A stretch of 64,000 bases of DNA from an uncultured Roseobacter sp. (GTDB lineage Bacteria > Pseudomonadota > Alphaproteobacteria > Rhodobacterales > Rhodobacteraceae): NCBI GenBank assembly GCA_947501635.1, contig CANMWT010000012.1, forward strand, positions 1 to 64,000, in the 5' to 3' direction. Within the stretch, counting starts at the first letter, position 1. Each line of letters opens with the position of its first letter. Positions 1-64,000 of the stretch are shown here, piece after piece. Below the pieces are notes generated by a model. The model was not told the DNA's origin, did no database searches, and was given only the letters and a program-made list of their open reading frames with translations. A program made the position numbers and the translations under genes.

Positions 1-1004
1 TGGGGTGGTTGCCGGCGGCGCAATTCATTACGGCACCGCGGGCCAAGCCCAAGGCGCTGGAGACGTGGCACACGCCGGAGTATGTCGCAGCACTGCAACG
101 GGTGGAGGCCACACAGGAAGCGACGGCACAGGACACTGCGCGACACGATATCGGGTCGGTCACCAATCCTGTTTACCCCGAAATCTTCCGCCGTCCCGCA
201 ACGGCGGCGGGCGGGTCGTTGCTTGCCGGGGAGCTTTTGCGCCATGGCGGTACGATCTACAATCCGCCGGGAGGTACGCACCACGGGATGCCGGACCGGG
301 CCAACGGGTTTTGCTACCTGAACGATCCGGTGCTCGCGATGCTGTCGCTGCGCCGCAACGGGGTGCGCCGCATCGCCTATGTAGATATTGACGCGCATCA
401 CTGTGACGGTGTGGCCGAAGGGTTTCACGGTGATCCCGAGTGTCTGATGATCTCGGTACATGAAGAACGTCTGTGGCCGCGAACAGGCCCGATCGAAGAT
501 ACGGCGGGCGGTTCTGCGCTGAACTTGCCAGTGCCCCGCGGGTTAAATGACAGCGAAATGGAGTATATCCGCGACCGGTTGATCGTGCCGCGTGTCGAAG
601 CGTTTCATCCTGAGGCTGTTGTCCTGTTGTGTGGCGCCGACGGCGTGGAGGAAGACCCCCTTGCGCATCTTTGCCTGAGCAACAACGCGCATTGGGCGGT
701 TACGCAGGCTGTTATGGGTATCGCGCCACGGCTGCTTGTTTTGGGGGGCGGGGGGTACAATCCGTGGTCTGTCGGCAGGCTTTGGACGGGTGTATGGGCC
801 ACCCTGAACGGTCATGACATTCCTGATCGTCTGCCACCCGAAGCCGAAGCGGTTTTGCGTGGGCTGAGCTTTGAGGGCAACAGACGCGGCAAGAACCCGC
901 CGGCCCACTGGTTCCAAACCCTGCGCGATGCACCGCGCCCGGGCCCGGTCCGACCCGAGGTTGCAGATCGCGTCGCCTTCCTGAACAACCGCTCACGCGG
1001 CTAG
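1..1004 (+). CDS. Histone deacetylase/AcuC-like deacetylase, 5' truncated by window edge
   Basis: The reading frame is open from the first bases, so the N-terminus lies outside the window. The visible ~333 residues belong to the arginase/deacetylase fold of zinc-dependent deacetylases (AcuC, acetylpolyamine amidohydrolase, class I/II HDAC relatives). Diagnostic pieces are GGTHHGM (paired histidines of the charge relay), DIDAHHCDGV (zinc-binding Asp-x-His followed by the second His), CGADGVEEDP (zinc-ligand Asp region) and a C-terminal LGGGGYN glycine loop. It is a cytoplasmic hydrolase removing acyl groups from lysine or an acetylated amine; the substrate cannot be told from sequence. The next gene starts 38 bp downstream on the same strand. 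The family call is secure; the AcuC (acetoin utilisation) assignment is only a guess because no acetoin genes are adjacent. Confidence 0.85.
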   Translation, partial: GWLPAAQFITAPRAKPKALETWHTPEYVAALQRVEATQEATAQDTARHDIGSVTNPVYPEIFRRPATAAGGSLLAGELLRHGGTIYNPPGGTHHGMPDRANGFCYLNDPVLAMLSLRRNGVRRIAYVDIDAHHCDGVAEGFHGDPECLMISVHEERLWPRTGPIEDTAGGSALNLPVPRGLNDSEMEYIRDRLIVPRVEAFHPEAVVLLCGADGVEEDPLAHLCLSNNAHWAVTQAVMGIAPRLLVLGGGGYNPWSVGRLWTGVWATLNGHDIPDRLPPEAEAVLRGLSFEGNRRGKNPPAHWFQTLRDAPRPGPVRPEVADRVAFLNNRSRG

Positions 1005-1042
1005 GGCTTGGTCGCCTCAGGCGGGCCTGCTAGTCATGTTCC

Positions 1043-1393
1043 ATGGCTGACGATCTTACAGAAGAAAACTTCCGAAAGCGGTACCGTGCACGCCTCTGTG
1101 CTGAACTAGAGGCCATCAAGGCAGCCGGTGACGATACGACCTCCGATCGCAGGCCCGTGGTTCTGGATCAACAGAGTATCGGGCGCCTTTCGCGCATGGA
1201 TGCCTTGCAGGCGCAGGCCATGGCACAGGCGATGCAGGCGCGCCGGAACGGTCGGACGCGCGCGGTTGAAGCCGCATTGGACCGGTTGGCGGGGGATGGG
1301 TTTGGATGGTGTGAAGATTGTGGGGAGTACATCGGGACCAAACGGCTTGATCTGGACCCGACGATTTTGCGTTGCGTCGACTGCGCGCGCTGA
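1043..1393 (+). CDS. DksA/TraR-type C4 zinc-finger protein
   Basis: This 116-residue protein is largely helical and ends in a four-cysteine finger (CEDCG...CVDC, about residues 92-115) typical of the DksA/TraR family, which binds in the RNA polymerase secondary channel. It is shorter than classical DksA (about 150 aa) and matches the small alphaproteobacterial DksA-like proteins. The coiled-coil tip normally carries two acidic residues that matter for activity; here the region around residues 55-75 (RMDALQAQAMAQ) has a single Asp, so classical DksA activity is uncertain. The start is the ATG at 1043. Its 3' end lies one base from the stop of the convergent small gene on the minus strand. Confidence 0.8.
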   Translation: MADDLTEENFRKRYRARLCAELEAIKAAGDDTTSDRRPVVLDQQSIGRLSRMDALQAQAMAQAMQARRNGRTRAVEAALDRLAGDGFGWCEDCGEYIGTKRLDLDPTILRCVDCAR

Positions 1394-1394
1394 T

Positions 1395-1604
1395 TTAGAC
1401 GGGCATATTGTCGAACATTTCGTCCAGCGCTTCATCCTTGAGCGTATTGTTGATGTGGCGCAGCTTGCATGGTACCGGATGCCCCTGCAGCGCAAGGGAC
1501 GTTACCAGCTGGTCTACTTTGGGCTGCAACAGAATGCGCTCTGCTTCGGACGCGTGTTCTGTCTGCGCAATAATCTCGCTTACGTGTTTCTCGATCGCGG
1601 TCAT
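1395..1604 (-). CDS. Conserved-looking small protein of unknown function (69 aa)
   Basis: I do not recognise this protein. The frame runs from an ATG at 1604, preceded (minus strand) by a purine-rich GGAGAGAGAG stretch that is a good ribosome-binding site, to a stop one base from the end of the DksA-like gene. The product is hydrophilic and mostly helical (MTAIEKHVSEIIAQ...), with no signal peptide, membrane segment or cysteine pair. It contains the patches ERILLQPKVDQLV and DEALDEMFDNMPV. The good ribosome-binding site and compact convergent arrangement support a real gene. Confidence 0.55.
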   Translation of the reverse strand: MTAIEKHVSEIIAQTEHASEAERILLQPKVDQLVTSLALQGHPVPCKLRHINNTLKDEALDEMFDNMPV

Positions 1605-1619
1605 TCTCTCTCTCCCTGT

Positions 1620-1924
1620 TTAATGCGTCCGCCCCTCATGGACGCAAGCCGGTGCAAGGCATTCGCCTTTAGGCTGCACCGTACATAGGCATGAGTGTAC
1701 CCCGATTTAAGGGTGTTTTCACGTTATAGTTGCCCTTTTTCGGCTGGTTTCCGCGCGTTTGCCAAAAAAATGGACAGCTGTCTGCCTTTAGCAAATGTCA
1801 GGCAATTCGGCCCTTTGACAAAGCTTCTCGACGTGATGGCGAGAACGGGACGAAAAGTTTCAGAAACAGGAAAAGCCGGTCGAGGAAGCGTCCGGACACT
1901 CCAGCGTCGAGTCGTGTCGCGCGA
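1620..1924. other. Intergenic stretch with no recognised gene
   Basis: About 300 bases between the leader of the 69-aa gene and the stop of the binding-protein gene. Open frames here lack ribosome-binding sites and family resemblance. I see no tRNA, convincing terminator or inverted repeat. It may hold the promoter of the 69-aa gene and the 3' untranslated region of the binding-protein gene. Confidence 0.4.
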
Positions 1925-3397
1925 TCATTTGTCAGACCACCTGACCGCCGTCAGATCGGTTGCCTGTGTCGGGGCGTTGGCCCACAGACCGGTCAATTCG
2001 GTCCTGGCGACGGAAAGCTGAGCAAGCTGGAACAGAAAGCCGTTCACATAGTCGTCGGCGATCATGGTTTGGGCCTGTTGCATCAGTTGTGTCCGGGCCT
2101 CGGGATCAGTAGTGCCGTTCAACGTTGTCATGAGCGACTGATACGCTGGATTGTCGTATTGAAAGTAATAGTCGGGGTTTGCGTATATCCCGATGTCCAA
2201 GGGCTCTGTGTGGCTGACGATGGTCAGGCCAAAGTCTTTGCCCCGGAAAACAGATTCCAGCCACTGCGCCCATTCCACGTTGATGATCTGCGCCCGGATG
2301 CCCACCTGTGCCAGTTGCGCTGCCACGATTTCGCCGCCGCGGCGTGCGTAGGATGGGGGCGGCAGATAGAGCGTTGTGTCAAAGCCGTCGGGCAAACCGG
2401 CCTTGGCCAGCAGACTGCGGGCTTTTTCAGGGTCATAAGCCGACTGCGCGGTAAGATCGACATAGGCCGGGTGATGCGGCGCGAAATGAGTGCCAATCGG
2501 TGTGCCATAGCCGAACATCGCACCGTCAATAATCGCGTTACGGTCGATGGCATGGGCAAGGGCCTGCCGCACGAGGAGATTGTCGAAGGGAGGTTGCTTG
2601 TTGTTGGTCGAGAGGATCGTCTCTCCTTCCGTTGAGCCGACGAGTACCTGAAAGCGCGGGTCGGCTTCAAACTGGGGCAGGTTCTCGGGCGCGGGGAAGG
2701 CGCTGAAATAGTCCACATCGCCGGCCATGACCGATGCGAAAGCTGCTGTCGGGTCGGAGATGAACTTGAAGGTCGCCGCCTCCAAGGACGCGGGAGTGCC
2801 CCAATAGTCGTCGTTGCGCCGCAATTCGATGCGGTCGGACTGCACCCAGCGGTCAAACTTGAACGCACCTGTGCCGATCGGTTGCTGCTTGATGTTGTCC
2901 ACACTCTCGGGGGCCACGATGACCGCATCGCCCCAGGCCAGATTGAACAGCATGTTGCCGTTGGGCTCCGACAGCGTCATGCGGACGGTCAGCGGGTCCA
3001 AGACAGACACCTCGGTAATCCCGGTATAAAGCGCCTTTTGCGCGTTGGTGCTGTCGTCGGCTAGTATGCGGTCAAAGGTGAATTTCACATCTTCGGCGTC
3101 CATCGTCGTGCCGTCGTGGAAGGTCACGTCGCTGTGCAAGCTGAAGGTATAGAGCAGCCCGTCGTCTGAAATCTCCCAGCTGCGTGCAAGGCCGGGGATG
3201 ATGCTGCCGTCGGCTGCAAACCGCGTGAGCCCTTCGAAGACATTCGAGTACAGCACGGAATCGATTGCGCCTGCTGCGGCTGACGTCGGATCCAGATGCG
3301 GCGGCTCCAGCTGAAGTGCAACCGTAATGTCGGTCTGGGCGGATACCGACGTGGCAGCCACTGATATGGCAAAAAGGCTGTTTCTGAGCATTGACAT
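1925..3397 (-). CDS. ABC transporter substrate-binding protein, peptide/nickel family 5 (SBP_bac_5)
   Basis: This 490-residue periplasmic solute-binding protein has a signal peptide (MSMLRNSLFAISVAATSVSAQ, cleaved after SVSA). The mature protein has the family-5 landmarks: LEPPHLDPTSA near the N-terminus, VYSNVFEGLT-like and DGLLYTFSLHSDVTFHDGTTMDAEDVKFTFDRI segments cut here to their key words (TFHDG, AEDVKFTFDR), and LLVRQALAHAIDR in the second half. These proteins deliver oligopeptides, dipeptides or similar ligands to an ABC permease. No permease or ATPase genes lie nearby, so this is either an orphan or works with a transporter encoded elsewhere. The start at 3397 has an AGGGGAA ribosome-binding site; a second ATG lies two codons inside. 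Confidence 0.88.
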   Translation of the reverse strand: MSMLRNSLFAISVAATSVSAQTDITVALQLEPPHLDPTSAAAGAIDSVLYSNVFEGLTRFAADGSIIPGLARSWEISDDGLLYTFSLHSDVTFHDGTTMDAEDVKFTFDRILADDSTNAQKALYTGITEVSVLDPLTVRMTLSEPNGNMLFNLAWGDAVIVAPESVDNIKQQPIGTGAFKFDRWVQSDRIELRRNDDYWGTPASLEAATFKFISDPTAAFASVMAGDVDYFSAFPAPENLPQFEADPRFQVLVGSTEGETILSTNNKQPPFDNLLVRQALAHAIDRNAIIDGAMFGYGTPIGTHFAPHHPAYVDLTAQSAYDPEKARSLLAKAGLPDGFDTTLYLPPPSYARRGGEIVAAQLAQVGIRAQIINVEWAQWLESVFRGKDFGLTIVSHTEPLDIGIYANPDYYFQYDNPAYQSLMTTLNGTTDPEARTQLMQQAQTMIADDYVNGFLFQLAQLSVARTELTGLWANAPTQATDLTAVRWSDK

Positions 3398-3535
3398 CTA
3401 TCGTTCCCCTCGCGTTGGACAAGCGAAGTGTTCATGCAAACGTGTGGTCATTCAAGGGCGGGGCCTTGGGAATGTCGTGGATTTTTGAATTTTCTCTTGG
3501 TATTCAGGATGTAACATTCAGTGGGAGACGTGCGG

Positions 3536-4375
3536 ATGAGTGCGACCGCCAAACAGACAGCCCCCATGCCTGTCGATATTAAAGCCCGCAAGGGGGGTGA
3601 GCCTATTGTGAGCCTGACGGCGTATACGACGCCGATGGCTCAGATGATGGATGGGCACTGTGACTTTGTTCTTGTCGGCGACAGCGTCGGGATGGTGTTG
3701 CACGGGTTGCCGTCGACGCTGGACGTGACGATGGAGATGATGATCATGCATGGACGCGCTGTGTCCCGCGGGCTGTCCAAGGCGCTGATGGTGATCGACA
3801 TGCCTTTTGGCAGCTATGAGCAAAACCCCGAACAGGCGTTCGAAAGTGCGGCACGGCTGATGCGTGAAACCGGCGCGGGTGCGGTCAAGCTGGAGGGCGG
3901 ACAGCATATGGCGCCGACCATTGATTTCCTTGTCAAACGGGGCATTCCCGTCATGGCCCATATCGGCCTGACGCCACAGTCGATAAACACGCTGGGAGGC
4001 TATAGAGTGCAGGGGCGCGGCGCGGGGGCGGATGTTCTGATGGCAGACGCTGTCGCTGTTGCCAAAGCCGGTGCCTTTTCGGTTGTGCTTGAAAAGATAC
4101 CGCAAGGGCTGTCGGACCGCATCACACAGGCTATCGATATTCCGACAATCGGCATTGGTGCCTCCGCTGGATGCGATGGCCAGATCCTTGTGGTGGACGA
4201 TATGCTGGGGCTTTTCACGGCGTTCAAAGCCAAGTTCGTGAAACGTTACGCCGAGCTGGGCATGGAAGGCGAGGCTGCGATTGCCGCCTATGCGGCCGAT
4301 GTACGCGCGCGTCGCTTTCCGGGACCGGAGCATGTGTTCGCGGACGTATTGCCAAAGGCGACCGCGGCACAATGA
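3536..4375 (+). CDS. panB: 3-methyl-2-oxobutanoate hydroxymethyltransferase
   Basis: PanB transfers a hydroxymethyl group from methylene-tetrahydrofolate to alpha-ketoisovalerate, the first committed step to pantothenate and CoA. Recognisable family motifs are [11 protein letters not shown] at the N-terminus, [12 protein letters not shown] (metal-binding Asp), [26 protein letters not shown] and [18 protein letters not shown] with DMLGL. The length (279 aa) is normal. I prefer the ATG at 3536, which has GGGAGAC eight bases upstream, over an in-frame GTG at 3521. The stop overlaps the start of panC in an ATGA arrangement, so the two are translationally coupled. Confidence 0.95.
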
Positions 4376-5226
4376 CCACGCCTATCATTCGAACACTGGC
4401 TGATCTGCGGCAGGCAGCGCGCAGATGGCATATGGCAGGTGAGACGATCGGCGTGGTGCCGACCATGGGCGCCTTGCATGACGGCCACCTCAGTCTTGTG
4501 GCTGCCGCGAAGGCGGCTTGTGACCGGGTCATTGTGACCATTTTCGTGAATCCCAAGCAGTTCAATCAAACCTCCGATCTCGACAACTACCCGCGCACGG
4601 AAGAGGAAGACGCCCGCAAGCTCGAACGCTTTGCGGTGGACGCGGTCTATGCACCGGATGTCAGCCAGATCTATCCGTTGGGCTTTTGCACCAATGTCTC
4701 TGTGACCGGCATGACGGATGTTTTGTGCGGCGCGCACCGTCCCGGACATTTTGACGGGGTTGCAACCGTGGTCACCAAGCTTTTCACCCAGACTGCCGCC
4801 GACAAGGCATTTTTTGGGGAAAAGGATTTTCAGCAGCTGATGGTTGTCCAGCGGATGGCCCGCGATCTTGATATCCCGATCGAGGTGGTCGGCTGCCCGA
4901 CAATCCGCGAAGAAGACGGTCTGGCGATGTCGTCGCGCAACTTGTTGTTATCTGATCGAGCGCGTGTTCATGCCCCGCGTCTGAACGAGGTGATGGAAGA
5001 GGTTACGGAAAAAATGGCCCAAGGTACTGCCTTCAGCGCTCTGCAGGCGGAAGCCGTTGCGCGTCTGGAGACGGCAGGCTTTACCGAGGTCGACTACTTC
5101 GAAGTCCGCTCGTGCGCGGCCCTTCAGCTTCTGGACCGCCCGACCGAGCCTGCGCGCCTGTTCGCAGCCGCTTGGCTGGCAGGAGTACGTCTTATCGATA
5201 ACATTGATGTGCCGGTTACGGGCTAG
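4372..5226 (+). CDS. panC: Pantoate--beta-alanine ligase (pantothenate synthetase)
   Basis: PanC condenses pantoate with beta-alanine using ATP, via a pantoyl-adenylate. The nucleotidyltransferase signature is clear: [14 protein letters not shown] (HxGH motif, about residue 30), FVNPKQFN, the [12 protein letters not shown] segment, [10 protein letters not shown] and GLAMSSRN (the KMSKS-like loop). It has 284 residues, the usual length. It starts within the stop codon of panB (ATGA), forming a two-gene pantothenate operon with it. A short hairpin and T-run lie about 75 bp after the stop. Confidence 0.95.
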
Positions 5227-5300
5227 ATCAGGTGAGCACAGATCATGGGTTTGCCAGAAATCCGGAGGTATCGAATTGTGGAGAGGCTGCCCGATTGACG

Positions 5301-5322
5301 AGCGCGCGCAGCGCTGTTTTTT
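5301..5322 (+). terminator. Possible intrinsic terminator after panC
   Basis: A short inverted repeat AGCGC-GCGCA-GCGCT followed by G and six T residues. The stem is only 5 bp, so this is a weak candidate, but it is properly placed after the panBC operon and just before the convergent M20 gene. Confidence 0.4.
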
Positions 5323-5334
5323 GGCGCGTCTGTC

Positions 5335-6609
5335 TTACGGCAGAAGTAGCGTTTCCAGCGTGGCGGCCATGACCTGAGCGCTATCGATCATATCGTCAAC
5401 ACCCACATATTCATCTGGCTTATGCGCCAGTTCGAGAATGCCTGGCCCGTAAGCAATGCAGTTTTTCAGCTTGCCGATCCGGTCGATGTGTTTCTGGTCG
5501 TAGGTGCCCGGTGACGCCACATATTCGGGCGGTTTGCCCATGACCTTTTCGATCGCCTCTGCCACAGTGCGGACCACGGGTGCTTGCTTGTCCGTCATCG
5601 AAGGCAGGACCGCATTGAGTTCGGTCAAGGTATAGGTGAAATCCGCTCGGGTCTCTTTCAATGCTTCAAGCAGTCCGGTGACCTCCGCGCGTACCTCGTC
5701 CAGCGTTTCTTCTATGAGAAAGCGGCGGTCAATCACGATGCGACAACTGTCCGGCACGCAGTGGGCGGGCAGGCTGGTATCCTCCTCGGCCTGATCCGGC
5801 TGGCCGCCGTGAATGGAGTTGATGTTCATGGTGGACTGGCGGGCGCCGTCCGGCACCACCGGCATTTCGGTATGGCGCGCGGCCATGGTGGGAAAGAGCT
5901 TGTCTTCGAATTCGGCAAGGACTGCACCCATATGGCGGACGGCACAGTCACCGAGGAAGGGCATGGCGCCATGTGCGATTTCACCGTGGGTTTCGATCTC
6001 GGCCCACCATCCGCCCCGATGGCCAAGGCAAATACGATCCTTGTTCAGAGGTTCGGGGATGATCACATGTTGCACACGGTGGGGATCAAAGTAGCCTTTT
6101 TCAGCGAGATAGGCGACGCCGCCGTAGCCACCTGATTCCTCGTCGGCTGTGCCGGAGATTTCGACGGCGCCTGAGAAATCAGGACAAGTGTCGACGAAAG
6201 CCTCTGCCGCGATGATTGACGCGGCAAGCCCTCCTTTCATGTCGCAGGCACCCCGCCCGTAGATTCGGCCCTCGACCAGCGCGCCGCCAAACGGATCATA
6301 TGTCCAGCCGTTGCCGACTTCGACCACATCGATGTGGCTGTTGAAGTGCACGCAGGCCCCGCTGTGTTTACCGTCGCGCCGCGCGATCACGTTCCAGCGA
6401 GGATATCGGTCGCTGTCACCCGGGGTGCCCACTGCACGGATCATCTGGATGTCAAATTCGCGCGCGCGCAGACGGTCGGCCAGATATTCGCAGATCGCAC
6501 GGTAGTCGGCGCCCGGCGGGTTCAGTGTCGGAAAGCGGATCAGATCCTGGGTGAGTGCGATGAGGTCGTCACGCCGTTGTGCGATTGTCGCGGAGAGTTG
6601 AGAGGTCAT
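5335..6609 (-). CDS. M20 family metallo-deacylase (ArgE/DapE/CPG2 type)
   Basis: This 424-residue zinc amidohydrolase belongs to the family of acetylornithine deacetylase, succinyl-diaminopimelate desuccinylase and carboxypeptidase G2. The two-metal site is visible: FNSHIDVV (His and Asp), GRGACDMKGG (bridging Asp), GTADEESGG (catalytic Glu and metal Glu) and a late KPDEYVGVDDM (final His/Glu region; AHKPDEYV supplies the His). The substrate cannot be set from sequence. The gene lies alone between panC (convergent) and the PLP enzyme upstream on the same strand, with 98 bp between them. Confidence 0.85.
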   Translation of the reverse strand: MTSQLSATIAQRRDDLIALTQDLIRFPTLNPPGADYRAICEYLADRLRAREFDIQMIRAVGTPGDSDRYPRWNVIARRDGKHSGACVHFNSHIDVVEVGNGWTYDPFGGALVEGRIYGRGACDMKGGLAASIIAAEAFVDTCPDFSGAVEISGTADEESGGYGGVAYLAEKGYFDPHRVQHVIIPEPLNKDRICLGHRGGWWAEIETHGEIAHGAMPFLGDCAVRHMGAVLAEFEDKLFPTMAARHTEMPVVPDGARQSTMNINSIHGGQPDQAEEDTSLPAHCVPDSCRIVIDRRFLIEETLDEVRAEVTGLLEALKETRADFTYTLTELNAVLPSMTDKQAPVVRTVAEAIEKVMGKPPEYVASPGTYDQKHIDRIGKLKNCIAYGPGILELAHKPDEYVGVDDMIDSAQVMAATLETLLLP

Positions 6610-6676
6610 GCGGCCAGTTTTGGGTGTTGCGCCCGGAATGGCAAGAGCTGGCGGTAGATTGCGGGTGATGGTTTAT

Positions 6677-6698
6677 GGATATTTTTGGACCAAAGAAG
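6677..6698 (+). repeat. Divergent copy of an extragenic repeat core (GGATATTTTTGGACCAAAG)
   Basis: The 22 bases between the M20 gene and the PLP-enzyme stop resemble the core seen at 37961-37982 and 41772-41794 (GGGATAYTTNGGGACCAAAGAA). This copy has GGATATTTTTGGACCAAAGAAG and lacks the flanking hairpin. It suggests a dispersed short repeat in this genome. Confidence 0.5.
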
Positions 6699-6707
6699 CC
6701 GGGCAGA

Positions 6708-7961
6708 TTATGCGTTGTCGGAGATGTCTTTCATGGCGGCGAGCAGGCTGGCGACTTCTTCGAGGGAGTTGTAGTGACACATGGACACCCGTACGGCGGC
6801 CTCGAGGCCGAGGGGCGTCAGGATGTTGCCGGAGTAGTGGTCAGCCTTGCGGATATGGGTTCGGATGCCGCGCGCGTTGAGTTGGGCGACGATATCGGCG
6901 GCGGGGACATGATCGAGTGCGAAGCAGACCAGCCCTTCGCGGTCGGGGTTGTTGGGTCCACCCAGAATGGTGATGCCTTCCAGGTCCGCGAGGCCTGGCA
7001 GGTTTCCGGTGCCGTGGATCATGGTTTCGGTCAGGGCTTTTTCATGTGTGTGGATGGCAGAGGCCGCGGCTTCGATCTGTTGGCGCTGGTTGTCCGAGGA
7101 GCTGTGTTTGCGGCCCAGCCAGCTGAAGTAATTGACCACATCTGAAAATGTGGCGTAAGCGCCGGTGTCCCGTGTGCCCATTTCCCAGTTCGTGCGCGGT
7201 CCGTTATCCAATTGTTCCAGTGGCAGCTTTGTCAGCCTGTCCGATACCCATGCTACGCCGTATCCGTGGCGGGAAAACACTTTGTAGGGCGAGATGACAT
7301 AGCCATCGATCTCGTAGCTTGAGATGTCGATATGTCCGTGGCTGGCGTGTTGTATTCCGTCCACGATGATGAAGGCATCGGGCGCTTTGGCGCGGATGGC
7401 AAGGCTGATGGCGGCCACGTCGTTGGCGATACCGGTAACGGGAGAGGTGTGCAGGATCGTGGCCACGGACACTTCCGGAGTGAGGTAGTCTGCGTAATCC
7501 TTTGCCGATACGGCGCCGGTGGCGTCATTGTGCGGCACAGAGATATAGGGGCGTTTTGCCATCTGCGCCCAGTGCTGTGCGGCGGAGCGGGACGCGGGGT
7601 GTTCCACGGTAGAGCCGAGGATTGGCCCCGTCGTGCCCATGACCGCTGTGCGGATCAGTCTGAAGGTCAGTTCCGTCCCGCTTTCGCCGACGAAAAACTG
7701 TCCGCCTTGCGGGTTGAAAAAACTTTGCATGTCGTCACGGGCCCGGGAAATGATGTCACCTAGCGCTTTCGCCGCGGGGTTGTCCCGGCCCTGATTGTCT
7801 GGAAGGGCTGCGAATTTCGCTGATGTGTCCACTGCGCTGTTGAGTGTGAGCGCGCCACCTGCGTTTTCGAAAAAGATGCGCGGACCCTGAAAGGGGCATG
7901 CGTCGACATGCGCAAAGCAATCGCGGACATCCCGCAGCAGATCAGGAGCGAAACCGGGCAT
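6708..7961 (-). CDS. Class V aminotransferase-fold PLP enzyme (cysteine desulfurase-like)
   Basis: This 417-residue fold-type I PLP enzyme resembles the SufS/CsdA group and related class V aminotransferases. Visible features are FFENAGGALTLN at the N-terminus, the HPASRSAAQHWA region, IVDGIQHASHGHIDIS (Asp and His contacting PLP) and ISPYKVFSRHGYG (the Schiff-base lysine). The C-terminal domain has the LNARGIRTHIRKADHYSG segment followed by VRVSMCHYNSLEEV. I see no clear desulfurase loop cysteine, so the reaction is undecided. The start at 7961 has a strong GGAGG site. No iron-sulfur assembly genes are adjacent. Confidence 0.8.
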   Translation of the reverse strand: MPGFAPDLLRDVRDCFAHVDACPFQGPRIFFENAGGALTLNSAVDTSAKFAALPDNQGRDNPAAKALGDIISRARDDMQSFFNPQGGQFFVGESGTELTFRLIRTAVMGTTGPILGSTVEHPASRSAAQHWAQMAKRPYISVPHNDATGAVSAKDYADYLTPEVSVATILHTSPVTGIANDVAAISLAIRAKAPDAFIIVDGIQHASHGHIDISSYEIDGYVISPYKVFSRHGYGVAWVSDRLTKLPLEQLDNGPRTNWEMGTRDTGAYATFSDVVNYFSWLGRKHSSSDNQRQQIEAAASAIHTHEKALTETMIHGTGNLPGLADLEGITILGGPNNPDREGLVCFALDHVPAADIVAQLNARGIRTHIRKADHYSGNILTPLGLEAAVRVSMCHYNSLEEVASLLAAMKDISDNA

Positions 7962-8137
7962 GGGGGCCTCCGTTGAAGTTTATCCGGTCCTGATTGGGCG
8001 GGATCTGTCGGTTGGTCAAGTGTGCGCTTTGACATCAGCCTCCTGATTTTTCAGGGTATGCCTGTTTTGTCCCGGGTGCAGATTGGCATATGGTCAGACC
8101 AGTGCGCGGGATAGGATTGGTAAAGGATGGCGATCTG

Positions 8138-9049
8138 ATGGTTGTACAAAGTCACGGTGCGGCGCAGAGCAAGGCTTTGCTTGTGGCCTTCGGCACAATC
8201 GGGCGCAATAATCTCAGCCTGATTGCGGCGGGTGTTGCCTTCTTTTCGATGCTGTCTTTGTTTCCTGCGCTTGCCGCCTTGATCGCCTTGCTCAGTCTGG
8301 TTGCCGATCCCGAGGTTGTTGTCCTGCAGCTTGAGGAGATGCGTGAGTTGATGCCTTCTGATGTCTACGACATCCTCAACGTGCAGATTGTCGGGCTGGT
8401 GAGCACCAGCTCGGATACCCTGGGCTGGACGGGTCTGATTTCAGTACTGGTGGCGCTTTGGTCGGCGCGGGCCGGCGTTGGGGCAATGATACATGGTCTG
8501 AATGTGGTTTACGGCACCGAAGGGCGCGGCACATGGCGGCACTACCTGCGTGCGTTGTTCCTGACGGTGGCGCTTGTTGCCGTGGGCGTCATTGCTTTGC
8601 TGACCGTTGTGATCGCGCCAGTTGTGCTGTCCTTTCTGGCCTTGGGGGCGGTGACCACTGTCTTCATCGATGTGTTGCGTTGGGTGACAGCGATTGCGGT
8701 CATATTCACCGGGATCGGCTTGCTTTACCGCTATGGGCCGAATCGGCGGCCGCTCAAGACGCGCATGATAACACCCGGTTCGATCCTCGCTGCGGTCACA
8801 TGGGCGGTGGTTTCGATCGGGTTTTCCTACTATGTCGCTTACTTTGGCAACTACAACGAAGTCTACGGATCGATCGGCGCCGTAATCGCCATGTTGGTAT
8901 GGCTTTGGATCAGCAGCTTTCTTGTTCTGTTCGGAGCCGCGTGGAATGCCGAAATTGAAGCCCGCCTCGTGCCTTTGCCTGTCGACAAGGACCCGGCGAT
9001 TCCGGCAGAAGCGGTGGAAGATGTACCGGAGATATCCAATATTTCCTGA
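8138..9049 (+). CDS. YihY/virulence factor BrkB-type inner membrane protein
   Basis: This ~303-residue polytopic membrane protein has about six hydrophobic segments. Signature stretches are NNLSLIAAGVAFFSMLSLFPALAAL at the start (key words AAGVAFFSMLSLFP), GLISVLVALWSARAGVGAMIHGLN and the C-terminal NEVYGSIGAVIAMLVWLW, all characteristic of the YihY (UPF0761/RNase BN-misnamed) family. The family's function is not established; it is not a nuclease. I chose the ATG at 8138, preceded by AAGGATGG, over an ATG at 8090 that lacks a ribosome-binding site. Dps follows 62 bp later behind its own stress promoter. Confidence 0.85.
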   Translation: MVVQSHGAAQSKALLVAFGTIGRNNLSLIAAGVAFFSMLSLFPALAALIALLSLVADPEVVVLQLEEMRELMPSDVYDILNVQIVGLVSTSSDTLGWTGLISVLVALWSARAGVGAMIHGLNVVYGTEGRGTWRHYLRALFLTVALVAVGVIALLTVVIAPVVLSFLALGAVTTVFIDVLRWVTAIAVIFTGIGLLYRYGPNRRPLKTRMITPGSILAAVTWAVVSIGFSYYVAYFGNYNEVYGSIGAVIAMLVWLWISSFLVLFGAAWNAEIEARLVPLPVDKDPAIPAEAVEDVPEISNIS

Positions 9050-9057
9050 AAAACTTC

Positions 9058-9082
9058 GGAACGATACGGCAAGGCATGCGTT
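9058..9082 (+). promoter_or_regulatory. EcfG-type general stress promoter before dps
   Basis: GGAAC at 9058-9062, a 16-base spacer, then CGTT at 9079-9082. This matches the -35/-10 pattern of alphaproteobacterial EcfG sigma factors (GGAAC-N16/17-CGTT). It lies 29 bp before the dps ATG, and a cognate EcfG is encoded 1.6 kb away. Confidence 0.8.
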
Positions 9083-9111
9083 TGTTTGATGAAGCAAAAA
9101 GGAGAAACGAT

Positions 9112-9609
9112 ATGACAAGCGCATTGAACGTTGTGCCCTCTGACGATGATATCAACACCGGCATTGCCGATACCGAAGCCATGGCGCAGGGCATTGAGCA
9201 TATGCTGGCAGATACATACCGTCTGATTTTCAAGACGCATGCGGTGCACTGGAATGTAGAAGGTCCGATGTTTCACGCGGTGCATAGTCTAACAGAAGAG
9301 CAATATACCAACTTGTTTGCGGCTGCAGACGAGATCGCCGAACGCATCCGTGCATTGGGGCATCTTGCACCGGCCACGTTGTCTTCGATCGTGTCGCATT
9401 CCGTGGTGCAGGATGATGAGCGCCCGACCTCGGCTGGCGGGATGTGCGAAGACCTTGCGGCTGATCACGAACGTGTCGCGCGCAGGCTGCACAGTTTGAT
9501 CCAGACGGCCGAAGAAGCACGCGATCCTGTCACCGCGGACATGGCGACGGCGCGGGCTGCCTTTCACGAAAAATCGGCGTGGATGCTGCGCGCCATTTCC
9601 AAGAATTAA
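9112..9609 (+). CDS. dps: Dps-family DNA-binding/ferroxidase protein
   Basis: This is a 165-residue ferritin-like four-helix protein that oxidises and stores iron and protects DNA under stress and starvation. The inter-subunit ferroxidase motif is clear: KTHAVHWNVEGPMFHAVH (two His) followed by FAAADEIAERIRALG (Asp and Glu). The C-terminal part has the EKSAWMLRAI helix. The start at 9112 has AGGAGAAACGAT before it, and an in-frame upstream ATG at 9076 falls inside the stress promoter and is unlikely. Expression from the EcfG promoter at 9058 fits its role. Confidence 0.92.
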   Translation: MTSALNVVPSDDDINTGIADTEAMAQGIEHMLADTYRLIFKTHAVHWNVEGPMFHAVHSLTEEQYTNLFAAADEIAERIRALGHLAPATLSSIVSHSVVQDDERPTSAGGMCEDLAADHERVARRLHSLIQTAEEARDPVTADMATARAAFHEKSAWMLRAISKN

Positions 9610-9624
9610 ACCAGCCGCACAGAA

Positions 9625-9647
9625 CCTCGCGCTCTTGCGCGGGGTTT
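9625..9647. terminator. Bidirectional hairpin between dps and phyR
   Basis: CCTCGCGC-TCTT-GCGCGGGG forms an 8-bp stem with one U-G wobble, followed by TTT. It sits between the convergent dps and phyR stop codons and could end both transcripts. Confidence 0.6.
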
Positions 9648-9654
9648 CGCCGTG

Positions 9655-10464
9655 TCAGTCTTTCAGCGTTTCCGTGGACGAGAAGAACATCGCCTGGCTA
9701 ACGGCGGATATTACCTGATCTTCGGCGTAGGGTTTGGAAATCAAAAAGGCGGGTTCGTGCTTTTCTCCGGTCAGCAGGCGTTCGGGGAAGGCTGTGATAA
9801 AGATCACGGGGCGTTCGCCCAGCTTTTCCATCAGATCGTTTACAGCGTCGATGCCCGAAGAATTATCCGCAAGCTGGATGTCTGCAAGGATCAGATCGGG
9901 AGCATCCGCAAGCCCCAGTGCAACGGCCTCGCTGCGGGTACTTGCTACACCTGTGACGCGATGCCCCATCTCTGAAATGATGCTTTCGAGGTCCATAGCA
10001 ATGATTGCCTCGTCCTCGATGATCATGACCGAACCAGAGACTGCATCCGCCATCTCGCGGCGGGCGATTTGGACCAGTTCTTCAGCTTCGGCGTCGTCGA
10101 TCCCGATAATCTTTGCAATTTTATCGAAAGAGAACCCTTCAAGCGTGTGGAGCAACAGAGCCTCGCGGCTGTTGTCTGTCAGTTTGGCCAGATGTTTCTG
10201 CGCGCGCGCTTTGAGCCCGCTTTCCCCATCATCGACCGGCGCGCCGGCGCTGGACCATATCCGGTACAAAACGCGGAAAATACCAGTCTTTACATCGGTG
10301 TCATCCAGAACAGAAGGATCTGCCAGAATGGTTTCAAGGCTCGCCACAGCGAAATTGTCGCCGCTGGACTGGCTGCCTGTCACGGCCCGCGCAAAACGAC
10401 GCAAATAGGGCAAATGTGTTGCAAGCTGGCTACTAACGTCCTGTGTCTGGGTTGAATTTGACAT
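9655..10464 (-). CDS. phyR: General stress response regulator PhyR (sigma-like + receiver)
   Basis: PhyR is the anti-anti-sigma factor of the alphaproteobacterial general stress response. Residues ~10-125 form an EcfG-like sigma domain (LPYLRRFARAVTG, then NSREALLLHTLEGFSFDKIAKIIG). Residues ~140-265 form a receiver with VMIIEDEAIIAMDLE, the phosphoacceptor Asp in LILADIQLA, and SKPYAEDQ carrying the conserved Lys. When phosphorylated, the sigma-like domain binds NepR and frees EcfG. The gene is divergent from nepR-ecfG. Two adjacent ATG codons occur (10467 and 10464); the second has the better spacing to AGGACAGG. Confidence 0.95.
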   Translation of the reverse strand: MSNSTQTQDVSSQLATHLPYLRRFARAVTGSQSSGDNFAVASLETILADPSVLDDTDVKTGIFRVLYRIWSSAGAPVDDGESGLKARAQKHLAKLTDNSREALLLHTLEGFSFDKIAKIIGIDDAEAEELVQIARREMADAVSGSVMIIEDEAIIAMDLESIISEMGHRVTGVASTRSEAVALGLADAPDLILADIQLADNSSGIDAVNDLMEKLGERPVIFITAFPERLLTGEKHEPAFLISKPYAEDQVISAVSQAMFFSSTETLKD

Positions 10465-10492
10465 CATTCCTGTCCTTTTTTTCGCGCTCGCG

Positions 10493-10518
10493 GGAACCAT
10501 ATAGTGGTTTGGGACGTT
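10493..10518 (+). promoter_or_regulatory. EcfG-type autoregulatory promoter of nepR-ecfG
   Basis: GGAAC at 10493-10497, a 17-base spacer and CGTT at 10515-10518, reading toward nepR. This agrees with the known positive autoregulation of ecfG operons. It lies in the phyR/nepR divergent region, 53 bp before the nepR ATG. Confidence 0.82.
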
Positions 10519-10570
10519 AACTGGCAGTTGGGTTGGGGTTTTACAACCGCTTTAAGGACAATTGATCGTT

Positions 10571-10729
10571 ATGGCTCAGCCAGGTGCGCAAAGAAAACGC
10601 GAACAGATTATCGATGATAATCTGAAGCGCGTCTACGACGAGACCATCGAAGAGGGTGTGCCCGACCGCTTTCGCATATTGCTTGATGCGCTTAAGCAAG
10701 AGGAGCAGTCCAGGGCAAAGAGCGAATGA
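10571..10729 (+). CDS. nepR: Anti-sigma factor NepR (52 aa)
   Basis: This short gene is easily missed. It encodes a 52-residue protein with the NepR core LKRVYDETIEEGVPDRF followed by RILLDALKQ, which binds and inactivates EcfG until phosphorylated PhyR displaces it. The stop overlaps the ecfG start (ATGA), so the anti-sigma and sigma factors are translationally coupled. It lies directly downstream of an EcfG-type promoter and opposite phyR, the standard arrangement in Rhodobacterales and Rhizobiales. Confidence 0.92.
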   Translation: MAQPGAQRKREQIIDDNLKRVYDETIEEGVPDRFRILLDALKQEEQSRAKSE

Positions 10730-11283
10730 CGCAGCCTGACCCGAGGGACGAGTTGGTTGAGCATCTGCCGGCGATGCGCGGTTTCGCCCTGAATCTCACA
10801 CGTAACCCATCCGTTGCCGACGACATGGTGCAGGATGCGGTTGAAAAGGCGTGGACCAGTTTTGACAAATTCGAGCCTGGTACGAACATGCGCGCATGGC
10901 TCTTCACCATTTTGCGCAACACCTACTACTCATCGCGCAGAAAGATGCGCCGCGAAGTCCCGGATGTGGACGGCGCACATACCGAGACGCTGGCAGAGAA
11001 ACCGGCCCACGACGGACGGCTCCAAATGACAGACTTTCGCGCCGCTTTTGCGCAGCTGAATGACGAACAACGCGAGGCGCTTTTGCTTGTTGGTGCCTCG
11101 GGCTTCTCTTATGAAGAGGCGGCACAGATGTGTGGTGTGGCCGTCGGGACTATGAAAAGCAGGACAGGTCGCGCGCGCCAGAAACTGGCCGATCTGATGG
11201 AACTGGACGATGATGAGGCTCTGGAAATGACAGATGACGCGACATTGTCTGTTCTGACGGCGGCCAAGGCCGCAACATTCTGA
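10726..11283 (+). CDS. ecfG: RNA polymerase ECF sigma factor EcfG
   Basis: This 185-residue ECF sigma factor has a region 2 (MRGFALNLTRNPSVADDMVQDAVEKAW and MRAWLFTILRNTYY; key words DDMVQDAVEKAW) and a region 4 with NDEQREALLLVGASGFSYEEAAQMCGVAVGTMKSRTGRARQKL (key words SYEEAAQMCGVAVGTMKSR). It directs transcription from GGAAC-N16/17-CGTT promoters such as those before dps and its own operon. The start overlaps the nepR stop, and the sensor kinase begins one base after its stop. Confidence 0.92.
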   Translation: MTQPDPRDELVEHLPAMRGFALNLTRNPSVADDMVQDAVEKAWTSFDKFEPGTNMRAWLFTILRNTYYSSRRKMRREVPDVDGAHTETLAEKPAHDGRLQMTDFRAAFAQLNDEQREALLLVGASGFSYEEAAQMCGVAVGTMKSRTGRARQKLADLMELDDDEALEMTDDATLSVLTAAKAATF

Positions 11284-11284
11284 G

Positions 11285-13009
11285 ATGACCGGCGGCTTTT
11301 TTGACGTCGACATCTTTCGTGGACTGGCCTTTCGCATATTGCTGTTCCTGACGCTTGCTTTGCTGCCGTTCGGGTTGATTGCTGTCTTCCAAACCCGCGA
11401 GATCGTCCGCCAGGCGGAGTCGAACTCAGAACTCTCCCTGCTGGCGTTGACGGACCAGTCGGCCAGTACTGAACGCTCGATTTTTCAAGAAGCCTTTGGG
11501 GCCGCCGAAGCGCTGAGCGCGCTTGCGCAGTTGTACTCGACAGATGCGCGGGCCTGCTCTGCGTTTCTGGAAGCCTACCGGCGTGCGGCGGGCATTTATT
11601 CGTTTATCGGGTATTTGCCACCTGACGGCGTCATGCGGTGCTCTTCCGGCGGGCAAACCTTCGATTTCAGCGATTTTCCGGGGTTCGCCAAAGAGGTCGA
11701 AGCCGCGAGACGTCAGATCACCTACAGCGCCAAGGGGGTCATCAGCGGTGAGCCCGTTCTGGTTCTGTCGCAGCCATTTTTCACCCGCGCAGGATTTGCC
11801 GGTTTCATGACCATGTCCGTGCCACTGACGGCAATTGCTGAAGAGACCTTCTCGCCGCTTTCGGGCATGCCCGCAAACCTCGTGACGTTCAACGCTGATG
11901 GTGTCGTTCTGCGGTCTGACCGGGGCGCAGTCATCACGCAGGCCGATTTGCCTGCGGGGCAGTCACTCGCGTCTCTTGTGGGTGCCAAGCCTGTCGTTTT
12001 CAAAGACAAGAACCGGGGCGACGCTACGCGTCTTTACGCCGTTGTGCCGATCGTGCCGGATGTCGCCTATGCCATGAGCATCTGGCGTCCCGAAGAACTG
12101 GCACCGGGTTTGCGTCAGTCCATCGGACTTAGCATGGTCTTGCCGGTCATTATGTGGCTTGCCAGTCTCGTGGTGGCCTTTTGGTCGCTGAACCGGCTTG
12201 CCGTGCGCCACATCCGAAAACTCGGGCGGCAGATGCGCCTGTTTGCCTATAACCGACGTGTGCCGCGCACCTCATTGGGCCAAAGCGTGCCGCGCGAGCT
12301 GGAACAAATCCAGACCGCTTTTGCGCGCATGGCAGATTCAATTGTCCGCGACGAAGCTGCATTAGAAGACAGCCTGCGCGACAAGAACATCCTGCTCAAG
12401 GAAGTACACCACAGGGTGAAGAATAATCTGCAGCTGATCTCCTCGATCATGAACATGCAGATCAGGCGGGCCCAAAGCGAGGACGCAAGGCAAGTGCTCA
12501 AACGTTTGCAGGACCGTATTCTCAGCCTCGCAACAGTGCACAAGAACCTGTACCAGACCGAAGAGCTGGACCGCGTGGATGCCGGCAAGCTTGCCGAAGA
12601 GATCGTGGGCCAGATGCTATCGATGGGCCTGTCGGCGAGCCGCGGTGTCGAGGTGACGCAGTCTTACGATTCATTCCAGATGGACGCCGATGACGCCGCA
12701 CCCCTGACGTTGCTTATGTCCGAAGCGGTCACAAACGCGCTGAAATACATCGGCGCGCCTGGGCCGGGCATCGCCCCGCGGTTGAACATCTCTTTGACCC
12801 TGCAGTCGGATGACACGGTTGAATTCAAAGTATCCAATACCACCTCCGGCGCGATTGGGAGCGAAGGGACCGGCCTCGGAACCCAGCTTATCAGCGCTTT
12901 CGCCCGCCAGCTTGGCGGCGCGGTGGACGTGGGGTTCGAGGCGTCGGAGCATTGGATAACGCTGACCTTTCCCCTGCGGGAGCGCGTCAAGCAACGTTAC
13001 GATTTCTAA
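11285..13009 (+). CDS. Membrane sensor histidine kinase, HisKA_2 (HWE-like) type, general stress response
   Basis: This 574-residue kinase has one N-terminal membrane segment (about 12-35), an extracytoplasmic sensor region of the CACHE type (about 36-275), a second membrane segment (about 283-305) and a HAMP-like linker. A HisKA_2 dimerisation domain follows with KEVHHRVKNNLQLISS (phosphoacceptor His near residue 375), then a HATPase region (LLMSEAVTNALKYI, then GTGLGTQLI). HisKA_2/HWE kinases are the usual PhyR kinases, and its position after phyR-nepR-ecfG makes it the likely input to this stress system. The signal it senses is unknown. It starts one base after the ecfG stop. Confidence 0.88.
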   Translation: MTGGFFDVDIFRGLAFRILLFLTLALLPFGLIAVFQTREIVRQAESNSELSLLALTDQSASTERSIFQEAFGAAEALSALAQLYSTDARACSAFLEAYRRAAGIYSFIGYLPPDGVMRCSSGGQTFDFSDFPGFAKEVEAARRQITYSAKGVISGEPVLVLSQPFFTRAGFAGFMTMSVPLTAIAEETFSPLSGMPANLVTFNADGVVLRSDRGAVITQADLPAGQSLASLVGAKPVVFKDKNRGDATRLYAVVPIVPDVAYAMSIWRPEELAPGLRQSIGLSMVLPVIMWLASLVVAFWSLNRLAVRHIRKLGRQMRLFAYNRRVPRTSLGQSVPRELEQIQTAFARMADSIVRDEAALEDSLRDKNILLKEVHHRVKNNLQLISSIMNMQIRRAQSEDARQVLKRLQDRILSLATVHKNLYQTEELDRVDAGKLAEEIVGQMLSMGLSASRGVEVTQSYDSFQMDADDAAPLTLLMSEAVTNALKYIGAPGPGIAPRLNISLTLQSDDTVEFKVSNTTSGAIGSEGTGLGTQLISAFARQLGGAVDVGFEASEHWITLTFPLRERVKQRYDF

Positions 13010-13063
13010 ACCAAATCGCTGTATCCCTAGTCGCTATGCGATGGACAAGTAAAGGGCAGGACA

Positions 13064-13183
13064 ATGCCAATTGAAATTTTTGCCCTGGGGTCGGGTACCC
13101 TTGCGCTGGTCGCAATTGTGCTGATGGTTGTCAGCCGCGTTGAGACCACCGCCCGCAAGCCCGACAGTGACCGCAAACACTAA
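13064..13183 (+). CDS. Single-pass membrane microprotein (39 aa), unknown function
   Basis: A 39-codon frame begins at an ATG with GGGCAGG eight bases upstream. It encodes MPIEIFALGSGTLALVAIV... with one hydrophobic segment (about residues 5-24) and a basic/polar tail RKPDSDRKH. I do not recognise it. The stop codon overlaps the stop of the convergent FMN enzyme by two bases. The good ribosome-binding site and clean membrane-plus-tail design support a real gene, perhaps co-transcribed with the stress kinase 54 bp upstream. Confidence 0.5.
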   Translation: MPIEIFALGSGTLALVAIVLMVVSRVETTARKPDSDRKH

Positions 13184-14805
13184 AATCCCGGTGATGCGAA
13201 GCTGGCGGCACTCGCACGGTTCCAGCGTTTGCGATAGTCGGCCATGGCGGGCGAGTCTTCCGCGTTTTTCAGCAAGAAACCCTCCGGCAGATACGCAAAA
13301 GCTTCGCTTGCTTCGGCCATCTCTTTGTTGCCAAGGCGGACCATCATGTGCTGTGGCATGAACCCGCCTGGTTGCGACAAACCCGCAGCACCCGTCATCT
13401 CGCCCAAAGCTTTCAACGTGTTTTTGTGATAACGGGCGACCCTTTCGGACTTTGACCCGACATCCAGCGCGCGGGCGCGCAACGGGTCTTGGGTCGCAAC
13501 CCCAACGGGGCAATGATTGGTGTGGCATGCCTGCGCCTGAATACACCCGATCGCAAACATGAAACCGCGGGCCGAATTGCACCAATCTGCCCCAAGTGCC
13601 AATGCGCGCGCGACATCAAACGCGGACACGATCTTACCGGCCGCGCCGATTTTCACCTGATCGCGCAGACCCGCACCGCGCAGTGTGTTGTGCACAAAGG
13701 TCAGACCTTCCACCATCGGCATACCGACATGATTGGCAAACTCGACAGGGGCCGCACCTGTGCCACCTTCCGTCCCGTCCACCACGATGAAATCGGGCAC
13801 AACGCCGGTTTCCAGCATGGCCTTGACCATACACATGAACTCGCGCCGGTGCCCGATGCAAAGCTTGAAACCTACAGGTTTGCCACCTGATAACTCGCGC
13901 AATTGGCCGATGAAGGCCATCAGCTCCATGGGTGTTTCAAAAGCAGGGTGCGCGGCAGGTGACACACAGTCCACGCCCATGGGAATGCCACGCGCCTCGG
14001 CGATCTCTTCGGTAATCTTCGAGGCCGGCAACATGCCACCGTGGCCGGGTTTCGCCCCCTGGCTGAGCTTTATTTCGATCATCTTGATCTGATCGAGACT
14101 GGCCGTCTCGCGGAACTTGTCCGGGTTAAAGCTGCCATCATCATTGCGACATCCAAAATACCCCGACGCCACCTGGAAAATCAGATCACCGCCGCCTGCC
14201 TTGTGATAGCGGCTCACGGAACCTTCGCCCGTATCATGGGCAAACCCACCCATCTTGGCACCCTTGTTCAAGGCTTCGATCGCGTTGCCGCTCAGCGATC
14301 CGAAGCTCATGGCCGAGATATTGTAGATCGATGCGCTGTAAGGTTTTTTGCAATTCGGACCGCCAATAAGTACACGGAAATCGCAGTCTTCAATATGGAT
14401 CGGATTTACCGAATGCGTCACCCAGGCGTAGCCGGAATCATATGCGCGCATGCGCGACCCAAAAGGACGTTTGTCCTCAGCACCTTTCGCGCGCTGATAC
14501 ACGAGCGATCGTGCATCACGCGAAAACGGCTCTTCGTCCTGATCCGATTCAATAAGGTATTGCCGGATTTCAGGGCGTATCCCCTCAAAGAGAAACCGCA
14601 TGTGGCCAAGCACGGGATAGTTGCGCAGGATAGAGTGGTGCGTTTGGTTCAGATCGTGAAAACCAAGCCACGTCAGACCAATGAAGACCAGCGCGGGGAG
14701 CCACAACCAGCTTGTCCAGACCAGCGCCGCGATCACGCATATGACGGAAAGCGCGGCAACCGCGGCCAGAGTTGTGAAACGCAGGAGTGGTTCCAAAGCA
14801 TGCAT
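13180..14805 (-). CDS. FMN-binding glutamate synthase family protein (GltB central-domain homologue) with membrane anchor
   Basis: This 541-residue protein has two N-terminal hydrophobic segments (about 10-50), followed by the FMN-binding alpha/beta-barrel found in the glutamate synthase large subunit. Landmarks are YNISAMSFGSLS, KMGGFAHDTGEGSVSRYH, KPGHGGMLPASKI, VDGTEGGTGAAP (barrel phosphate loop), and CIQAQACHTNHCPVGVATQ, the cysteine set of the 3Fe-4S cluster. The amidotransferase and GXGXG domains of true GltB are absent, so this stand-alone protein is not a complete glutamate synthase. Its reaction is not known from sequence. Confidence 0.85.
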   Translation of the reverse strand: MHALEPLLRFTTLAAVAALSVICVIAALVWTSWLWLPALVFIGLTWLGFHDLNQTHHSILRNYPVLGHMRFLFEGIRPEIRQYLIESDQDEEPFSRDARSLVYQRAKGAEDKRPFGSRMRAYDSGYAWVTHSVNPIHIEDCDFRVLIGGPNCKKPYSASIYNISAMSFGSLSGNAIEALNKGAKMGGFAHDTGEGSVSRYHKAGGGDLIFQVASGYFGCRNDDGSFNPDKFRETASLDQIKMIEIKLSQGAKPGHGGMLPASKITEEIAEARGIPMGVDCVSPAAHPAFETPMELMAFIGQLRELSGGKPVGFKLCIGHRREFMCMVKAMLETGVVPDFIVVDGTEGGTGAAPVEFANHVGMPMVEGLTFVHNTLRGAGLRDQVKIGAAGKIVSAFDVARALALGADWCNSARGFMFAIGCIQAQACHTNHCPVGVATQDPLRARALDVGSKSERVARYHKNTLKALGEMTGAAGLSQPGGFMPQHMMVRLGNKEMAEASEAFAYLPEGFLLKNAEDSPAMADYRKRWNRASAASFASPGF

Positions 14806-15000
14806 GGGCAGAGCTCCTTTTCGACGGACGCACGACTATTGCTGACCAGAGGGTGTGCCAAGAGGAGAATTTGTGCAAGCCGTTGTCTCGCATCGCGAAG
14901 CTGATTACGGTTGCCGGCAGGCGTCATAGCAGATGCACAAGCATACGGAGACGGGGACAATTTCACGGCCCGTAGAACAGCGATTGGATAAACCCGGCAG

Positions 15001-16113
15001 ATGAGCGGCCCACTTGAAAACCTGCGGGTCGTGGAATTCTGCGGCCTTGGTCCCGCGCCGCTGGCCGGACAGTTGTTGGCAGATATGGGCGCGCAGGTTA
15101 CCGTGATTGATCGCGCATCCGCCCCCGAGGATGCCACAGATGTGAACCGGCGCGGCAAGCGGAGCGTCGCGCTGAACCTCAAGACACAAAGCGGGCAGGC
15201 GGTCGTTCGGCAGATGCTCGAGGGTGCGGACATCCTGATCGAAGGCTTCCGCCCCGGTGTGATGGAAAGGCTGGGGCTGGGGCCGGATGACTGCCCGGCG
15301 CATCTGGTCTATGGGCGCATGACAGGGTGGGGGCAAAGAGGCCCATGGTCGGACACTGCGGGCCATGACATCAACTATCTTGCTCTCACGGGTGCTTTGC
15401 ATGCGATTGGGCCAGCGGACAACCCCCCGCCGCCGCCGCTTAATCTGGTTGCGGATTACGGTGGCGGCGCCATGTTTCTCGTGTTTGGTCTGCTGGCAGC
15501 CGTGATCGAGCGGGCACATTCTGGCAAAGGGCAGGTCGTGGATGCGGCAATGGTCGATGGGGTGCCCGCGATGATGGGCCTGATCCAGGGATTATTGGCA
15601 CGCGGAGACATCCAGAACCGGCGCGAAAGCAACTGGATCGATGGAGCCGCGCCATTCTACCGCTGTTACACTTGCGCAGATGGCAAATTCATCTCTGTCG
15701 GCGCATTAGAGCCGCAATTCTATACCCAGTTGATGCAAAAAGCAGGCCTGGACGAGGCGACTTCGCAATATGACCGGGCAAGTTGGCCTGCTGAGACCGA
15801 CAGGCTGGCGGCCCTGTTCCGCACCAAAACCCGCGAGGACTGGGCCAAGGTCTTTGCAGGGTCGGACGCATGTGTCGCGCCCGTGCTCGACTTTGCCGAG
15901 GCGACGGTGCACCCGGTGAATGTGAAACGCGGCGTTTTCTATCAGGAAGGTGACGTCTGGCAGGCAAGGTCCGCCCCGCGGTTCAGCCGATCAGAGCCCG
16001 CGCGCGCCCATGCCCCGCGGGCAGCGGGTGCAGACACGGATGCGGTTTTGCGCTCGCTTGGCTACACCGACGAGGACGTGACGCGTCTTAAAGAAGAAGG
16101 GGTTGTCACATGA
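15001..16113 (+). CDS. CaiB/BaiF family (class III) CoA-transferase or acyl-CoA racemase
   Basis: This 370-residue protein has family III CoA-transferase features: VVEFCGLGPAPLAGQLLADMGAQVT at the N-terminus (key words GPAPLAGQLLADMGA), DVNRRGKRSVALNLKT, ADILIEGFRPGVMERLGLG, and GHDINYLALTGAL carrying the likely catalytic Asp. Members include alpha-methylacyl-CoA racemase and formyl- or succinyl-CoA transferases; the ITG-type segment here is closest to the racemase-like group. The stop overlaps the SDR gene start (ATGA), suggesting a shared pathway, probably branched-chain or hydroxyacyl-CoA metabolism. Confidence 0.85.
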   Translation: MSGPLENLRVVEFCGLGPAPLAGQLLADMGAQVTVIDRASAPEDATDVNRRGKRSVALNLKTQSGQAVVRQMLEGADILIEGFRPGVMERLGLGPDDCPAHLVYGRMTGWGQRGPWSDTAGHDINYLALTGALHAIGPADNPPPPPLNLVADYGGGAMFLVFGLLAAVIERAHSGKGQVVDAAMVDGVPAMMGLIQGLLARGDIQNRRESNWIDGAAPFYRCYTCADGKFISVGALEPQFYTQLMQKAGLDEATSQYDRASWPAETDRLAALFRTKTREDWAKVFAGSDACVAPVLDFAEATVHPVNVKRGVFYQEGDVWQARSAPRFSRSEPARAHAPRAAGADTDAVLRSLGYTDEDVTRLKEEGVVT

Positions 16114-16832
16114 ACAGAGTTGCAGCTGTGACAGGTGCTGCAGGCGGGCTGGGCCGGGCAATTACCACGCGGCTGCTGGCCGACGGGTTGCACGTGATCG
16201 GGCTGGACCGGGATGCTGCCGGTCTGGAGGGTATGGCGCGCGAGGGGTTCACCGCTTGCCTATGCGATCTGACCCAGCCTGATGATATCGCGGCAGCATT
16301 CCGCGACATCGGCGCCACACAAGGCGGCCTGGACGTCTTGGTCAACAATGCAGGCACCTGCCTCATGTCCGAATTTCCCGACATTTCTGCAGCTGAGCTT
16401 GACCAGCAAATGAGCGTGAACTTCAGCAGTGCGTTTCACTGCTGTCAGGCCGCCGTAAAGCTGATGTTCGGACGGGACGGGGTGCGCAAAATCGTAAATA
16501 TATCGTCCAACGGTGCCTATAACTTCGATGTTTTCGACCCGCCGCACTATCGCGCGTCCAAAGCGGCGATGGACACTCTGACCAAAGACCTCGCACGGCG
16601 CTATGCACGCGATAAAATCGCGGTAAACTCGATTGCACCCGCCATGACGGAAACCCCATTGTTCGGTGTTGTCAGCGAAGAGGTGCTGGCTGCAGCCATC
16701 GCACAGATGCCGCATGGCCACGCGATGCAGCCTGCCGAGGTTGCGGCGTGGGTCGGGTTTCTGGTGTCACCCGCAGGCGACATCAGTAGCGGCAATGTTA
16801 TTGTTCTAAATCAGGGCAGGGACGTGCGCTAG
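16110..16832 (+). CDS. Short-chain dehydrogenase/reductase
   Basis: This 240-residue classical SDR has the NAD(P)-binding TGAAGGLGRAI loop at the N-terminus, NNAG in LVNNAGTCLM, the catalytic Ser in NISSNGAYN and the YRASKAAM YxxxK pair. It oxidises or reduces a hydroxyl/keto group; the substrate is unknown. It is coupled by ATGA to the upstream CoA-transferase. Its stop overlaps the stop of the convergent metallo-hydrolase gene by a few bases. Confidence 0.9.
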   Translation: MNRVAAVTGAAGGLGRAITTRLLADGLHVIGLDRDAAGLEGMAREGFTACLCDLTQPDDIAAAFRDIGATQGGLDVLVNNAGTCLMSEFPDISAAELDQQMSVNFSSAFHCCQAAVKLMFGRDGVRKIVNISSNGAYNFDVFDPPHYRASKAAMDTLTKDLARRYARDKIAVNSIAPAMTETPLFGVVSEEVLAAAIAQMPHGHAMQPAEVAAWVGFLVSPAGDISSGNVIVLNQGRDVR

Positions 16833-17581
16833 TCGTACCACTCTGGGGCTTTGCGCAGCGTTGGCCACTGTTCAGGGCAGTGCCCGTAGATCACCATGGC
16901 ACGATCTTTTACAGCCCGCGCGAGCAAGCGTTTGGCATGGTGCTGCGCCTGCTGTGCATCCCACGACCCGGCAAAGCCGGTATCCATCTCGGACGGTCGA
17001 CTGATCGCGTCCGACGTAAGAATGACAGCGCCCGTGCGCGGCAATTGCACAGCAAAGGCCAATTGGCCGGGCGCATGCCCGGGTACGGACAAAACATCAA
17101 ACCCCGGCCCGATGGTCGTATCTGCTTCGATCTCAATATACTTTGCGTCGGGCCATTCCATCGCCTGTTTACCAGACCAATAAAGGGGGCGGGGCAAGGC
17201 CCTTTCTTCCTTTGCAATGACGATGGGCGCGCCGGGAAAGCCACCCATGAAACCCACGTGATCAATGTGTGTATGGCTCTGGATCATCAGATCAACATCC
17301 GACGGCGCCAAGGATAACGCAGCAAGCTGTGCGGGCGCCAGATTCTGTGCCGTCAGGGAAACAACCCGCCCAAAACTCTCCAGTCCGTCTTCTGAGGTGG
17401 CAGCGACGGCATCCGCGGCATATTTAGTCGGAAAGCCGCTATCGATCAGTATCGTCTCTCCTGCGGTGGTTTGCACCACATAACCACAAATTCCGATGAT
17501 CCGCCCGTTTTCATGCACTTGAAAAAGTCCAAAATCCAGCACTGACAAACGGGCCGGCATTCCTTTGAGCAGGGGTTGCAT
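16829..17581 (-). CDS. Metallo-beta-lactamase-fold hydrolase, lactonase-like
   Basis: This 250-residue zinc hydrolase carries the HxHxDH signature (SHTHIDHVGF), VPGHAPGQLAF (metal His) and TSDAISRP (bridging Asp). The overall layout resembles AiiA-type N-acyl-homoserine lactonases and related lactonases. If it is a lactonase it could degrade quorum signals, but MBL proteins are diverse and I cannot assign the substrate. It diverges from the aminotransferase gene with about 50 bp between likely starts, and it overlaps tail-to-tail with the SDR. Confidence 0.75.
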   Translation of the reverse strand: MQPLLKGMPARLSVLDFGLFQVHENGRIIGICGYVVQTTAGETILIDSGFPTKYAADAVAATSEDGLESFGRVVSLTAQNLAPAQLAALSLAPSDVDLMIQSHTHIDHVGFMGGFPGAPIVIAKEERALPRPLYWSGKQAMEWPDAKYIEIEADTTIGPGFDVLSVPGHAPGQLAFAVQLPRTGAVILTSDAISRPSEMDTGFAGSWDAQQAQHHAKRLLARAVKDRAMVIYGHCPEQWPTLRKAPEWYD

Positions 17582-17632
17582 ATCCTGAGTAAGACCTTTT
17601 TGCTTGAAGTTGAACTAGACCGGACTGAGCAG

Positions 17633-18760
17633 ATGAAAGTCAAGATACACAGGCTGTTTGAATACCTGCTTGAAACGACGGAAAAAGCGCCAGAAGCCAT
17701 CGTCGGCTTTTCGCTTTCTGCCGCGCCGGTTTTGGGTGATTTTCTGGACGCGCTTGATCCTGCGCAATCTCTTGACTGGAACGGTCGCGATTTTCGCGGC
17801 CTGCCGGAATTACGCACCCACGTTCTGGCTCAAGCCGGACTAGAGGGGCTATGCCAGCTGGAAGACGTTCTCATTACAGCCGGCGCGGCAGAGGCAAACT
17901 ATCTTGCCATGATGCAGCTGCTGGAAAGCGGTGACGAGATTATTGTCGAGACACCCGGGTGGCCGCAGGCAGAGGTTCTTGCTAGGGCCAAAGGGGCTAC
18001 AATAGTGCCTGTTCACCGCCAAGAGGCCGAAGGTTGGACATTGCCCCTTGAGGCGCTGCGCGACGCAACGACAGCACGCACCAAGATGATATTTTTAAGC
18101 AATCCTAACAATCCCACAGGCCAGTTGCTGAATACCTCCGAGTTGCAAGAGATAGTTCGGATCGCCGATCGTGTTGGCGCATGGCTGGTGGTGGACGAGG
18201 TTTATGCCGGGCTTGAATGGCACCGCCCACGTGCGCCCTCTATCGCAGGCCTTTACCCGCGCGGCATCACCACAGGATCAGTGTCCAAGGCCTTGGGACT
18301 TCAGGGGCTGCGCACGGGCTGGCTGGTGTGCCAAAATCAGGATCTGGTGATGGATGCGGTTATCCTGCGCGAAAACGCGTCGGAAATTATGAACATCATG
18401 GGCGAAGTTATCGCAGAAATCGCGTTGCGCCCTGAACGGCTGGTACCCGCACTTGCCACCGCACGACAGGCAGGGGCGCAGAACCTTGCGCGTCTCAACA
18501 GCTGGATCGCAGCAGAGCCGAACCTTGACTGGATCCCGCCGCAGGCCGGGCTTATCGGGCTGGGTCGGTTGCCCGACGGGATAGACAGCGACCGGTTTGC
18601 ACAGCGTCTACTGGACGATCCATACCGGACCTTCCTGCTGCCGGGCAGCGCCTATCACCAGCCACAACACATCCGCTTGGGCGTCGGCGGCGGGCCCGAA
18701 GTTAATCTGGAAGAGGGATTGAACCGCGTCTCGCGCGCCTTGCAGGATTGGCGCGGCTAG
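17633..18760 (+). CDS. Class I/II PLP aminotransferase
   Basis: This ~375-residue fold-type I aminotransferase has ITAGAAEANYLAMMQL, VETPGWPQAEVLA, FLSNPNNPTGQLL (substrate/PLP-contacting Asn), VVDEVYAGLEW (Asp) and SVSKALGLQGLRTGW (Schiff-base Lys and phosphate-binding Arg). The amino acid specificity is not determined. I use the ATG at 17633. An in-frame TTG at 17576 would overlap the start of the divergent metallo-hydrolase and has no clear ribosome-binding site. The stop overlaps the stop of the convergent PqiC-like gene. Confidence 0.85.
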   Translation: MKVKIHRLFEYLLETTEKAPEAIVGFSLSAAPVLGDFLDALDPAQSLDWNGRDFRGLPELRTHVLAQAGLEGLCQLEDVLITAGAAEANYLAMMQLLESGDEIIVETPGWPQAEVLARAKGATIVPVHRQEAEGWTLPLEALRDATTARTKMIFLSNPNNPTGQLLNTSELQEIVRIADRVGAWLVVDEVYAGLEWHRPRAPSIAGLYPRGITTGSVSKALGLQGLRTGWLVCQNQDLVMDAVILRENASEIMNIMGEVIAEIALRPERLVPALATARQAGAQNLARLNSWIAAEPNLDWIPPQAGLIGLGRLPDGIDSDRFAQRLLDDPYRTFLLPGSAYHQPQHIRLGVGGGPEVNLEEGLNRVSRALQDWRG

Positions 18761-19317
18761 CGCAAACCATCGCGCGCAATAAAGCTCGACAAATCCAGAA
18801 CGATCTGTGCCCGCGCCACAGCGATTGCAGCAGGCCCGCCCATGGGATCAAACGGTACCGTCAGATCAAAAAGCCCCGACCGTTCCCGACCGCCGTCTGC
18901 GACAGCCACGAAGTACTGGCCGCTGGCCCGGAAACGGCCGTCTTCCTGAGCAACCAGTTTTTCAAACCGCACATCCAGCCGCGCATCCGGAAAGGCTTCG
19001 AAGGGCCATGGCTGGGATGCGACGCGCGCGCCCGTGATCTGCGTCAGGTTTCGGCTGATTTCGAGCGCGACGGCCCGATCCGGTGTATCGGCCCATAACA
19101 CCGACCCGTCACTGACCAACCGACCGTCCGCGGTTTGAACCGAAATCTCATCGGCGGCGGCATAGGCGGGCAAGGACACTTCGCGCACTTCCACTGCTCT
19201 GAAAGAGATACGCTGTGTCTGCGTCACTTGCACAGGCTCGGTAGCGTATCGATTCGACGGGCCGCCACAGGCTGCCAGCGCCAGTACAACCACCAGAAAT
19301 GAAATGGTCTTTTTCAT
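18757..19317 (-). CDS. pqiC: ABC-type auxiliary outer-membrane lipoprotein (PqiC/YmbA-like)
   Basis: This 186-residue protein has a lipoprotein signal (MKKTISFLVVVLALAACGG; lipobox LAAC). The rest matches the ABC-transport auxiliary lipoprotein family (VQVTQTQRISFRAVEVREVSLP, later FDLTVPFDP). PqiC-type lipoproteins anchor the MCE tube protein PqiB to the outer membrane for lipid transfer across the envelope. The ATG abuts the pqiB stop with no spacer, so it is the last gene of the pqiAABC operon. Confidence 0.82.
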   Translation of the reverse strand: MKKTISFLVVVLALAACGGPSNRYATEPVQVTQTQRISFRAVEVREVSLPAYAAADEISVQTADGRLVSDGSVLWADTPDRAVALEISRNLTQITGARVASQPWPFEAFPDARLDVRFEKLVAQEDGRFRASGQYFVAVADGGRERSGLFDLTVPFDPMGGPAAIAVARAQIVLDLSSFIARDGLR

Positions 19318-21399
19318 CTATCGCCCCCTGATAAGCGCATCCGGATTCCGCTCGAGTAACCGCGCCAAAGCGGTGATTGCGTTGGATGCCTCAGATATAT
19401 CGCGCAATGCCGCCTGTGCGTCGCGGCTCAAAACTTCGCCACGGTTGTAACCCGCGATTGTCGTGCTTGCCTCGTCGAAAACCTGCGTAATCCTATCGAC
19501 CAACTGCGGCAAATCCTGCGTCGACAGGGCCAGAGCGTCAGCCGCATCGCGGGTCGACGCCAACGTCGCGTTTACATTGGACACAGCACCACCTTCCCGC
19601 AGCTCGGACAGGGTCGCATTCAACTCATCCAGTGCACCGGCAAGTGATGCGGGCAGCGCCTGTGTTGCCGGCGCGCTGATGATCTCATCTGCGGAGGCCA
19701 GCACCGACGTGACCTGATTGGTCAGCTCTTCCAATGGCAGCGTTGCCGCATTGGCGGCCACTTCGACCAAATCTTCGACCAGTTGCGGCACACCGGCGAT
19801 TGAGCTGCCAACCGTCCCCGCCGCTTCGGTGGCGGCATCTATGGCGGCAAGAATACGCGCTACAGCCTGCTCTTGTTCAATCTGGGCCAGAATACCGTCG
19901 AGCCGCAGCAAGGCTGCATTCAGTGTCACGGGGATTTCCTGCACCGTTTCCGACGTGACAACACCACGGATATCGCCCAGCAGAGCGCGCAGGTCCTGCG
20001 GTGCGCCGCGCACATCATCACTGGCGATCAGATTGCCCGCACTCTTCATAAAGTCGATGGCACTTTGCAAAAGCTCTTCAATCGGCAGGTCGTTGACACG
20101 AGACAAGACACCCTCGACGCTGGCTGTCCGGTCTGCCACCGCGCTCGCCGTTGTTGGCAATGTCGGAAACACACCGTCGGCCAAAACGATTTCCGCAGGC
20201 GGGGCGTCCGCGACATCCAAAAGCTCGATTTTCAAACCGCCAGTGAAAATATTGCCCGAGGCCAGACGTGCCCGCAAACCGTTGCGCACCCTTTCCTGCA
20301 AGAACTCAAGCGCCGCATCGGGAGAGGAGTTTTCCTGCAAACCCAAACGCCCCGGCTGGATGCCCATCACCACATTCAGCCGCACACGACTGTCACCATA
20401 TCGTTCCTGATCGACCAGACCGGAAACATTGTCGACCGTACCGATCCGCAAGCCCTTGAATTCGACTGCAGCCCCTTTGCTCAGGCCCGCGATGTTTTCG
20501 TCAAATACGGCGCGCACTTCCAGCAGTTCAACTTCGGAGGCGTTGAAAACACTGCTGCGGGCATCTGCCTCGGACGCGTAGACCTCAAACACGGACCCAT
20601 CGCCCACAGGTTCACCGCCCGAGACAAAGGTGTCGAAGGTAATGCCGCCCGCAACCAGCGAGGCCACCGAACTGAAGTTCAGCTCAGCACCACCAGCCCC
20701 CAGCGAAAAGCTGAAACCCGACGTGTCCCAGAACCGTGTTGTCGGCGTGACCAGACGCCCGTGTGGTTCGTAGATAACAGCCTCTGCAATGGCGAAATTG
20801 CCTTCCGGTGATATTCGCGCGGGGCCCACGCGGCCAATCTCGATGCCGCGATACAAGATGGGCGTATCAGCGCTTAACTCTCCGCCGGGGATGGAGCGCA
20901 AGGCCAGCTGCAAACCGCCTTCGCCCGGTTGGTAGAGCGGTGCACTCGAAAGCCCCTTGAACGCCGCGCGGGGGGTGCCGATTTCGCTGTCCCAGGAGCC
21001 TTCGATAAATACGCCGGTCAGCACCGTGTCGAGGCCGGTCACACCCGAGGCGGAAAACTCCGGTGTTACAGTCCAGAAGGTCGCGCCAGTATCGATGTAG
21101 GGTGCGACTTCCTTGTTGACGCGCACGGTCGCGATGACGCTTTGCAACCCGTCGCCAAAACTTATGTCCTCGACCAGCCCCACCGCCACATCCCGAAACC
21201 TCAGTTCCGTCTCGCGCGGGGCAATCCCGGCACCGCTTTCAAACTCGATGGTAATCACAGGGCCGCGCGCATTATAGGACTGCCACGCCACCACAAGCGC
21301 CATGACCAGCGCAAGCAGCGGGATCACCCAAACAACCGAGACATTGTGTAGAAACGAGCCCTTTCGATCCTCGAATTCGACCGGTGGCACGTCATTCAT
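19318..21399 (-). CDS. pqiB: MCE/MlaD-domain intermembrane transport protein PqiB
   Basis: This 693-residue protein has a cytoplasmic N-terminus, one membrane anchor (about 20-42, VWVIPLLALVMALVVAW) and at least three MCE domains, starting at about residues 48, 165 and 290. A long helical C-terminal part follows, with repeated heptad-like segments. MCE proteins form a channel for lipids between the inner and outer membranes. I chose the ATG at 21399, which has AAGGTAACC upstream and sits 8 bp inside the end of pqiA2, over an upstream in-frame start. Confidence 0.9.
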   Translation of the reverse strand: MNDVPPVEFEDRKGSFLHNVSVVWVIPLLALVMALVVAWQSYNARGPVITIEFESGAGIAPRETELRFRDVAVGLVEDISFGDGLQSVIATVRVNKEVAPYIDTGATFWTVTPEFSASGVTGLDTVLTGVFIEGSWDSEIGTPRAAFKGLSSAPLYQPGEGGLQLALRSIPGGELSADTPILYRGIEIGRVGPARISPEGNFAIAEAVIYEPHGRLVTPTTRFWDTSGFSFSLGAGGAELNFSSVASLVAGGITFDTFVSGGEPVGDGSVFEVYASEADARSSVFNASEVELLEVRAVFDENIAGLSKGAAVEFKGLRIGTVDNVSGLVDQERYGDSRVRLNVVMGIQPGRLGLQENSSPDAALEFLQERVRNGLRARLASGNIFTGGLKIELLDVADAPPAEIVLADGVFPTLPTTASAVADRTASVEGVLSRVNDLPIEELLQSAIDFMKSAGNLIASDDVRGAPQDLRALLGDIRGVVTSETVQEIPVTLNAALLRLDGILAQIEQEQAVARILAAIDAATEAAGTVGSSIAGVPQLVEDLVEVAANAATLPLEELTNQVTSVLASADEIISAPATQALPASLAGALDELNATLSELREGGAVSNVNATLASTRDAADALALSTQDLPQLVDRITQVFDEASTTIAGYNRGEVLSRDAQAALRDISEASNAITALARLLERNPDALIRGR

Positions 21400-22042
21400 C
21401 TTGGTTACCTTCGTTTTGCGTCCTTTGCGCATCCCAGATCATGCGGCTGTCAAAGGAATGCGCTGAAATCATTGTAAAGATCACCGAGAGAGCAAAGAAC
21501 AGACTGGCGGGCCCGGGGTTTATCGTCACTAACAAGCTCAATTGCACGAGCGACGACAGGATCGCAACGACAAAAATGTCAATCATCGACCACCGGCCGA
21601 TATAGTCGACCACCTCATACAGCAATTGGCGCTGGGATTTCGAAACGCTGGACGGTCGCGAAACGGACATGGCCAGAAACGCGATAGCAAGAAACTTGCC
21701 TATGGGGATCGCAACAGAGGCAAACAGAATAACCAGCGCCACGGACCAGCTGCCGTAGTGAATAAGTTCGATCGCACCGCCGACTATGGTGTCTTCTTGA
21801 CTGTAGATCAGTGTCCGGGTCTGCAGCATTGGAAAAAGGTTCGCGGGGACATAGCACATCAGACCCAGAATCCAGAAGGCCCAGACCCTTTGCAACGATT
21901 TGGGATCGCGCGAGATCAGCTTGTGGCCACAGCGCCCGCAGGTTGCGGCATGTTTCGGCCACGCAAGATGGCACCGCGTACAGGCCACCAGCCCGAGCGC
22001 GCGGGCGGTTATCTCTTTGCCGGTTTGTTCAGCGCGTTCCAT
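21392..22042 (-). CDS. pqiA: Paraquat-inducible protein A-family membrane protein (second copy)
   Basis: This 216-residue protein begins with a four-cysteine zinc ribbon (CTRCHLAWPKHAATCGRC) followed by four predicted membrane segments. It contains PANLFPMLQTRTL, SVALVILFASVAIPIGKF and YIGRWSMIDIFVVAIL, all typical of PqiA. It would act with the MCE protein encoded next. The ATG at 22042 has AGGTGG six bases upstream. This is one of two tandem single-domain pqiA genes, which together match the two halves of the fused PqiA of enterobacteria. Confidence 0.85.
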   Translation of the reverse strand: MERAEQTGKEITARALGLVACTRCHLAWPKHAATCGRCGHKLISRDPKSLQRVWAFWILGLMCYVPANLFPMLQTRTLIYSQEDTIVGGAIELIHYGSWSVALVILFASVAIPIGKFLAIAFLAMSVSRPSSVSKSQRQLLYEVVDYIGRWSMIDIFVVAILSSLVQLSLLVTINPGPASLFFALSVIFTMISAHSFDSRMIWDAQRTQNEGNQDE

Positions 22043-22647
22043 ACGGACCACCTACAAATAAAAGTATCCTGCACAACCACCAACACAACCAGCACAACAA
22101 ACATCCAGAATGCCGGGCCGAACGATACATCCACCAGCTGCCCTACCTTGATGAGTGCCACCGCACAGCCGATCGCGAAAATCTCGGCCATCGACCACGG
22201 GCGCAACGCTTCTGACAGACGGAACGCCGAGGCTGCGTGCCGCGCGGGCGGGCGGTCGCGCACAATCGGCACAAGCACATAAAGCGACAAGATCATGCGC
22301 GCCATGGGGATGAGAATTATCAGCGACAGCGTCGTCAATGACAGGATCACAAGCGGGCCGTCCTGAAACGCCAGCGCCGTTTCAAGAATCGAAACGGAGT
22401 TATGCACGCTGCCTGCCTGTACCGACAAAAAGGGAAAGACGGCCGCTGCAACAATCAGGATCAAAACCGCCAGTGAAACGGCAATGATCTGAAGCCCCGC
22501 CTTGCGGCGCGGGGTGATAAGTACGGTTTCACAACGCCTGCAGACTGCCCGTTCGCCGTGCGCCGGCTTTTCAAGCTTGAAAGCCGCATCGCAACTCGGG
22601 CAGATGATCAGGTCCAGTCTGGGATGGATATCATGCGTATCGTTCAT
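22009..22647 (-). CDS. pqiA: Paraquat-inducible protein A-family membrane protein (first copy)
   Basis: This 212-residue protein opens with a zinc ribbon (CPSCDAAFKLEKPAHGERAVCRRC) followed by four membrane segments (AVSLAVLILIVAAAVFPFL and later stretches) and ALRPWSMAEIFAIGCAVALIKV. It overlaps the second pqiA copy by about 34 bases. It is the first gene of the operon pqiA-pqiA-pqiB-pqiC, with the promoter expected in the 98 bp between it and the fnrL stop. Confidence 0.85.
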   Translation of the reverse strand: MNDTHDIHPRLDLIICPSCDAAFKLEKPAHGERAVCRRCETVLITPRRKAGLQIIAVSLAVLILIVAAAVFPFLSVQAGSVHNSVSILETALAFQDGPLVILSLTTLSLIILIPMARMILSLYVLVPIVRDRPPARHAASAFRLSEALRPWSMAEIFAIGCAVALIKVGQLVDVSFGPAFWMFVVLVVLVVVQDTFICRWSVWNALNKPAKR

Positions 22648-22745
22648 AGCGGCAAACTAGCCCTATTGCACAGCAGAGAACACAATGACTTTCGCATAAA
22701 CACCCGCACGCCGCAGATGCCGGAAAGATGCTTTGATTTGCAATG

Positions 22746-23480
22746 TCAGAAAATGACCGCGCCGTCGTCATCGTCGCCGGTGGCCGCCTGCAGGCGCTCC
22801 ATGTCAACGACACGAAAACGCCGCTTGTCCTCGAATTGAAGAATACCTTCGGACTTCAAGATGCCGATCTGCCGGCTTACGGTTTCAAGGGTCAGACCGA
22901 GGTAATTGGCGATGTCACCGCGTGACAAGGGAAGGGTCAGATCGACCTTTATGCCATCGCGTCGTTGGAAGTGCTGACGCCGCACGACCATCTCGATGAA
23001 CGTCGCGATTTTTTCGCCGGCTGTCTTGCGGCCGAGCAAAAGCATCCAATCCCGCGCGGCATCAAGCTCATCCATCGCCAACTCAATCATACGTTGTGAA
23101 ATATGCGGCATTTCGGTCAGCAACTGCTGGAAAGGGGCCCTGTCAAAGCAACATAACGTAACGTCACTTGAAGCCACCACATCGAATTCGATTCGTGTTC
23201 GGCCCGGATGCCCGATGAAATCCGACGGCAGCAGCAGCCCTACCATTTGGGTTCGCCCGTCCTCCAAACCTTTGTTCAAAGACGCCACACCACTGACAAC
23301 AGAAGCCACAAACTTCATTTCATCGCCGCGCCAGAAGATCGTTTCACCAGCTTTGAAACCGCGATATTTCTTTATGGATTCAAGGCGTAAGAGTTCTTGA
23401 GTGTCACACCGGGAACAGACCGCGCGATGGTGTATCGGGCAGTCCGTGCATTTAACACCAGAGATGACGTTATTTTTCAA
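22746..23480 (-). CDS. fnrL: Oxygen-sensing CRP/FNR regulator FnrL
   Basis: This 244-residue regulator has an N-terminal cysteine cluster CTDCPIHHRAVCSRC that, with one further Cys (CCFDRA region), would ligate an O2-labile 4Fe-4S cluster. It also has a cyclic-nucleotide-type beta-roll and a C-terminal HTH with LTLETVSRQIGILKS, whose ETVSRQ recognition helix matches FNR-type TTGAT-N4-ATCAA sites. In Rhodobacterales, FnrL activates heme and bacteriochlorophyll genes at low oxygen. It is divergent from hemN, with an FNR box between them. Confidence 0.93.
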   Translation of the reverse strand: MKNNVISGVKCTDCPIHHRAVCSRCDTQELLRLESIKKYRGFKAGETIFWRGDEMKFVASVVSGVASLNKGLEDGRTQMVGLLLPSDFIGHPGRTRIEFDVVASSDVTLCCFDRAPFQQLLTEMPHISQRMIELAMDELDAARDWMLLLGRKTAGEKIATFIEMVVRRQHFQRRDGIKVDLTLPLSRGDIANYLGLTLETVSRQIGILKSEGILQFEDKRRFRVVDMERLQAATGDDDDGAVIF

Positions 23481-23486
23481 CTAATT

Positions 23487-23500
23487 TGACCTATATCAAA
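23487..23500. promoter_or_regulatory. FNR/FnrL box between fnrL and hemN
   Basis: TTGACCTATATCAA differs from the TTGAT-N4-ATCAA consensus at one position. It is centred about 39 bp before the hemN ATG and 13 bp before the fnrL ATG. It fits activation of hemN and possible autoregulation of fnrL. Confidence 0.85.
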
Positions 23501-23532
23501 CGGCCTTGCGCGCTTCTGTTTAGTATAGCGTG

Positions 23533-24879
23533 ATGGAGCATTTGGAACAACTGCGTTACTCGGGTCTTTTCGAGGCGCGTGTGCCGCGGTACACGAGTTA
23601 CCCTCCGGCAAATCGCTTCATCCCCGCCGAAGGCAGCCTCTATCAAAGCAATTGGCTCTCGGATATTCCACGGGATGCGTCGCTCTCTCTATACGTGCAC
23701 GTACCGTACTGCAAAAGCATGTGTTGGTTCTGTGCCTGCAGGACACAAGCCGCCGAAAGCCGCGAGATCGTCGACGACTATGTGGAGTATCTACTCAAGG
23801 AAATCGCCTTTGTCCGGGAGCTTTTGCCGCAGTCAGTGACGCTGGATCGGTTGCACCTTGGGGGCGGGACCCCGACTATGATCCGGCCTGCGCAAATGGA
23901 CAGGCTGCTTGATGCAATTTACACGGCTCTGCCGCAAGCGAAGACATTTTCCTGTTCGGTTGAAATTGACCCGATGCAGGTGACACAGGGCGCCCTTGAT
24001 AATCTTATCGCGCTTGGGATGAACCGCGCCATGATCGGGGTGCAGGATTTTGACCCCAGCGTCCAGCGGGCGATCGGACGGGCACAAACCTTCGAGCAAA
24101 CATTCGAGGTCGTCCGCAAACTAAGAAAAAGCGGGCTGCAACATCTCGATATGGAATTGCTGTACGGGTTGCCTCGGCAAAACGCCGCCTCAATCTCGGA
24201 AACAGCGCAGCAAGTGCTGGCAATGGACCCTGACCGTGTGGCCGTTTGTGAGTATTCACATACCCCCAACCTTGCAAAACGTCAGATCCTGATTGACGCA
24301 CGCACGCTGCCCACAGCCGAAGATGCCTTTTTGAATGCGCAGGTCGCACGCCATATGCTGCTAACAGACGGGTATGAAACCGTAGGCGTCGATCATTTTG
24401 TCAAACCCGGGGACAGTCTTGTAAAGGCGCGCGACACAAACACCCTGCGGCGCGATTTTGAAGGCTATTCCGACAACACGTCGCATGCGCTGATCGGTCT
24501 TGGGGCGTCCGCCATTTCCCGTTTTCCAGCGGGTTACGTCCAGAACGCATCGGCCACATCGATCTACACCAAACTTGTCAGTCAGGGAAATCTGGCTGGC
24601 AACCGCGGATATGTTCTGACCGCCAACGACAAACTAGTCGCTGCCATGATCGAAATGCTGATGTGCCGTTTCGAGATTGATGTGGACGATCTGCGCAAGA
24701 AGTTTCCCGGCGAAACCGGCCTGATTGATGAATTGTTGCAGAACCTAAACAAAGTCTACCCGTCTCATCTGGACATCTCGCCCAGCCATATTGTCATCAA
24801 AAAACCGTCCCATCCACTGGCACGCATGGTTTGCAGCACGGTTGATCAACTTGGCCGGGGCCGCCGCGCAGGGCAATAG
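23533..24879 (+). CDS. hemN: Oxygen-independent coproporphyrinogen III oxidase (radical SAM)
   Basis: HemN converts coproporphyrinogen III to protoporphyrinogen IX without oxygen, supplying tetrapyrroles at low O2. This 448-residue protein has the radical-SAM motif HVPYCKSMCWFCAC (CxxxCxxC near residue 60), the HLGGGTPTM glycine motif and the DMELLYGLPRQN segment. The C-terminal HemN domain follows. An ATG at 23533 is preceded in frame by a GTG at 23530; I use the ATG. The FNR box upstream indicates FnrL control. Confidence 0.93.
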   Translation: MEHLEQLRYSGLFEARVPRYTSYPPANRFIPAEGSLYQSNWLSDIPRDASLSLYVHVPYCKSMCWFCACRTQAAESREIVDDYVEYLLKEIAFVRELLPQSVTLDRLHLGGGTPTMIRPAQMDRLLDAIYTALPQAKTFSCSVEIDPMQVTQGALDNLIALGMNRAMIGVQDFDPSVQRAIGRAQTFEQTFEVVRKLRKSGLQHLDMELLYGLPRQNAASISETAQQVLAMDPDRVAVCEYSHTPNLAKRQILIDARTLPTAEDAFLNAQVARHMLLTDGYETVGVDHFVKPGDSLVKARDTNTLRRDFEGYSDNTSHALIGLGASAISRFPAGYVQNASATSIYTKLVSQGNLAGNRGYVLTANDKLVAAMIEMLMCRFEIDVDDLRKKFPGETGLIDELLQNLNKVYPSHLDISPSHIVIKKPSHPLARMVCSTVDQLGRGRRAGQ

Positions 24880-25038
24880 CATGAAAGACTGTTGCCCGGC
24901 GTTCAAAAGCCCCGGCGCAAAGATGACGCATGGGTCGATCTGCCGGCAAGGTTGCCCAAACACGTTTTTTGACGCAGACTGCACGACAAGATGGCTTGGC
25001 AAGAAGCCGTCTCAACCGGTGCGCAGCAGGAGACATTC

Positions 25039-25815
25039 ATGAAAATCGCACGCGATCACAAACCCCGTGTGGGCTTCTTTGTGACGTGTATTGTCGACGC
25101 GATGCGTCCCAACATCGGGTTTGCGAGCCTCAAACTGTTGGCCGACGCAGGCTGCGACGTTGAGGTGCCAAACACACAGACCTGCTGTGGCCAGCCTGCT
25201 TTCAACAGCGGAGATGACGCAACGAGCCGGCAGTTGGCACAACAGGTGATCACGGCTTTCGAAGGCTATGACTATGTGGTTGTCCCCTCAGGCTCCTGCG
25301 CCAGCATGATCCGCAGCCACTACGCAGAGCTTTTTGCGGAACTGCCCGACTGGCAGGAACGGCAACACGCCTTATCCGCCAAAACATGGGAAATCCTCAG
25401 CTTTCTGACAGACGTCATGGATTATACCCCCAAGGCTGAATATCACGGCACCGCAACCTATCATGACAGCTGTTCGGGCCTGCGCGATCTGGGGGTCCAC
25501 GACCAGCCGCGCGCTTTGCTGTCTCATGTGGACGGGTTGTCGATGGTCCCGTTGGAGGGCAACAACGAATGCTGCGGTTTTGGCGGGACCTTTTGTGTCA
25601 AATACCCCGAACTCTCCACAGCCATCGTCGGTGAAAAGACCGCAAAGATCAAAAAGACGCAGGCGGATACGCTGCTTGGCGGCGATATGGGTTGCCTGAT
25701 GAACATGGCTGGAAAACTCAGCCGCGAAGGATCGGACATGCGGGTGTATCACACGATAGAAGTGCTTGCAGGTATGGCCGATGGCCCCGGCATTTGCGCA
25801 CCGGCCCTGAAATGA
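25039..25815 (+). CDS. lutA: Lactate utilisation Fe-S oxidoreductase LutA (CCG-domain protein)
   Basis: This 258-residue protein has two CCG-type cysteine motifs: NTQTCCGQPAFN in the first half and NECCGFGGTFCVKY in the second. SGSCASMIRSHY and YHDSCSGLRDLG are additional metal/heme-disulfide-reductase-like elements. LutA works with LutB and LutC to oxidise L-lactate to pyruvate. I use the ATG at 25039 with CAGGAGAC before it; an upstream in-frame ATG at 24991 lacks a good site. The stop overlaps the lutB start (ATGA). Confidence 0.88.
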   Translation: MKIARDHKPRVGFFVTCIVDAMRPNIGFASLKLLADAGCDVEVPNTQTCCGQPAFNSGDDATSRQLAQQVITAFEGYDYVVVPSGSCASMIRSHYAELFAELPDWQERQHALSAKTWEILSFLTDVMDYTPKAEYHGTATYHDSCSGLRDLGVHDQPRALLSHVDGLSMVPLEGNNECCGFGGTFCVKYPELSTAIVGEKTAKIKKTQADTLLGGDMGCLMNMAGKLSREGSDMRVYHTIEVLAGMADGPGICAPALK

Positions 25816-27218
25816 AGCAAACATCCCACCAGTTCACACAAAACGTGACACGCGCCCTCGCAGAGCCCACGCTCAAGATCGCGCTTGACCGGACGACGAC
25901 CTTGTTGCGCACGCGTCGCGCCAAGGTGATTGATGCTTTCGAAGAATATGCCGAAGCGCGCGCCACCGCCCAAAAGATCAAGGACCACACGCTCGACAAT
26001 CTGGGGCACTACCTGCGCCAGTTCGAGGAAAACGCCATCGCCAGCGGGGCCCAGGTCTATTGGGCGGAAACACCCCAGCAGGCCCGCACTGTGGTTACCG
26101 AAATCTGTCGCGCAGAGGGGGCTAAATCGGCCACGCGGGTGAAATCCATGCTGGGCGAGGAAATCGGGATCGGTGAAGCGCTGGCCGACGCGGGCGTTGA
26201 ACGTGTGGAAACCGATCTGGCAGAGCATATCATCCAGCTCGCAGGTGATCCGCCGTCTCATATCGTGATGCCCGCCATGCACAAAACACAGGAACAAGTG
26301 GCAGAGCTTTTTGCGAAAAAACACAAAGATCCAAGCACCGAACAGGATGTAACCTCACTGGTGAGCAGCGCGCGGCGCGAATTGCGCCCCAAATTCATGA
26401 ATGCGGATATCTCGATTTCAGGCGCTAACTTTCTGATTGCGGACACAGGTTCATTTGTCACGGTCACCAACGAGGGCAACGCCGAGCTGACAACCACGCC
26501 ACCCAAGACGCATATCGTGACCGTCGGCATTGAGAAAATGGTCCCCAGCCTCAAACACGCAGCGGTCTTTTTGCGCCTGCTGTCTCGTGCAGCAATCGGC
26601 ACTGAAATCACGCAGTACACTACCTTTTTTAACGGGCCCAAACGCGAAGGGGACCGCGACGGGCCTGAAAACCTGCATATCATTCTGGTGGACAATCATC
26701 GCTCTGACATGCTGTCGGATTTTCTGCGCCCAATGTTGCGCTGTATCCGCTGCGGGGCCTGTATGAACCACTGTCCGGTGTATTCTGCCGTCGGCGGGCA
26801 TGCCTATGGCGCTGTTTATCCCGGACCAATGGGTTCTGTTCTGACCCCAGCGATGACCGGGATCGAAGGCAGTAAGGACCTGCCCAATGCCTGTACGCTG
26901 AACGGACGTTGCAAGGAGGTCTGTCCGGTCAATATCCCGCTGCCGGACATGCTCCGATCACTGCGGGCGCGACAGTTTGAAAAAGGCATGCCCAGCGGAA
27001 TGACAAAATGGGGTCTGCGTGTTTGGGCGGCGCTCGCCACAAGACCTGCGCTTTACCGTCTTGCTACGGCAGCTTCGAATGTGGCGCTACGCGGCATGGC
27101 ACGCGGGCGCGGCAAGATCACGACCGTACCGCTTGCGGCCGGATGGACGGGGAGCCGCGACCTGCCGCAACCCGAACCGGGCACCTTCATGCAACAGTAC
27201 AAAAAGGGGAGGCGTTAG
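25812..27218 (+). CDS. lutB: Lactate utilisation iron-sulfur protein LutB
   Basis: This 468-residue protein has an LUD domain (about residues 60-290; key stretches ANFLIADTGSFVTVTNEGN and THIVTVGIEKMVP) and two 4Fe-4S ferredoxin motifs, CIRCGACMNHCPVY and CTLNGRCKEVCPVNIP. It passes electrons in the LutABC L-lactate oxidation complex. It begins in the lutA stop and is followed three bases later by lutC. Confidence 0.9.
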   Translation: MKQTSHQFTQNVTRALAEPTLKIALDRTTTLLRTRRAKVIDAFEEYAEARATAQKIKDHTLDNLGHYLRQFEENAIASGAQVYWAETPQQARTVVTEICRAEGAKSATRVKSMLGEEIGIGEALADAGVERVETDLAEHIIQLAGDPPSHIVMPAMHKTQEQVAELFAKKHKDPSTEQDVTSLVSSARRELRPKFMNADISISGANFLIADTGSFVTVTNEGNAELTTTPPKTHIVTVGIEKMVPSLKHAAVFLRLLSRAAIGTEITQYTTFFNGPKREGDRDGPENLHIILVDNHRSDMLSDFLRPMLRCIRCGACMNHCPVYSAVGGHAYGAVYPGPMGSVLTPAMTGIEGSKDLPNACTLNGRCKEVCPVNIPLPDMLRSLRARQFEKGMPSGMTKWGLRVWAALATRPALYRLATAASNVALRGMARGRGKITTVPLAAGWTGSRDLPQPEPGTFMQQYKKGRR

Positions 27219-27221
27219 GCG

Positions 27222-27866
27222 ATGTCACGCGATGCGCTTCTGGCCAAAATCGACCACGCCAACGCCGGGCGGGGTGACATGGATGTAAAAGCGGCGGCGG
27301 ATGCGCTGATCGCAGAGCCAGACCGGTTTCGCGTCACTTTCAACGATCAACCGCTCTATGACCGTTTCGTCGAGAAAGCAACGTCAGAGACCGTGACTGC
27401 GACCGTGGAAACGCTGGATGCACTGGCCGACGTGCCTGCCGCCGTTGCAGCCTATATGGCAGCCAGGGATTTGGGGAACCGGATCGCACTACAGCCGCGC
27501 GAAAGCCTGACCGCGCTTGACTGGTCCGCTTTTGAGACCGCCGCAACTGCCCAGATGAACGAAGTTCTGGCGCTGACATTCGCAGATGCAGCGATTGCGG
27601 AAACAGGCTCTTTGGTGTTTCGCACCGGGCCCGATGCCCCAGTGCTACTGAACTTTCTGCCGCTGCACCACCTTGCCGTCGTGCGCCGCAGCGCCATCCT
27701 GCCGCATATGGAAGACGTATTTGACCATTTCGGAACATCCGCCGCGGACCAACCCCGCAGCCTGAATATCATCACCGGGACAAGCGGGACGGCGGATATC
27801 GAAGCAAAAAACGTCAGAGGCGCGCATGGTCCGCGTTTCATGCATATATATTGCCTGTCAGGTTAG
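27222..27866 (+). CDS. lutC: Lactate utilisation protein LutC (LUD domain)
   Basis: This 214-residue LUD-domain protein has AIAETGSLVFRTG and LNFLPLHHLAVVRRSAIL, and the C-terminal NIITGTSGTADIEAKNVRGAHGP block typical of YkgG/LutC (key words SGTADIE and VRGAHGP). It is the third gene of lutABC. A 139-bp AT-richer region separates it from the next small gene. Confidence 0.88.
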   Translation: MSRDALLAKIDHANAGRGDMDVKAAADALIAEPDRFRVTFNDQPLYDRFVEKATSETVTATVETLDALADVPAAVAAYMAARDLGNRIALQPRESLTALDWSAFETAATAQMNEVLALTFADAAIAETGSLVFRTGPDAPVLLNFLPLHHLAVVRRSAILPHMEDVFDHFGTSAADQPRSLNIITGTSGTADIEAKNVRGAHGPRFMHIYCLSG

Positions 27867-28004
27867 TTAATTAACATAACGTTGATTATCCGCCTACGAG
27901 TAACGAAGCCGTGAGCATATTCAAATCGGTCCTTCGCCAACCCGATTTGGCACTATATTACAGAACATACCTCACGACATTACCTTTCACAGAAAGATGA
28001 CATC

Positions 28005-28256
28005 ATGCGCGCTGCCTTCTTGATTGCCGGTCTTTTGCTGACTGGCGCTTGTTCGACCGTCGGAAATGAATCCTTCAGCACGATTACCCTAAATGGCCGC
28101 GAGTATGAGCTGCGCACCCGCGCCATGGAAGGCCCACAAGGCCCCTATACCTCTCACGCCATTCGTGGCAGCAACGGGTCATTCCGGACATGTAATCCAG
28201 AATCCCCAGGCTCCTGTGAAGCGGCGTTGAAAAACAACCGACCGTCCAGCCGATAA
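28005..28256 (+). CDS. Small lipoprotein of unknown function (83 aa)
   Basis: The product has a short lipoprotein signal peptide (MRAAFLIAGLLLTGACS; lipobox LTGAC) and a soluble ~65-residue domain with two Cys (FRTCNP and GSCEAAL) that could form a disulfide. I do not recognise the family. An AAAGATGACATC leader precedes the ATG. It is convergent with idi, the last gene of the photosynthesis minus-strand operon, and so marks the left edge of the photosynthesis cluster. Confidence 0.6.
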   Translation: MRAAFLIAGLLLTGACSTVGNESFSTITLNGREYELRTRAMEGPQGPYTSHAIRGSNGSFRTCNPESPGSCEAALKNNRPSSR

Positions 28257-28270
28257 CAGGATAAAGAACG

Positions 28271-28289
28271 GCGCGGTTCAGCACCGCGC
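28271..28289. terminator. Hairpin at the convergent end of the lipoprotein gene and idi
   Basis: GCGCGGT-TCAGC-ACCGCGC is a perfect 7-bp stem lying between the two stop codons. It has no T-run on either side, so it is a plausible but not classic terminator. Confidence 0.5.
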
Positions 28290-28304
28290 ACCCTGCCTAC
28301 AAAG

Positions 28305-28844
28305 CTATTCGGCGGCGACCTCCGCCAAGGTGCCAAAAATGGTTGGGGCGTGATCGCGCAGATAGATGCGCAGCCAAGGTGTGAACCGCTCCGGTGTTGC
28401 CTCGACCTGATCCAGCAGATCAACGTAACGCACCCATTCGACGGCCATCACCTCGTCGGGGTTGGGCGTGACTGACAACGCACTGTCAGCGTCGGCAACG
28501 TATACGTCCACAACCTCGTGTTCAATCAACCCCCCGCCCACATCGGCACGGTACTCCAGATGGTGGCGGTGCTTGGGGTTCAATCCGCTGATGCCCAGTT
28601 CTTCGTCCAAACGACGCACTGCACATACGTCCGGCGCTTCGTCCCATTCAGGATGCGTACAGCAGGTATTCGTCCAAAGGCCGGGCGTATGGTACTTGCA
28701 CAGCGCCCGCTGCTGCATGAGCACCGCATCCCCCTTGAGAACAAACACCGACACAGCCTTGTGCCGCAGACCCTTCACATGGGCCTCCAGTTTTTCCACC
28801 GGTGTCAGCGTACCGTTTACCCAGGCAGGGATCATGATGGTCAT
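28305..28844 (-). CDS. idi: Isopentenyl-diphosphate delta-isomerase (type I)
   Basis: Idi interconverts IPP and DMAPP, feeding the geranylgeranyl chain of bacteriochlorophyll and the carotenoids. This 179-residue Nudix-fold enzyme shows TNTCCTHPEWDE (catalytic Cys) and RRLDEELGIS (Nudix Glu residues), with EHEVVDVYVA carrying the second active-site Glu. The ATG overlaps the bchP stop (ATGA), making it the last gene of the ppaA-to-idi transcript. Longer in-frame upstream codons belong to bchP in another frame. Confidence 0.92.
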   Translation of the reverse strand: MTIMIPAWVNGTLTPVEKLEAHVKGLRHKAVSVFVLKGDAVLMQQRALCKYHTPGLWTNTCCTHPEWDEAPDVCAVRRLDEELGISGLNPKHRHHLEYRADVGGGLIEHEVVDVYVADADSALSVTPNPDEVMAVEWVRYVDLLDQVEATPERFTPWLRIYLRDHAPTIFGTLAEVAAE

Positions 28845-30019
28845 ACGCGTGTCGTTGCCACAATGCCGGTAAGATGCGCAAGGTTTTTCAGGCCGATTTT
28901 CAGATGGGCCATCGGTCTTGCCCGCACCAACTTTTTGTTCATATAGGCTTCGAAAGTCAGGCGCTGCACGTCGATATCGTGGCACAGCGACACAAAACGC
29001 TCGCGCCTTTCGTCACTGCGGTAATAGGCGTTTTGCATGGATCCCAGCACGCGGAAAACCATTTTATGCTCTTTCATAAAGAGCTGGCGCGCGAGCCGCA
29101 GGTCTTTCACCCGCCCCGAGGCCAGCGTGGCGGCACAGGCGGTCGCGGCCACCCTGCCCCCGACCATGGCATAGTAAATCCCTTCGCCAGAGCTTGGCGC
29201 GACAACCCCCGCCGCATCGCCGGCAAGCAGCACGTCCTTGCCGTTGTCCCAGCGGTCCAGCGGACGCAACGGGATCGGCGCACCTTCCCTGCGGATCGTT
29301 TCGCAATCCGCCAGCCCCGAGGCTTCGCGCAGCGCAGCCGTTGCCTCTTTGAGGTTCACCGATGAGATTTCTGTCCCCATTCCAACGCTGGCGCTGTTGC
29401 CATGCGGGAAAACCCAGCCGTAAAAGTCCGGTGAGATGGCGCCGTCATAGATCACGTCACAGCGTTCAGGGTCATAGACATCCGTCTTGGGCGGGGCTTT
29501 GATGATCTCGTGATAGGCAAAAACCAGCGGCACCTTGTCGGCGTCCTTCACTTCGGCAAGGCCCACGCGGGACTTTGCGCCATCCGCACCGATCACAAGC
29601 TTGCATGGCAGTTCACGTTCTTCCTGCGTGGCTTTATCGCGGTAGATCACAACCGGCGTACCGTTCGGGCGTTCGATCCGCACAAAGGTACCTGTAAAGT
29701 AAGCGGCACCGGCATCGGCGGCGCGGGCGCGCAGGAAGGGATCGAAATCCTTGCGGTCCACCATCCCGACAAAGCCGTTCTCGATCGGGATATCCACCAT
29801 GCGACCGGTGGGCGATATCATCCGTGCCGTGTTCACCTTGGCCAGAAGCTGGTCATCTGTGATGTGAAAGTCCTGCATCAGCCGGGGTGGGATAGCCCCA
29901 CCGCAGGGTTTGATCCGCCCTTCCCTGTCCAGCAAAGCCACCTTGTGACCTGACTGCACCAGATCGAGGGCAGCTGTGGCCCCAGACGGCCCCCCGCCCA
30001 CAACAACTACATCATACAT
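28841..30019 (-). CDS. bchP: Geranylgeranyl bacteriochlorophyllide a reductase
   Basis: BchP reduces the geranylgeranyl tail to phytyl in three steps. This 392-residue flavoprotein has the FAD-binding VVVGGGPSGATAALDL at the N-terminus, LVIGADGAKSRVG in the middle and VLLAGDAAGVVAPSSGEGIYYAM, which are the canonical motifs of the geranylgeranyl reductase family. It lies between bch2 (three bases upstream) and idi, as in other purple-bacterial clusters. Confidence 0.95.
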   Translation of the reverse strand: MYDVVVVGGGPSGATAALDLVQSGHKVALLDREGRIKPCGGAIPPRLMQDFHITDDQLLAKVNTARMISPTGRMVDIPIENGFVGMVDRKDFDPFLRARAADAGAAYFTGTFVRIERPNGTPVVIYRDKATQEERELPCKLVIGADGAKSRVGLAEVKDADKVPLVFAYHEIIKAPPKTDVYDPERCDVIYDGAISPDFYGWVFPHGNSASVGMGTEISSVNLKEATAALREASGLADCETIRREGAPIPLRPLDRWDNGKDVLLAGDAAGVVAPSSGEGIYYAMVGGRVAATACAATLASGRVKDLRLARQLFMKEHKMVFRVLGSMQNAYYRSDERRERFVSLCHDIDVQRLTFEAYMNKKLVRARPMAHLKIGLKNLAHLTGIVATTRV

Positions 30020-30022
30020 CTG

Positions 30023-31324
30023 CTATTCTCCCGGCATCATGGCAGGCCGCGCGTCGGCGTCCCGCTTCGGTGAAACAAGCCGCAGGGCAAGCGCCGCCGC
30101 GACCAAGAAAACAAAACCCTCAAAGGCAAAGACAGTGCCATAGGCCAGCGCATCCTGCGACGTGACCAGCCGCATCAGATCGACCATTGCAGTGCCCGCG
30201 AATGATCCGAGGCCAAAGGCAATGGCCTGCGCCGCGCCGAAAAGCCCCATGCGCAGCCCTTCGCGCCCATCGCCACCTTCGCGCGCCAGACCCATCATCG
30301 CACCGATGGCCGCGACGGCGAACGCGCCATTGGCCATTCCGAGCGTCAGAACATTCATCCCGAGCGGCCAGCTTTCTGCATGCATCCCGCCATAGGCGAG
30401 GCCAACAAGCGATATGCCCGACAAAAGGCAACCGCCGACAACCCACACACGGATTGGAACGGTGACCCAACGCGCCAAAAGAGTGCCGCCCAGCAGAACG
30501 GCGATCATGCCGATCAGCGCACCACCGTGGTGCATGCCGCCCAGCTTTGTACTCTCACCCACAGACAGCCCGAATACATGGCCCGCGAAAGGCTCAAGGA
30601 TGAGATCCTGAAGGTTATAGGCGAGCATCGAGGCAAAAACGAAGATGGTGAAAATCCGCACCCGCGGATCAACCCACAATTCTGACAGGACGTCACGGAA
30701 ATCGCCGTCCTTGGCCTCGACCGTACGCTTTGCGCCACGCTCCTGTCCCCAGACCCCCAGCAGTGTCAGACACATCGCAACGGCAGAGACACCAAAGGTC
30801 ACCAGAACCAGCCGCGTATGGGTATATGGGTCCAGCATCTGGCCAGCCGTTATCCCTGTCACTGCCAGCCCAAAGATCATCATGATCCAGACCAGACTAC
30901 CGGCAGGCGCTTGCCGTTCCGCACTGACCCGCGTGGACAAAAGCGCCAGAAGGTTTGTGCCGGCTGACCCGATGCCCAGACCGATCAGCAGAAAGGAAGG
31001 GACCGCCGCGGCAATCCCCGCCCAGGCAACACGTTCCATCAGCCCGACAGACAGGGCCGCACCGATCGCCCCTGCCCCCAGCAAGGCGACTCCGCCTATG
31101 ATCCACGGGGTACGCCGCCCGCCCTGATCCGCCCCGTGGCCAAAGCGTGGTCGCAGGAACTGCGTGCCATAGTATATAGAGACAAGAAGACCCGGCAGGA
31201 TCGCCGGCATCGCAAGCTCGACGACCATCACGCGGTTCATTGTGGCCGTAGTCAGCACGACGATGGCCCCGAGTGACATCTGCACAAGACCCAGACGCGC
31301 GATCCCACCCCAGCCCAGCATCAT
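30023..31324 (-). CDS. bch2: PucC-family (BCH2) major facilitator protein
   Basis: This 433-residue membrane protein has about 12 hydrophobic segments and PucC/LhaA-family landmarks: NRVMVVELAMPAILPGLLVSIYY at the N-terminus (key words NRVMVVELAMPA), FNMQD-like YNLQDLILEPFAGHVFGLS in the middle, and a late GLFGAAQAIAFGLG. The family is involved in assembling or supplying pigments to light-harvesting complexes; this bchG-bchP position corresponds to the gene often called orf428 or bch2. The ATG at 31324 overlaps the bchG stop (ATGA). An upstream extension to 31549 would run through bchG and is not real. Confidence 0.88.
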   Translation of the reverse strand: MMLGWGGIARLGLVQMSLGAIVVLTTATMNRVMVVELAMPAILPGLLVSIYYGTQFLRPRFGHGADQGGRRTPWIIGGVALLGAGAIGAALSVGLMERVAWAGIAAAVPSFLLIGLGIGSAGTNLLALLSTRVSAERQAPAGSLVWIMMIFGLAVTGITAGQMLDPYTHTRLVLVTFGVSAVAMCLTLLGVWGQERGAKRTVEAKDGDFRDVLSELWVDPRVRIFTIFVFASMLAYNLQDLILEPFAGHVFGLSVGESTKLGGMHHGGALIGMIAVLLGGTLLARWVTVPIRVWVVGGCLLSGISLVGLAYGGMHAESWPLGMNVLTLGMANGAFAVAAIGAMMGLAREGGDGREGLRMGLFGAAQAIAFGLGSFAGTAMVDLMRLVTSQDALAYGTVFAFEGFVFLVAAALALRLVSPKRDADARPAMMPGE

Positions 31325-32220
31325 CCGAGCCCCCGCAAAGCGAATGCAGCGATCATCATACCGCTGATGTAAAGCAACACGCCGGTGCCGTTGTACCACG
31401 GCGCTTTGGCCTTGGGGTCTTTGAACATCACAGTCATGGCCCAGAACTGCAGGCACAAAACCGCGGCAACGCCTGCAGCATGCAGCGGCTTGCCCCAGGC
31501 AAAAAGCAAAAGTGCAACGGTGACTTGCGGCAGGGTCATCACAAGGCACGCCACCTGAGCCGCACGTCTGGGCCCGAGGGTCACAGGCAGTGAATTCACG
31601 CCCATTTCGCGGTCACCTTCCAGCGCTTTGAAATCGTTGAGTGTCATAATGCCGTGCGCGCCCAACCCGTAGAGCAGTGCGACAAGCACCACTTCAAGGC
31701 GTGGCGCGCCCGCGCTCAGCACTGCCGCACCGGTAAACCAAGGCAGCGTTTCATAGCTTAGCCCGACAAGACCAGGCCCCCACCAGCCAGAGCGTTTCAT
31801 CCGGACCGGCTCTGCCGAATAAGCCCATGCCGCCAGGACGCCAATCACGGTCGCGCCAAAGCCCCACGGCCCCAACTGCCAGCCGACAAACAGTGACAAC
31901 CCCGACATCGCCAGCGCAATCCAAAGACCCCAACGGCCCGGAATACGGCCCGACGGGATCGGTCGGTTCGGTTCGTTGATCGCGTCAACATGACGGTCGC
32001 ACCAGTCATTGGCAGCCTGACTCATCCCGCAAACAATCGGCCCTGCGAGGATAACGCCCAGAATGACCAGAACCCACTGCCCCGAAGGCGAGGTACCGGA
32101 CGAAACAACACCACACAGATAGGCCCACATCGGAGGGAACCATGTGATCGGTTTTATCAGCTTGAGGGCGGCAGCAGGTTCGGGAAAACGGCGCGGCTGT
32201 ATGATCTCTGTGACAGACAT
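31321..32220 (-). CDS. bchG: Bacteriochlorophyll synthase (geranylgeranyl transferase)
   Basis: BchG, a UbiA-family membrane prenyltransferase, esterifies bacteriochlorophyllide a with geranylgeranyl diphosphate. This 299-residue protein has KPITWFPPMWAYLCG near the N-terminus, the Asp-rich NDWCDRHVDAINEPNRPIPSG motif (key words NDWCDRHVDA) and the second motif NDFKALEGDREMGV. The family-conserved N-terminus MSVTEI puts the start at 32220. There is no ribosome-binding site at normal spacing, and a PpsR box begins two bases upstream. Confidence 0.95.
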   Translation of the reverse strand: MSVTEIIQPRRFPEPAAALKLIKPITWFPPMWAYLCGVVSSGTSPSGQWVLVILGVILAGPIVCGMSQAANDWCDRHVDAINEPNRPIPSGRIPGRWGLWIALAMSGLSLFVGWQLGPWGFGATVIGVLAAWAYSAEPVRMKRSGWWGPGLVGLSYETLPWFTGAAVLSAGAPRLEVVLVALLYGLGAHGIMTLNDFKALEGDREMGVNSLPVTLGPRRAAQVACLVMTLPQVTVALLLFAWGKPLHAAGVAAVLCLQFWAMTVMFKDPKAKAPWYNGTGVLLYISGMMIAAFALRGLG

Positions 32221-32221
32221 G

Positions 32222-32239
32222 TGTAAACTATGCCTGACA
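32222..32239. promoter_or_regulatory. PpsR/CrtJ box immediately before bchG
   Basis: TGT-N12-ACA with both half sites exact. It lies two bases from the bchG ATG inside the 70-bp ppsR-bchG gap, so it would occupy the leader or a very short promoter. Such a box occurs by chance about once in 4 kb, but its position at a pigment gene start makes it credible. Confidence 0.55.
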
Positions 32240-32290
32240 CCTTGAGTCGGCGCAAGAGGAGAGTCAGCCCGCAAAGCGCATGCCGCAGGC

Positions 32291-33715
32291 TTATCCGTTT
32301 TTGTTCAGAAGTCCGTATTTACGCAGTTTCACGTAAAGGCTCTGGCGCGACAAACCCAACATTTCAGCCGCCGCCACGCGGTTGTTGCTCGTCAGTTCAA
32401 CCGCAGTCTGGATGCACATCTTTTCGACCACATCCGTCGTTTCGGCCACGATATCCTTCAACGACGCGGAGCCGACCAGATCCATCACGTTACGTGCAGG
32501 TTCCGCAGGGACATTTGCGGGTCCGCCAGCGGTGACGGTCCGCGACGTTTCCGTGCGGCTCACGTCTCGGATGATACAGCCGATCGCCGGAACATCCGTA
32601 TCATCCAGATGGGTTGCCGAAATCTCGACCGCCAGTCGCGTGCCCAGGTCATTGACCAGTTTGGTCGCATAGATGCGCATATGGCCCGTGCGCTGGGGCT
32701 GCTCAACCAGCACGCCGAGGTCGATCTGCCCGCGGCCTAGAAAATCGTTCAGACTACGCCCGACAACATCCGACAAATGCGCCGCACCCACCAGATCCAT
32801 AAAGCTTTCGTTGACAGAGATAATCACCCCTTTGGGCGTCATGAACAACATCGCGTCGCTGCCCGCGCGGAACAGGGCAAGCGCATGATTGGTCGCTGTA
32901 TCCGCGCGGTTTGCATCCGCGGCCTGCGTGTCAATGCGGCACATCAATACCCGCTGGCCACCCGCGCGAAAGACGACGGGATGCACCACCACTGGCGTCT
33001 TTGTCCGCCCTGCAGTCAGCGTGACCCGCCCCTCTTCTTCCGACAGGGTTGCGTTCATCAGGCTCTCGGTCAACTCGACGGTAGACCGATCCGTGAAATG
33101 CTGCGCAAAGCTGCTGCCGCGTAACGCATCCTTGCTCAACCCCAGCAGAGTGGCCGCTGCATCATTGGCGTCTTCGACGCGCCCATTCTGAACGGCGACG
33201 AAAACAACCGCCTGATTGGTATGCGACAGCAGCACGCGGTACCGCGCGTCGAATTCCCGACGCGCCTCATAACCTTGCTCCAGAGCAATCTGCGCCTGAA
33301 CCAGCTGCTGCTGGGTCTCTGCAATCGGGCGTAAATCGCGCCCGAGCAAAAGAGCTGCATTCTCGTGGCCAAAGCGGTGGAAGGTATAGCGCACCGGATA
33401 CTGCCAAACCGCGTTGTCACTGTGGTTCAGCTCCAGCTGCTTTTTGGGAATCTCGCCCAGCAGATAGGCGGCATGGGCTTTTTCGAACTTGGGGGCGGAT
33501 TCACGTGTCAAAAATTCGGTGACGGACCGCCCTTCCCAGTGTTTGAGATCGCCGAAGGTTTCGCTATGCGCGTTGACCACAACAGACAGGATAATGGCAT
33601 CGGCAGACACAACCAGCGCAATATCAGATGCCGCGGCAATGATACTACTCAGGAACTCCGGCTCAATCAGCGGCACCGAACCGCTGGACCAGAATGTGCT
33701 GCCGCCGGACGTCAT
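32291..33715 (-). CDS. ppsR: Photosynthesis gene repressor PpsR/CrtJ
   Basis: PpsR is the redox- and light-dependent repressor of bch, crt and puc genes, binding TGT-N12-ACA. This 474-residue protein has an N-terminal domain, a Gln-rich linker helix (ETQQQLVQAQIALEQG), two PAS domains (about 160-260 and 285-390) and a FIS-type HTH at the C-terminus (NRVAAAEMLGLSRQSLYVKL). Cysteines occur at LMCRIDT, IGCIIRD and VEKMCIQTA; the last, in the DNA-binding domain, likely matches the redox-active Cys of other PpsR/CrtJ proteins. The start overlaps the ppaA stop (ATGA). Confidence 0.95.
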   Translation of the reverse strand: MTSGGSTFWSSGSVPLIEPEFLSSIIAAASDIALVVSADAIILSVVVNAHSETFGDLKHWEGRSVTEFLTRESAPKFEKAHAAYLLGEIPKKQLELNHSDNAVWQYPVRYTFHRFGHENAALLLGRDLRPIAETQQQLVQAQIALEQGYEARREFDARYRVLLSHTNQAVVFVAVQNGRVEDANDAAATLLGLSKDALRGSSFAQHFTDRSTVELTESLMNATLSEEEGRVTLTAGRTKTPVVVHPVVFRAGGQRVLMCRIDTQAADANRADTATNHALALFRAGSDAMLFMTPKGVIISVNESFMDLVGAAHLSDVVGRSLNDFLGRGQIDLGVLVEQPQRTGHMRIYATKLVNDLGTRLAVEISATHLDDTDVPAIGCIIRDVSRTETSRTVTAGGPANVPAEPARNVMDLVGSASLKDIVAETTDVVEKMCIQTAVELTSNNRVAAAEMLGLSRQSLYVKLRKYGLLNKNG

Positions 33716-34494
33716 ACAGACTTCTGTGCTTTAATGCGCTTCATGCAAAAAGCCACAGCTTCTTCTGCTAAGTTGGTCACTATATCTGCACCTGTGAACT
33801 CAATCACGACTTCTTTTTCTACCTTCAGAGCTCCCCCAACCGCCAAAACCGGAGGAACTGGGACTGCTTTTCGAATTGTTTGCACTGTATTGCGGGCACT
33901 TTCAAGCGTTTCGCGCCGTGCACAGGTGACCAAAATCAGGTCAGGTGTCTCGGCAAACAGCCTAGCTTTCAACGACCCCATGTCCTCATCATAAGACGTG
34001 GTAACCTCACAGCCCAGCCGCCGCAGCTGTCCGGCCACCACGCTGGCGCCCAGAAAATGCTGTTCGCCCTGCGGAACGATGACAAGCACATCCATTTGCA
34101 GATTGGCGAACTTGGGGTCGGCCTGCACACGTGTCGACGCCTCAGCCAAGAGCGACTGCAGACGCAGAATGCCAATGGTCACATCAGCAAAGTTTATCTT
34201 GTCGTCTTCCCAAAGATCACCCAGCGTACGCGCCGTAGTAGGCACATAAAGGTCGATAATCGCATCAACCGTCAGACGGTAGCCGCGCAACTCGGTCAAC
34301 AAACCATCGGGTGTGAAACTGCCCTTGGCCAGAACCGCGCGCAACATGTGGTCAAGCACGAACTGCCGCAGACCGTCAAAAGACACAGCCTGCCGACCAC
34401 GCAAGACAGAGATCACCTTGGACGCCAAAGCATCCACGGTCTCGGTCCGGTTGCGCTGAACGCCACGCGGGTCTGCTTGATCGTCCGTCGACAT
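33712..34494 (-). CDS. ppaA: Cobalamin-binding photosynthesis regulator PpaA/AerR
   Basis: PpaA/AerR is the antirepressor partner of PpsR/CrtJ and binds B12 or heme. This 260-residue protein has an N-terminal helical domain (about 60-125), then a Rossmann-like B12-binding region with VIVPQGEQHFLGASVVAGQL, whose His is the expected cobalt ligand. LILVTCARRETLESARNTV and PPVLAVGGALKVEK follow. Typical for AerR, it sits directly upstream of ppsR with ATGA coupling. It is divergent from bchF across a 284-bp region with two PpsR boxes. Confidence 0.92.
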   Translation of the reverse strand: MSTDDQADPRGVQRNRTETVDALASKVISVLRGRQAVSFDGLRQFVLDHMLRAVLAKGSFTPDGLLTELRGYRLTVDAIIDLYVPTTARTLGDLWEDDKINFADVTIGILRLQSLLAEASTRVQADPKFANLQMDVLVIVPQGEQHFLGASVVAGQLRRLGCEVTTSYDEDMGSLKARLFAETPDLILVTCARRETLESARNTVQTIRKAVPVPPVLAVGGALKVEKEVVIEFTGADIVTNLAEEAVAFCMKRIKAQKSV

Positions 34495-34585
34495 GGCTTT
34501 TCCTCGACGACTCTTCCCTTGAGCACGCAGGCAGAGGCCTCCGCAGAGTCGATGTGTCCAAAAGCGTCTACGGTTGACAGCCGAA

Positions 34586-34603
34586 TGTCAAACAGAATTG
34601 ACA
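34586..34603. promoter_or_regulatory. PpsR box 1 in the ppaA/bchF divergent region
   Basis: TGTCAAACAGAATTGACA is an exact TGT-N12-ACA, 92 bp before the ppaA ATG and 176 bp before the bchF ATG. Its right half overlaps a TTGACA hexamer. Together with box 2 it would let PpsR repress both transcripts. Confidence 0.75.
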
Positions 34604-34728
34604 CTTTTGCTGGTGCAAATCCGGTAAATTCGCAGAATATCGTATAAATACACAACAAAAATTGGGGAAAAAGCGAAAAGCCCGCCAATTTGCACGCAAG
34701 AGGCGTTGTAAACCTAGGCCTTAATCAG

Positions 34729-34746
34729 TGTAAGTTTTAGTTGACA
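34729..34746. promoter_or_regulatory. PpsR box 2 upstream of bchF
   Basis: TGTAAGTTTTAGTTGACA, an exact TGT-N12-ACA whose right half is part of a consensus -35 hexamer TTGACA at 34741-34746. PpsR bound here would directly block RNA polymerase at the bchF promoter. Confidence 0.8.
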
Positions 34747-34768
34747 CTTTTTGATAAAGGCCGATACT
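34741..34768 (+). promoter_or_regulatory. Sigma-70-type promoter candidate for bchF
   Basis: TTGACA at 34741-34746, a 16-base spacer and GATACT at 34763-34768. Transcription would start about 34775, very close to the ATG at 34779. The mRNA is therefore almost leaderless unless translation begins at the in-frame ATG codons at 34803 or 34815. Confidence 0.6.
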
Positions 34769-34778
34769 TTCGTCCAAG

Positions 34779-38149
<3,371 letters not shown>

Positions 38150-38160
<11 letters not shown>

Positions 38161-41100
38161 TGTGCTGATAACGGGGCGTTTGCCGGGGTATCGCGTCGTT
38201 ATCGTGACGCTGGACAGCCACGCGGCGGGCCCGGCGATGCGCGCAGCGGAGCGTCTGGCCGGAGACTATCCGGGCTTGAGTATTTCAATTCATGCCGCTG
38301 CGGAATGGGGCGAGACACCGGGGGCCTTTGAGGCCGCGCGGGACGCCATCGACACCGGCGACATCATCATTTCAAATCTGCTTTTTCTGGAAGAACATGT
38401 GGCGCGCATTCTGCCGTCCCTGCAGGCCCGCCGTGCGCAGTGTGATGCAATGATTGGCGTGATCGCCGATGCGGCGATCGTCAAGCTGACACGCATGGGA
38501 TCGCTGGATATGATGGCGCCGCAATCGGGCGCGATGCGGTTGATGAAAAAACTGCGCGGGTCGTCAAAGCCGTCGAGTTCCTCGGGTGCGGACAAGATGG
38601 CGTTGTTGCGCCGTCTGCCCAAGATCCTGAAGTTTGTGCCGGGCAAGTCGCAGGATTTGCGCGCGTGGTTTCTGACGATGCAATACTGGCTTGGCGGGTC
38701 TGATGATAACGTCGAGGCGATGTTGCGCTTTTTGCTGAACCGCTATGCACAGGGTACCGGTTGGGCGAAAGCGCCCGATGCGGCCGACCCGATCGAATAC
38801 CCCGATACCGGGCTATACCATCCGGATTTGCCGCAGCGCATCACCACGGATCCTGCCGATCTGCCAGTCCCTGCGGGGGCTACCACGACGGTTGGGCTAT
38901 TGATGATGCGGTCTTATGTCTTGTCATCAGACACCGCGCATTATGATGCGGTGATCCGCGCCTTTGAAGCTCGGGGGATCGCGGTGCGCGCGGCCTTTGC
39001 CGGTGGTTTGGACGGGCGCCCGGCAATTGACGGGTTTTTCCGCGATGCGCAGGCTGTGAAAATTGATGCGCTGGTTTCTCTGACCGGTTTTTCATTGGTG
39101 GGCGGCCCTGCCTACAATGACAATACGGCAGCGATCGAGGTGCTCAAAGCGCTGGATGTGCCCTATATCGCGGCCCATCCGCTTGAGTTCCAAACTTTGG
39201 GTCAGTGGACATCTTCAGGTCAGGGATTGGGACCGATCGAAACCACGATGCTGATTGCTCTGCCAGAACTGGACGGTGCAACGAACCCCACTGTCTTTGC
39301 CGGACGGCACGGTGAGGAAGGGTGCGAGGGCTGTCAGTACCGCTGCCCCAACCAGTCGGACGCCAAAGCGATGGCGCCGTGCAATGAACGGATCGACAGT
39401 CTGGTGGAGAAGACCATCCGGCTCGCGTCTTTGCGGCGCAAGACCAATGCGGACAAGACCGTGGGCGTTGTTCTTTTTGGCTTCCCACCTAATGCAGGTG
39501 CAGTGGGAACAGCTGCCTATCTTTCTGTTTTTGAAAGCCTTTTCAATACGTTATACAAGCTCAAATCAGACGGCTATGACGTGGAACTACCCCGCGATGT
39601 GGACGATTTGCGGGCGCGTGTTCTGAAAGGCAACGCCGCGCAGTTCGGTCAGGAGGCCAATGTGGCCGACCATGTCAGCGCCGACACAATCGTCAAAACC
39701 ACCCCGCCGCTCGCCGCGATCGAGGCGGTCTGGGGCCCGGCCCCGGGCCGTATCCAGTCTGACGGGCGCGGTGTTTTCGTACTGGGCGCACATTTCGGTA
39801 AGGTCTTTGTCGGCGTACAGCCCACATTCGGCTACGAAGGCGACCCGATGCGGCTGCTTTTTGAAAAGGGTTTTGCCCCGACGCATGCTTTTGTCGCCTT
39901 CTATCTGTGGCTCAAGAACACGTTGAAGGCGGACGCCATTTTGCATTTCGGGATGCATGGTGCGCTGGAATTCATGCCGGGCAAACAGGCTGGTATGGGC
40001 GCACGGGACTGGCCGGACCGGTTGATCGGCGAGATGCCGAACATCTACCTTTATGCCTCGAACAACCCTTCCGAGGCCTCGTTGGCCAAGCGTCGTTCCG
40101 GCGCTGTGACAGTTACCCATATGACACCGCCGCTGGCGGCTTCAGGGCTCTACAAGGGGCTTTTGGAGCTGAAAGACAGCCTGAGGCGTTGGCGAAGCAT
40201 GGAAGCGGAGGCGCCAGAGCGGCCCGAGCTTGAAGCGCTGATCTCGGTTCAGGCGGCTGCCGTGGACATGGAAGGTGCAGCCCCCGATGCCTTGTGGCTG
40301 AAGCTTCTGGAAACCGAGGACGCGCTTATCCCGGACGGGTTGCATATCGTTGGCGCGCCACTGAGCGATGCCGCGCGGGCCGAGTATCTGAGCGTGATGG
40401 ACCATGCCGACGCAGAGACACGCGCGCGGGTGGATCACATGCTGCGTCAGGAGACGGAACTGGACGCGATCGCGCGGGCACTCTCCGCGCGCTTTATCGA
40501 ACCGGTTCCGGGCGGGGATCTGATCCGTTCGGCTGATATTCTGCCCACGGGGCGCAACATCCACGCTTTTGACCCTTTCCGCATGCCCACGGCCTTTGCC
40601 TGTCAGGACGGCGCCAAGCAGGCCAAACTGCTGCTTGAGACCCATGACAGTCTGCCGCGCACGGTGGCTCTTGTGCTGTGGGGCAGTGACAACATCAAAT
40701 CCGACGGTGGGCCGATTGCCCAGGCTTTGGCCCTGATGGGCTGTGTGCCGCGATTTGACAGTTTCGGGCGGCTGGCCGGTGCGGACCTGATCCCGCTGGA
40801 GGATCTGGGCCGTCCGCGGATTGATGTCATCATGACGCTGTCGGGTATTTTCCGTGATCTGTTGCCACTGCAGACGCGCATGCTGGCGGAGGCCGCGCAA
40901 AAATGCGCGCTGGCGGACGAGCCGGTGGAGATGAACTTTATCCGCGCCCATGCGCTGGCCTATGCCGAAAAGTCAGGATGCGACATGGTCGAGGCCAGTC
41001 TGCGCGTCTTTTCCAATGCCGAAGGCGCCTATGGGTCGAATGTGAACCAGCTGGTGGACAGTTCCGCCTTTGGGGACGAGGATGAACTCGCCGATGCCTA

Positions 41101-41718
41101 TGAGGCGCGCAAGAGCTTTGCCTATGGCACGGACGGAAAGGCCTCGGCGAATGCCGCACTTTTGCAGGCGCAGCTTGCAGATGTGGATGTGGCCTATCAG
41201 AACCTTGAAAGTGTTGAGCTGGGTGTCACCACGGTCGACCATTATTTCGACACGCTGGGGGGCATTGCGCGCGCTGTGAAACGCGCTAAGGGCTCGGATG
41301 CGGCTGTCTACATCGGAGACCAGACCCGCGGTGCCGGCAAGGTGCGGACTTTGAAAGAACAAGTGGCCCTTGAGACCCGGTCACGCAGCCTGAACCCGAA
41401 GTTTTTCGAAGGGTTGCTGAAGCACGGTGCCGAAGGCGTACGTCAGATCGAGGCACAGGTGACCAATACCATGGGCTGGTCGGCGACGACCGGTCAGGTC
41501 GAGCCATGGGTCTACCAGCGCATCTCGGAGACTTTTGTGCTGGACGAGGAGATGCGCCAGCGATTGGCGGAGTTGAATCCGACGGCGTCAAGCCGGATGG
41601 CGAACCGCCTGCTGGAGGCACATGACCGCAATTACTGGAGCCCCGATGCCGAAACGCTGGCCGCCTTGCAGGATGCCGCGGATGCGCTTGAGGACCAGCT
41701 TGAGGGGGTTGCCGCACA

Positions 41719-41722
<4 letters not shown>
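38150..41722 (+). CDS. bchH: Magnesium chelatase subunit H (protoporphyrin-binding)
   Basis: BchH binds protoporphyrin IX and, with BchI and BchD, inserts Mg2+, the first committed step to bacteriochlorophyll. The 1190-residue length is typical. Recognisable blocks are [21 protein letters not shown] at the start (key words TLDSHAAGP), [12 protein letters not shown] (Cys-rich), [18 protein letters not shown] (the conserved [11 protein letters not shown] block), and [18 protein letters not shown]. The ATG at 38150 overlaps the bchB end. The stop overlaps a 37-codon frame leading to bchL. Confidence 0.97.
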
Positions 41723-42727
<1,005 letters not shown>

Positions 42728-42728
<1 letters not shown>

Positions 42729-43462
42729 TGCGTGACGAGGTAACCCTGCAGGACCGGCACGACACGCCCTGGGCCGAACGCCCGGGCTATCGTGATACGC
42801 GTGCGCGGGTTGAAACCTATTTCGACAAGACGGCCACGCGCACTTGGGAACGGCTGACGTCGGATGCGCCGGTGTCGAAGATCCGTCAGACGGTACGTGC
42901 GGGACGCGACCGGATGCGCGATCTGATGCTGGACCGCCTGCCGGCCGATCTGCGCGGCCATCGCGTGCTGGATGCCGGCTGTGGCGCCGGCCAGATGACG
43001 CTTGAGCTTGCCAAGCGCGGCGCTCAGGTGCTGGCCACGGATATCTCTCCGTCTTTGGTGGATATTGCGCGCAGGCGGCTGCCGGAGGAATTGCTGCCAC
43101 AAGTGCAGTTCGCGTCCGGAGATATGCTCTGCCCGTCTTTGGGCCAATTTGATCACGTGATCGCGATGGACAGCCTGATCTACTATGATGCAGCAGACAT
43201 CGGCCGCGCGCTGGCCGCGCTGGAGCAGCGCACCTCGGGAGTGATTGCCTTTACCGTCGCACCGCGCACCCGCGCCTTGATGACAATGTGGTATGCGGGC
43301 AAGCTTTTCCCCCGTTCGGACCGCAGTCCCGTGATGATCCCCCATGATGCCGCGAAGCTGGCGTTCGCGGCCCGCGCGCAGGGTGTGCAAAACCCTGTCG
43401 CGGCTGTGGAACGCGTCGCATCGGGCTTTTACATCTCGCAACTGATGGAGGTGCGCCGGTGA
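42728..43462 (+). CDS. bchM: Mg-protoporphyrin IX O-methyltransferase
   Basis: BchM transfers a methyl group from S-adenosylmethionine to the ring C propionate of Mg-protoporphyrin IX, making the substrate of AcsF. This 244-residue enzyme has the class I SAM-binding motif RVLDAGCGAGQMTLEL, VLATDISPSLVDIARRR (acidic second motif) and HVIAMDSLIYY. It overlaps bchL at the start and lhaA at the end (GTGA). Confidence 0.95.
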
Positions 43463-44892
43463 ACGCAGCGGGCCTCAAACGTCTGTCTCTCAGGGCAATG
43501 CCATTTGCCGATGCGGCCAGTGATGATCTGCCGCTGAGCCAGCTTTTGCGGCTGTCGCTGTTCCAGATTTCGGTTGGCATGGCCGCGGTGATGCTGCTGG
43601 GGACGCTGAACCGCGTGATGATCGTCGAGTTGAGTGTGCCCGCGATGATCGTGGCTGTGATGATTGCCCTGCCTGTGCTGATCGCGCCTTTCCGCGCCCT
43701 TCTGGGCTTCCGCTCGGATACGTACCGCTCTGCCATCGGGTGGAAGCGGGTGCCCTATATCTGGTTTGGCACGTTGTGGCAGTTCGGCGGTCTGGCCATC
43801 ATGCCCTCGACGCTTTTGGTGCTGGGCGGGGATGTCTATATCGAGTTGCCCTACGCGGGCGAGTTGCTGGCCGCCCTTGCCTTCCTGATGACGGGCCTCG
43901 GCATGCATATGACGCAAACCGCGGGACTGGCGCTTGCCTCGGATCGCGCAACCGATGAGACGCGCCCGCGTGTTGTCGCCCTCCTTTACGTTATGTTCTT
44001 GATTGGAATGGGAATTTCCTCTCTCATCATCGGGTTTTTGCTGCGTGACTTTACCCCGCTCAAGCTTATTCAGGTGGTTCAGGCGACGGCGGTTATCACC
44101 GCTGTTCTGAACCTCATTGCGCTGTGGAAGCAGGAAAGCGTGCGCCCCATGTCGCGCAGCGAGCGCGAAGCCCCCCGACCCAAGTTCAAGGACGCATGGT
44201 CGGATTTCATGAACGGCGGTCAAGCCGGCAGGCTGCTGGTCTGTATCTTCGTGGGGACCATGGCCTTTAACATGCAGGATGTGCTGCTGGAGCCTTACGG
44301 CGGCGAAATCCTCGGCCTGTCGGTCTCTTCCACCACGCTATTGACCGCAACATGGTCTTTGGGCGCACTCATCGGCTTTGCCTGGGCGGGCGCACGGCTT
44401 GCCCGTGGCTCGAACGCGTTTCGGCTGGCCGGTGGCGGCATTCTCGCAGGCATCTGGGCCTTTTCCATGGTGATTTTCGCCGCGCCGCTCAGCTCTCCGG
44501 TGCTGTTTTACGCAGGCGCGACGATGATCGGCTTTGGCGGTGGCCTTTTCGCGGTTGCGACGCTGACCGCCTGCATGACCCTGCCCGAAACCAGCACCGC
44601 AGGACGCGGGCTGGCCCTTGGCGCATGGGGCGCGGCACAAGCCACGGCTGCCGGTCTGTCGATCGCGATCGGCGGGTCCTTGCGCGACTGGACAGGCTCT
44701 ATCGCCATGTCGGGTGCATGGGGCGAAGGGATGATCTCTCCCGCAACCGGCTATTCATTTGTTTATCATACCGAGATTGGCTTGCTTTTCGTCACTCTCG
44801 TGATCCTGGGACCGCTCGTGCGCCAAAGCGGTCCTCTCACCCCGAAGGAAAGCGGCTCCCGCCCGATGGGCCTGGCCGAATTCCCAACTTGA
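43459..44892 (+). CDS. lhaA: Light-harvesting 1 assembly protein LhaA (PucC family)
   Basis: This 477-residue polytopic protein of the PucC family is needed for LH1 assembly in related bacteria. Landmarks are NRVMIVELSVPAMIVAVMIALP (key words NRVMIVELSVPA), FRSDTYRSAIGWKRVPYIW, MAFNMQDVLLEPYGGEILGL and a late GRGLALGAWGAAQATAAGLS. The start is a GTG at 43459 overlapping the bchM stop, consistent with coupling. It is paralogous to the bch2 product at 30 kb. Confidence 0.93.
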   Translation: MNAAGLKRLSLRAMPFADAASDDLPLSQLLRLSLFQISVGMAAVMLLGTLNRVMIVELSVPAMIVAVMIALPVLIAPFRALLGFRSDTYRSAIGWKRVPYIWFGTLWQFGGLAIMPSTLLVLGGDVYIELPYAGELLAALAFLMTGLGMHMTQTAGLALASDRATDETRPRVVALLYVMFLIGMGISSLIIGFLLRDFTPLKLIQVVQATAVITAVLNLIALWKQESVRPMSRSEREAPRPKFKDAWSDFMNGGQAGRLLVCIFVGTMAFNMQDVLLEPYGGEILGLSVSSTTLLTATWSLGALIGFAWAGARLARGSNAFRLAGGGILAGIWAFSMVIFAAPLSSPVLFYAGATMIGFGGGLFAVATLTACMTLPETSTAGRGLALGAWGAAQATAAGLSIAIGGSLRDWTGSIAMSGAWGEGMISPATGYSFVYHTEIGLLFVTLVILGPLVRQSGPLTPKESGSRPMGLAEFPT

Positions 44893-44914
44893 CCCCGTTT
44901 CAGGAGGAAACGAC

Positions 44915-45682
44915 ATGACTGCAGCATTCTTTGGCGAAGTGGATCTGGCCAGCGTCACGCTCTGGCTGTTCTACATATTCTTTGCAGGACTGGTAATCTG
45001 GATTCAGCGCGAAAACATGCGCGAAGGCTACCCGCTGGAAGATGACGAAGGTAACCCCTCGTCCAACCCCAGCATGTGGCCGCTGCCGGAAGACAAGACA
45101 TTCAAGCTGCCCCACGGCCGTGGCGAAGTGACCGTCCCCTCGGGACAGACGCCTGAACGTGCCGATATCGCGCTGAAACGCGTGGGCCCCGGCAACGGCT
45201 ACCCGCTTGAGCCTACCGGTGATCCCATGCTGGACGGTGTGGGGCCCGCCTCCTGGGCACCGCGGCGCGATGTGCCAGAACTGGACGGCCACGGCCATCC
45301 CAAGATTGTGCCCATGTCCGGCGTCGAAGGCTTTTCGGTTGCAGCCGGTCGCGACCCGCGCGGCTTGCCCGTTGTGGCAGGCGACGGAGAGATCGTCGGC
45401 AAGATCACCGATATGTGGATCGACGAACCGGAACAGTTGGTACGCTATCTGGAGATGGAGCTGGACAGCAAATGGGGATCGGGCACCCGCCTGATGCCGA
45501 TGACATTTGCGCGGATCAAATCCAACAGCGTGAGCGTGCATGCGCTTTACGGCAAGCACTTTGCCACCATCCCCACAATCGCGTCCCCCCGGCAGGTCAC
45601 CCTGCTCGAGGAAGACAAGATCTCCGGCTACTACGGCGGCGGCAAGCTCTATGCCGGCGACCGTCAGGAACCGCGGATTTAA
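44915..45682 (+). CDS. puhA: Photosynthetic reaction centre subunit H
   Basis: This 255-residue protein has one N-terminal membrane helix (LASVTLWLFYIFFAGLVIWI) and a cytoplasmic PRC-barrel domain (about 100-250). Conserved stretches include REGYPLEDDEG, LPHGRGEVTVPSG and the barrel IVGKITDMWIDEPEQLVRYLE (key words KITDMWIDEPE). It caps the reaction centre and steers proton uptake to QB. A strong AGGAGGAAA ribosome-binding site precedes the ATG, fitting high expression. It is followed by puhB and puhC. Confidence 0.97.
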   Translation: MTAAFFGEVDLASVTLWLFYIFFAGLVIWIQRENMREGYPLEDDEGNPSSNPSMWPLPEDKTFKLPHGRGEVTVPSGQTPERADIALKRVGPGNGYPLEPTGDPMLDGVGPASWAPRRDVPELDGHGHPKIVPMSGVEGFSVAAGRDPRGLPVVAGDGEIVGKITDMWIDEPEQLVRYLEMELDSKWGSGTRLMPMTFARIKSNSVSVHALYGKHFATIPTIASPRQVTLLEEDKISGYYGGGKLYAGDRQEPRI

Positions 45683-45766
45683 ACCGCAAACGAACAGAGT
45701 GGCGCCCCACAGCTTTCAGGGGCGCCCTGCACAGCGACAAACCATGAAACGGAGGAGATACTCGCC

Positions 45767-46465
45767 ATGTCTCACCACAACACGACACAGAATGCCCACG
45801 GGCATGACGACTTCGAGATAGAGCCCGTTGAGGGGCTCCCTGCCGAGCCGCCCAAGGGCGAGAACATCCTGTGGCAGGGCCGCCCCGACTGGTGGCGCCT
45901 CGCTGTTGAATCGCTCAAGGTGAAATGGGTGGCGGGGTACTTTGTCCTGCTCGCGCTCTGGCGGTTTGTGTCACAACTGGACCTTTTGCCGATGGGTCAG
46001 GCAATCGGATCCGCGGTGCCCTTTTTGATACTGGGCTTCGTTACCTGTGGTTTGCTCACGCTGGTGGCGGTCGCGCAAGCGCGTGCCACGGTCTACACGG
46101 TAACCGATGCGCGCGTCGTGATGCGCATCGGTGCCGCGCTGAACATCACCATCAACATTCCCTATACGCAGGTCGGCAACGCGATGCTTGACCTGCGTCC
46201 GGGTGGATCGGGCACCATTGCGCTGGAAACCATCGGTCACACGCGCCTGTCGTACCTGACCTGCTGGCCCCATGTGCGCCCGTGGTACCTGCGTGAGGCC
46301 CAACCGGCCCTGCGCTGCATCCCCGAGGCGGAAAAAGTCGCAACACTGCTCTCAGAGGCCGCAGAGGCCCGCGTTGCCATGCCCAAGATCGCCCGCACAG
46401 GCGCAGCCCCTGCCCCGCAGCAGGCGACAGCCGCCAGTGCAACAACGACAGTTGCGGCGGAGTAG
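45767..46465 (+). CDS. puhB: Reaction centre assembly protein PuhB
   Basis: This 232-residue membrane protein is encoded 84 bp after puhA and has GGAGGAGA before its ATG. It has GENILWQGRPDWWRLAVESLKV at the N-terminus (key words LWQGRPDWW), three hydrophobic segments (about 47-65, 70-95, and a short one), and a PH-like domain with YTVTDARVVMRIGAAL. PuhB homologues assist reaction centre assembly. The C-terminus is a low-complexity Ala/Thr/Pro tail. Confidence 0.92.
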   Translation: MSHHNTTQNAHGHDDFEIEPVEGLPAEPPKGENILWQGRPDWWRLAVESLKVKWVAGYFVLLALWRFVSQLDLLPMGQAIGSAVPFLILGFVTCGLLTLVAVAQARATVYTVTDARVVMRIGAALNITINIPYTQVGNAMLDLRPGGSGTIALETIGHTRLSYLTCWPHVRPWYLREAQPALRCIPEAEKVATLLSEAAEARVAMPKIARTGAAPAPQQATAASATTTVAAE

Positions 46466-46469
46466 GTCC

Positions 46470-46943
46470 ATGAACACACAAACCCGCCCCCGCATTCACG
46501 CCCGCGAAGAAGAACTGGTCCCGCGCATCATGGTGCGCATCATGTTCGGCCTTGTCTTCACCGTACTTGTGATCGTGTCGGTCGCCACCTTCACGGGACG
46601 CGAGCCGCAAAACCAGCCGCCCGTTGGCGCTGTGATTTCCGAACGGGTCATTCATCTGTCCGGTGACGCTTCGGGCAAAGCCCGCGTGCTGGACGCCACG
46701 GGGACCGTGATCGCGGATTTCCCGGCCGACAAAGGCGGCTTTGTCGCCGGCATCGAACGCGTGATTGCCCGCGAACGCGGCCTGCGCGGTCTGGACATGT
46801 CGGCCCCCGTGCTCTTGCAACTGCGCGAGGGCAACCGCCTTTCCATCACCGACCCTTCGACCGGATGGTCAGCCGAGCTTATGGGCTTTGGCGCCACCAA
46901 TTCCCGCACCTTCGCCAGGTTGCTGGACAAACCCAAACCCTGA
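46470..46943 (+). CDS. puhC: Photosynthetic complex assembly protein PuhC
   Basis: This 157-residue protein has an N-terminal cytoplasmic stretch, one membrane segment (VRIMFGLVFTVLVIVSVATF) and a periplasmic domain with SERVIHLSGDASG and FVAGIERVIARERG. PuhC is required for normal levels of the reaction centre-LH1 complex in Rhodobacter. The ATG at 46470 lies 4 bp after the puhB stop with GTAGGTCC upstream. Confidence 0.9.
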   Translation: MNTQTRPRIHAREEELVPRIMVRIMFGLVFTVLVIVSVATFTGREPQNQPPVGAVISERVIHLSGDASGKARVLDATGTVIADFPADKGGFVAGIERVIARERGLRGLDMSAPVLLQLREGNRLSITDPSTGWSAELMGFGATNSRTFARLLDKPKP

Positions 46944-46957
46944 AAGGAAGCCACCTC

Positions 46958-47254
46958 ATGGGACTACTGACAAAAGACTTCGAACGGGCACCCTGCACCG
47001 TCGAGATTAGCCACAAATTCGAAAGCTTGCACGCGCATGTGCGCTTTAACAACGGTGCCGTGATCTACCCCGGCGACGAGGTAAAGGTTCATGGCGGAGA
47101 GATTATGGCCCCCTTCGGCGAGATCGTCTCGGAGGACCGCGAAGCCACGATCATCCGCGCCAGCAAGCTTGAACGCCTCTGGACCCGCCTGACGGGCGAT
47201 CTTGAGGTCATGGAACTGTGCGAGTTTTCATTCTCAGAGGAGGTCACGCTATGA
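46958..47254 (+). CDS. Conserved-position hypothetical protein between puhC and acsF (98 aa)
   Basis: This soluble 98-residue protein begins MGLLTKDFERAPCTVEIS, has no membrane segment, and contains IYPGDEVKVHGGEIMAPFGE and REATIIRASKLERLW, suggesting a small beta-rich domain. I do not recognise a named family. A GAAAGGAAG site precedes the ATG, and its stop overlaps the acsF ATG (ATGA). The coupling suggests it is made with, and may serve, the cyclase AcsF or reaction-centre assembly; this is inference from position. Confidence 0.75.
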   Translation: MGLLTKDFERAPCTVEISHKFESLHAHVRFNNGAVIYPGDEVKVHGGEIMAPFGEIVSEDREATIIRASKLERLWTRLTGDLEVMELCEFSFSEEVTL

Positions 47255-48381
47255 ACCTGCAAACACCCCTGCACGAAAAGCACACCGCCGATGCCACCAG
47301 CGTCGAAGAGGGGCTGGCAATCGCCGAAGCCAAAGACGCAATCTATACCAACGAAATGGCAACCGAAACGGCCATGGCCAACACGCTGCTGACCCCGCGG
47401 TTCTACACCACGGACTTTGACGAGCTGGACGCCATCGACGTCTCCGGCGTGCGCGAAGACTGGGACAAGCTCATTGACCAGATGGAAGCAGACCCCAACA
47501 AGGGCCACTTCAAGAAAAACGAAGACTGGGATCATGTCGACTGGGACAATATGGAGCCCGAGCTGAAGAAGGAATTCATCGACTTCCTGATCAGTTCCTG
47601 TACGGCCGAATTCTCGGGCTGCGTGCTCTACAAAGAGATGAAGCGGCGCGGCAACAACAAAGATATCACGCAGCTGTTCCAGCTGATGGCGCGGGACGAG
47701 GCACGCCACGCGGGCTTTATCAACGATGCCCTGCGCGAAGCCGGTCTGCGCGTGAACCTCGGGTTCCTGACGCAGAAGAAGAAATACACCTACTTCCGGC
47801 CCAAGTTCATCTACTACGCCACGTACCTGTCGGAAAAGATCGGCTATGCGCGCTACATCACGATCTTCCGCCACCTTGAGGCGCATCCCGAGCACCGCTT
47901 CCACCCGATCTTCAAGTGGTTCGAAGAGTGGTGCAACGACGAATTCAGCCATGGCGAGGCCTTCGCCCTGCTGATGAAGACTGACCCCAAGCTGACCCAA
48001 GGCCGCAACGTGCTCTGGATCAAGTTCTTCCTTACGGCGGTCTATTCGACGATGTATGTACGCGACCACCAGCGCCCCGCCTTCCACAAGGCCCTTGGCG
48101 TAGACCCGGACTGGTACGCGCACGAGGTTTTCACCAAGACCTCGAAACTGTCGGAGCAGATCTTCCCGATCACCGTCGACATCGACCACCCGCGCTGGCA
48201 GCCAAATCTTGAAAAGATGCAGAAAGCCAACGCCGATCTCGCGATCGCTAAGGAGAACGGCAAATTCTTTGCCAAGCTGGGCGCTCAATTCCGTGCGGTC
48301 AGCGCCTTTGTCTCGCTTTATACGATCCCCGCGAAAAAGCACGTGGTACCTGCGACAACGCGTCTGGAGCCTTCGTACTGA
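47251..48381 (+). CDS. acsF: Mg-protoporphyrin IX monomethyl ester oxidative (aerobic) cyclase
   Basis: AcsF is the O2-dependent di-iron enzyme that forms the isocyclic ring E. This 376-residue ferritin-like protein has the iron-ligand motifs SCTAEFSGCVLYKEM, LMARDEARHAGFIND (ExxRH) and EEWCNDEFSHGEAFAL (ExxH). Its presence points to pigment synthesis under aerobic conditions; no anaerobic bchE appears in this window. The start at 47251 has AGAGGAGGT upstream and overlaps the preceding small gene. puhE begins one base after its stop. Confidence 0.96.
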   Translation: MNLQTPLHEKHTADATSVEEGLAIAEAKDAIYTNEMATETAMANTLLTPRFYTTDFDELDAIDVSGVREDWDKLIDQMEADPNKGHFKKNEDWDHVDWDNMEPELKKEFIDFLISSCTAEFSGCVLYKEMKRRGNNKDITQLFQLMARDEARHAGFINDALREAGLRVNLGFLTQKKKYTYFRPKFIYYATYLSEKIGYARYITIFRHLEAHPEHRFHPIFKWFEEWCNDEFSHGEAFALLMKTDPKLTQGRNVLWIKFFLTAVYSTMYVRDHQRPAFHKALGVDPDWYAHEVFTKTSKLSEQIFPITVDIDHPRWQPNLEKMQKANADLAIAKENGKFFAKLGAQFRAVSAFVSLYTIPAKKHVVPATTRLEPSY

Positions 48382-48382
48382 C

Positions 48383-49198
48383 ATGACAATCCTGTCCGCC
48401 TCTCTTCTGGCCCTCTTCGTCTGGTGGTTTTCCACCGGGGCGATCCTGTGGGTCGTGAAGACGGCGGACAAAAAAGACCCGGGCGCGGGGCTGCGAGCCA
48501 CGCTCTGGGGGTTGCCCATGCTCGCGCTTGGCATCGCAGGCTTCTGGACAACCCTGCCGGACACAACGGTTTTCGGCGCCTGCGCGGCATTCCTGTCAGC
48601 ACTGTGCATCTGGGGCTGGATCGAACTGGCCTTCCTGACCGGCGTCATCACCGGCCCCAACACCTACCCGCTGCCCGAAAACACACCCGAATGGGAACGT
48701 TTTGTGCGCGCATGGGGCACGCTGGCCTATCACGAAATGCTTCTGGTGGGCACGCTTATCTCGCTGGTGCTGATAAGCGAGGGATACGCCAATATCTTCG
48801 GCGTGTGGACCTTTGCGGTGCTGTTTTTCGCCCGCCTCTCGGCCAAGCTGAACCTCTATCTCGGTGTGCCCAAGATCAACGTGGATTTCCTGCCCTCCGC
48901 GCTGGCACATCTCGCCACCTATTTCCGGATCCGGCCGCTGAACTGGCTGTTTCCGTTTTCCGTGACGGCGCTCTCCTTCGCTGCGGCCTGCTGGCTGGAG
49001 CGTATCTACGCCGCACAAACCGACGGCCAGATTATCGGCTTCTCTTTGTTGTGCGCCCTCACGGCGCTGGCACTTCTCGAACACTGGGTGATGGTTCTGC
49101 CAATCCCGGACGAAAAGCTTTGGCGGTGGATGCTTCCCGCGCCCAAGCAACCAACACCCAAATCAACGATACTAAAAGGGGGACATCATGGACTTTGA
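48383..49198 (+). CDS. puhE: Photosynthetic complex assembly membrane protein PuhE
   Basis: This 271-residue integral membrane protein has about seven hydrophobic segments and the family blocks [42 protein letters not shown] and [12 protein letters not shown]. PuhE modulates bacteriochlorophyll synthesis and complex assembly in Rhodobacter; the family is also called photosynthetic complex assembly protein 2. The ATG at 48383 follows the acsF stop by one base, and the 3' end overlaps hemA by 11 bases. Confidence 0.92.
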
Positions 49199-50402
49199 TG
49201 CACTGTTCCAAGCACAACTGGACACTCTCAAAGAAGATGGCAACTACCGCATCTTCGCGGAACTTGAACGGCAGGCGGGCAAATTTCCCCAAGCCAGATG
49301 CCACGACGAAGAGGCACCCGATCAGGTCACGGTCTGGTGCTCGAATGACTACCTCGGCATGGGCCAGAACCCCACCGTCATCAACGCGATGAAAGACGCC
49401 ATCGACGCCTATGGCGCAGGCGCGGGCGGTACGCGCAACATCTCGGGCACCAACCATGCCCACAAGCTGCTCGAAGCGGAACTGGCCGACCTGCACCACA
49501 AGGAAGACGCGCTGCTGTTTACCTCCGGCTACGTCTCCAACTGGGCCGCCCTCAGCTGTCTGGGCGCACGCCTGCATGACGCGGTCATCCTCTCGGACGA
49601 ACTCAACCACGCCTCCATGATCGAAGGCATCCGCCATTCGCGCGCCAACAAGGTGCTGTGGAAACACAATGATCCCGAAGACCTTGACCGCAAGCTCAGC
49701 GCCCTGCCCGCCAACTGCCCCAAGATCGTGGCCTTCGAGAGCGTCTATTCGATGGACGGCGACATCTGCCCGATGCAGGAAATCGTCGAAGTGGCCGAAA
49801 AGCACGGTGCCATGACCTACCTCGACGAAGTGCACGCCGTGGGCCTTTATGGCCCGCGCGGCGGCGGCATCTCCGAACGCGAAGGGCTGCAGGACCGCAT
49901 CACCCTGATCGAAGGCACGCTGGGCAAAGCCTACGGTGTCGTGGGCGGCTATATCACGGGCTCTGAGGCGCTTTGTGACTTCATCCGGTCCTTTGCCAGC
50001 GGGTTCATCTTTACCACCGCCCTGCCCCCTGCCGTGGCCACCGCCGCGCAAGCGTCGATCCGGCACCTCAAGCAATCAGATCAAGAACGCAAACTGCAAC
50101 GCGAACGCGTGGCCTACCTGCGCAAGCGGCTGGACATGGAAGGCATCCCGCATCTGGAAAACCCCAGCCACATCATCCCCGTGATGATCGGCGATCCGGT
50201 GAAATGCCGGATGATCGCGGATTACCTCATGCAGCAATACGGTATCTACGTGCAGCCGATCAATTATCCCACAGTCCCCAAGGGCACCGAACGGCTACGC
50301 TTTACGCCCGGGCCCCTGCACAGCGTCGAAGACATCGAACACTTGGTGCTCGCGCTCAAAGAGCTGTGGAAGCAATGTGCGGTCAGCCACGCGGTCGCAT
50401 AA
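49188..50402 (+). CDS. hemA: 5-aminolevulinate synthase
   Basis: HemA condenses glycine and succinyl-CoA to aminolevulinate, the first step of all tetrapyrroles in alphaproteobacteria. This 404-residue PLP enzyme has [47 protein letters not shown] and the Schiff-base lysine in [14 protein letters not shown]. It is the last gene of the long plus-strand operon, overlaps the puhE end, and is followed by a strong terminator. Confidence 0.97.
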
Positions 50403-50428
50403 CCAAAAATCCACCTTCGAAAACCCGA

Positions 50429-50456
50429 CCCCGCGCGATTGTGCGGGGTTTTTTTT
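50429..50456 (+). terminator. Intrinsic terminator after hemA
   Basis: CCCCGC-GCGATTGT-GCGGGG followed by eight T residues, 26 bp after the hemA stop. A classic rho-independent terminator that ends the bchF-to-hemA operon. Confidence 0.9.
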
Positions 50457-50565
50457 CGTGCTGGCCCCCAAGGCCGAAAACTACTTTTTGATCTTTTTAA
50501 ATCTGCGATACCCTTCCCGCGGCCGGACCATTCTCCGGCCAGCAAAGATTTGAAAGGAAATGAAA

Positions 50566-50913
50566 ATGTTCAAGAAGATTATGGCGCTGTCGGCAATGGC
50601 TTTGATGGCCGGGTGTATGTCGACCACACCTGCAGATACACCGACGGCTGCCACGCCCTTGCTCGACAAGCGGCTGGTCTCGGACGGCGGTGCCGTGTTT
50701 TTGATTAATTCAGACGGCACCATGGGCGGCGAGTGGAGAGGCCAGCCCATCGTCGGCACCTATGAGGCAACATCGACCGAAATCTGCAGCGTATTGACCG
50801 CCCCCGCGCAGCTTGCCGGTGAACGTTGCAGCGTGCCCGTGATCGCCGATGGCAAGGTGACCTTCAACCGCCGCGACGGATCGCAATCCGCCACCTATAC
50901 CATCGAAGGCTGA
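50566..50913 (+). CDS. Small lipoprotein of unknown function (about 115 aa)
   Basis: The product has a lipoprotein signal (MFKKIMALSAMALMAGCMS; lipobox LMAGC) followed by a Thr/Pro-rich spacer and a compact domain with DGGAVFLINSDGTMGGEW, GTYEATSTEICSVL and the C-terminal RDGSQSATYTIEG. Two Cys (EICSVL and ERCSVP) could form a disulfide. I do not recognise it. The second ATG (50566) is favoured because AAAGGA is properly spaced from it but too close to the ATG at 50560. It stands alone between terminators. Confidence 0.65.
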   Translation: MFKKIMALSAMALMAGCMSTTPADTPTAATPLLDKRLVSDGGAVFLINSDGTMGGEWRGQPIVGTYEATSTEICSVLTAPAQLAGERCSVPVIADGKVTFNRRDGSQSATYTIEG

Positions 50914-50958
50914 CGCCCGGCCGGCCCGTGCTGTTCAAAAAAGCGCGCGGGCCTTTCA

Positions 50959-50992
50959 ACCGGCAGCACCGTATCAAACCGGTGCTGCCGGT
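50959..50992. terminator. Long hairpin after the lipoprotein gene
   Basis: ACCGGCAGCACCG and CGGTGCTGCCGGT form a perfect 13-bp stem around an 8-base loop, followed by AAAAACTT rather than T residues. It is likely a transcript-end stabiliser or terminator between the lipoprotein and cytochrome genes. Confidence 0.6.
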
Positions 50993-51111
50993 AAAAACTT
51001 TGGGAACATTGTGCAATTTCCGTAACCTGACGGCATTATCGCGCCAACGTGACTGTTGACTCTGCGGATGATCTGCTACGTTATCTCCCAAAGAGCTAAG
51101 GGAGATACCTA

Positions 51112-51549
51112 ATGACACGCACATTCGCAGCCATTATCGCAATGACCTTCGCCGCAGCGCCCGCCTTTGCAGACGGACACGGCGGTTCCGGAGACGCCGC
51201 CGCGGGCGAGAAAACATTCAGCAAGTGCAAGTCCTGCCACATGATCGTATCCGACGCAGGCGAAGAGATCGTCAAGGGCGGCAAGGTCGGGCCGAACCTT
51301 TACGGCATCATCGGCAGCCAGGCAGGCACAGGCGACTTCAAATACGGTGATGACCTCGTTGCCGCTGGCGAAGCGGGACTGGTCTGGGACGCGGCAAACC
51401 TCGCGGAATACGTGGCCGACCCGCGCGCATACCTGCGCACGTTCCTCGACGACAGCAAAGCCAAATCCAAAATGGCCTATAAGCTCAAGAAAGGCGGCGA
51501 AGACGTCGCAGCCTACCTTGCCTCTGTCGCCCCCGCGCCAGAAAGCTGA
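51112..51549 (+). CDS. Soluble cytochrome c (class I, c2/c551-like)
   Basis: This 145-residue periplasmic protein has a signal peptide (MTRTFAAIIAMTFAAAPAFA) and one heme site, CKSCH, near residue 40; KMAYKL near residue 125 likely gives the axial Met. GGKVGPNLYGIIG is the loop typical of class I cytochromes c. This place after hemA in Roseobacter clusters usually holds the electron donor to the photosynthetic reaction centre (called cycA or cytochrome c551); that role is inferred here. A TAAGGGAG site precedes the ATG, and a strong terminator follows. Confidence 0.9.
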   Translation: MTRTFAAIIAMTFAAAPAFADGHGGSGDAAAGEKTFSKCKSCHMIVSDAGEEIVKGGKVGPNLYGIIGSQAGTGDFKYGDDLVAAGEAGLVWDAANLAEYVADPRAYLRTFLDDSKAKSKMAYKLKKGGEDVAAYLASVAPAPES

Positions 51550-51575
51550 AACCAGCACATAACCTCACAGATCAA

Positions 51576-51602
51576 GCCGCCCGGCACCGGGCGGCTTTTT
51601 TT
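51576..51602 (+). terminator. Intrinsic terminator after the cytochrome c gene
   Basis: GCCGCCCGG-CA-CCGGGCGGC followed by seven T residues, 26 bp after the stop. It isolates cytochrome transcription from the DUF3604 gene. Confidence 0.9.
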
Positions 51603-51675
51603 GTTATTTGAAGATTTTGCCGTATAGTGACCGGATACAATAACAGACGCCTTCGCCGTCGAAAGGTCCCGCACC

Positions 51676-53601
51676 ATGCGCTCTCTGCTCACATCCCTAG
51701 CCATCATCTCTGCTTCCTGCTCCGTCGCACTGGCCGACGGTGTGCCCAGCGAAAGCGCGGCAGAGGGCACGTTTCCCGCCAAACCCTATTCGCCTTACGC
51801 CAACCGCAAAATTCCCGAGCGGCCACTTTGGGGCGACACCCATCTGCATACCGGCCTGTCTCTGGACGCCGGTGCATTCGGCAACACCCTGCTGCCCGAC
51901 ACCGCGTGGCGCTTTGCCAAGGGCGAGCAGGTGATCTCTTCCACAGGGCAGGCCGTGCGCCTGTCGCGCCCGCTCGACTGGATGGTGCTGACCGACCACA
52001 CCGACATGATGGGCTTTGCGCCCGACTTGCAGGCCGGCAAACCCGGTGTTCTGGCCGATCCGAAAGGGCGCGAGTGGTATGAAGGCTACGCCAAGGGCGG
52101 CGAAGAGGCGGGCAAGACAGCCTTTGACCTCATCACGAACTTTTCGCAAGGCACCCTGCCCGAACTTTTGCTGGAATCCTACAGCCCCGGTGCCGATGCC
52201 TTTGCCTTCACCTGGGAACATATTGTGGATGCCGCTGAACGCCACAACGATCCCGGTACTTTCACCGCCTTTATCGGCTTTGAATGGACCTCTGTGCCCA
52301 AGGGTTTCAACCTGCACCGCAACGTGATGCTGCGCGACGGCGGCATCCGCGCCAAACAGGTGACCCCGCCGGTCACACAAGCGCCCATTGGCGATACCAA
52401 CCCGCTGACCCTTTATGACTGGCTGGACATGTACGAGGAAAAGACCGGCGGCCGCGCCGTCGCCTTTGCCCATAACGGCAACCTGTCAAACGGCTGGATG
52501 TTCCCCACCGAAAAAACCTACCACGGCGGCACAGTGGATGAGGAATATGTCACCCGCCGCGCCAAATGGGAGCCGCACTACGAAGTCACGCAGATCAAAG
52601 GCGACGGTGAAGCGCACCCCGCCCTGAGCCCGGATGACCCATTTGCCGATTACGAGAACTGGGACGTTGGAAACCTCGACCTGACAGAGTTGAAAACCGA
52701 AGACATGCTCGCCGGCGAATACGCGCGCGAAGCTCTGAAACGCGGCCTGATGCTGGAAGAAAAATTCGGCGTGAACCCCTATAAGTTCGGCATGGGCGGT
52801 GCGACAGACAGCCATACCTCTCTGACAACTGCCGAGGAAGAAAACTTCTTCAGCAAGTCCGTCAGCGTCGAGCCTTCGCCTACGCGCATCCAGCACCCCT
52901 TCGTGAAAAGCGATGCAGGAGAAATTCCCGGACACATGCTGGTTGCTTCCGGCTATACTGCCGTATGGGCCACCGAAAACACCCGCTCGGCTATCTTTGA
53001 TGCCTTCAAGCGGCGCGAAACATACGCCACCACCGGCCCGCGTATCGGGCTGCGGTTCTTTGGTGGCTGGGACTTTGACCAAGCTGACCTGAACACGCGC
53101 ATGCCCGCCGAAACCGGCTATGCCAAAGGCGTGCCCATGGGCGGCGATCTGCCTCCCAACGCCGAAGCGGCCACAGCTCCCTCCTTCATGGTTTACGCGC
53201 TGCGCGATCCCATCGGGGCCAATCTGGACCGCATCCAGATCGTGAAAGGCTGGCTGGACAGCGCCGGCGCGCTGCAGGAAAACATATACGATATCGTATG
53301 GTCTGGCGACCGCAGCGCCAATGCCGATGGCACCGTCCCCGATGTCGGCAACACCGTCGATATCGATACAGCAAGCTGGGCCAACAGCATAGGTGCCTCC
53401 GAACTGTCGACCATCTGGACAGACCCCGATTTCGACCCTGCCGAACGGGCCTTCTACTACGTGCGCGTCCTCGAGATTCCCACCCCCCGCTGGGTGCTCT
53501 ATGACAAGCTACGCTTTGGCATCGACCTGCCGGCCGAAGCAGAGTTGACCCATCAGGAACGCGCCTACTCCTCGCCCATCTGGTACACGCCCGAAGACTG
53601 A
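51676..53601 (+). CDS. DUF3604 (PHP-like metal-dependent) exported protein
   Basis: This 641-residue protein has a signal peptide ([20 protein letters not shown]). It matches the DUF3604 family, whose metal-binding motifs resemble PHP phosphoesterases: [16 protein letters not shown] at the N-terminus, [19 protein letters not shown], and [11 protein letters not shown], with [17 protein letters not shown] near the end. The enzymatic function of the family is not settled. It stands alone between the cytochrome terminator and two small membrane protein genes; a link to photosynthesis is not evident. Confidence 0.88.
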
Positions 53602-53720
53602 CCAGCGGGGGCTGCAGCCCCCTCCCCTGCCCTGCTGTCCTACCGGACTGAAAACCGATTGCATCTTTGGTGCGTTTTGCGGCACCACAGCCTTGGCGCT
53701 TTCAATCCACAGGACAGATC

Positions 53721-53954
53721 ATGGACAACCGCAAACTCACCTCTCTCTTCGAGATCACAGGATCCGTCTCGGCCATGGTCTACGCGGTGCTGATCGCATC
53801 GAATACAGGCAACGAGATTCTGGGCTTTTCGCTCTTGCTGCTATCCGCCTCGCTCTTTGCGGCCTGGGCAGTGATCGACCGGCGCTGGACCTTTCTGCTC
53901 TTGCAGGCCTTCTACGGCGGCTCCGCCATTCTGGGGCTGGTCCGCTGGGGCTGA
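53721..53954 (+). CDS. Small three-helix membrane protein (77 aa), unknown function
   Basis: The protein MDNRKLTSLFEITGSVS... consists almost wholly of three hydrophobic segments (about 8-28, 33-50, 55-75), including YAVLIASNTGNEILGFSLLLLSASLFAAW (key words NTGNEILGFSLLL). It resembles the membrane part of small YgjV/CBU_0592-type proteins, but I cannot name it. AGGACAG precedes the ATG. The next gene begins with a related-looking membrane domain, so the two may act together. Confidence 0.6.
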   Translation: MDNRKLTSLFEITGSVSAMVYAVLIASNTGNEILGFSLLLLSASLFAAWAVIDRRWTFLLLQAFYGGSAILGLVRWG

Positions 53955-54040
53955 AAACCGATTAAAGTGGTATATTTTACGGCAGCCCGACTATACATTC
54001 AGGCGCGCAGGCATAAGGCAGTGATCGGATTGAGGAAAAC

Positions 54041-54676
54041 TTGAACCAGTATTTGGGCATTGTGTTGCTGGATTGGGTCGAACTGACAGGCTATGCCGCC
54101 TCTTTCCTCGTTTTCCTGACCTTTTGCATGAAAACACTCATTCCGCTGCGCCTCCTGGCTATCGCATCCAATGTGGTGTTTATCCTCTATGCGCTCGGTG
54201 CCGGCCTCGTTCCGGTTTTGCTGCTGCATGCGGCCCTCTTGCCGCTCAACATTTTGCGGACCTATGAACAGATCAAAATCCACCGCCGTGTGCAGCGCGT
54301 GACGGATGGCAGTGCGGACGTGGACTCCCTGATCCCCTTTATGCATGCGCGCCTCGGTCCCGCGGGCGAAGTGCTCTTTCGAAAGAACGATATAGCAAAG
54401 GATATCTTCTATATCAGCAAAGGCTCTGTCGAAATTCCCGAAATCGGCAAAACCCTCGGCCCGGGCACGCTCTTTGGTGAAATGGCACTGTTTAACGACG
54501 ACCACACCCGCACGGCCTCTGCCATTTGTCTCGAAAACTGTGATTTGATGGTGATCTCAGAGGCAGACATTATCCGCCACTGCACAACCGACCCCGCCTT
54601 CGGGTTGTTTCTGGCCAAGCTTGTTGTGTCGCGTATGACTGAAAATCAGCAGGAACAGACACGCAAAATCACGTGA
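54041..54676 (+). CDS. Membrane protein fused to a cyclic-nucleotide-binding-type domain
   Basis: The product (~211 aa) starts at a TTG with GAGGA five bases upstream. Three hydrophobic segments (about 10-85; ELTGYAASFLVFLTFCMKT, LLAIASNVVFILYALGAGL) are followed by a CRP-type beta-roll (about 105-200) with FRKNDIAKDIFYISKGSVEI and GPGTLFGEMALFNDDHTRTAS (key words LFGEMALFNDDHTRTA), the phosphate-binding-cassette region. There is no DNA-binding domain, so it is a membrane sensor or channel-like protein, similar in layout to Popeye-type proteins. It overlaps the rep gene tail-to-tail by 8 bases. Confidence 0.7.
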   Translation: MNQYLGIVLLDWVELTGYAASFLVFLTFCMKTLIPLRLLAIASNVVFILYALGAGLVPVLLLHAALLPLNILRTYEQIKIHRRVQRVTDGSADVDSLIPFMHARLGPAGEVLFRKNDIAKDIFYISKGSVEIPEIGKTLGPGTLFGEMALFNDDHTRTASAICLENCDLMVISEADIIRHCTTDPAFGLFLAKLVVSRMTENQQEQTRKIT

Positions 54677-55349
54677 CCACGCGCACTTCGGATACGTCCC
54701 CGTCAACCTCGCGCAGGGCCGCCAGAATGCGCCGTTCCAGATGCGTCTGCACATAGGCCGCATGAAACCGTGACGGCGCACGCAACGTAAGTCGCCCCCC
54801 TGCCCGCTCCGCCCGTGTCAGGGCACTGATCCATGCCGCATAGGCACCCGCATCCTCGGCATGCAGCAGTGCTTGCGCCAGAACCCACTCGCTGCCGCTG
54901 GACACATCGGGGGCAGCCACAGGGGTCTTCACCGGCAGTGGCACCACGGTCTGGCTTTCGTCGCCAGCGCCCATCCGCAGCTCGAAATCAGAGCCTACAC
55001 AGGGCCATTGCGCCGATGTATCCTCTAAAATTCGGTCCAGCCCCAACGCGTATTGGGTCACACGTCCGCGCGCGCCCTGTCGCCGCACCACCAGCCAGCC
55101 GCGCGCACGCAACAGCGCCATTTCGCGTTTGACAGTGCGCTCGTCCACCGACCAAAGCTGCGCGATCTCGCGTTGTCCCACGGCAAGTTCGTCGCGGGCC
55201 CAGTTGTATCTGGCTGTCATCAGGGTCATCAGCCGCAGCACGCGTCTCTGATCGTGTTTGTCCCGCGCCAAAGCATAGGCGCCCAAAGCTGTCAGAATGT
55301 CGTATTTGCGTGCAGCGGCCCCACGACCCACGGGTTTCGTGGAAAGCAT
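54669..55349 (-). CDS. DnaA-like plasmid replication initiator
   Basis: This 226-residue protein has an N-terminal winged helix (about 40-95: VGQREIAQLWSVDERTVKREM and LLRARGWLVVRRQGARGRVTQYAL, cut here to VGQREIAQLWSVDERTVKR). Its C-terminal domain resembles domain I of DnaA (YAAWISALTRAERAGGRLTL, APSRFHAAYVQTHLERRIL). It has no AAA+ ATPase domain, so it is not chromosomal DnaA. Rhodobacterales plasmids are known to use such DnaA-like initiators (named in the work of Petersen and colleagues on Roseobacter replicons), normally next to parAB as here. It faces away from parA across an iteron-bearing region. Confidence 0.82.
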   Translation of the reverse strand: MLSTKPVGRGAAARKYDILTALGAYALARDKHDQRRVLRLMTLMTARYNWARDELAVGQREIAQLWSVDERTVKREMALLRARGWLVVRRQGARGRVTQYALGLDRILEDTSAQWPCVGSDFELRMGAGDESQTVVPLPVKTPVAAPDVSSGSEWVLAQALLHAEDAGAYAAWISALTRAERAGGRLTLRAPSRFHAAYVQTHLERRILAALREVDGDVSEVRVVT

Positions 55350-55536
55350 AGTCTGCCCTTATGTCTAGATGCATGCCCGCTACCGGGTCATGCTGCCTCT
55401 GAACGGGCTGATGGATCAGCCTCTTTGTCTGGGTCCCCGGCCTTTTCAGCCGCTTTTCCGAACCCTTCCCTGATTTGCGTCCTAAACGCCGATTCTGTCA
55501 AGAGCAGCTTTGCAACCAGCTGTCTTTCCTGCCCAA

Positions 55537-55648
55537 TCCAAAAAGAAAAATATCGGTATATTGGTATTGGGGGACAGTCAGGGCGTCCCCCAATAAAGCG
55601 CTTTTGTCCCCCAATAGCCAGTCTGCTGCCCCGTGATGTCCCCCAATA
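55537..55648. repeat. Putative replication origin with four iterons
   Basis: The 11-mer GTCCCCCAATA occurs at 55585-55595, 55606-55616 and 55638-55648, and inverted (TATTGGGGGAC) at 55565-55575. An A/T-rich stretch (55537-55569) lies just to the left and could unwind. This 0.54-kb gap between the initiator and parA has no gene of its own, and the repeats are the expected binding sites of the initiator. The iteron core GTCCCC is shared with the partition-like palindrome. Confidence 0.75.
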
Positions 55649-55669
55649 TCTTGTAGCGATGCGCAGGCT

Positions 55670-55685
55670 TGTCCCCGCGGGGACA
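55670..55685. repeat. Palindrome copy 1 (intergenic, rep-parA)
   Basis: Exact TGTCCCCGCGGGGACA, 22 bp beyond the last iteron. A putative parS-like or operator site. Confidence 0.85.
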
Positions 55686-55778
55686 GACCCGCTGCACAGA
55701 ATCACCAGACCCCGCGGCGGCCCTTTACCTGAAGGCGCGCGCATGGGTCCGCATTTCTGCTACGCAATGATATTCCCT

Positions 55779-55804
55779 TTTGCGTTTTTCCGCAAATACG
55801 CGTA
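55779..55804. promoter_or_regulatory. Candidate promoter/operator region of parAB
   Basis: An inverted repeat TTTGCG-N6-CGCAAA is followed directly by the palindrome TACGCGTA, 83-108 bp before the parA ATG and just upstream of palindrome copy 2. It is a likely site for parAB promoter control; I cannot assign -35/-10 elements confidently. Confidence 0.4.
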
Positions 55805-55827
55805 AATCTGGAAAAAAGCAGAATTTG

Positions 55828-55843
55828 CGTCCCCGCGGGGACA
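55828..55843. repeat. Palindrome copy 2 (parA leader, one outer mismatch)
   Basis: CGTCCCCGCGGGGACA: the inner 14 bases are exact and the first base is C instead of T. It lies 43 bp before the parA ATG, a position suited to autoregulation by the partition proteins. Confidence 0.8.
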
Positions 55844-55886
55844 GAGGTTTTGCACAAAACAACACGAGCACAAAGACAGGCCGCCC

Positions 55887-57191
55887 ATGTTTACCCACAA
55901 AGACCTCGCGCAGTTGCAGGCACAATCGCTGAAAATGCAGGGGTTCATCCGCCAGCAGACCTACAGCCCGCAAAACGAGAAGACGCTGCGGCGCTTTTCC
56001 AGCTGGGAGGTGGCGGAACTGGTGTTTCAGGTCAACCAGTCAACGATGCGCGGGCGTCTTGCCGCCGACCCCACCCTGCCCCAGGGACAGGTAGAGGAGG
56101 ACGGACGCCAGCGCTGGTACAGTCTTGACGAGATCAACGAGCTGCGCCGCCGGCTCAAGGTCAACCGCCGCTCGCTGATGCCCTACCGGCCGTCAGGCAA
56201 ACGTGCGATGCGCGCGGCCATCGCCAATTTCAAGGGCGGCGCCGGCAAATCCACCGTGGCGCTGCACTTTGCCCACGCCGCTGCGCTGGACGGCTACCGC
56301 GTGCTCTGTGTCGATTTCGACCCGCAGGCCACGCTGAGCCATTCGATGGGCCTGTCGGATGTGGCCGAGGAATACACCGTCTGGGGTATTATGGCGCGCG
56401 ATCTGGCGGCAGAGACGACGCGCATGAATCAGGCCGCACAGGGTGCCGAAAGCGGGACCGCCCTGCCCCAGCGCCGCCTGCCCAGCAGCATCACCGACAT
56501 GGGGCTGGCTGATCTGCGCGTGTCGGATTTTATCAAGCCGACGAACTGGCCCACGATCGATATTGTCCCCTCCTGTGCCAATGCGGCCTTTGTTGAATTC
56601 GCCTCTGCCCAGTACCGGCATATGAACCCCGAATGGTCGTTTTTTGCGGCCGTTTCGCGCTTTCTTGACCAGCTGGCACCCGACGCTTATGACCTTGTGC
56701 TTTTTGATTGTCCGCCGGCCATTGGCTACCAGTCGATGAACGCGGTTTTTGCGGCAGACATGCTCTATATCCCCTCCGGCCCGGGGTATTGGGAATATGA
56801 TTCCACCACCTCTTTCATCGGTCAGCTGTCCGAAGCGCTCGAAGATCTCAGCCGGTTTTCCGGACTTGTCCCCGCGGGGACAATGACCCTGCCAAAGGCG
56901 TTTCTGGATGTGCGATTCCTGCTCACACGGTTCGAGCCCAACAACGATCTGCACCGCGCGATGCAGTCAGCCTTTGTCAAAGTCTGGGGTGATAGAGTAG
57001 CCACCCACCCCATCGAGATGACCCGCGCGGTTGAGCAATCAGGGCGCTTTCTGTCGTCCATCTATGAAATCGACTATCGCGATATGACCCGTGAGACATG
57101 GCGGCGGGCCCGGGCGAGTTTCGATCAGGCATATGCTGAATTCCGCACCCATCTGGGCGCGGCATGGGACAAACTGGAGGATGAGGTATGA
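55887..57191 (+). CDS. parA: Plasmid partition ATPase ParA (RepA-type)
   Basis: This 434-residue ParA has an N-terminal HTH-like domain (FSSWEVAELVFQVNQSTMRG), as in large type Ia ParA/RepA proteins. The deviant Walker A NFKGGAGKSTVALHFA lies near residue 115, with VDFDPQATLSHSMG and VLFDCPPAIGYQS following. It is the motor that segregates the replicon through ParB bound at parS. Palindrome copy 3 is in its coding region (about residues 327-332), read as LVPAGTM. The stop overlaps the parB start (ATGA). Confidence 0.92.
   Translation: MFTHKDLAQLQAQSLKMQGFIRQQTYSPQNEKTLRRFSSWEVAELVFQVNQSTMRGRLAADPTLPQGQVEEDGRQRWYSLDEINELRRRLKVNRRSLMPYRPSGKRAMRAAIANFKGGAGKSTVALHFAHAAALDGYRVLCVDFDPQATLSHSMGLSDVAEEYTVWGIMARDLAAETTRMNQAAQGAESGTALPQRRLPSSITDMGLADLRVSDFIKPTNWPTIDIVPSCANAAFVEFASAQYRHMNPEWSFFAAVSRFLDQLAPDAYDLVLFDCPPAIGYQSMNAVFAADMLYIPSGPGYWEYDSTTSFIGQLSEALEDLSRFSGLVPAGTMTLPKAFLDVRFLLTRFEPNNDLHRAMQSAFVKVWGDRVATHPIEMTRAVEQSGRFLSSIYEIDYRDMTRETWRRARASFDQAYAEFRTHLGAAWDKLEDEV
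56867..56882. repeat. Palindrome copy 3 (inside parA)
   Basis: Exact TGTCCCCGCGGGGACA inside the parA reading frame, encoding VPAGT near residue 328. Confidence 0.85.
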
Positions 57192-58255
57192 GCAAGCGGC
57201 GAGTATTCGACATCGACTTTGACGACACCGCTGTCCCCGCGGGGACAGACCCGGCACCCGAGGCGCGGCGCGGTCCGATGGCGGCGGCCATTTCCGAGAA
57301 TGCCGAAGCACTTTCTGCGCGACAGGAGGCAGAAGCCGCCATCCGCGCTGAGAATGACCGGCTCGCGCATGAGTATGTGGCGCTCAAGAAAAATGGCCAG
57401 ATCGTGGGCCCTGTTGCGGTGGATGCGATCCGCGCTGAAAAGCTGATCCGCGACCGCGTGGCCGAACGGGACCCGGAACTGGACGAACTCAAGGCGTCGA
57501 TCCGCGCGGTGGGTCTGTCAAACCCGATCCACGTGGAGGAAGTCGCGGACGGCTACGAGCTTATTCAGGGCTTTCGCCGCCTCTCGGCCTATCGCGAGCT
57601 TTTGGCTGAAACCGGCGATGACACTTATGCCCGCATTCCCGCCACGCTCCAGGCGCGCGGGGCGCAACTGGACTTGCTGTACCGGCGGATGGTGGACGAA
57701 AACCTAGTGCGGCGCGATATCTCTTTCGCGGAAATGGCGCAGCTTGCCATGTCCTACGGAGACCGCACCGGGCAAAGCATGGGCTATGCGGGCGATCCGG
57801 TTGATGTGCTCTTTGCCTCTGCCGGCCGGCAAAAGCGCAGCTACATCCGCCATTTCACGCATCTTCTGCGCGCCATCGGTGACACGTTGAAACACCCCGA
57901 AGTGATCCCGCGCGCCACCGGTCTTGGGCTCTTGAAGCTGCTGGACAGCAACCCGCGCGCGGCCGGGCAGGTGCGGGCGCTGTTGCAGGCCCATCCCGAC
58001 CGCGACGCGCAGGCAGAGCTTGCGTTGCTGCGGCAAGCGGTGGCCGGCGGTGTCAAGGCGCCAAAAGCGCCCAAGGCCCCGGTTGCCAAATCTTCCGCGC
58101 GGACAACCATCAAGCTGAACCGCCCCGAAGGCACGGCGCGGTGCACTGCCTCTGCCGGCAAGTTCGAAGTTTTGCTGGACCGTGATTTCGGTGCAGTTGA
58201 CCCGCGCCGGCTCGAGCTGGCAGCCCGTGCGTTTCTGGATGCGCTCAAGGATTAG
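57188..58255 (+). CDS. parB: Centromere-binding partition protein ParB (RepB-like)
   Basis: This 355-residue ParB/RepB protein has an N-terminal ParA-interaction region (MSKRRVFDIDFDDT), a ParB nuclease-like/CTP-binding domain (about 75-150) with GLSNPIHVEEVADGYELIQGFRRLSAY (key words GLSNPIHV and IQGFRRLSAY), and an HTH region (LVRRDISFAEMAQLAMSYGD). A short basic Pro/Ala/Lys linker and C-terminal dimer domain follow. It would load at parS sites, for which the palindrome series is the obvious candidate. Copy 4 lies in its own 5' coding region (AVPAGTD, about residue 16). The stop overlaps the bchO stop tail-to-tail. Confidence 0.92.
   Translation: MSKRRVFDIDFDDTAVPAGTDPAPEARRGPMAAAISENAEALSARQEAEAAIRAENDRLAHEYVALKKNGQIVGPVAVDAIRAEKLIRDRVAERDPELDELKASIRAVGLSNPIHVEEVADGYELIQGFRRLSAYRELLAETGDDTYARIPATLQARGAQLDLLYRRMVDENLVRRDISFAEMAQLAMSYGDRTGQSMGYAGDPVDVLFASAGRQKRSYIRHFTHLLRAIGDTLKHPEVIPRATGLGLLKLLDSNPRAAGQVRALLQAHPDRDAQAELALLRQAVAGGVKAPKAPKAPVAKSSARTTIKLNRPEGTARCTASAGKFEVLLDRDFGAVDPRRLELAARAFLDALKD
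57232..57247. repeat. Palindrome copy 4 (inside parB)
   Basis: Exact TGTCCCCGCGGGGACA, encoding VPAGT near residue 16 of ParB. Confidence 0.85.
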
Positions 58256-59115
58256 TCGTGCACGAAGTCGAGGATCAGACGCGCCACGGTCTCGGGCGCT
58301 TCCTCATGGGCCAGATGGCCCAGACCGGGCAGGTGAACAACCCGCGCATCGGGGAGTTTGCGGGCGGCTTTGTCAGAGACTTCGGGCGGCACGGTGGCGT
58401 CGTTATCGCCCACAATCAGAAGTGTCCCCGCGGGGACAGTGCCCAGATCGTGCTGCAGCCCGTCCAGAGACCAGTTCGCCATCATCATCAGCGTGGCGTC
58501 CGCGTGGTCGCGGTCACTGATGAGACGTCGGTAATACGATAGCCCTTCGGCATCAATATCAGACCCTGTACTGCGGATTAGAGCCTCAATGCGCCCCGGC
58601 GCTGCGGAGGATTGCGCAAAGACCTTCGCCGTGAAAGGCACCGCTGCCAGCAGCTTGGCAAGCACCGGAAACAACACGCCCGCAAGCCCTTTGAAATTGT
58701 CTAGAGCGGCGTTGATGCCGACGACCTTGGGGGGGTGTCCCCGCGGGGACACAAGCTGTTGCGACAATCGAAGCGCCAAAGCACCCCCGGCGGAGTGGCC
58801 GATGATCGCGGTGGGGTGCCAGCCTTCCTGCCGGCACATGCGCGTCATATCCTCCGCGGTGGCTTCCAGTCCGGAACGGTGCCGCGCGCCCAGTTGCGTG
58901 AAACCCTGACCGGGCAGATCGATGGCCACGACATGGTACTGCACCGCGAGCAGCGGCAGCAGCATGCGAAATGAATGGGTAGAGCCGCCTGCCCCGTGCA
59001 ACAGCAGCAGGGTCTCGCCCGTGCCGGTTTCTTGCACATGCCAGCGGTGCGGACGGCTGTGCACCTGCCGTGAGAGCGCCGCATGGGGCCAGTCGGCAGG
59101 GGGAGGCCAGCGCAT
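58252..59115 (-). CDS. bchO: BchO alpha/beta hydrolase, magnesium chelatase-associated
   Basis: This 287-residue alpha/beta-hydrolase-fold protein is encoded beside bchD and bchI in purple bacteria. It has LLLLHGAGGSTHSF (oxyanion loop), IGHSAGGALAL (nucleophile elbow Ser) and VGDNDATVP followed by GLGHLAHEE (catalytic Asp/His region). Its role in Mg insertion is suspected but not settled. Two palindrome copies fall in the frame: one read as VSPRGH (about residues 122-127), the other as VPAGT (about 227-231). The 3' end overlaps parB tail-to-tail. Confidence 0.9.
   Translation of the reverse strand: MRWPPPADWPHAALSRQVHSRPHRWHVQETGTGETLLLLHGAGGSTHSFRMLLPLLAVQYHVVAIDLPGQGFTQLGARHRSGLEATAEDMTRMCRQEGWHPTAIIGHSAGGALALRLSQQLVSPRGHPPKVVGINAALDNFKGLAGVLFPVLAKLLAAVPFTAKVFAQSSAAPGRIEALIRSTGSDIDAEGLSYYRRLISDRDHADATLMMMANWSLDGLQHDLGTVPAGTLLIVGDNDATVPPEVSDKAARKLPDARVVHLPGLGHLAHEEAPETVARLILDFVHD
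58423..58438. repeat. Palindrome copy 5 (inside bchO)
   Basis: Exact TGTCCCCGCGGGGACA. Read on the bchO strand it encodes VPAGT near residue 228. Confidence 0.85.
58736..58751. repeat. Palindrome copy 6 (inside bchO, different frame)
   Basis: Exact TGTCCCCGCGGGGACA. This is the only coding copy read in another frame; it encodes VSPRGH near residues 122-127 of BchO. Confidence 0.85.
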
Positions 59116-59121
59116 GGGCCC

Positions 59122-60804
59122 TCAGCCCTCCAGAGCGGCGCTGACAGCCCCTGTGAGCCGCTCTGCGTCGGCGCGGGGCAGGGCGATGTAGGGCGCCTGC
59201 ATGCGGGCCGCCAGGCTGCGCAGCGCGTCCTGAGGGCGGTTGGACATGTCGATCACCAGCCCCGCTATGTTCTGCGCTGTCAGCAGCCCGGCCATTTTCT
59301 CGGCATCGCTTTGCGCGGTCTGCCGGTTTGCCGTACCGTCGAGCGCGATATTGGCGCGTCCGTCGGTCAGGATGACAACCGTGGGGGAAAGCCCGCGCGC
59401 GCGGCTTTGCTCGGCCAGCAAGGCGGCCTGCTGGAGCCCTGCGGCCAGCGGTGTACCGCCCCCGCCGGGCAGGGAGGCCAGCCGCCGTTTGGTTTGCACC
59501 AGCGATCGCGTCGGCGGCAGCAAAAGCTCGGCTTCTGCGCCGCGAAAGGCAATCAGCGCCACGTGGTCGCGCGCCGCATAGGCCTGCCCCAGCAAAAGTT
59601 CGACCGCGCCCTTGGCCTCGTTCAGGCGCGACATGGCCGCGGAGCCCGAGGCATCCACGGCAAAGATCAGCAACCGGTCGGACTGTTCCTGGTAACGCTT
59701 GAGGCGGATGTCTGCGGGTCTGATCTGCAGCCCCTGGCGCGGGGGTGTCCCCGCGGGGACAGCCGCATTGCGGAGCGGTTGCCAGGGGGCCGCCGCCCGA
59801 AGGGTGGCCACCAGATCAATACGGGCCCGACCGTCCAGCCGCCCGGGGCGGGAGGGCAGGGGTCGTCCGCGCCGGTTGCCTTTGCGCTTCATACCCGCAC
59901 CGCCGCCGGTCTGGCTGCGGGTTGTCCCCGCGGGGACAAGCCCGGCCAGCAGGTCCGCAGGCAACAGCGCTTTGACGGCGTCCACCAGCATGTCACCATC
60001 GGGCAACTCGAAGCTTTCGCTGTCTCCGGCGCCGTCGTCATCGGGGGCGTCTTCAGGCGGGGGAGGGGGGTCCTGGCTTTGGTCTTCGGGCTCTTGCGGG
60101 ACACGGGTGGCGCGCTGGGGATAGACCAGCTCGGCCGCGGCATTAAGGTCGCTTTCATCTACCGCTTTACGTCCGTGCATTGCTGCATGCGCCCGGGCGG
60201 CGCGCAACGCCAATGAGGGCGCGCGCAGGCTGTCGATGCCGAAGACTGCCGCAAGGCTTGTGAGGGTTTCGATGTCGCTGCCTGAAACGGTCACATCGGC
60301 GGGCGTCAGAGGTGTCCCCGCGGGGACAGGGGGCGTATCCGAAGGCCAGCCAGCAGGCGCGCGCCCTTCCGGCGCGATGTGAAACGCCAGACGTTCGGTC
60401 AGGGCAGGGGGGGCTGCCTCATCCGGTTCGGCCCCTTCGTCAAGCGCTACGATCATATGTCCTGCGCCGCTGTCCAGTTGCTGGGCCAGTTTTGCCGCAA
60501 GATCCGGACCGCACCGTTCCGACATGGTCAGCAACGCAGTGCATCTGCTATGAAAAAATGATTTATTTTCAACTACTTGCGCGGCATTCAAGGTGGCGGC
60601 CAGATCCAGTCCGCCAAACAGCTGGTCGTCGCTGATGGTGGGGTGAATTTTGCGCGGCTGCAAGGGGGCCACCTGCGTCAGCACATGATCGCGCGCGGGG
60701 CTTGCGCGCATGCGGATCACCGCGCCGCCAAGGTCTGCATCCGGCACACAAAGCAGTCGGAGCGCGAGGGCCGCGCGGTCCCAACTGGTGGTGTCGCTGG
60801 TCAC
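59122..60804 (-). CDS. bchD: Magnesium chelatase subunit D
   Basis: BchD joins BchI in the AAA+ ATPase ring that drives Mg2+ insertion by BchH. This 560-residue protein has a degenerate AAA+-type N-terminal part (about 1-230; no Walker A, as usual for BchD), a Pro/Asp-rich acidic linker (about 235-275, QDPPPPPEDAPDDDGAGD) and a C-terminal von Willebrand A domain with MIDAS motif FAVDASGSAAM and ILTDGRANI. Three palindromes are read as VPAGT near residues 160, 290 and 349, all in inter-domain or loop-like stretches. The start overlaps the bchI stop. Confidence 0.94.
   Translation of the reverse strand: MTSDTTSWDRAALALRLLCVPDADLGGAVIRMRASPARDHVLTQVAPLQPRKIHPTISDDQLFGGLDLAATLNAAQVVENKSFFHSRCTALLTMSERCGPDLAAKLAQQLDSGAGHMIVALDEGAEPDEAAPPALTERLAFHIAPEGRAPAGWPSDTPPVPAGTPLTPADVTVSGSDIETLTSLAAVFGIDSLRAPSLALRAARAHAAMHGRKAVDESDLNAAAELVYPQRATRVPQEPEDQSQDPPPPPEDAPDDDGAGDSESFELPDGDMLVDAVKALLPADLLAGLVPAGTTRSQTGGGAGMKRKGNRRGRPLPSRPGRLDGRARIDLVATLRAAAPWQPLRNAAVPAGTPPRQGLQIRPADIRLKRYQEQSDRLLIFAVDASGSAAMSRLNEAKGAVELLLGQAYAARDHVALIAFRGAEAELLLPPTRSLVQTKRRLASLPGGGGTPLAAGLQQAALLAEQSRARGLSPTVVILTDGRANIALDGTANRQTAQSDAEKMAGLLTAQNIAGLVIDMSNRPQDALRSLAARMQAPYIALPRADAERLTGAVSAALEG
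59746..59761. repeat. Palindrome copy 7 (inside bchD)
   Basis: Exact TGTCCCCGCGGGGACA. Encodes VPAGT near residue 349 of BchD, just before the VWA domain. Confidence 0.85.
59923..59938. repeat. Palindrome copy 8 (inside bchD)
   Basis: Exact TGTCCCCGCGGGGACA. Encodes VPAGT near residue 290 of BchD, after the acidic linker. Confidence 0.85.
60313..60328. repeat. Palindrome copy 9 (inside bchD)
   Basis: Exact TGTCCCCGCGGGGACA. Encodes VPAGT near residue 160 of BchD. It is the rightmost copy found. Confidence 0.85.
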
Positions 60805-61805
60805 CCCAGTACCTCATCCACGATGCGGGCGACACGGGCGCCTGATCCGGCTTCGTCCAGCGGGTCGCGGCGCAGCCGGTGGGACAGGGCAGAGGGGGCG
60901 ATGTCGCGCAGGTGCGCGCGCGTCAGGGTCTTGTCGCCCCGATAGGCCGCGAGCGCGCGGGCGGTGCGCAACAGCGTCAGTTCGCCCCGCAGCCCGTCCG
61001 ACCCCAGCGCGATGCATAAAGCGGCGCAGTCGTTCAGGATATCGTCGGGTGTTTTGACCTTGGGCAGGCGTTTGCGAGCTTTGAGAATGGTGTCGCGGAC
61101 CTTTGCATCCTCTGCGCCATGCCGCGCCATGAAGGCGTCGAAATCTGCTTCAAACGCGTCGCGGCGCTTGATGACTTCGACCCGTTCAGCGACGTCCGTA
61201 GGCGATTTGACCTCGACCGAGAGGCCAAAACGATCCAAGAGCTGGGGGCGCAGTTCGCCCTCTTCGGGGTTGCCGGAGCCGACCAGCACAAAGCGGGCGG
61301 GGTGGCGGATCGAGAGGCCTTCGCGCTCGACCACGTTTTCACCGGACTGGGCCACGTCGAGCAGCAGATCGACGATGTGATCTTCGAGCAGGTTGACCTC
61401 GTCAATGTAGAGATAGCCGCGGTTGGCGCGGGCCAGCAGCCCCGGTTCGAACGCTTTTTCGCCGCGGGTCAGGGCCCGTTCGATGTCAAGCGCGCCGACC
61501 ACACGGTCTTCTGTCGCGCCAAGTGGCAGGTCTATTACCGGCGTGGGGCGTTTGACACGTTTTTTCGACCCTAATTCGGCCCAATCAGGGCATTCTGCGG
61601 TGGTTGCGGCATTCACCGGGCAGCTTTCGACGACGGTGATTTCAGGCAGCAGGGCCGCAAGCGCGCGCACGGCTGTCGACTTGCCGGTGCCGCGGTCGCC
61701 AAAGACCAGAACGCCGCCGATGCCGGGGTCGACAGCGGTGAGGATCATGGCCTGTTTCATCTCGGTCTGGCCAACGATCGCCGAAAAAGGGAAGGGGGTC
61801 TTCAT
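60801..61805 (-). CDS. bchI: Magnesium chelatase subunit I (AAA+ ATPase)
   Basis: This 334-residue AAA+ ATPase of the Mg-chelatase has VFGDRGTGKSTAVRALAAL (Walker A near residue 40), GYLYIDEVNLLEDHIVDLLL (Walker B), the sensor region VLVGSGNPEEGELRPQLLDRFGL (key words GSGNPEEGELRPQLLDRFG) and a C-terminal DPLDEAGSGARVARI. The ATG at 61805 overlaps the crtA stop (ATGA). No palindrome lies in this gene. Confidence 0.96.
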   Translation of the reverse strand: MKTPFPFSAIVGQTEMKQAMILTAVDPGIGGVLVFGDRGTGKSTAVRALAALLPEITVVESCPVNAATTAECPDWAELGSKKRVKRPTPVIDLPLGATEDRVVGALDIERALTRGEKAFEPGLLARANRGYLYIDEVNLLEDHIVDLLLDVAQSGENVVEREGLSIRHPARFVLVGSGNPEEGELRPQLLDRFGLSVEVKSPTDVAERVEVIKRRDAFEADFDAFMARHGAEDAKVRDTILKARKRLPKVKTPDDILNDCAALCIALGSDGLRGELTLLRTARALAAYRGDKTLTRAHLRDIAPSALSHRLRRDPLDEAGSGARVARIVDEVLG

Positions 61806-62530
61806 GCAGTCAGTTCCAATTTGTCGAGGGGGCTTGCGCCGTCCCATGAGCCGGCATCGCCCAGGATGGCGAAACGGGCGTAGAGTTCTTCGGCAAACCA
61901 GTTGCCGTCACGCACCGCGCGGATTGCATCGGCATGCGGGCCGCTGCGCCGCGCGAATGCGGCCATTTTGGATGTATCGGGCCAGATCGAGAAGGTGATC
62001 TGGTGCAGCAGGGGCATTTCGCCGATGCCGATCTTGAACACCACATTCGGGTCGTCGTCGATCAAGCGGTTTACGTCAGGTGCCTGATCCCAGAATTTCA
62101 GGGCGCGACTGGGTTTGACGGTGGCGCGGGTCAAAGCGGCCAATGGGCCGTTTTCGGCGCGGCCGGTGGCTGCAAAGGGAGCGGTGCCCGACCATATGCC
62201 GCGTGCGGATGTGGTTTCGAGAAATACGGTCCAGTCTTCGCTGGCGGCGGAGCGGTAGCGGTTGAAAACGGATGCGTTTTCGATCTGGTTGCGGGCCGTT
62301 TCCTCGTCTTTCCAACTGCACAGAATGGCAAAGACCTGTGGTACCAGCTGGGGCGTGAAGCCTTCGTTTTTGCCCGAGCCGCAAAGCTTCCAGAAGCCGA
62401 TGCCCGGCACGCGCGGCAATGACAGGCGCGCCTGTCCCATCATCCACATGGCCCACGCACGGCTGGCGCGGGTGCTCATACGGAAAAAGCTGATGGAAAC
62501 AACGGGTGTTTCGGGGGGTGTTTTCGTCAT
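61802..62530 (-). CDS. crtA: Spheroidene monooxygenase
   Basis: CrtA uses O2 to convert spheroidene to spheroidenone, the main carotenoid of aerobic purple bacteria. This ~242-residue protein has the conserved blocks RASRAWAMWMMGQAR, LPRVPGIGFWKLCGSG, NRYRSAASEDWTVFLET and FKIGIGEMPLLHQITFSIWP (cut here to its key words GIGEMPLLHQITFS). I use the ATG at 62530. The gene is divergent from crtI across a 105-bp region with two PpsR boxes, and heads the operon crtA-bchI-bchD-bchO. Confidence 0.95.
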   Translation of the reverse strand: MTKTPPETPVVSISFFRMSTRASRAWAMWMMGQARLSLPRVPGIGFWKLCGSGKNEGFTPQLVPQVFAILCSWKDEETARNQIENASVFNRYRSAASEDWTVFLETTSARGIWSGTAPFAATGRAENGPLAALTRATVKPSRALKFWDQAPDVNRLIDDDPNVVFKIGIGEMPLLHQITFSIWPDTSKMAAFARRSGPHADAIRAVRDGNWFAEELYARFAILGDAGSWDGASPLDKLELTA

Positions 62531-62554
62531 CTTGCGCACTGGGACTCACTAGAG

Positions 62555-62572
62555 TGTCAACTAAGTCTGACA
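62555..62572. promoter_or_regulatory. PpsR box in the crtA/crtI region (crtA-proximal)
   Basis: TGTCAACTAAGTCTGACA, an exact TGT-N12-ACA, 25 bp before the crtA ATG. Its spacing to the second box is 47 bp start-to-start, the classic double-site arrangement for this divergent promoter. Confidence 0.85.
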
Positions 62573-62601
62573 CTATTTGCCGCAAAATGGAAGATGACAA
62601 T

Positions 62602-62619
62602 TGTCAAGTCAACTAGACA
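62602..62619. promoter_or_regulatory. PpsR box in the crtA/crtI region (crtI-proximal)
   Basis: TGTCAAGTCAACTAGACA, an exact TGT-N12-ACA, 17 bp before the crtI ATG. It overlaps a TTGTCA sequence that could be a -35 element toward crtI. Confidence 0.85.
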
Positions 62620-62635
62620 CATCTACTGTATCCTA

Positions 62636-64000
62636 ATGATGACACGTGTTGATCCCATCGAATCTGTTGAAGCGGCGGACGCGCAGGGCGCGCGTGCGAT
62701 TGTAATCGGTGCGGGGCTTGGGGGTCTGGCGGCGGCGATGCGTCTGGGCGCCAAGGGCTACCGCGTGACGGTGATTGACAAGCTGGACGTCCCCGGCGGG
62801 CGCGGATCGGCGATCTGGCAGGACGGTCACCGCTTTGATCTGGGACCCACGATCGTGACGGTACCGCAGCTTTATCGCGCGTTGTGGGAGGCTTGCGGAC
62901 GCGACTTTGACGCTGATGTGACCCTGCAGGCGCTGGACCCGTTTTACGAGATACGCTGGCCTGATGGCACCAAGTTCGTCGCACAGCAGGACACCGAAAA
63001 GCTGCGCGCCGAAGTGGCGAAACTGTCGCCCGGTGATCTGAAGGGCTTTGACAAGTTTCTGGTCGACAGTTCCAAGCGCTACTGGTTCGGTTTTGAGGAT
63101 CTGGGCCGCAGGTCGATGCACAAGCTGTGGGATCTGGTCAAGGTGCTGCCGATCTTTGGCATGCTGCGCGCGGACAGATCGGTTTACGCCCATGCGGCCA
63201 GCCGCGTAAAGGACGAAAAGCTGCGCATGGCGCTGTCGTTCCATCCGTTGTTCATTGGGGGGGACCCGCTGCATGTGACGTCGATGTACATCCTTGTGGC
63301 CTATTTAGAGAAGGAATTCGGGGTTCACTATGCCATGGGCGGTCTGGCCGGCATGGCCCAGGCGATGGCCAATGTGATCGAGGATCAGGGCGGCACGCTT
63401 TTGATGAACACCGAAGCCGACGAGATCGTGGTGCGGGACGGCGCGGTGACAGGTGTCAGGTTGCAGAACGGGTTGGAGATGGGCGCGGACGTTGTCGTGT
63501 CGAACGCAGATTCGGGGCACACCTATACCCGGCTGATGCGCAACCACCGCAAGAAACGCTGGACGGCGGCGAAGCTGAAGAAGACACGCTATTCGATGAG
63601 CCTGTTCGTGTGGTACTTCGGCACTAAAGGCACTGCCGGGATGTGGAAAGACGTGGGCCACCACACCATCCTGAACGGGCCGCGCTATACCGGATTGCTC
63701 AAGGATATTTTTATCAATGGCAAGCTTTGCGATGACATGAGCCTTTATGTGCACCGCCCGTCGGTCACTGATCCGTCGGTGGCGCCGGAAGGGGATGACA
63801 CCTTTTACGTGCTCAGCCCGGTGCCGCATCTGGGTCACGACAACGGGGTCGACTGGGCCAAGGAAGAGCCCCGGTACAAGGCCAAGATGCTTAAGGTGCT
63901 GGAAGAGCAGCTGTTGCCCGGTGTGACCGACAAGATCAGCAGCGAAGTGGTCTTTACACCCGAGACCTTCCGCGACCGGTACCTCAGCCCGCTGGGCGCG
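62636..64000 (+). CDS. crtI: Phytoene desaturase CrtI, 3' truncated by window edge
   Basis: CrtI desaturates phytoene to neurosporene, the precursor of spheroidene. The visible 455 residues contain the FAD-binding AIVIGAGLGGLAAAMRL near residue 22, VPGGRGSAIWQDGHRFDLGP (cut at the family's PGGR/G and FDLGPT words), YILVAYLEKEFGVHYAMGG and VVSNADSGHTYTRL. Two adjacent ATGs occur (62636 and 62639). The gene is open to the end of the window, so about 50-60 C-terminal residues are missing. Confidence 0.95.
   Translation, partial: MMTRVDPIESVEAADAQGARAIVIGAGLGGLAAAMRLGAKGYRVTVIDKLDVPGGRGSAIWQDGHRFDLGPTIVTVPQLYRALWEACGRDFDADVTLQALDPFYEIRWPDGTKFVAQQDTEKLRAEVAKLSPGDLKGFDKFLVDSSKRYWFGFEDLGRRSMHKLWDLVKVLPIFGMLRADRSVYAHAASRVKDEKLRMALSFHPLFIGGDPLHVTSMYILVAYLEKEFGVHYAMGGLAGMAQAMANVIEDQGGTLLMNTEADEIVVRDGAVTGVRLQNGLEMGADVVVSNADSGHTYTRLMRNHRKKRWTAAKLKKTRYSMSLFVWYFGTKGTAGMWKDVGHHTILNGPRYTGLLKDIFINGKLCDDMSLYVHRPSVTDPSVAPEGDDTFYVLSPVPHLGHDNGVDWAKEEPRYKAKMLKVLEEQLLPGVTDKISSEVVFTPETFRDRYLSPLGA

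Follow-up and report, generated by a model that had tools for sequence, protein, structure and literature searches.

The nine copies of a 16-bp palindrome in and around the parAB genes of this Roseobacter plasmid very probably form a parS array that is bound by the cognate ParB, extends into bchO and bchD and serves to segregate the plasmid. Judged from the sequence, the same bases appear to have two functions, coding for a chlorophyll enzyme and anchoring the plasmid during cell division. When scanning the window, i.e. the whole 64-kb stretch of DNA that was analysed, we found eight exact copies of TGTCCCCGCGGGGACA within 4.66 kb around parAB, bchO and bchD, and a ninth copy, CGTCCCCGCGGGGACA at 55828, with one mismatch to it, at the same nine coordinates as in the first-pass annotation. 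That annotation had also held that there is no further copy and that the number exceeds chance. A threshold of up to three mismatches indeed gave exactly these nine matches, compared to a mean of 0.71 and a maximum of 3 in 100 dinucleotide-preserving shuffles scanned in the same way (none at nine). In the remaining 24.7 kb of the plasmid contig no match with up to three mismatches was present. As described before, the copies surround and enter parA and parB and continue into bchO and bchD: two precede parA, one lies in parA, one in parB, two in bchO and three in bchD.

The plasmid contig comprises about 88,653 bp (88.7 kb), and since the terminal 77 bases at both ends are identical, it is apparently a closed circle. 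A divergently oriented gene (54669..55349, minus strand) encodes a DnaA-like plasmid replicase of 226 amino acids (Pfam DnaA_N 24.5 bits, marginally below the cut-off of 24.6), of which relatives with 76% (R. litoralis) and 80% (R. ponti) identity are located upstream of parA on both plasmids. The partition ATPase encoded by parA (55887..57191, plus strand, 434 amino acids) matches Pfam AAA_31 (88.2 bits, residues 111-313 of 434), and its top NCBIfam model is TIGR03453 RepA with 213.6 bits, below the equivalog cut-off of 348.45. As a ParA-family Walker ATPase with an N-terminal extension, it corresponds to a type Ia-like ParABS system. ParB (57188..58255, plus strand, 355 amino acids) scores 25.5 bits for Pfam ParB_N, just below the cut-off of 26.3, and far under the cut-off for the RepB model; its homologues are annotated as 'ParB N-terminal domain-containing' or 'ParB/RepB/Spo0J family'. 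In alignments, ParB harbours the GFRR motif and a candidate recognition helix at about R214-Q-K-R217. Directly 3′ of parB and on the opposite strand we found bchO (58252..59115, minus strand; NCBIfam TIGR03056 338.9 bits, cut-off 172.55) and then bchD (59122..60804, minus strand, 560 amino acids; NCBIfam NF009943 658 bits, cut-off 571). The earlier designation of the host genes as magnesium-chelatase genes is correct for bchD, which encodes subunit D, but not for bchO, which encodes an alpha/beta hydrolase. The module does not show the repA-repB-repC order of a repABC operon. Its replicase, ParA and ParB are 76%, 94% and 80% identical to those of R. litoralis pRLO149_94, which places it in DnaA-like I, and bchI-bchD-bchO adjoin the replicon module as in a photosynthesis gene cluster plasmid. 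In passages of PMC6052148 and PMC6739100, the R. litoralis photosynthesis plasmid is likewise classed as DnaA-like I, and the replicon type and the position of the module in the photosynthesis cluster are as in the window.

The putative parS copy 1 (55670..55685, exact) is located in the gap between the replicase gene and parA. Putative copy 2 (55828..55843), with one outer mismatch (CGT), ends 43 bp before parA, at a place where many relatives keep a site, often with the identical mismatch. Putative copy 3 (56867..56882, exact) lies in parA (codons 328-332, VPAGT), 309-341 bp before parB, where a site with at most two mismatches was found in 38 of 38 TGT-type loci, and putative copy 4 (57232..57247, exact) lies at the 5′ end of parB (codons 16-20, VPAGT). 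In bchO, putative copy 5 (58423..58438, codons 227-231, VPAGT) is present in the window gene alone among 98 aligned bchO genes, and putative copy 6 (58736..58751, codons 123-126) is read in a different frame as SPRG at a place common to 25 loci (22 distinct), one without parAB. The BchO model puts copy 5 in a loop running up to the start of strand 231-236 and copy 6 in loop 121-129. A four-codon insertion scar, considered as the reason for the length difference at the bchO site, did not hold in the alignment as a general rule: the par-less loci L067, L081, L086 and L101 are equally long, and L033 and L031 have a site there without extra residues. In bchD, VPAGT is encoded by putative copies 7 (59746..59761, codons 349-353), 8 (59923..59938, codons 290-294) and 9 (60313..60328, codons 160-164). 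The place of copy 7 is occupied in the same frame in R. litoralis and in the other frame in four more loci; that of copy 8 is common to 24 bchD loci (21 distinct, two without parAB) and that of copy 9 to 18 (15 distinct, one without parAB). In the BchD model, which has a low pTM, copy 7 falls in a loop, copy 8 in a low-confidence linker (285-312) and copy 9 in an interdomain loop. The numbers of distinct loci are lower because three records are duplicated (L023/L131, L024/L136 and L035/L134).

Equivalent clusters were found at homologous parAB genes on the photosynthesis plasmids of R. litoralis, R. ponti, Thalassococcus and Tateyamaria, which is where the first-pass annotation had suggested looking. 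Clusters also occur on plasmids of Leisingera, Phaeobacter (copies with one and two mismatches only), Aliiroseovarius and Qingshengfaniella, for which the 40 kb examined contained no photosynthesis genes. The exact motif was present in 14 of 59 genomes (the source genome included), the same 14 that encode a ParB with at least 57% identity. Among the loci of the BchD alignment (the best 80 of 549), two or more sites were found in 14 of the 15 with parA and in one of the 65 without, although 15 of the 80 are shorter than 16 kb and the absence of par is not certain in those. Palindromes specific to the ParB type lie near parAB, as in ParABS systems. Loci L129-L137 and L139 add little independent weight, because they were chosen with the motif already known.

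These distributions also bear on the possibility that the palindrome is an operator, either of ParB itself or of a photosynthesis regulator. Autoregulation is usual in the gap before parA, where two copies are located, and a ParB-bound array could also silence bchO and bchD. However, seven of the nine copies lie within ORFs, and the motif is absent from 64 of 65 BchD loci without parA. A main role as photosynthesis operator was rejected, given that the array is shared by plasmids with no photosynthesis genes in the stretch examined, and we regard the operator reading in general as very unlikely; ParB could still act additionally as a regulator.

On other contigs of the source genome (G000) we found four exact and four one-mismatch single copies when allowing two mismatches. 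The motif is therefore not exclusive to the plasmid, although within this genome it is clustered on this plasmid alone. The four exact off-plasmid copies were compared with 18 genomes of the genus (its own included). Matching stretches were found in 18, 18, 11 and 7 of the 18 genomes, of which 18, 18, 11 and 3 loci were aligned; none of the aligned counterparts was exact, the nearest having one mismatch (lpd, G011). A role restricted to plasmids does not account for the exact copies dispersed over G000, G009 and G019, and such single copies would be compatible with a mobile or REP-like palindromic repeat, or a restriction or methylation site, clustered by chance. This is exceedingly improbable given the tight linkage to one ParB type, the recurrent offsets from parB and the outer triplet that differs with diverged ParBs.

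More divergent ParBs are accompanied by GTT..AAC, CTT..AAG or TTT..AAA palindromes, often at corresponding places. The offsets are incomplete in these other-type loci, since L223 lacks the parA site, L220 lacks the parB site and L221 has different offsets. All 34 TGT-type ParBs have Arg at residue 214, compared to R, K, Y, Y and P in the GTT, GTT, CTT, CTT and TTT types (four of five non-Arg), Arg214 being retained in the GTT-type ParB of L031. This comparison omitted the near duplicates L024, L035, L131 and L043 and the fragment L034. By an alignment made by eye only, residue 214 lies near K171-R173 of Caulobacter.

The sites in bchD and bchO use reading frames 0, 1 and 2, and the same DNA is translated as VPAGT, SPRG or CPRGD depending on the frame. 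Third codon bases were identical in 308/319 and 355/367 comparisons at two bchD sites (97%) and in 5100/11773 in the remaining bchD (43%), as determined for 13 hand-chosen loci (this genus and Thalassococcus) of 28 par-linked BchD, with columns 409-420 omitted. Silent positions at the bchD sites are conserved as well as the other positions. Selection on the VPAGT peptide and not on the DNA would agree with its presence in 9 of 10 aligned ParAs (the exception being the distant S190) and at two places in five par-linked BchD, one of which has VPVGT at the second place. We nevertheless rejected it because the sites occupy three frames and show conservation of silent positions; moreover, the peptide differs wherever the site type differs among the loci listed, which leaves this explanation a practically negligible chance.

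Sites are, by sequence comparison, decayed in one chromosomal cluster without parAB. In this cluster (G011), which lies on a contig of 4.13 Mb and for which the 20 kb examined contained no parAB, the three shared places have 3, 2 and 4 mismatches. The bchO place with four mismatches counts by position alone, since four-mismatch matches arise by chance (23402 and 38866 in the window, 2588 in L125). Sites are not decayed in every par-less cluster: in L029, where the 21.7 kb examined contain no parAB, one site is exact and two others have 1 and 2 mismatches. Here par may have been lost recently, or this contig from a metagenome could be chimeric or incomplete. Searching clusters without this parA for relics (up to four mismatches), we found L029 and L125 at the two bchD places (2/72 and 2/71) and L029, L125 and L034 at the bchO place (3/65), L034 having a GTT-type site and a ParB fragment. 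No relic was present in most of the par-less clusters examined by place at this threshold (72, 71 and 65). As to whether par-less clusters formerly resided on such plasmids, as has been proposed, this survey carries no weight either way; reintegration of the photosynthesis cluster has been proposed for R. denitrificans in passages of PMC6052148 and PMC6739100. Taken together, the first-pass prediction of parS sites is strengthened by the association with ParB type, by conservation of DNA in ORFs over three frames, by the exchange of the palindrome where ParB diverges and by the decay in one par-less chromosomal cluster.

In the proposed mechanism, each palindrome would be bound by ParB, which would probably be loaded as a CTP-dependent clamp and then spread, and ParA would move the ParB-DNA complex so that the plasmid reaches both daughters; ParB binding, clamp loading and a requirement for the intragenic copies in plasmid stability are inferred. 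Sites before parA, in parA and in parB are widespread in the plasmid family, and the array continues past parB into whatever genes adjoin. This reach is about 2 kb in the window and as much as about 4 kb in L038. On photosynthesis plasmids bchO and bchD adjoin parB, and sites would therefore have been fitted into their reading frames, at loops or linkers according to the models, where they introduce peptides like VPAGT or SPRG.

The sites before parA, in parA and in parB might suffice for partition, with the bch copies being dispensable. The latter could then bind ParB as redundant by-products of array growth that are not needed for partition. In line with this, the number and positions of sites vary among photosynthesis plasmids, and several TGT-type loci manage with only two to four sites of at most two mismatches (L021, L022, L080, L217, L214, L215, L216 and L028). 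Redundancy is nonetheless unlikely in view of the sites at bchD codons 290-294 and 160-164 and bchO codons 123-126 across genera, the conservation of silent bases at the two bchD sites and the decay of all three sites in par-less G011, though not in L029. The more far-reaching proposal, that bchO-bchD is a structural part of the centromere, with the cluster tied to the plasmid, two pigment enzymes reshaped for segregation, relics left after chromosomal reintegration and the same ParB using outpost sites on the host chromosome, is one that we put forward only tentatively and consider doubtful as a whole.

The chromosomal parS has the full sequence TGTTTCACGTGAAACA. According to passages of PMC7383237, chromosomal ParB-parS shares the TGT..ACA ends of the window motif, and the specificities of ParB-parS and Noc-NBS differ by an outer guanine and the DNA-binding domain; the core of the window palindrome is different (CCCCGCGGGG) and the ParBs are distantly related. 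The claim that dispersal over several genes would be unusual for a plasmid has to be qualified, since dispersed and intragenic parS have precedents in parts of PMC9040568 and PMC3235114. In the former, Rhodobacterales repABC plasmids are described as carrying several palindromic parS that reach as far as about 4 kb past the rep/par genes and partly lie in the ORFs cas3, casA and casB; the authors suggest selection within coding sequence. The window array is likewise multiple, palindromic and partly in ORFs, whereas its module lacks repC and has a DnaA-like replicase, its host genes are bchO and bchD, its copies occupy homologous codons in different genera and the type of site varies with ParB. 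For N15, RK2, pSM19035 and pMF1, parts of PMC3235114 describe ParB sites that are dispersed at a distance from the par operon, those of pMF1 also within ORFs like the window array; these are other plasmids and partition systems, and none of the arrays is described there as being hosted by an accessory metabolic operon. In the main text of PMC6052148, palindrome, partition and centromere are not mentioned, and of three matches to 'pars' those shown are parsimony words; PMC6739100 contains neither 'palindrom' nor 'pars'. As far as the literature search reached into its sources, no description of the site, or of parS or palindromes with photosynthesis genes, was found.

Since dispersed and intragenic parS have already been published, the array is a variant of a known arrangement. 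The partition site itself may already have been described by Petersen in 2011. What appears to be new are chlorophyll genes as a centromere, the concerted switching of sites and decayed sites that record a former stay on a plasmid. The array clearly qualifies as a candidate for dual coding, in which one DNA specifies both a protein and a centromere, and the relatives provide natural controls. The divergent ParBs with different palindromes in several genes offer a test system for the specificity of partition, perhaps of plasmid compatibility, and for its evolution, and decayed sites would give an independent marker for the published proposal that photosynthesis clusters returned from plasmid to chromosome.

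We searched the window for the 16-bp palindrome, a putative parS site, allowing up to three mismatches. Nine copies were found, eight exact and one with a single outer mismatch, which confirms both the coordinates claimed in the first-pass annotation and the lack of further copies in the 64 kb. Shuffled window sequence gave a mean of 0.71 such matches and a maximum of 3, and no match was found in the other 24.7 kb of the contig (L005 and L006). Since the two ends of this contig (C12) are identical over 77 bases, the photosynthesis plasmid is probably a complete circle of ~88.65 kb (about 88,653 bp), of which all nine copies span 4.66 kb. From left to right, the gene order is a divergent DnaA-like replicase gene, parA, parB, and then bchO (alpha/beta hydrolase) and bchD (magnesium chelatase subunit D), which are convergent to the par genes. 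Two copies lie before parA, one in parA, one in the start of parB, two in bchO and three in bchD; as proposed, they surround and invade the par genes and extend into bchO and bchD. Because the palindrome is identical on both strands, it encodes VPAGT in one frame on either coding strand, while one bchO copy lies in a different frame and encodes SPRG.

At the sequence level, the motif is associated with a particular type of ParB. Among 59 genomes, own included, the exact motif was found in 14, precisely those with a ParB at least 57% identical to that of the window (search cut-off E 1e-40). It was absent from the other 45, both from the three with a ParB of 46-51% identity and from the remaining 42. 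Among the best 80 loci collected with BchD alone, at least two sites were present in 14 of the 15 with a parA of more than 75% identity, versus 1 of the 65 without; the fifteenth parA-bearing locus, L031 of Cognatishimia, has another site type. All 37 loci (34 distinct) with a ParB at least 53% identical harbour at least two sites within two mismatches, and L033 (ParB 52%) harbours ten. All 38 loci (the 37 and L033) share a site inside parA that precedes the parB start by 309 to 341 bp. The window's own genome (G000) encodes a second, distant ParB (37% identity; contig C24, 11735-12739), and another partition system probably coexists there.

The 16-mer was also sought on related photosynthesis plasmids, as the first-pass annotation had proposed, and found with homologous parAB on those of Roseobacter litoralis, R. 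ponti, Thalassococcus and Tateyamaria, in parA, bchO and bchD, some copies having one or two mismatches. It is present as well on plasmids of Leisingera, Aliiroseovarius and Qingshengfaniella, where photosynthesis genes were absent from the 40 kb fetched. Leisingera thetidis has 11 copies, 7 of them in the gap behind parB, and a Phaeobacter inhibens plasmid has five, two with one mismatch, three with two and none exact. As plasmids without photosynthesis genes in the fetched stretch have the array too, it is, judged from these sequences, a property of the partition module, with bchO and bchD serving as hosts through their downstream position.

The spread over several genes had been called unusual for a plasmid, but there are precedents: the accessible part of PMC9040568 describes repABC replicons with multiple parS sites in the region downstream, some of them within cas genes, and dispersed centromeres are known for other plasmids (PMC3235114, excerpts). 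The present sites are likewise multiple, downstream and in coding genes, the hosts being bchO and bchD instead of cas genes. The replicon type and its location in the photosynthesis cluster were already known (PMC6052148, in part); a published description of these sites was not found in the literature searched, a set without Petersen 2011.

Three related loci showed further arrangements. On a plasmid of Roseinatronobacter sp. S2 (L217), parAB of this type and exact sites neighbour a longer replication initiation protein of another kind, which suggests that the replicase was exchanged. hemE and hemC adjoin the gene at the replicase position beside parAB in Sulfitobacter S190 (L016), which has photosynthesis genes, and in THAF37 (L216), where none were seen in the 15-kb stretch. 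In G005, a contig exceeding 1 Mb (C10, 1,074,209 bp) carries a photosynthesis cluster (L132) that has an intact parAB as well as sites; this may reflect integration, a chromid or misassembly.

In alignments of 100 bchD and 98 bchO, sites recur at three shared places, bchD column 352 (24 loci), bchD column 176-179 (18) and bchO column 136 (25), and sites elsewhere are limited to few loci (Tateyamaria, Nereida, Shimia, Sulfitobacter). Sites occur in all three reading frames, and one bchD column has them in two. The sequences show constraint on silent positions: four-fold codons compared across 13 loci had identical third bases in 308/319 and 355/367 comparisons at the two VPAGT places in bchD, versus 5100/11773 in the rest of the gene, and full identity was reached in only five of 93 comparable bchD columns. 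Most of the par-less bchO sequences shown lack three to five residues at the SPRG place, with four exceptions, and a site without extra residues occurs there in L033 and L031, so length does not settle the origin of this site. The five bch copies lie in loops or linkers of structure models, one extending to the first residue of a strand; mean pLDDT is 91.8 for the BchO model and 81.6, with a pTM of 0.48, for the weaker BchD model.

In G011, the photosynthesis cluster lies on a 4,133,097-bp contig, probably the chromosome of R. denitrificans OCh 114. The 20-kb stretch retrieved from it contained no parAB, and a genome-wide search at E 1e-40 gave no ParB match. The sites at the three shared places are decayed, with 3, 2 and 4 mismatches, and BchD has APAGT at both its shared places; the fraction of in-frame shifted control windows within 4 mismatches was 0.0. 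These decayed sites agree with the return of the R. denitrificans cluster from plasmid to chromosome, argued from trees in the available part of PMC6052148. In three further genus members without ParB of this type (L126-L128), no site was found, the closest having 5 mismatches (bchO place of L128). A simple rule of site decay without parAB is countered by L029, on a 584-kb metagenome contig, which keeps three sites, with 0, 1 and 2 mismatches, although no parAB was found in the stretch examined. Behind its bchO, at the expected parB position, lies an IS21-like transposase and ATPase pair (12545-15660; named by eye).

A full-genome search confirmed the plasmid cluster, but the 16-mer is not exclusive to it: off the plasmid, G000 has four exact single copies and four that differ at one base, whereas copies with two mismatches were absent. 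The exact copies, on contigs C1, C7, C9 and C18 (L001, L002 and L003, each at 1501, and L007 at 4727), lie in trmD-, lpd-, type I secretion ABC- and glutamine-amidotransferase-like genes (named by eye), and an exact counterpart was not found in any other genus locus aligned. G009 has one exact single copy on another contig. G019, with its par cluster on C18, has seven scattered exact copies (L140-L146) on C2, C4, C6 (two), C9, C17 and C21; one shares a contig with bchD, 4.5 kb apart, and for five of the seven no open frame of more than 200 codons through the copy was found in the 2 kb fetched. The exact single copies in these three genomes exceed a rough chance estimate of a few thousandths per genome, scaled from the window shuffles with codon structure ignored. 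G001 has a further copy outside its cluster contig, within a bchD fragment that lies at the end of a contig.

The site type, given by the outer triplet, co-varies with ParB in the sequences compared. GTTCCCCGCGGGGAAC occurs four times in L031 (ParB 47%), in bchD, bchO and parB and before parA, and twice on the short contig L034, in bchD and bchO; Pseudosulfitobacter L223 has three sites of this GTT type. CTT..AAG sites are found in Paracoccus L219 and Thioclava L224, TTT..AAA sites in Jannaschia L220, a more distant palindrome in Marinovum L221 and a single candidate palindrome in S190; in L222 and L225, which are more distant still, no repeated palindrome was found. An offset from parB of -321 is common to L219, L220 and L224, one of +56 to +65 to L219, L223 and L224, and offsets beyond +1080 occur in L219, L220, L221 and L224; L223 has no parA site, L220 no parB site and L221 other positions. 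All 34 of 34 TGT-type ParB proteins have Arg at residue 214. The two CTT types have Tyr there, the TTT type Pro, one GTT type Lys and the other Arg; in this last protein, residue 216 is instead changed from Lys to Arg. In the ParB tree, each of the two GTT-type proteins is sister to a TGT-type protein, suggesting independent switches of site type. For chromosomal ParB, the accessible part of PMC7383237 reports that the difference between parS and Noc sites rests in part on residue R173 and on the position-1 guanine; the present switch is at the apparently corresponding outer G, a correspondence that we infer.

Most likely, ParB would nucleate at each palindrome and then spread, and ParA would move the ParB complexes. 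The copies within bchO and bchD would, we infer, be needed for plasmid stability.
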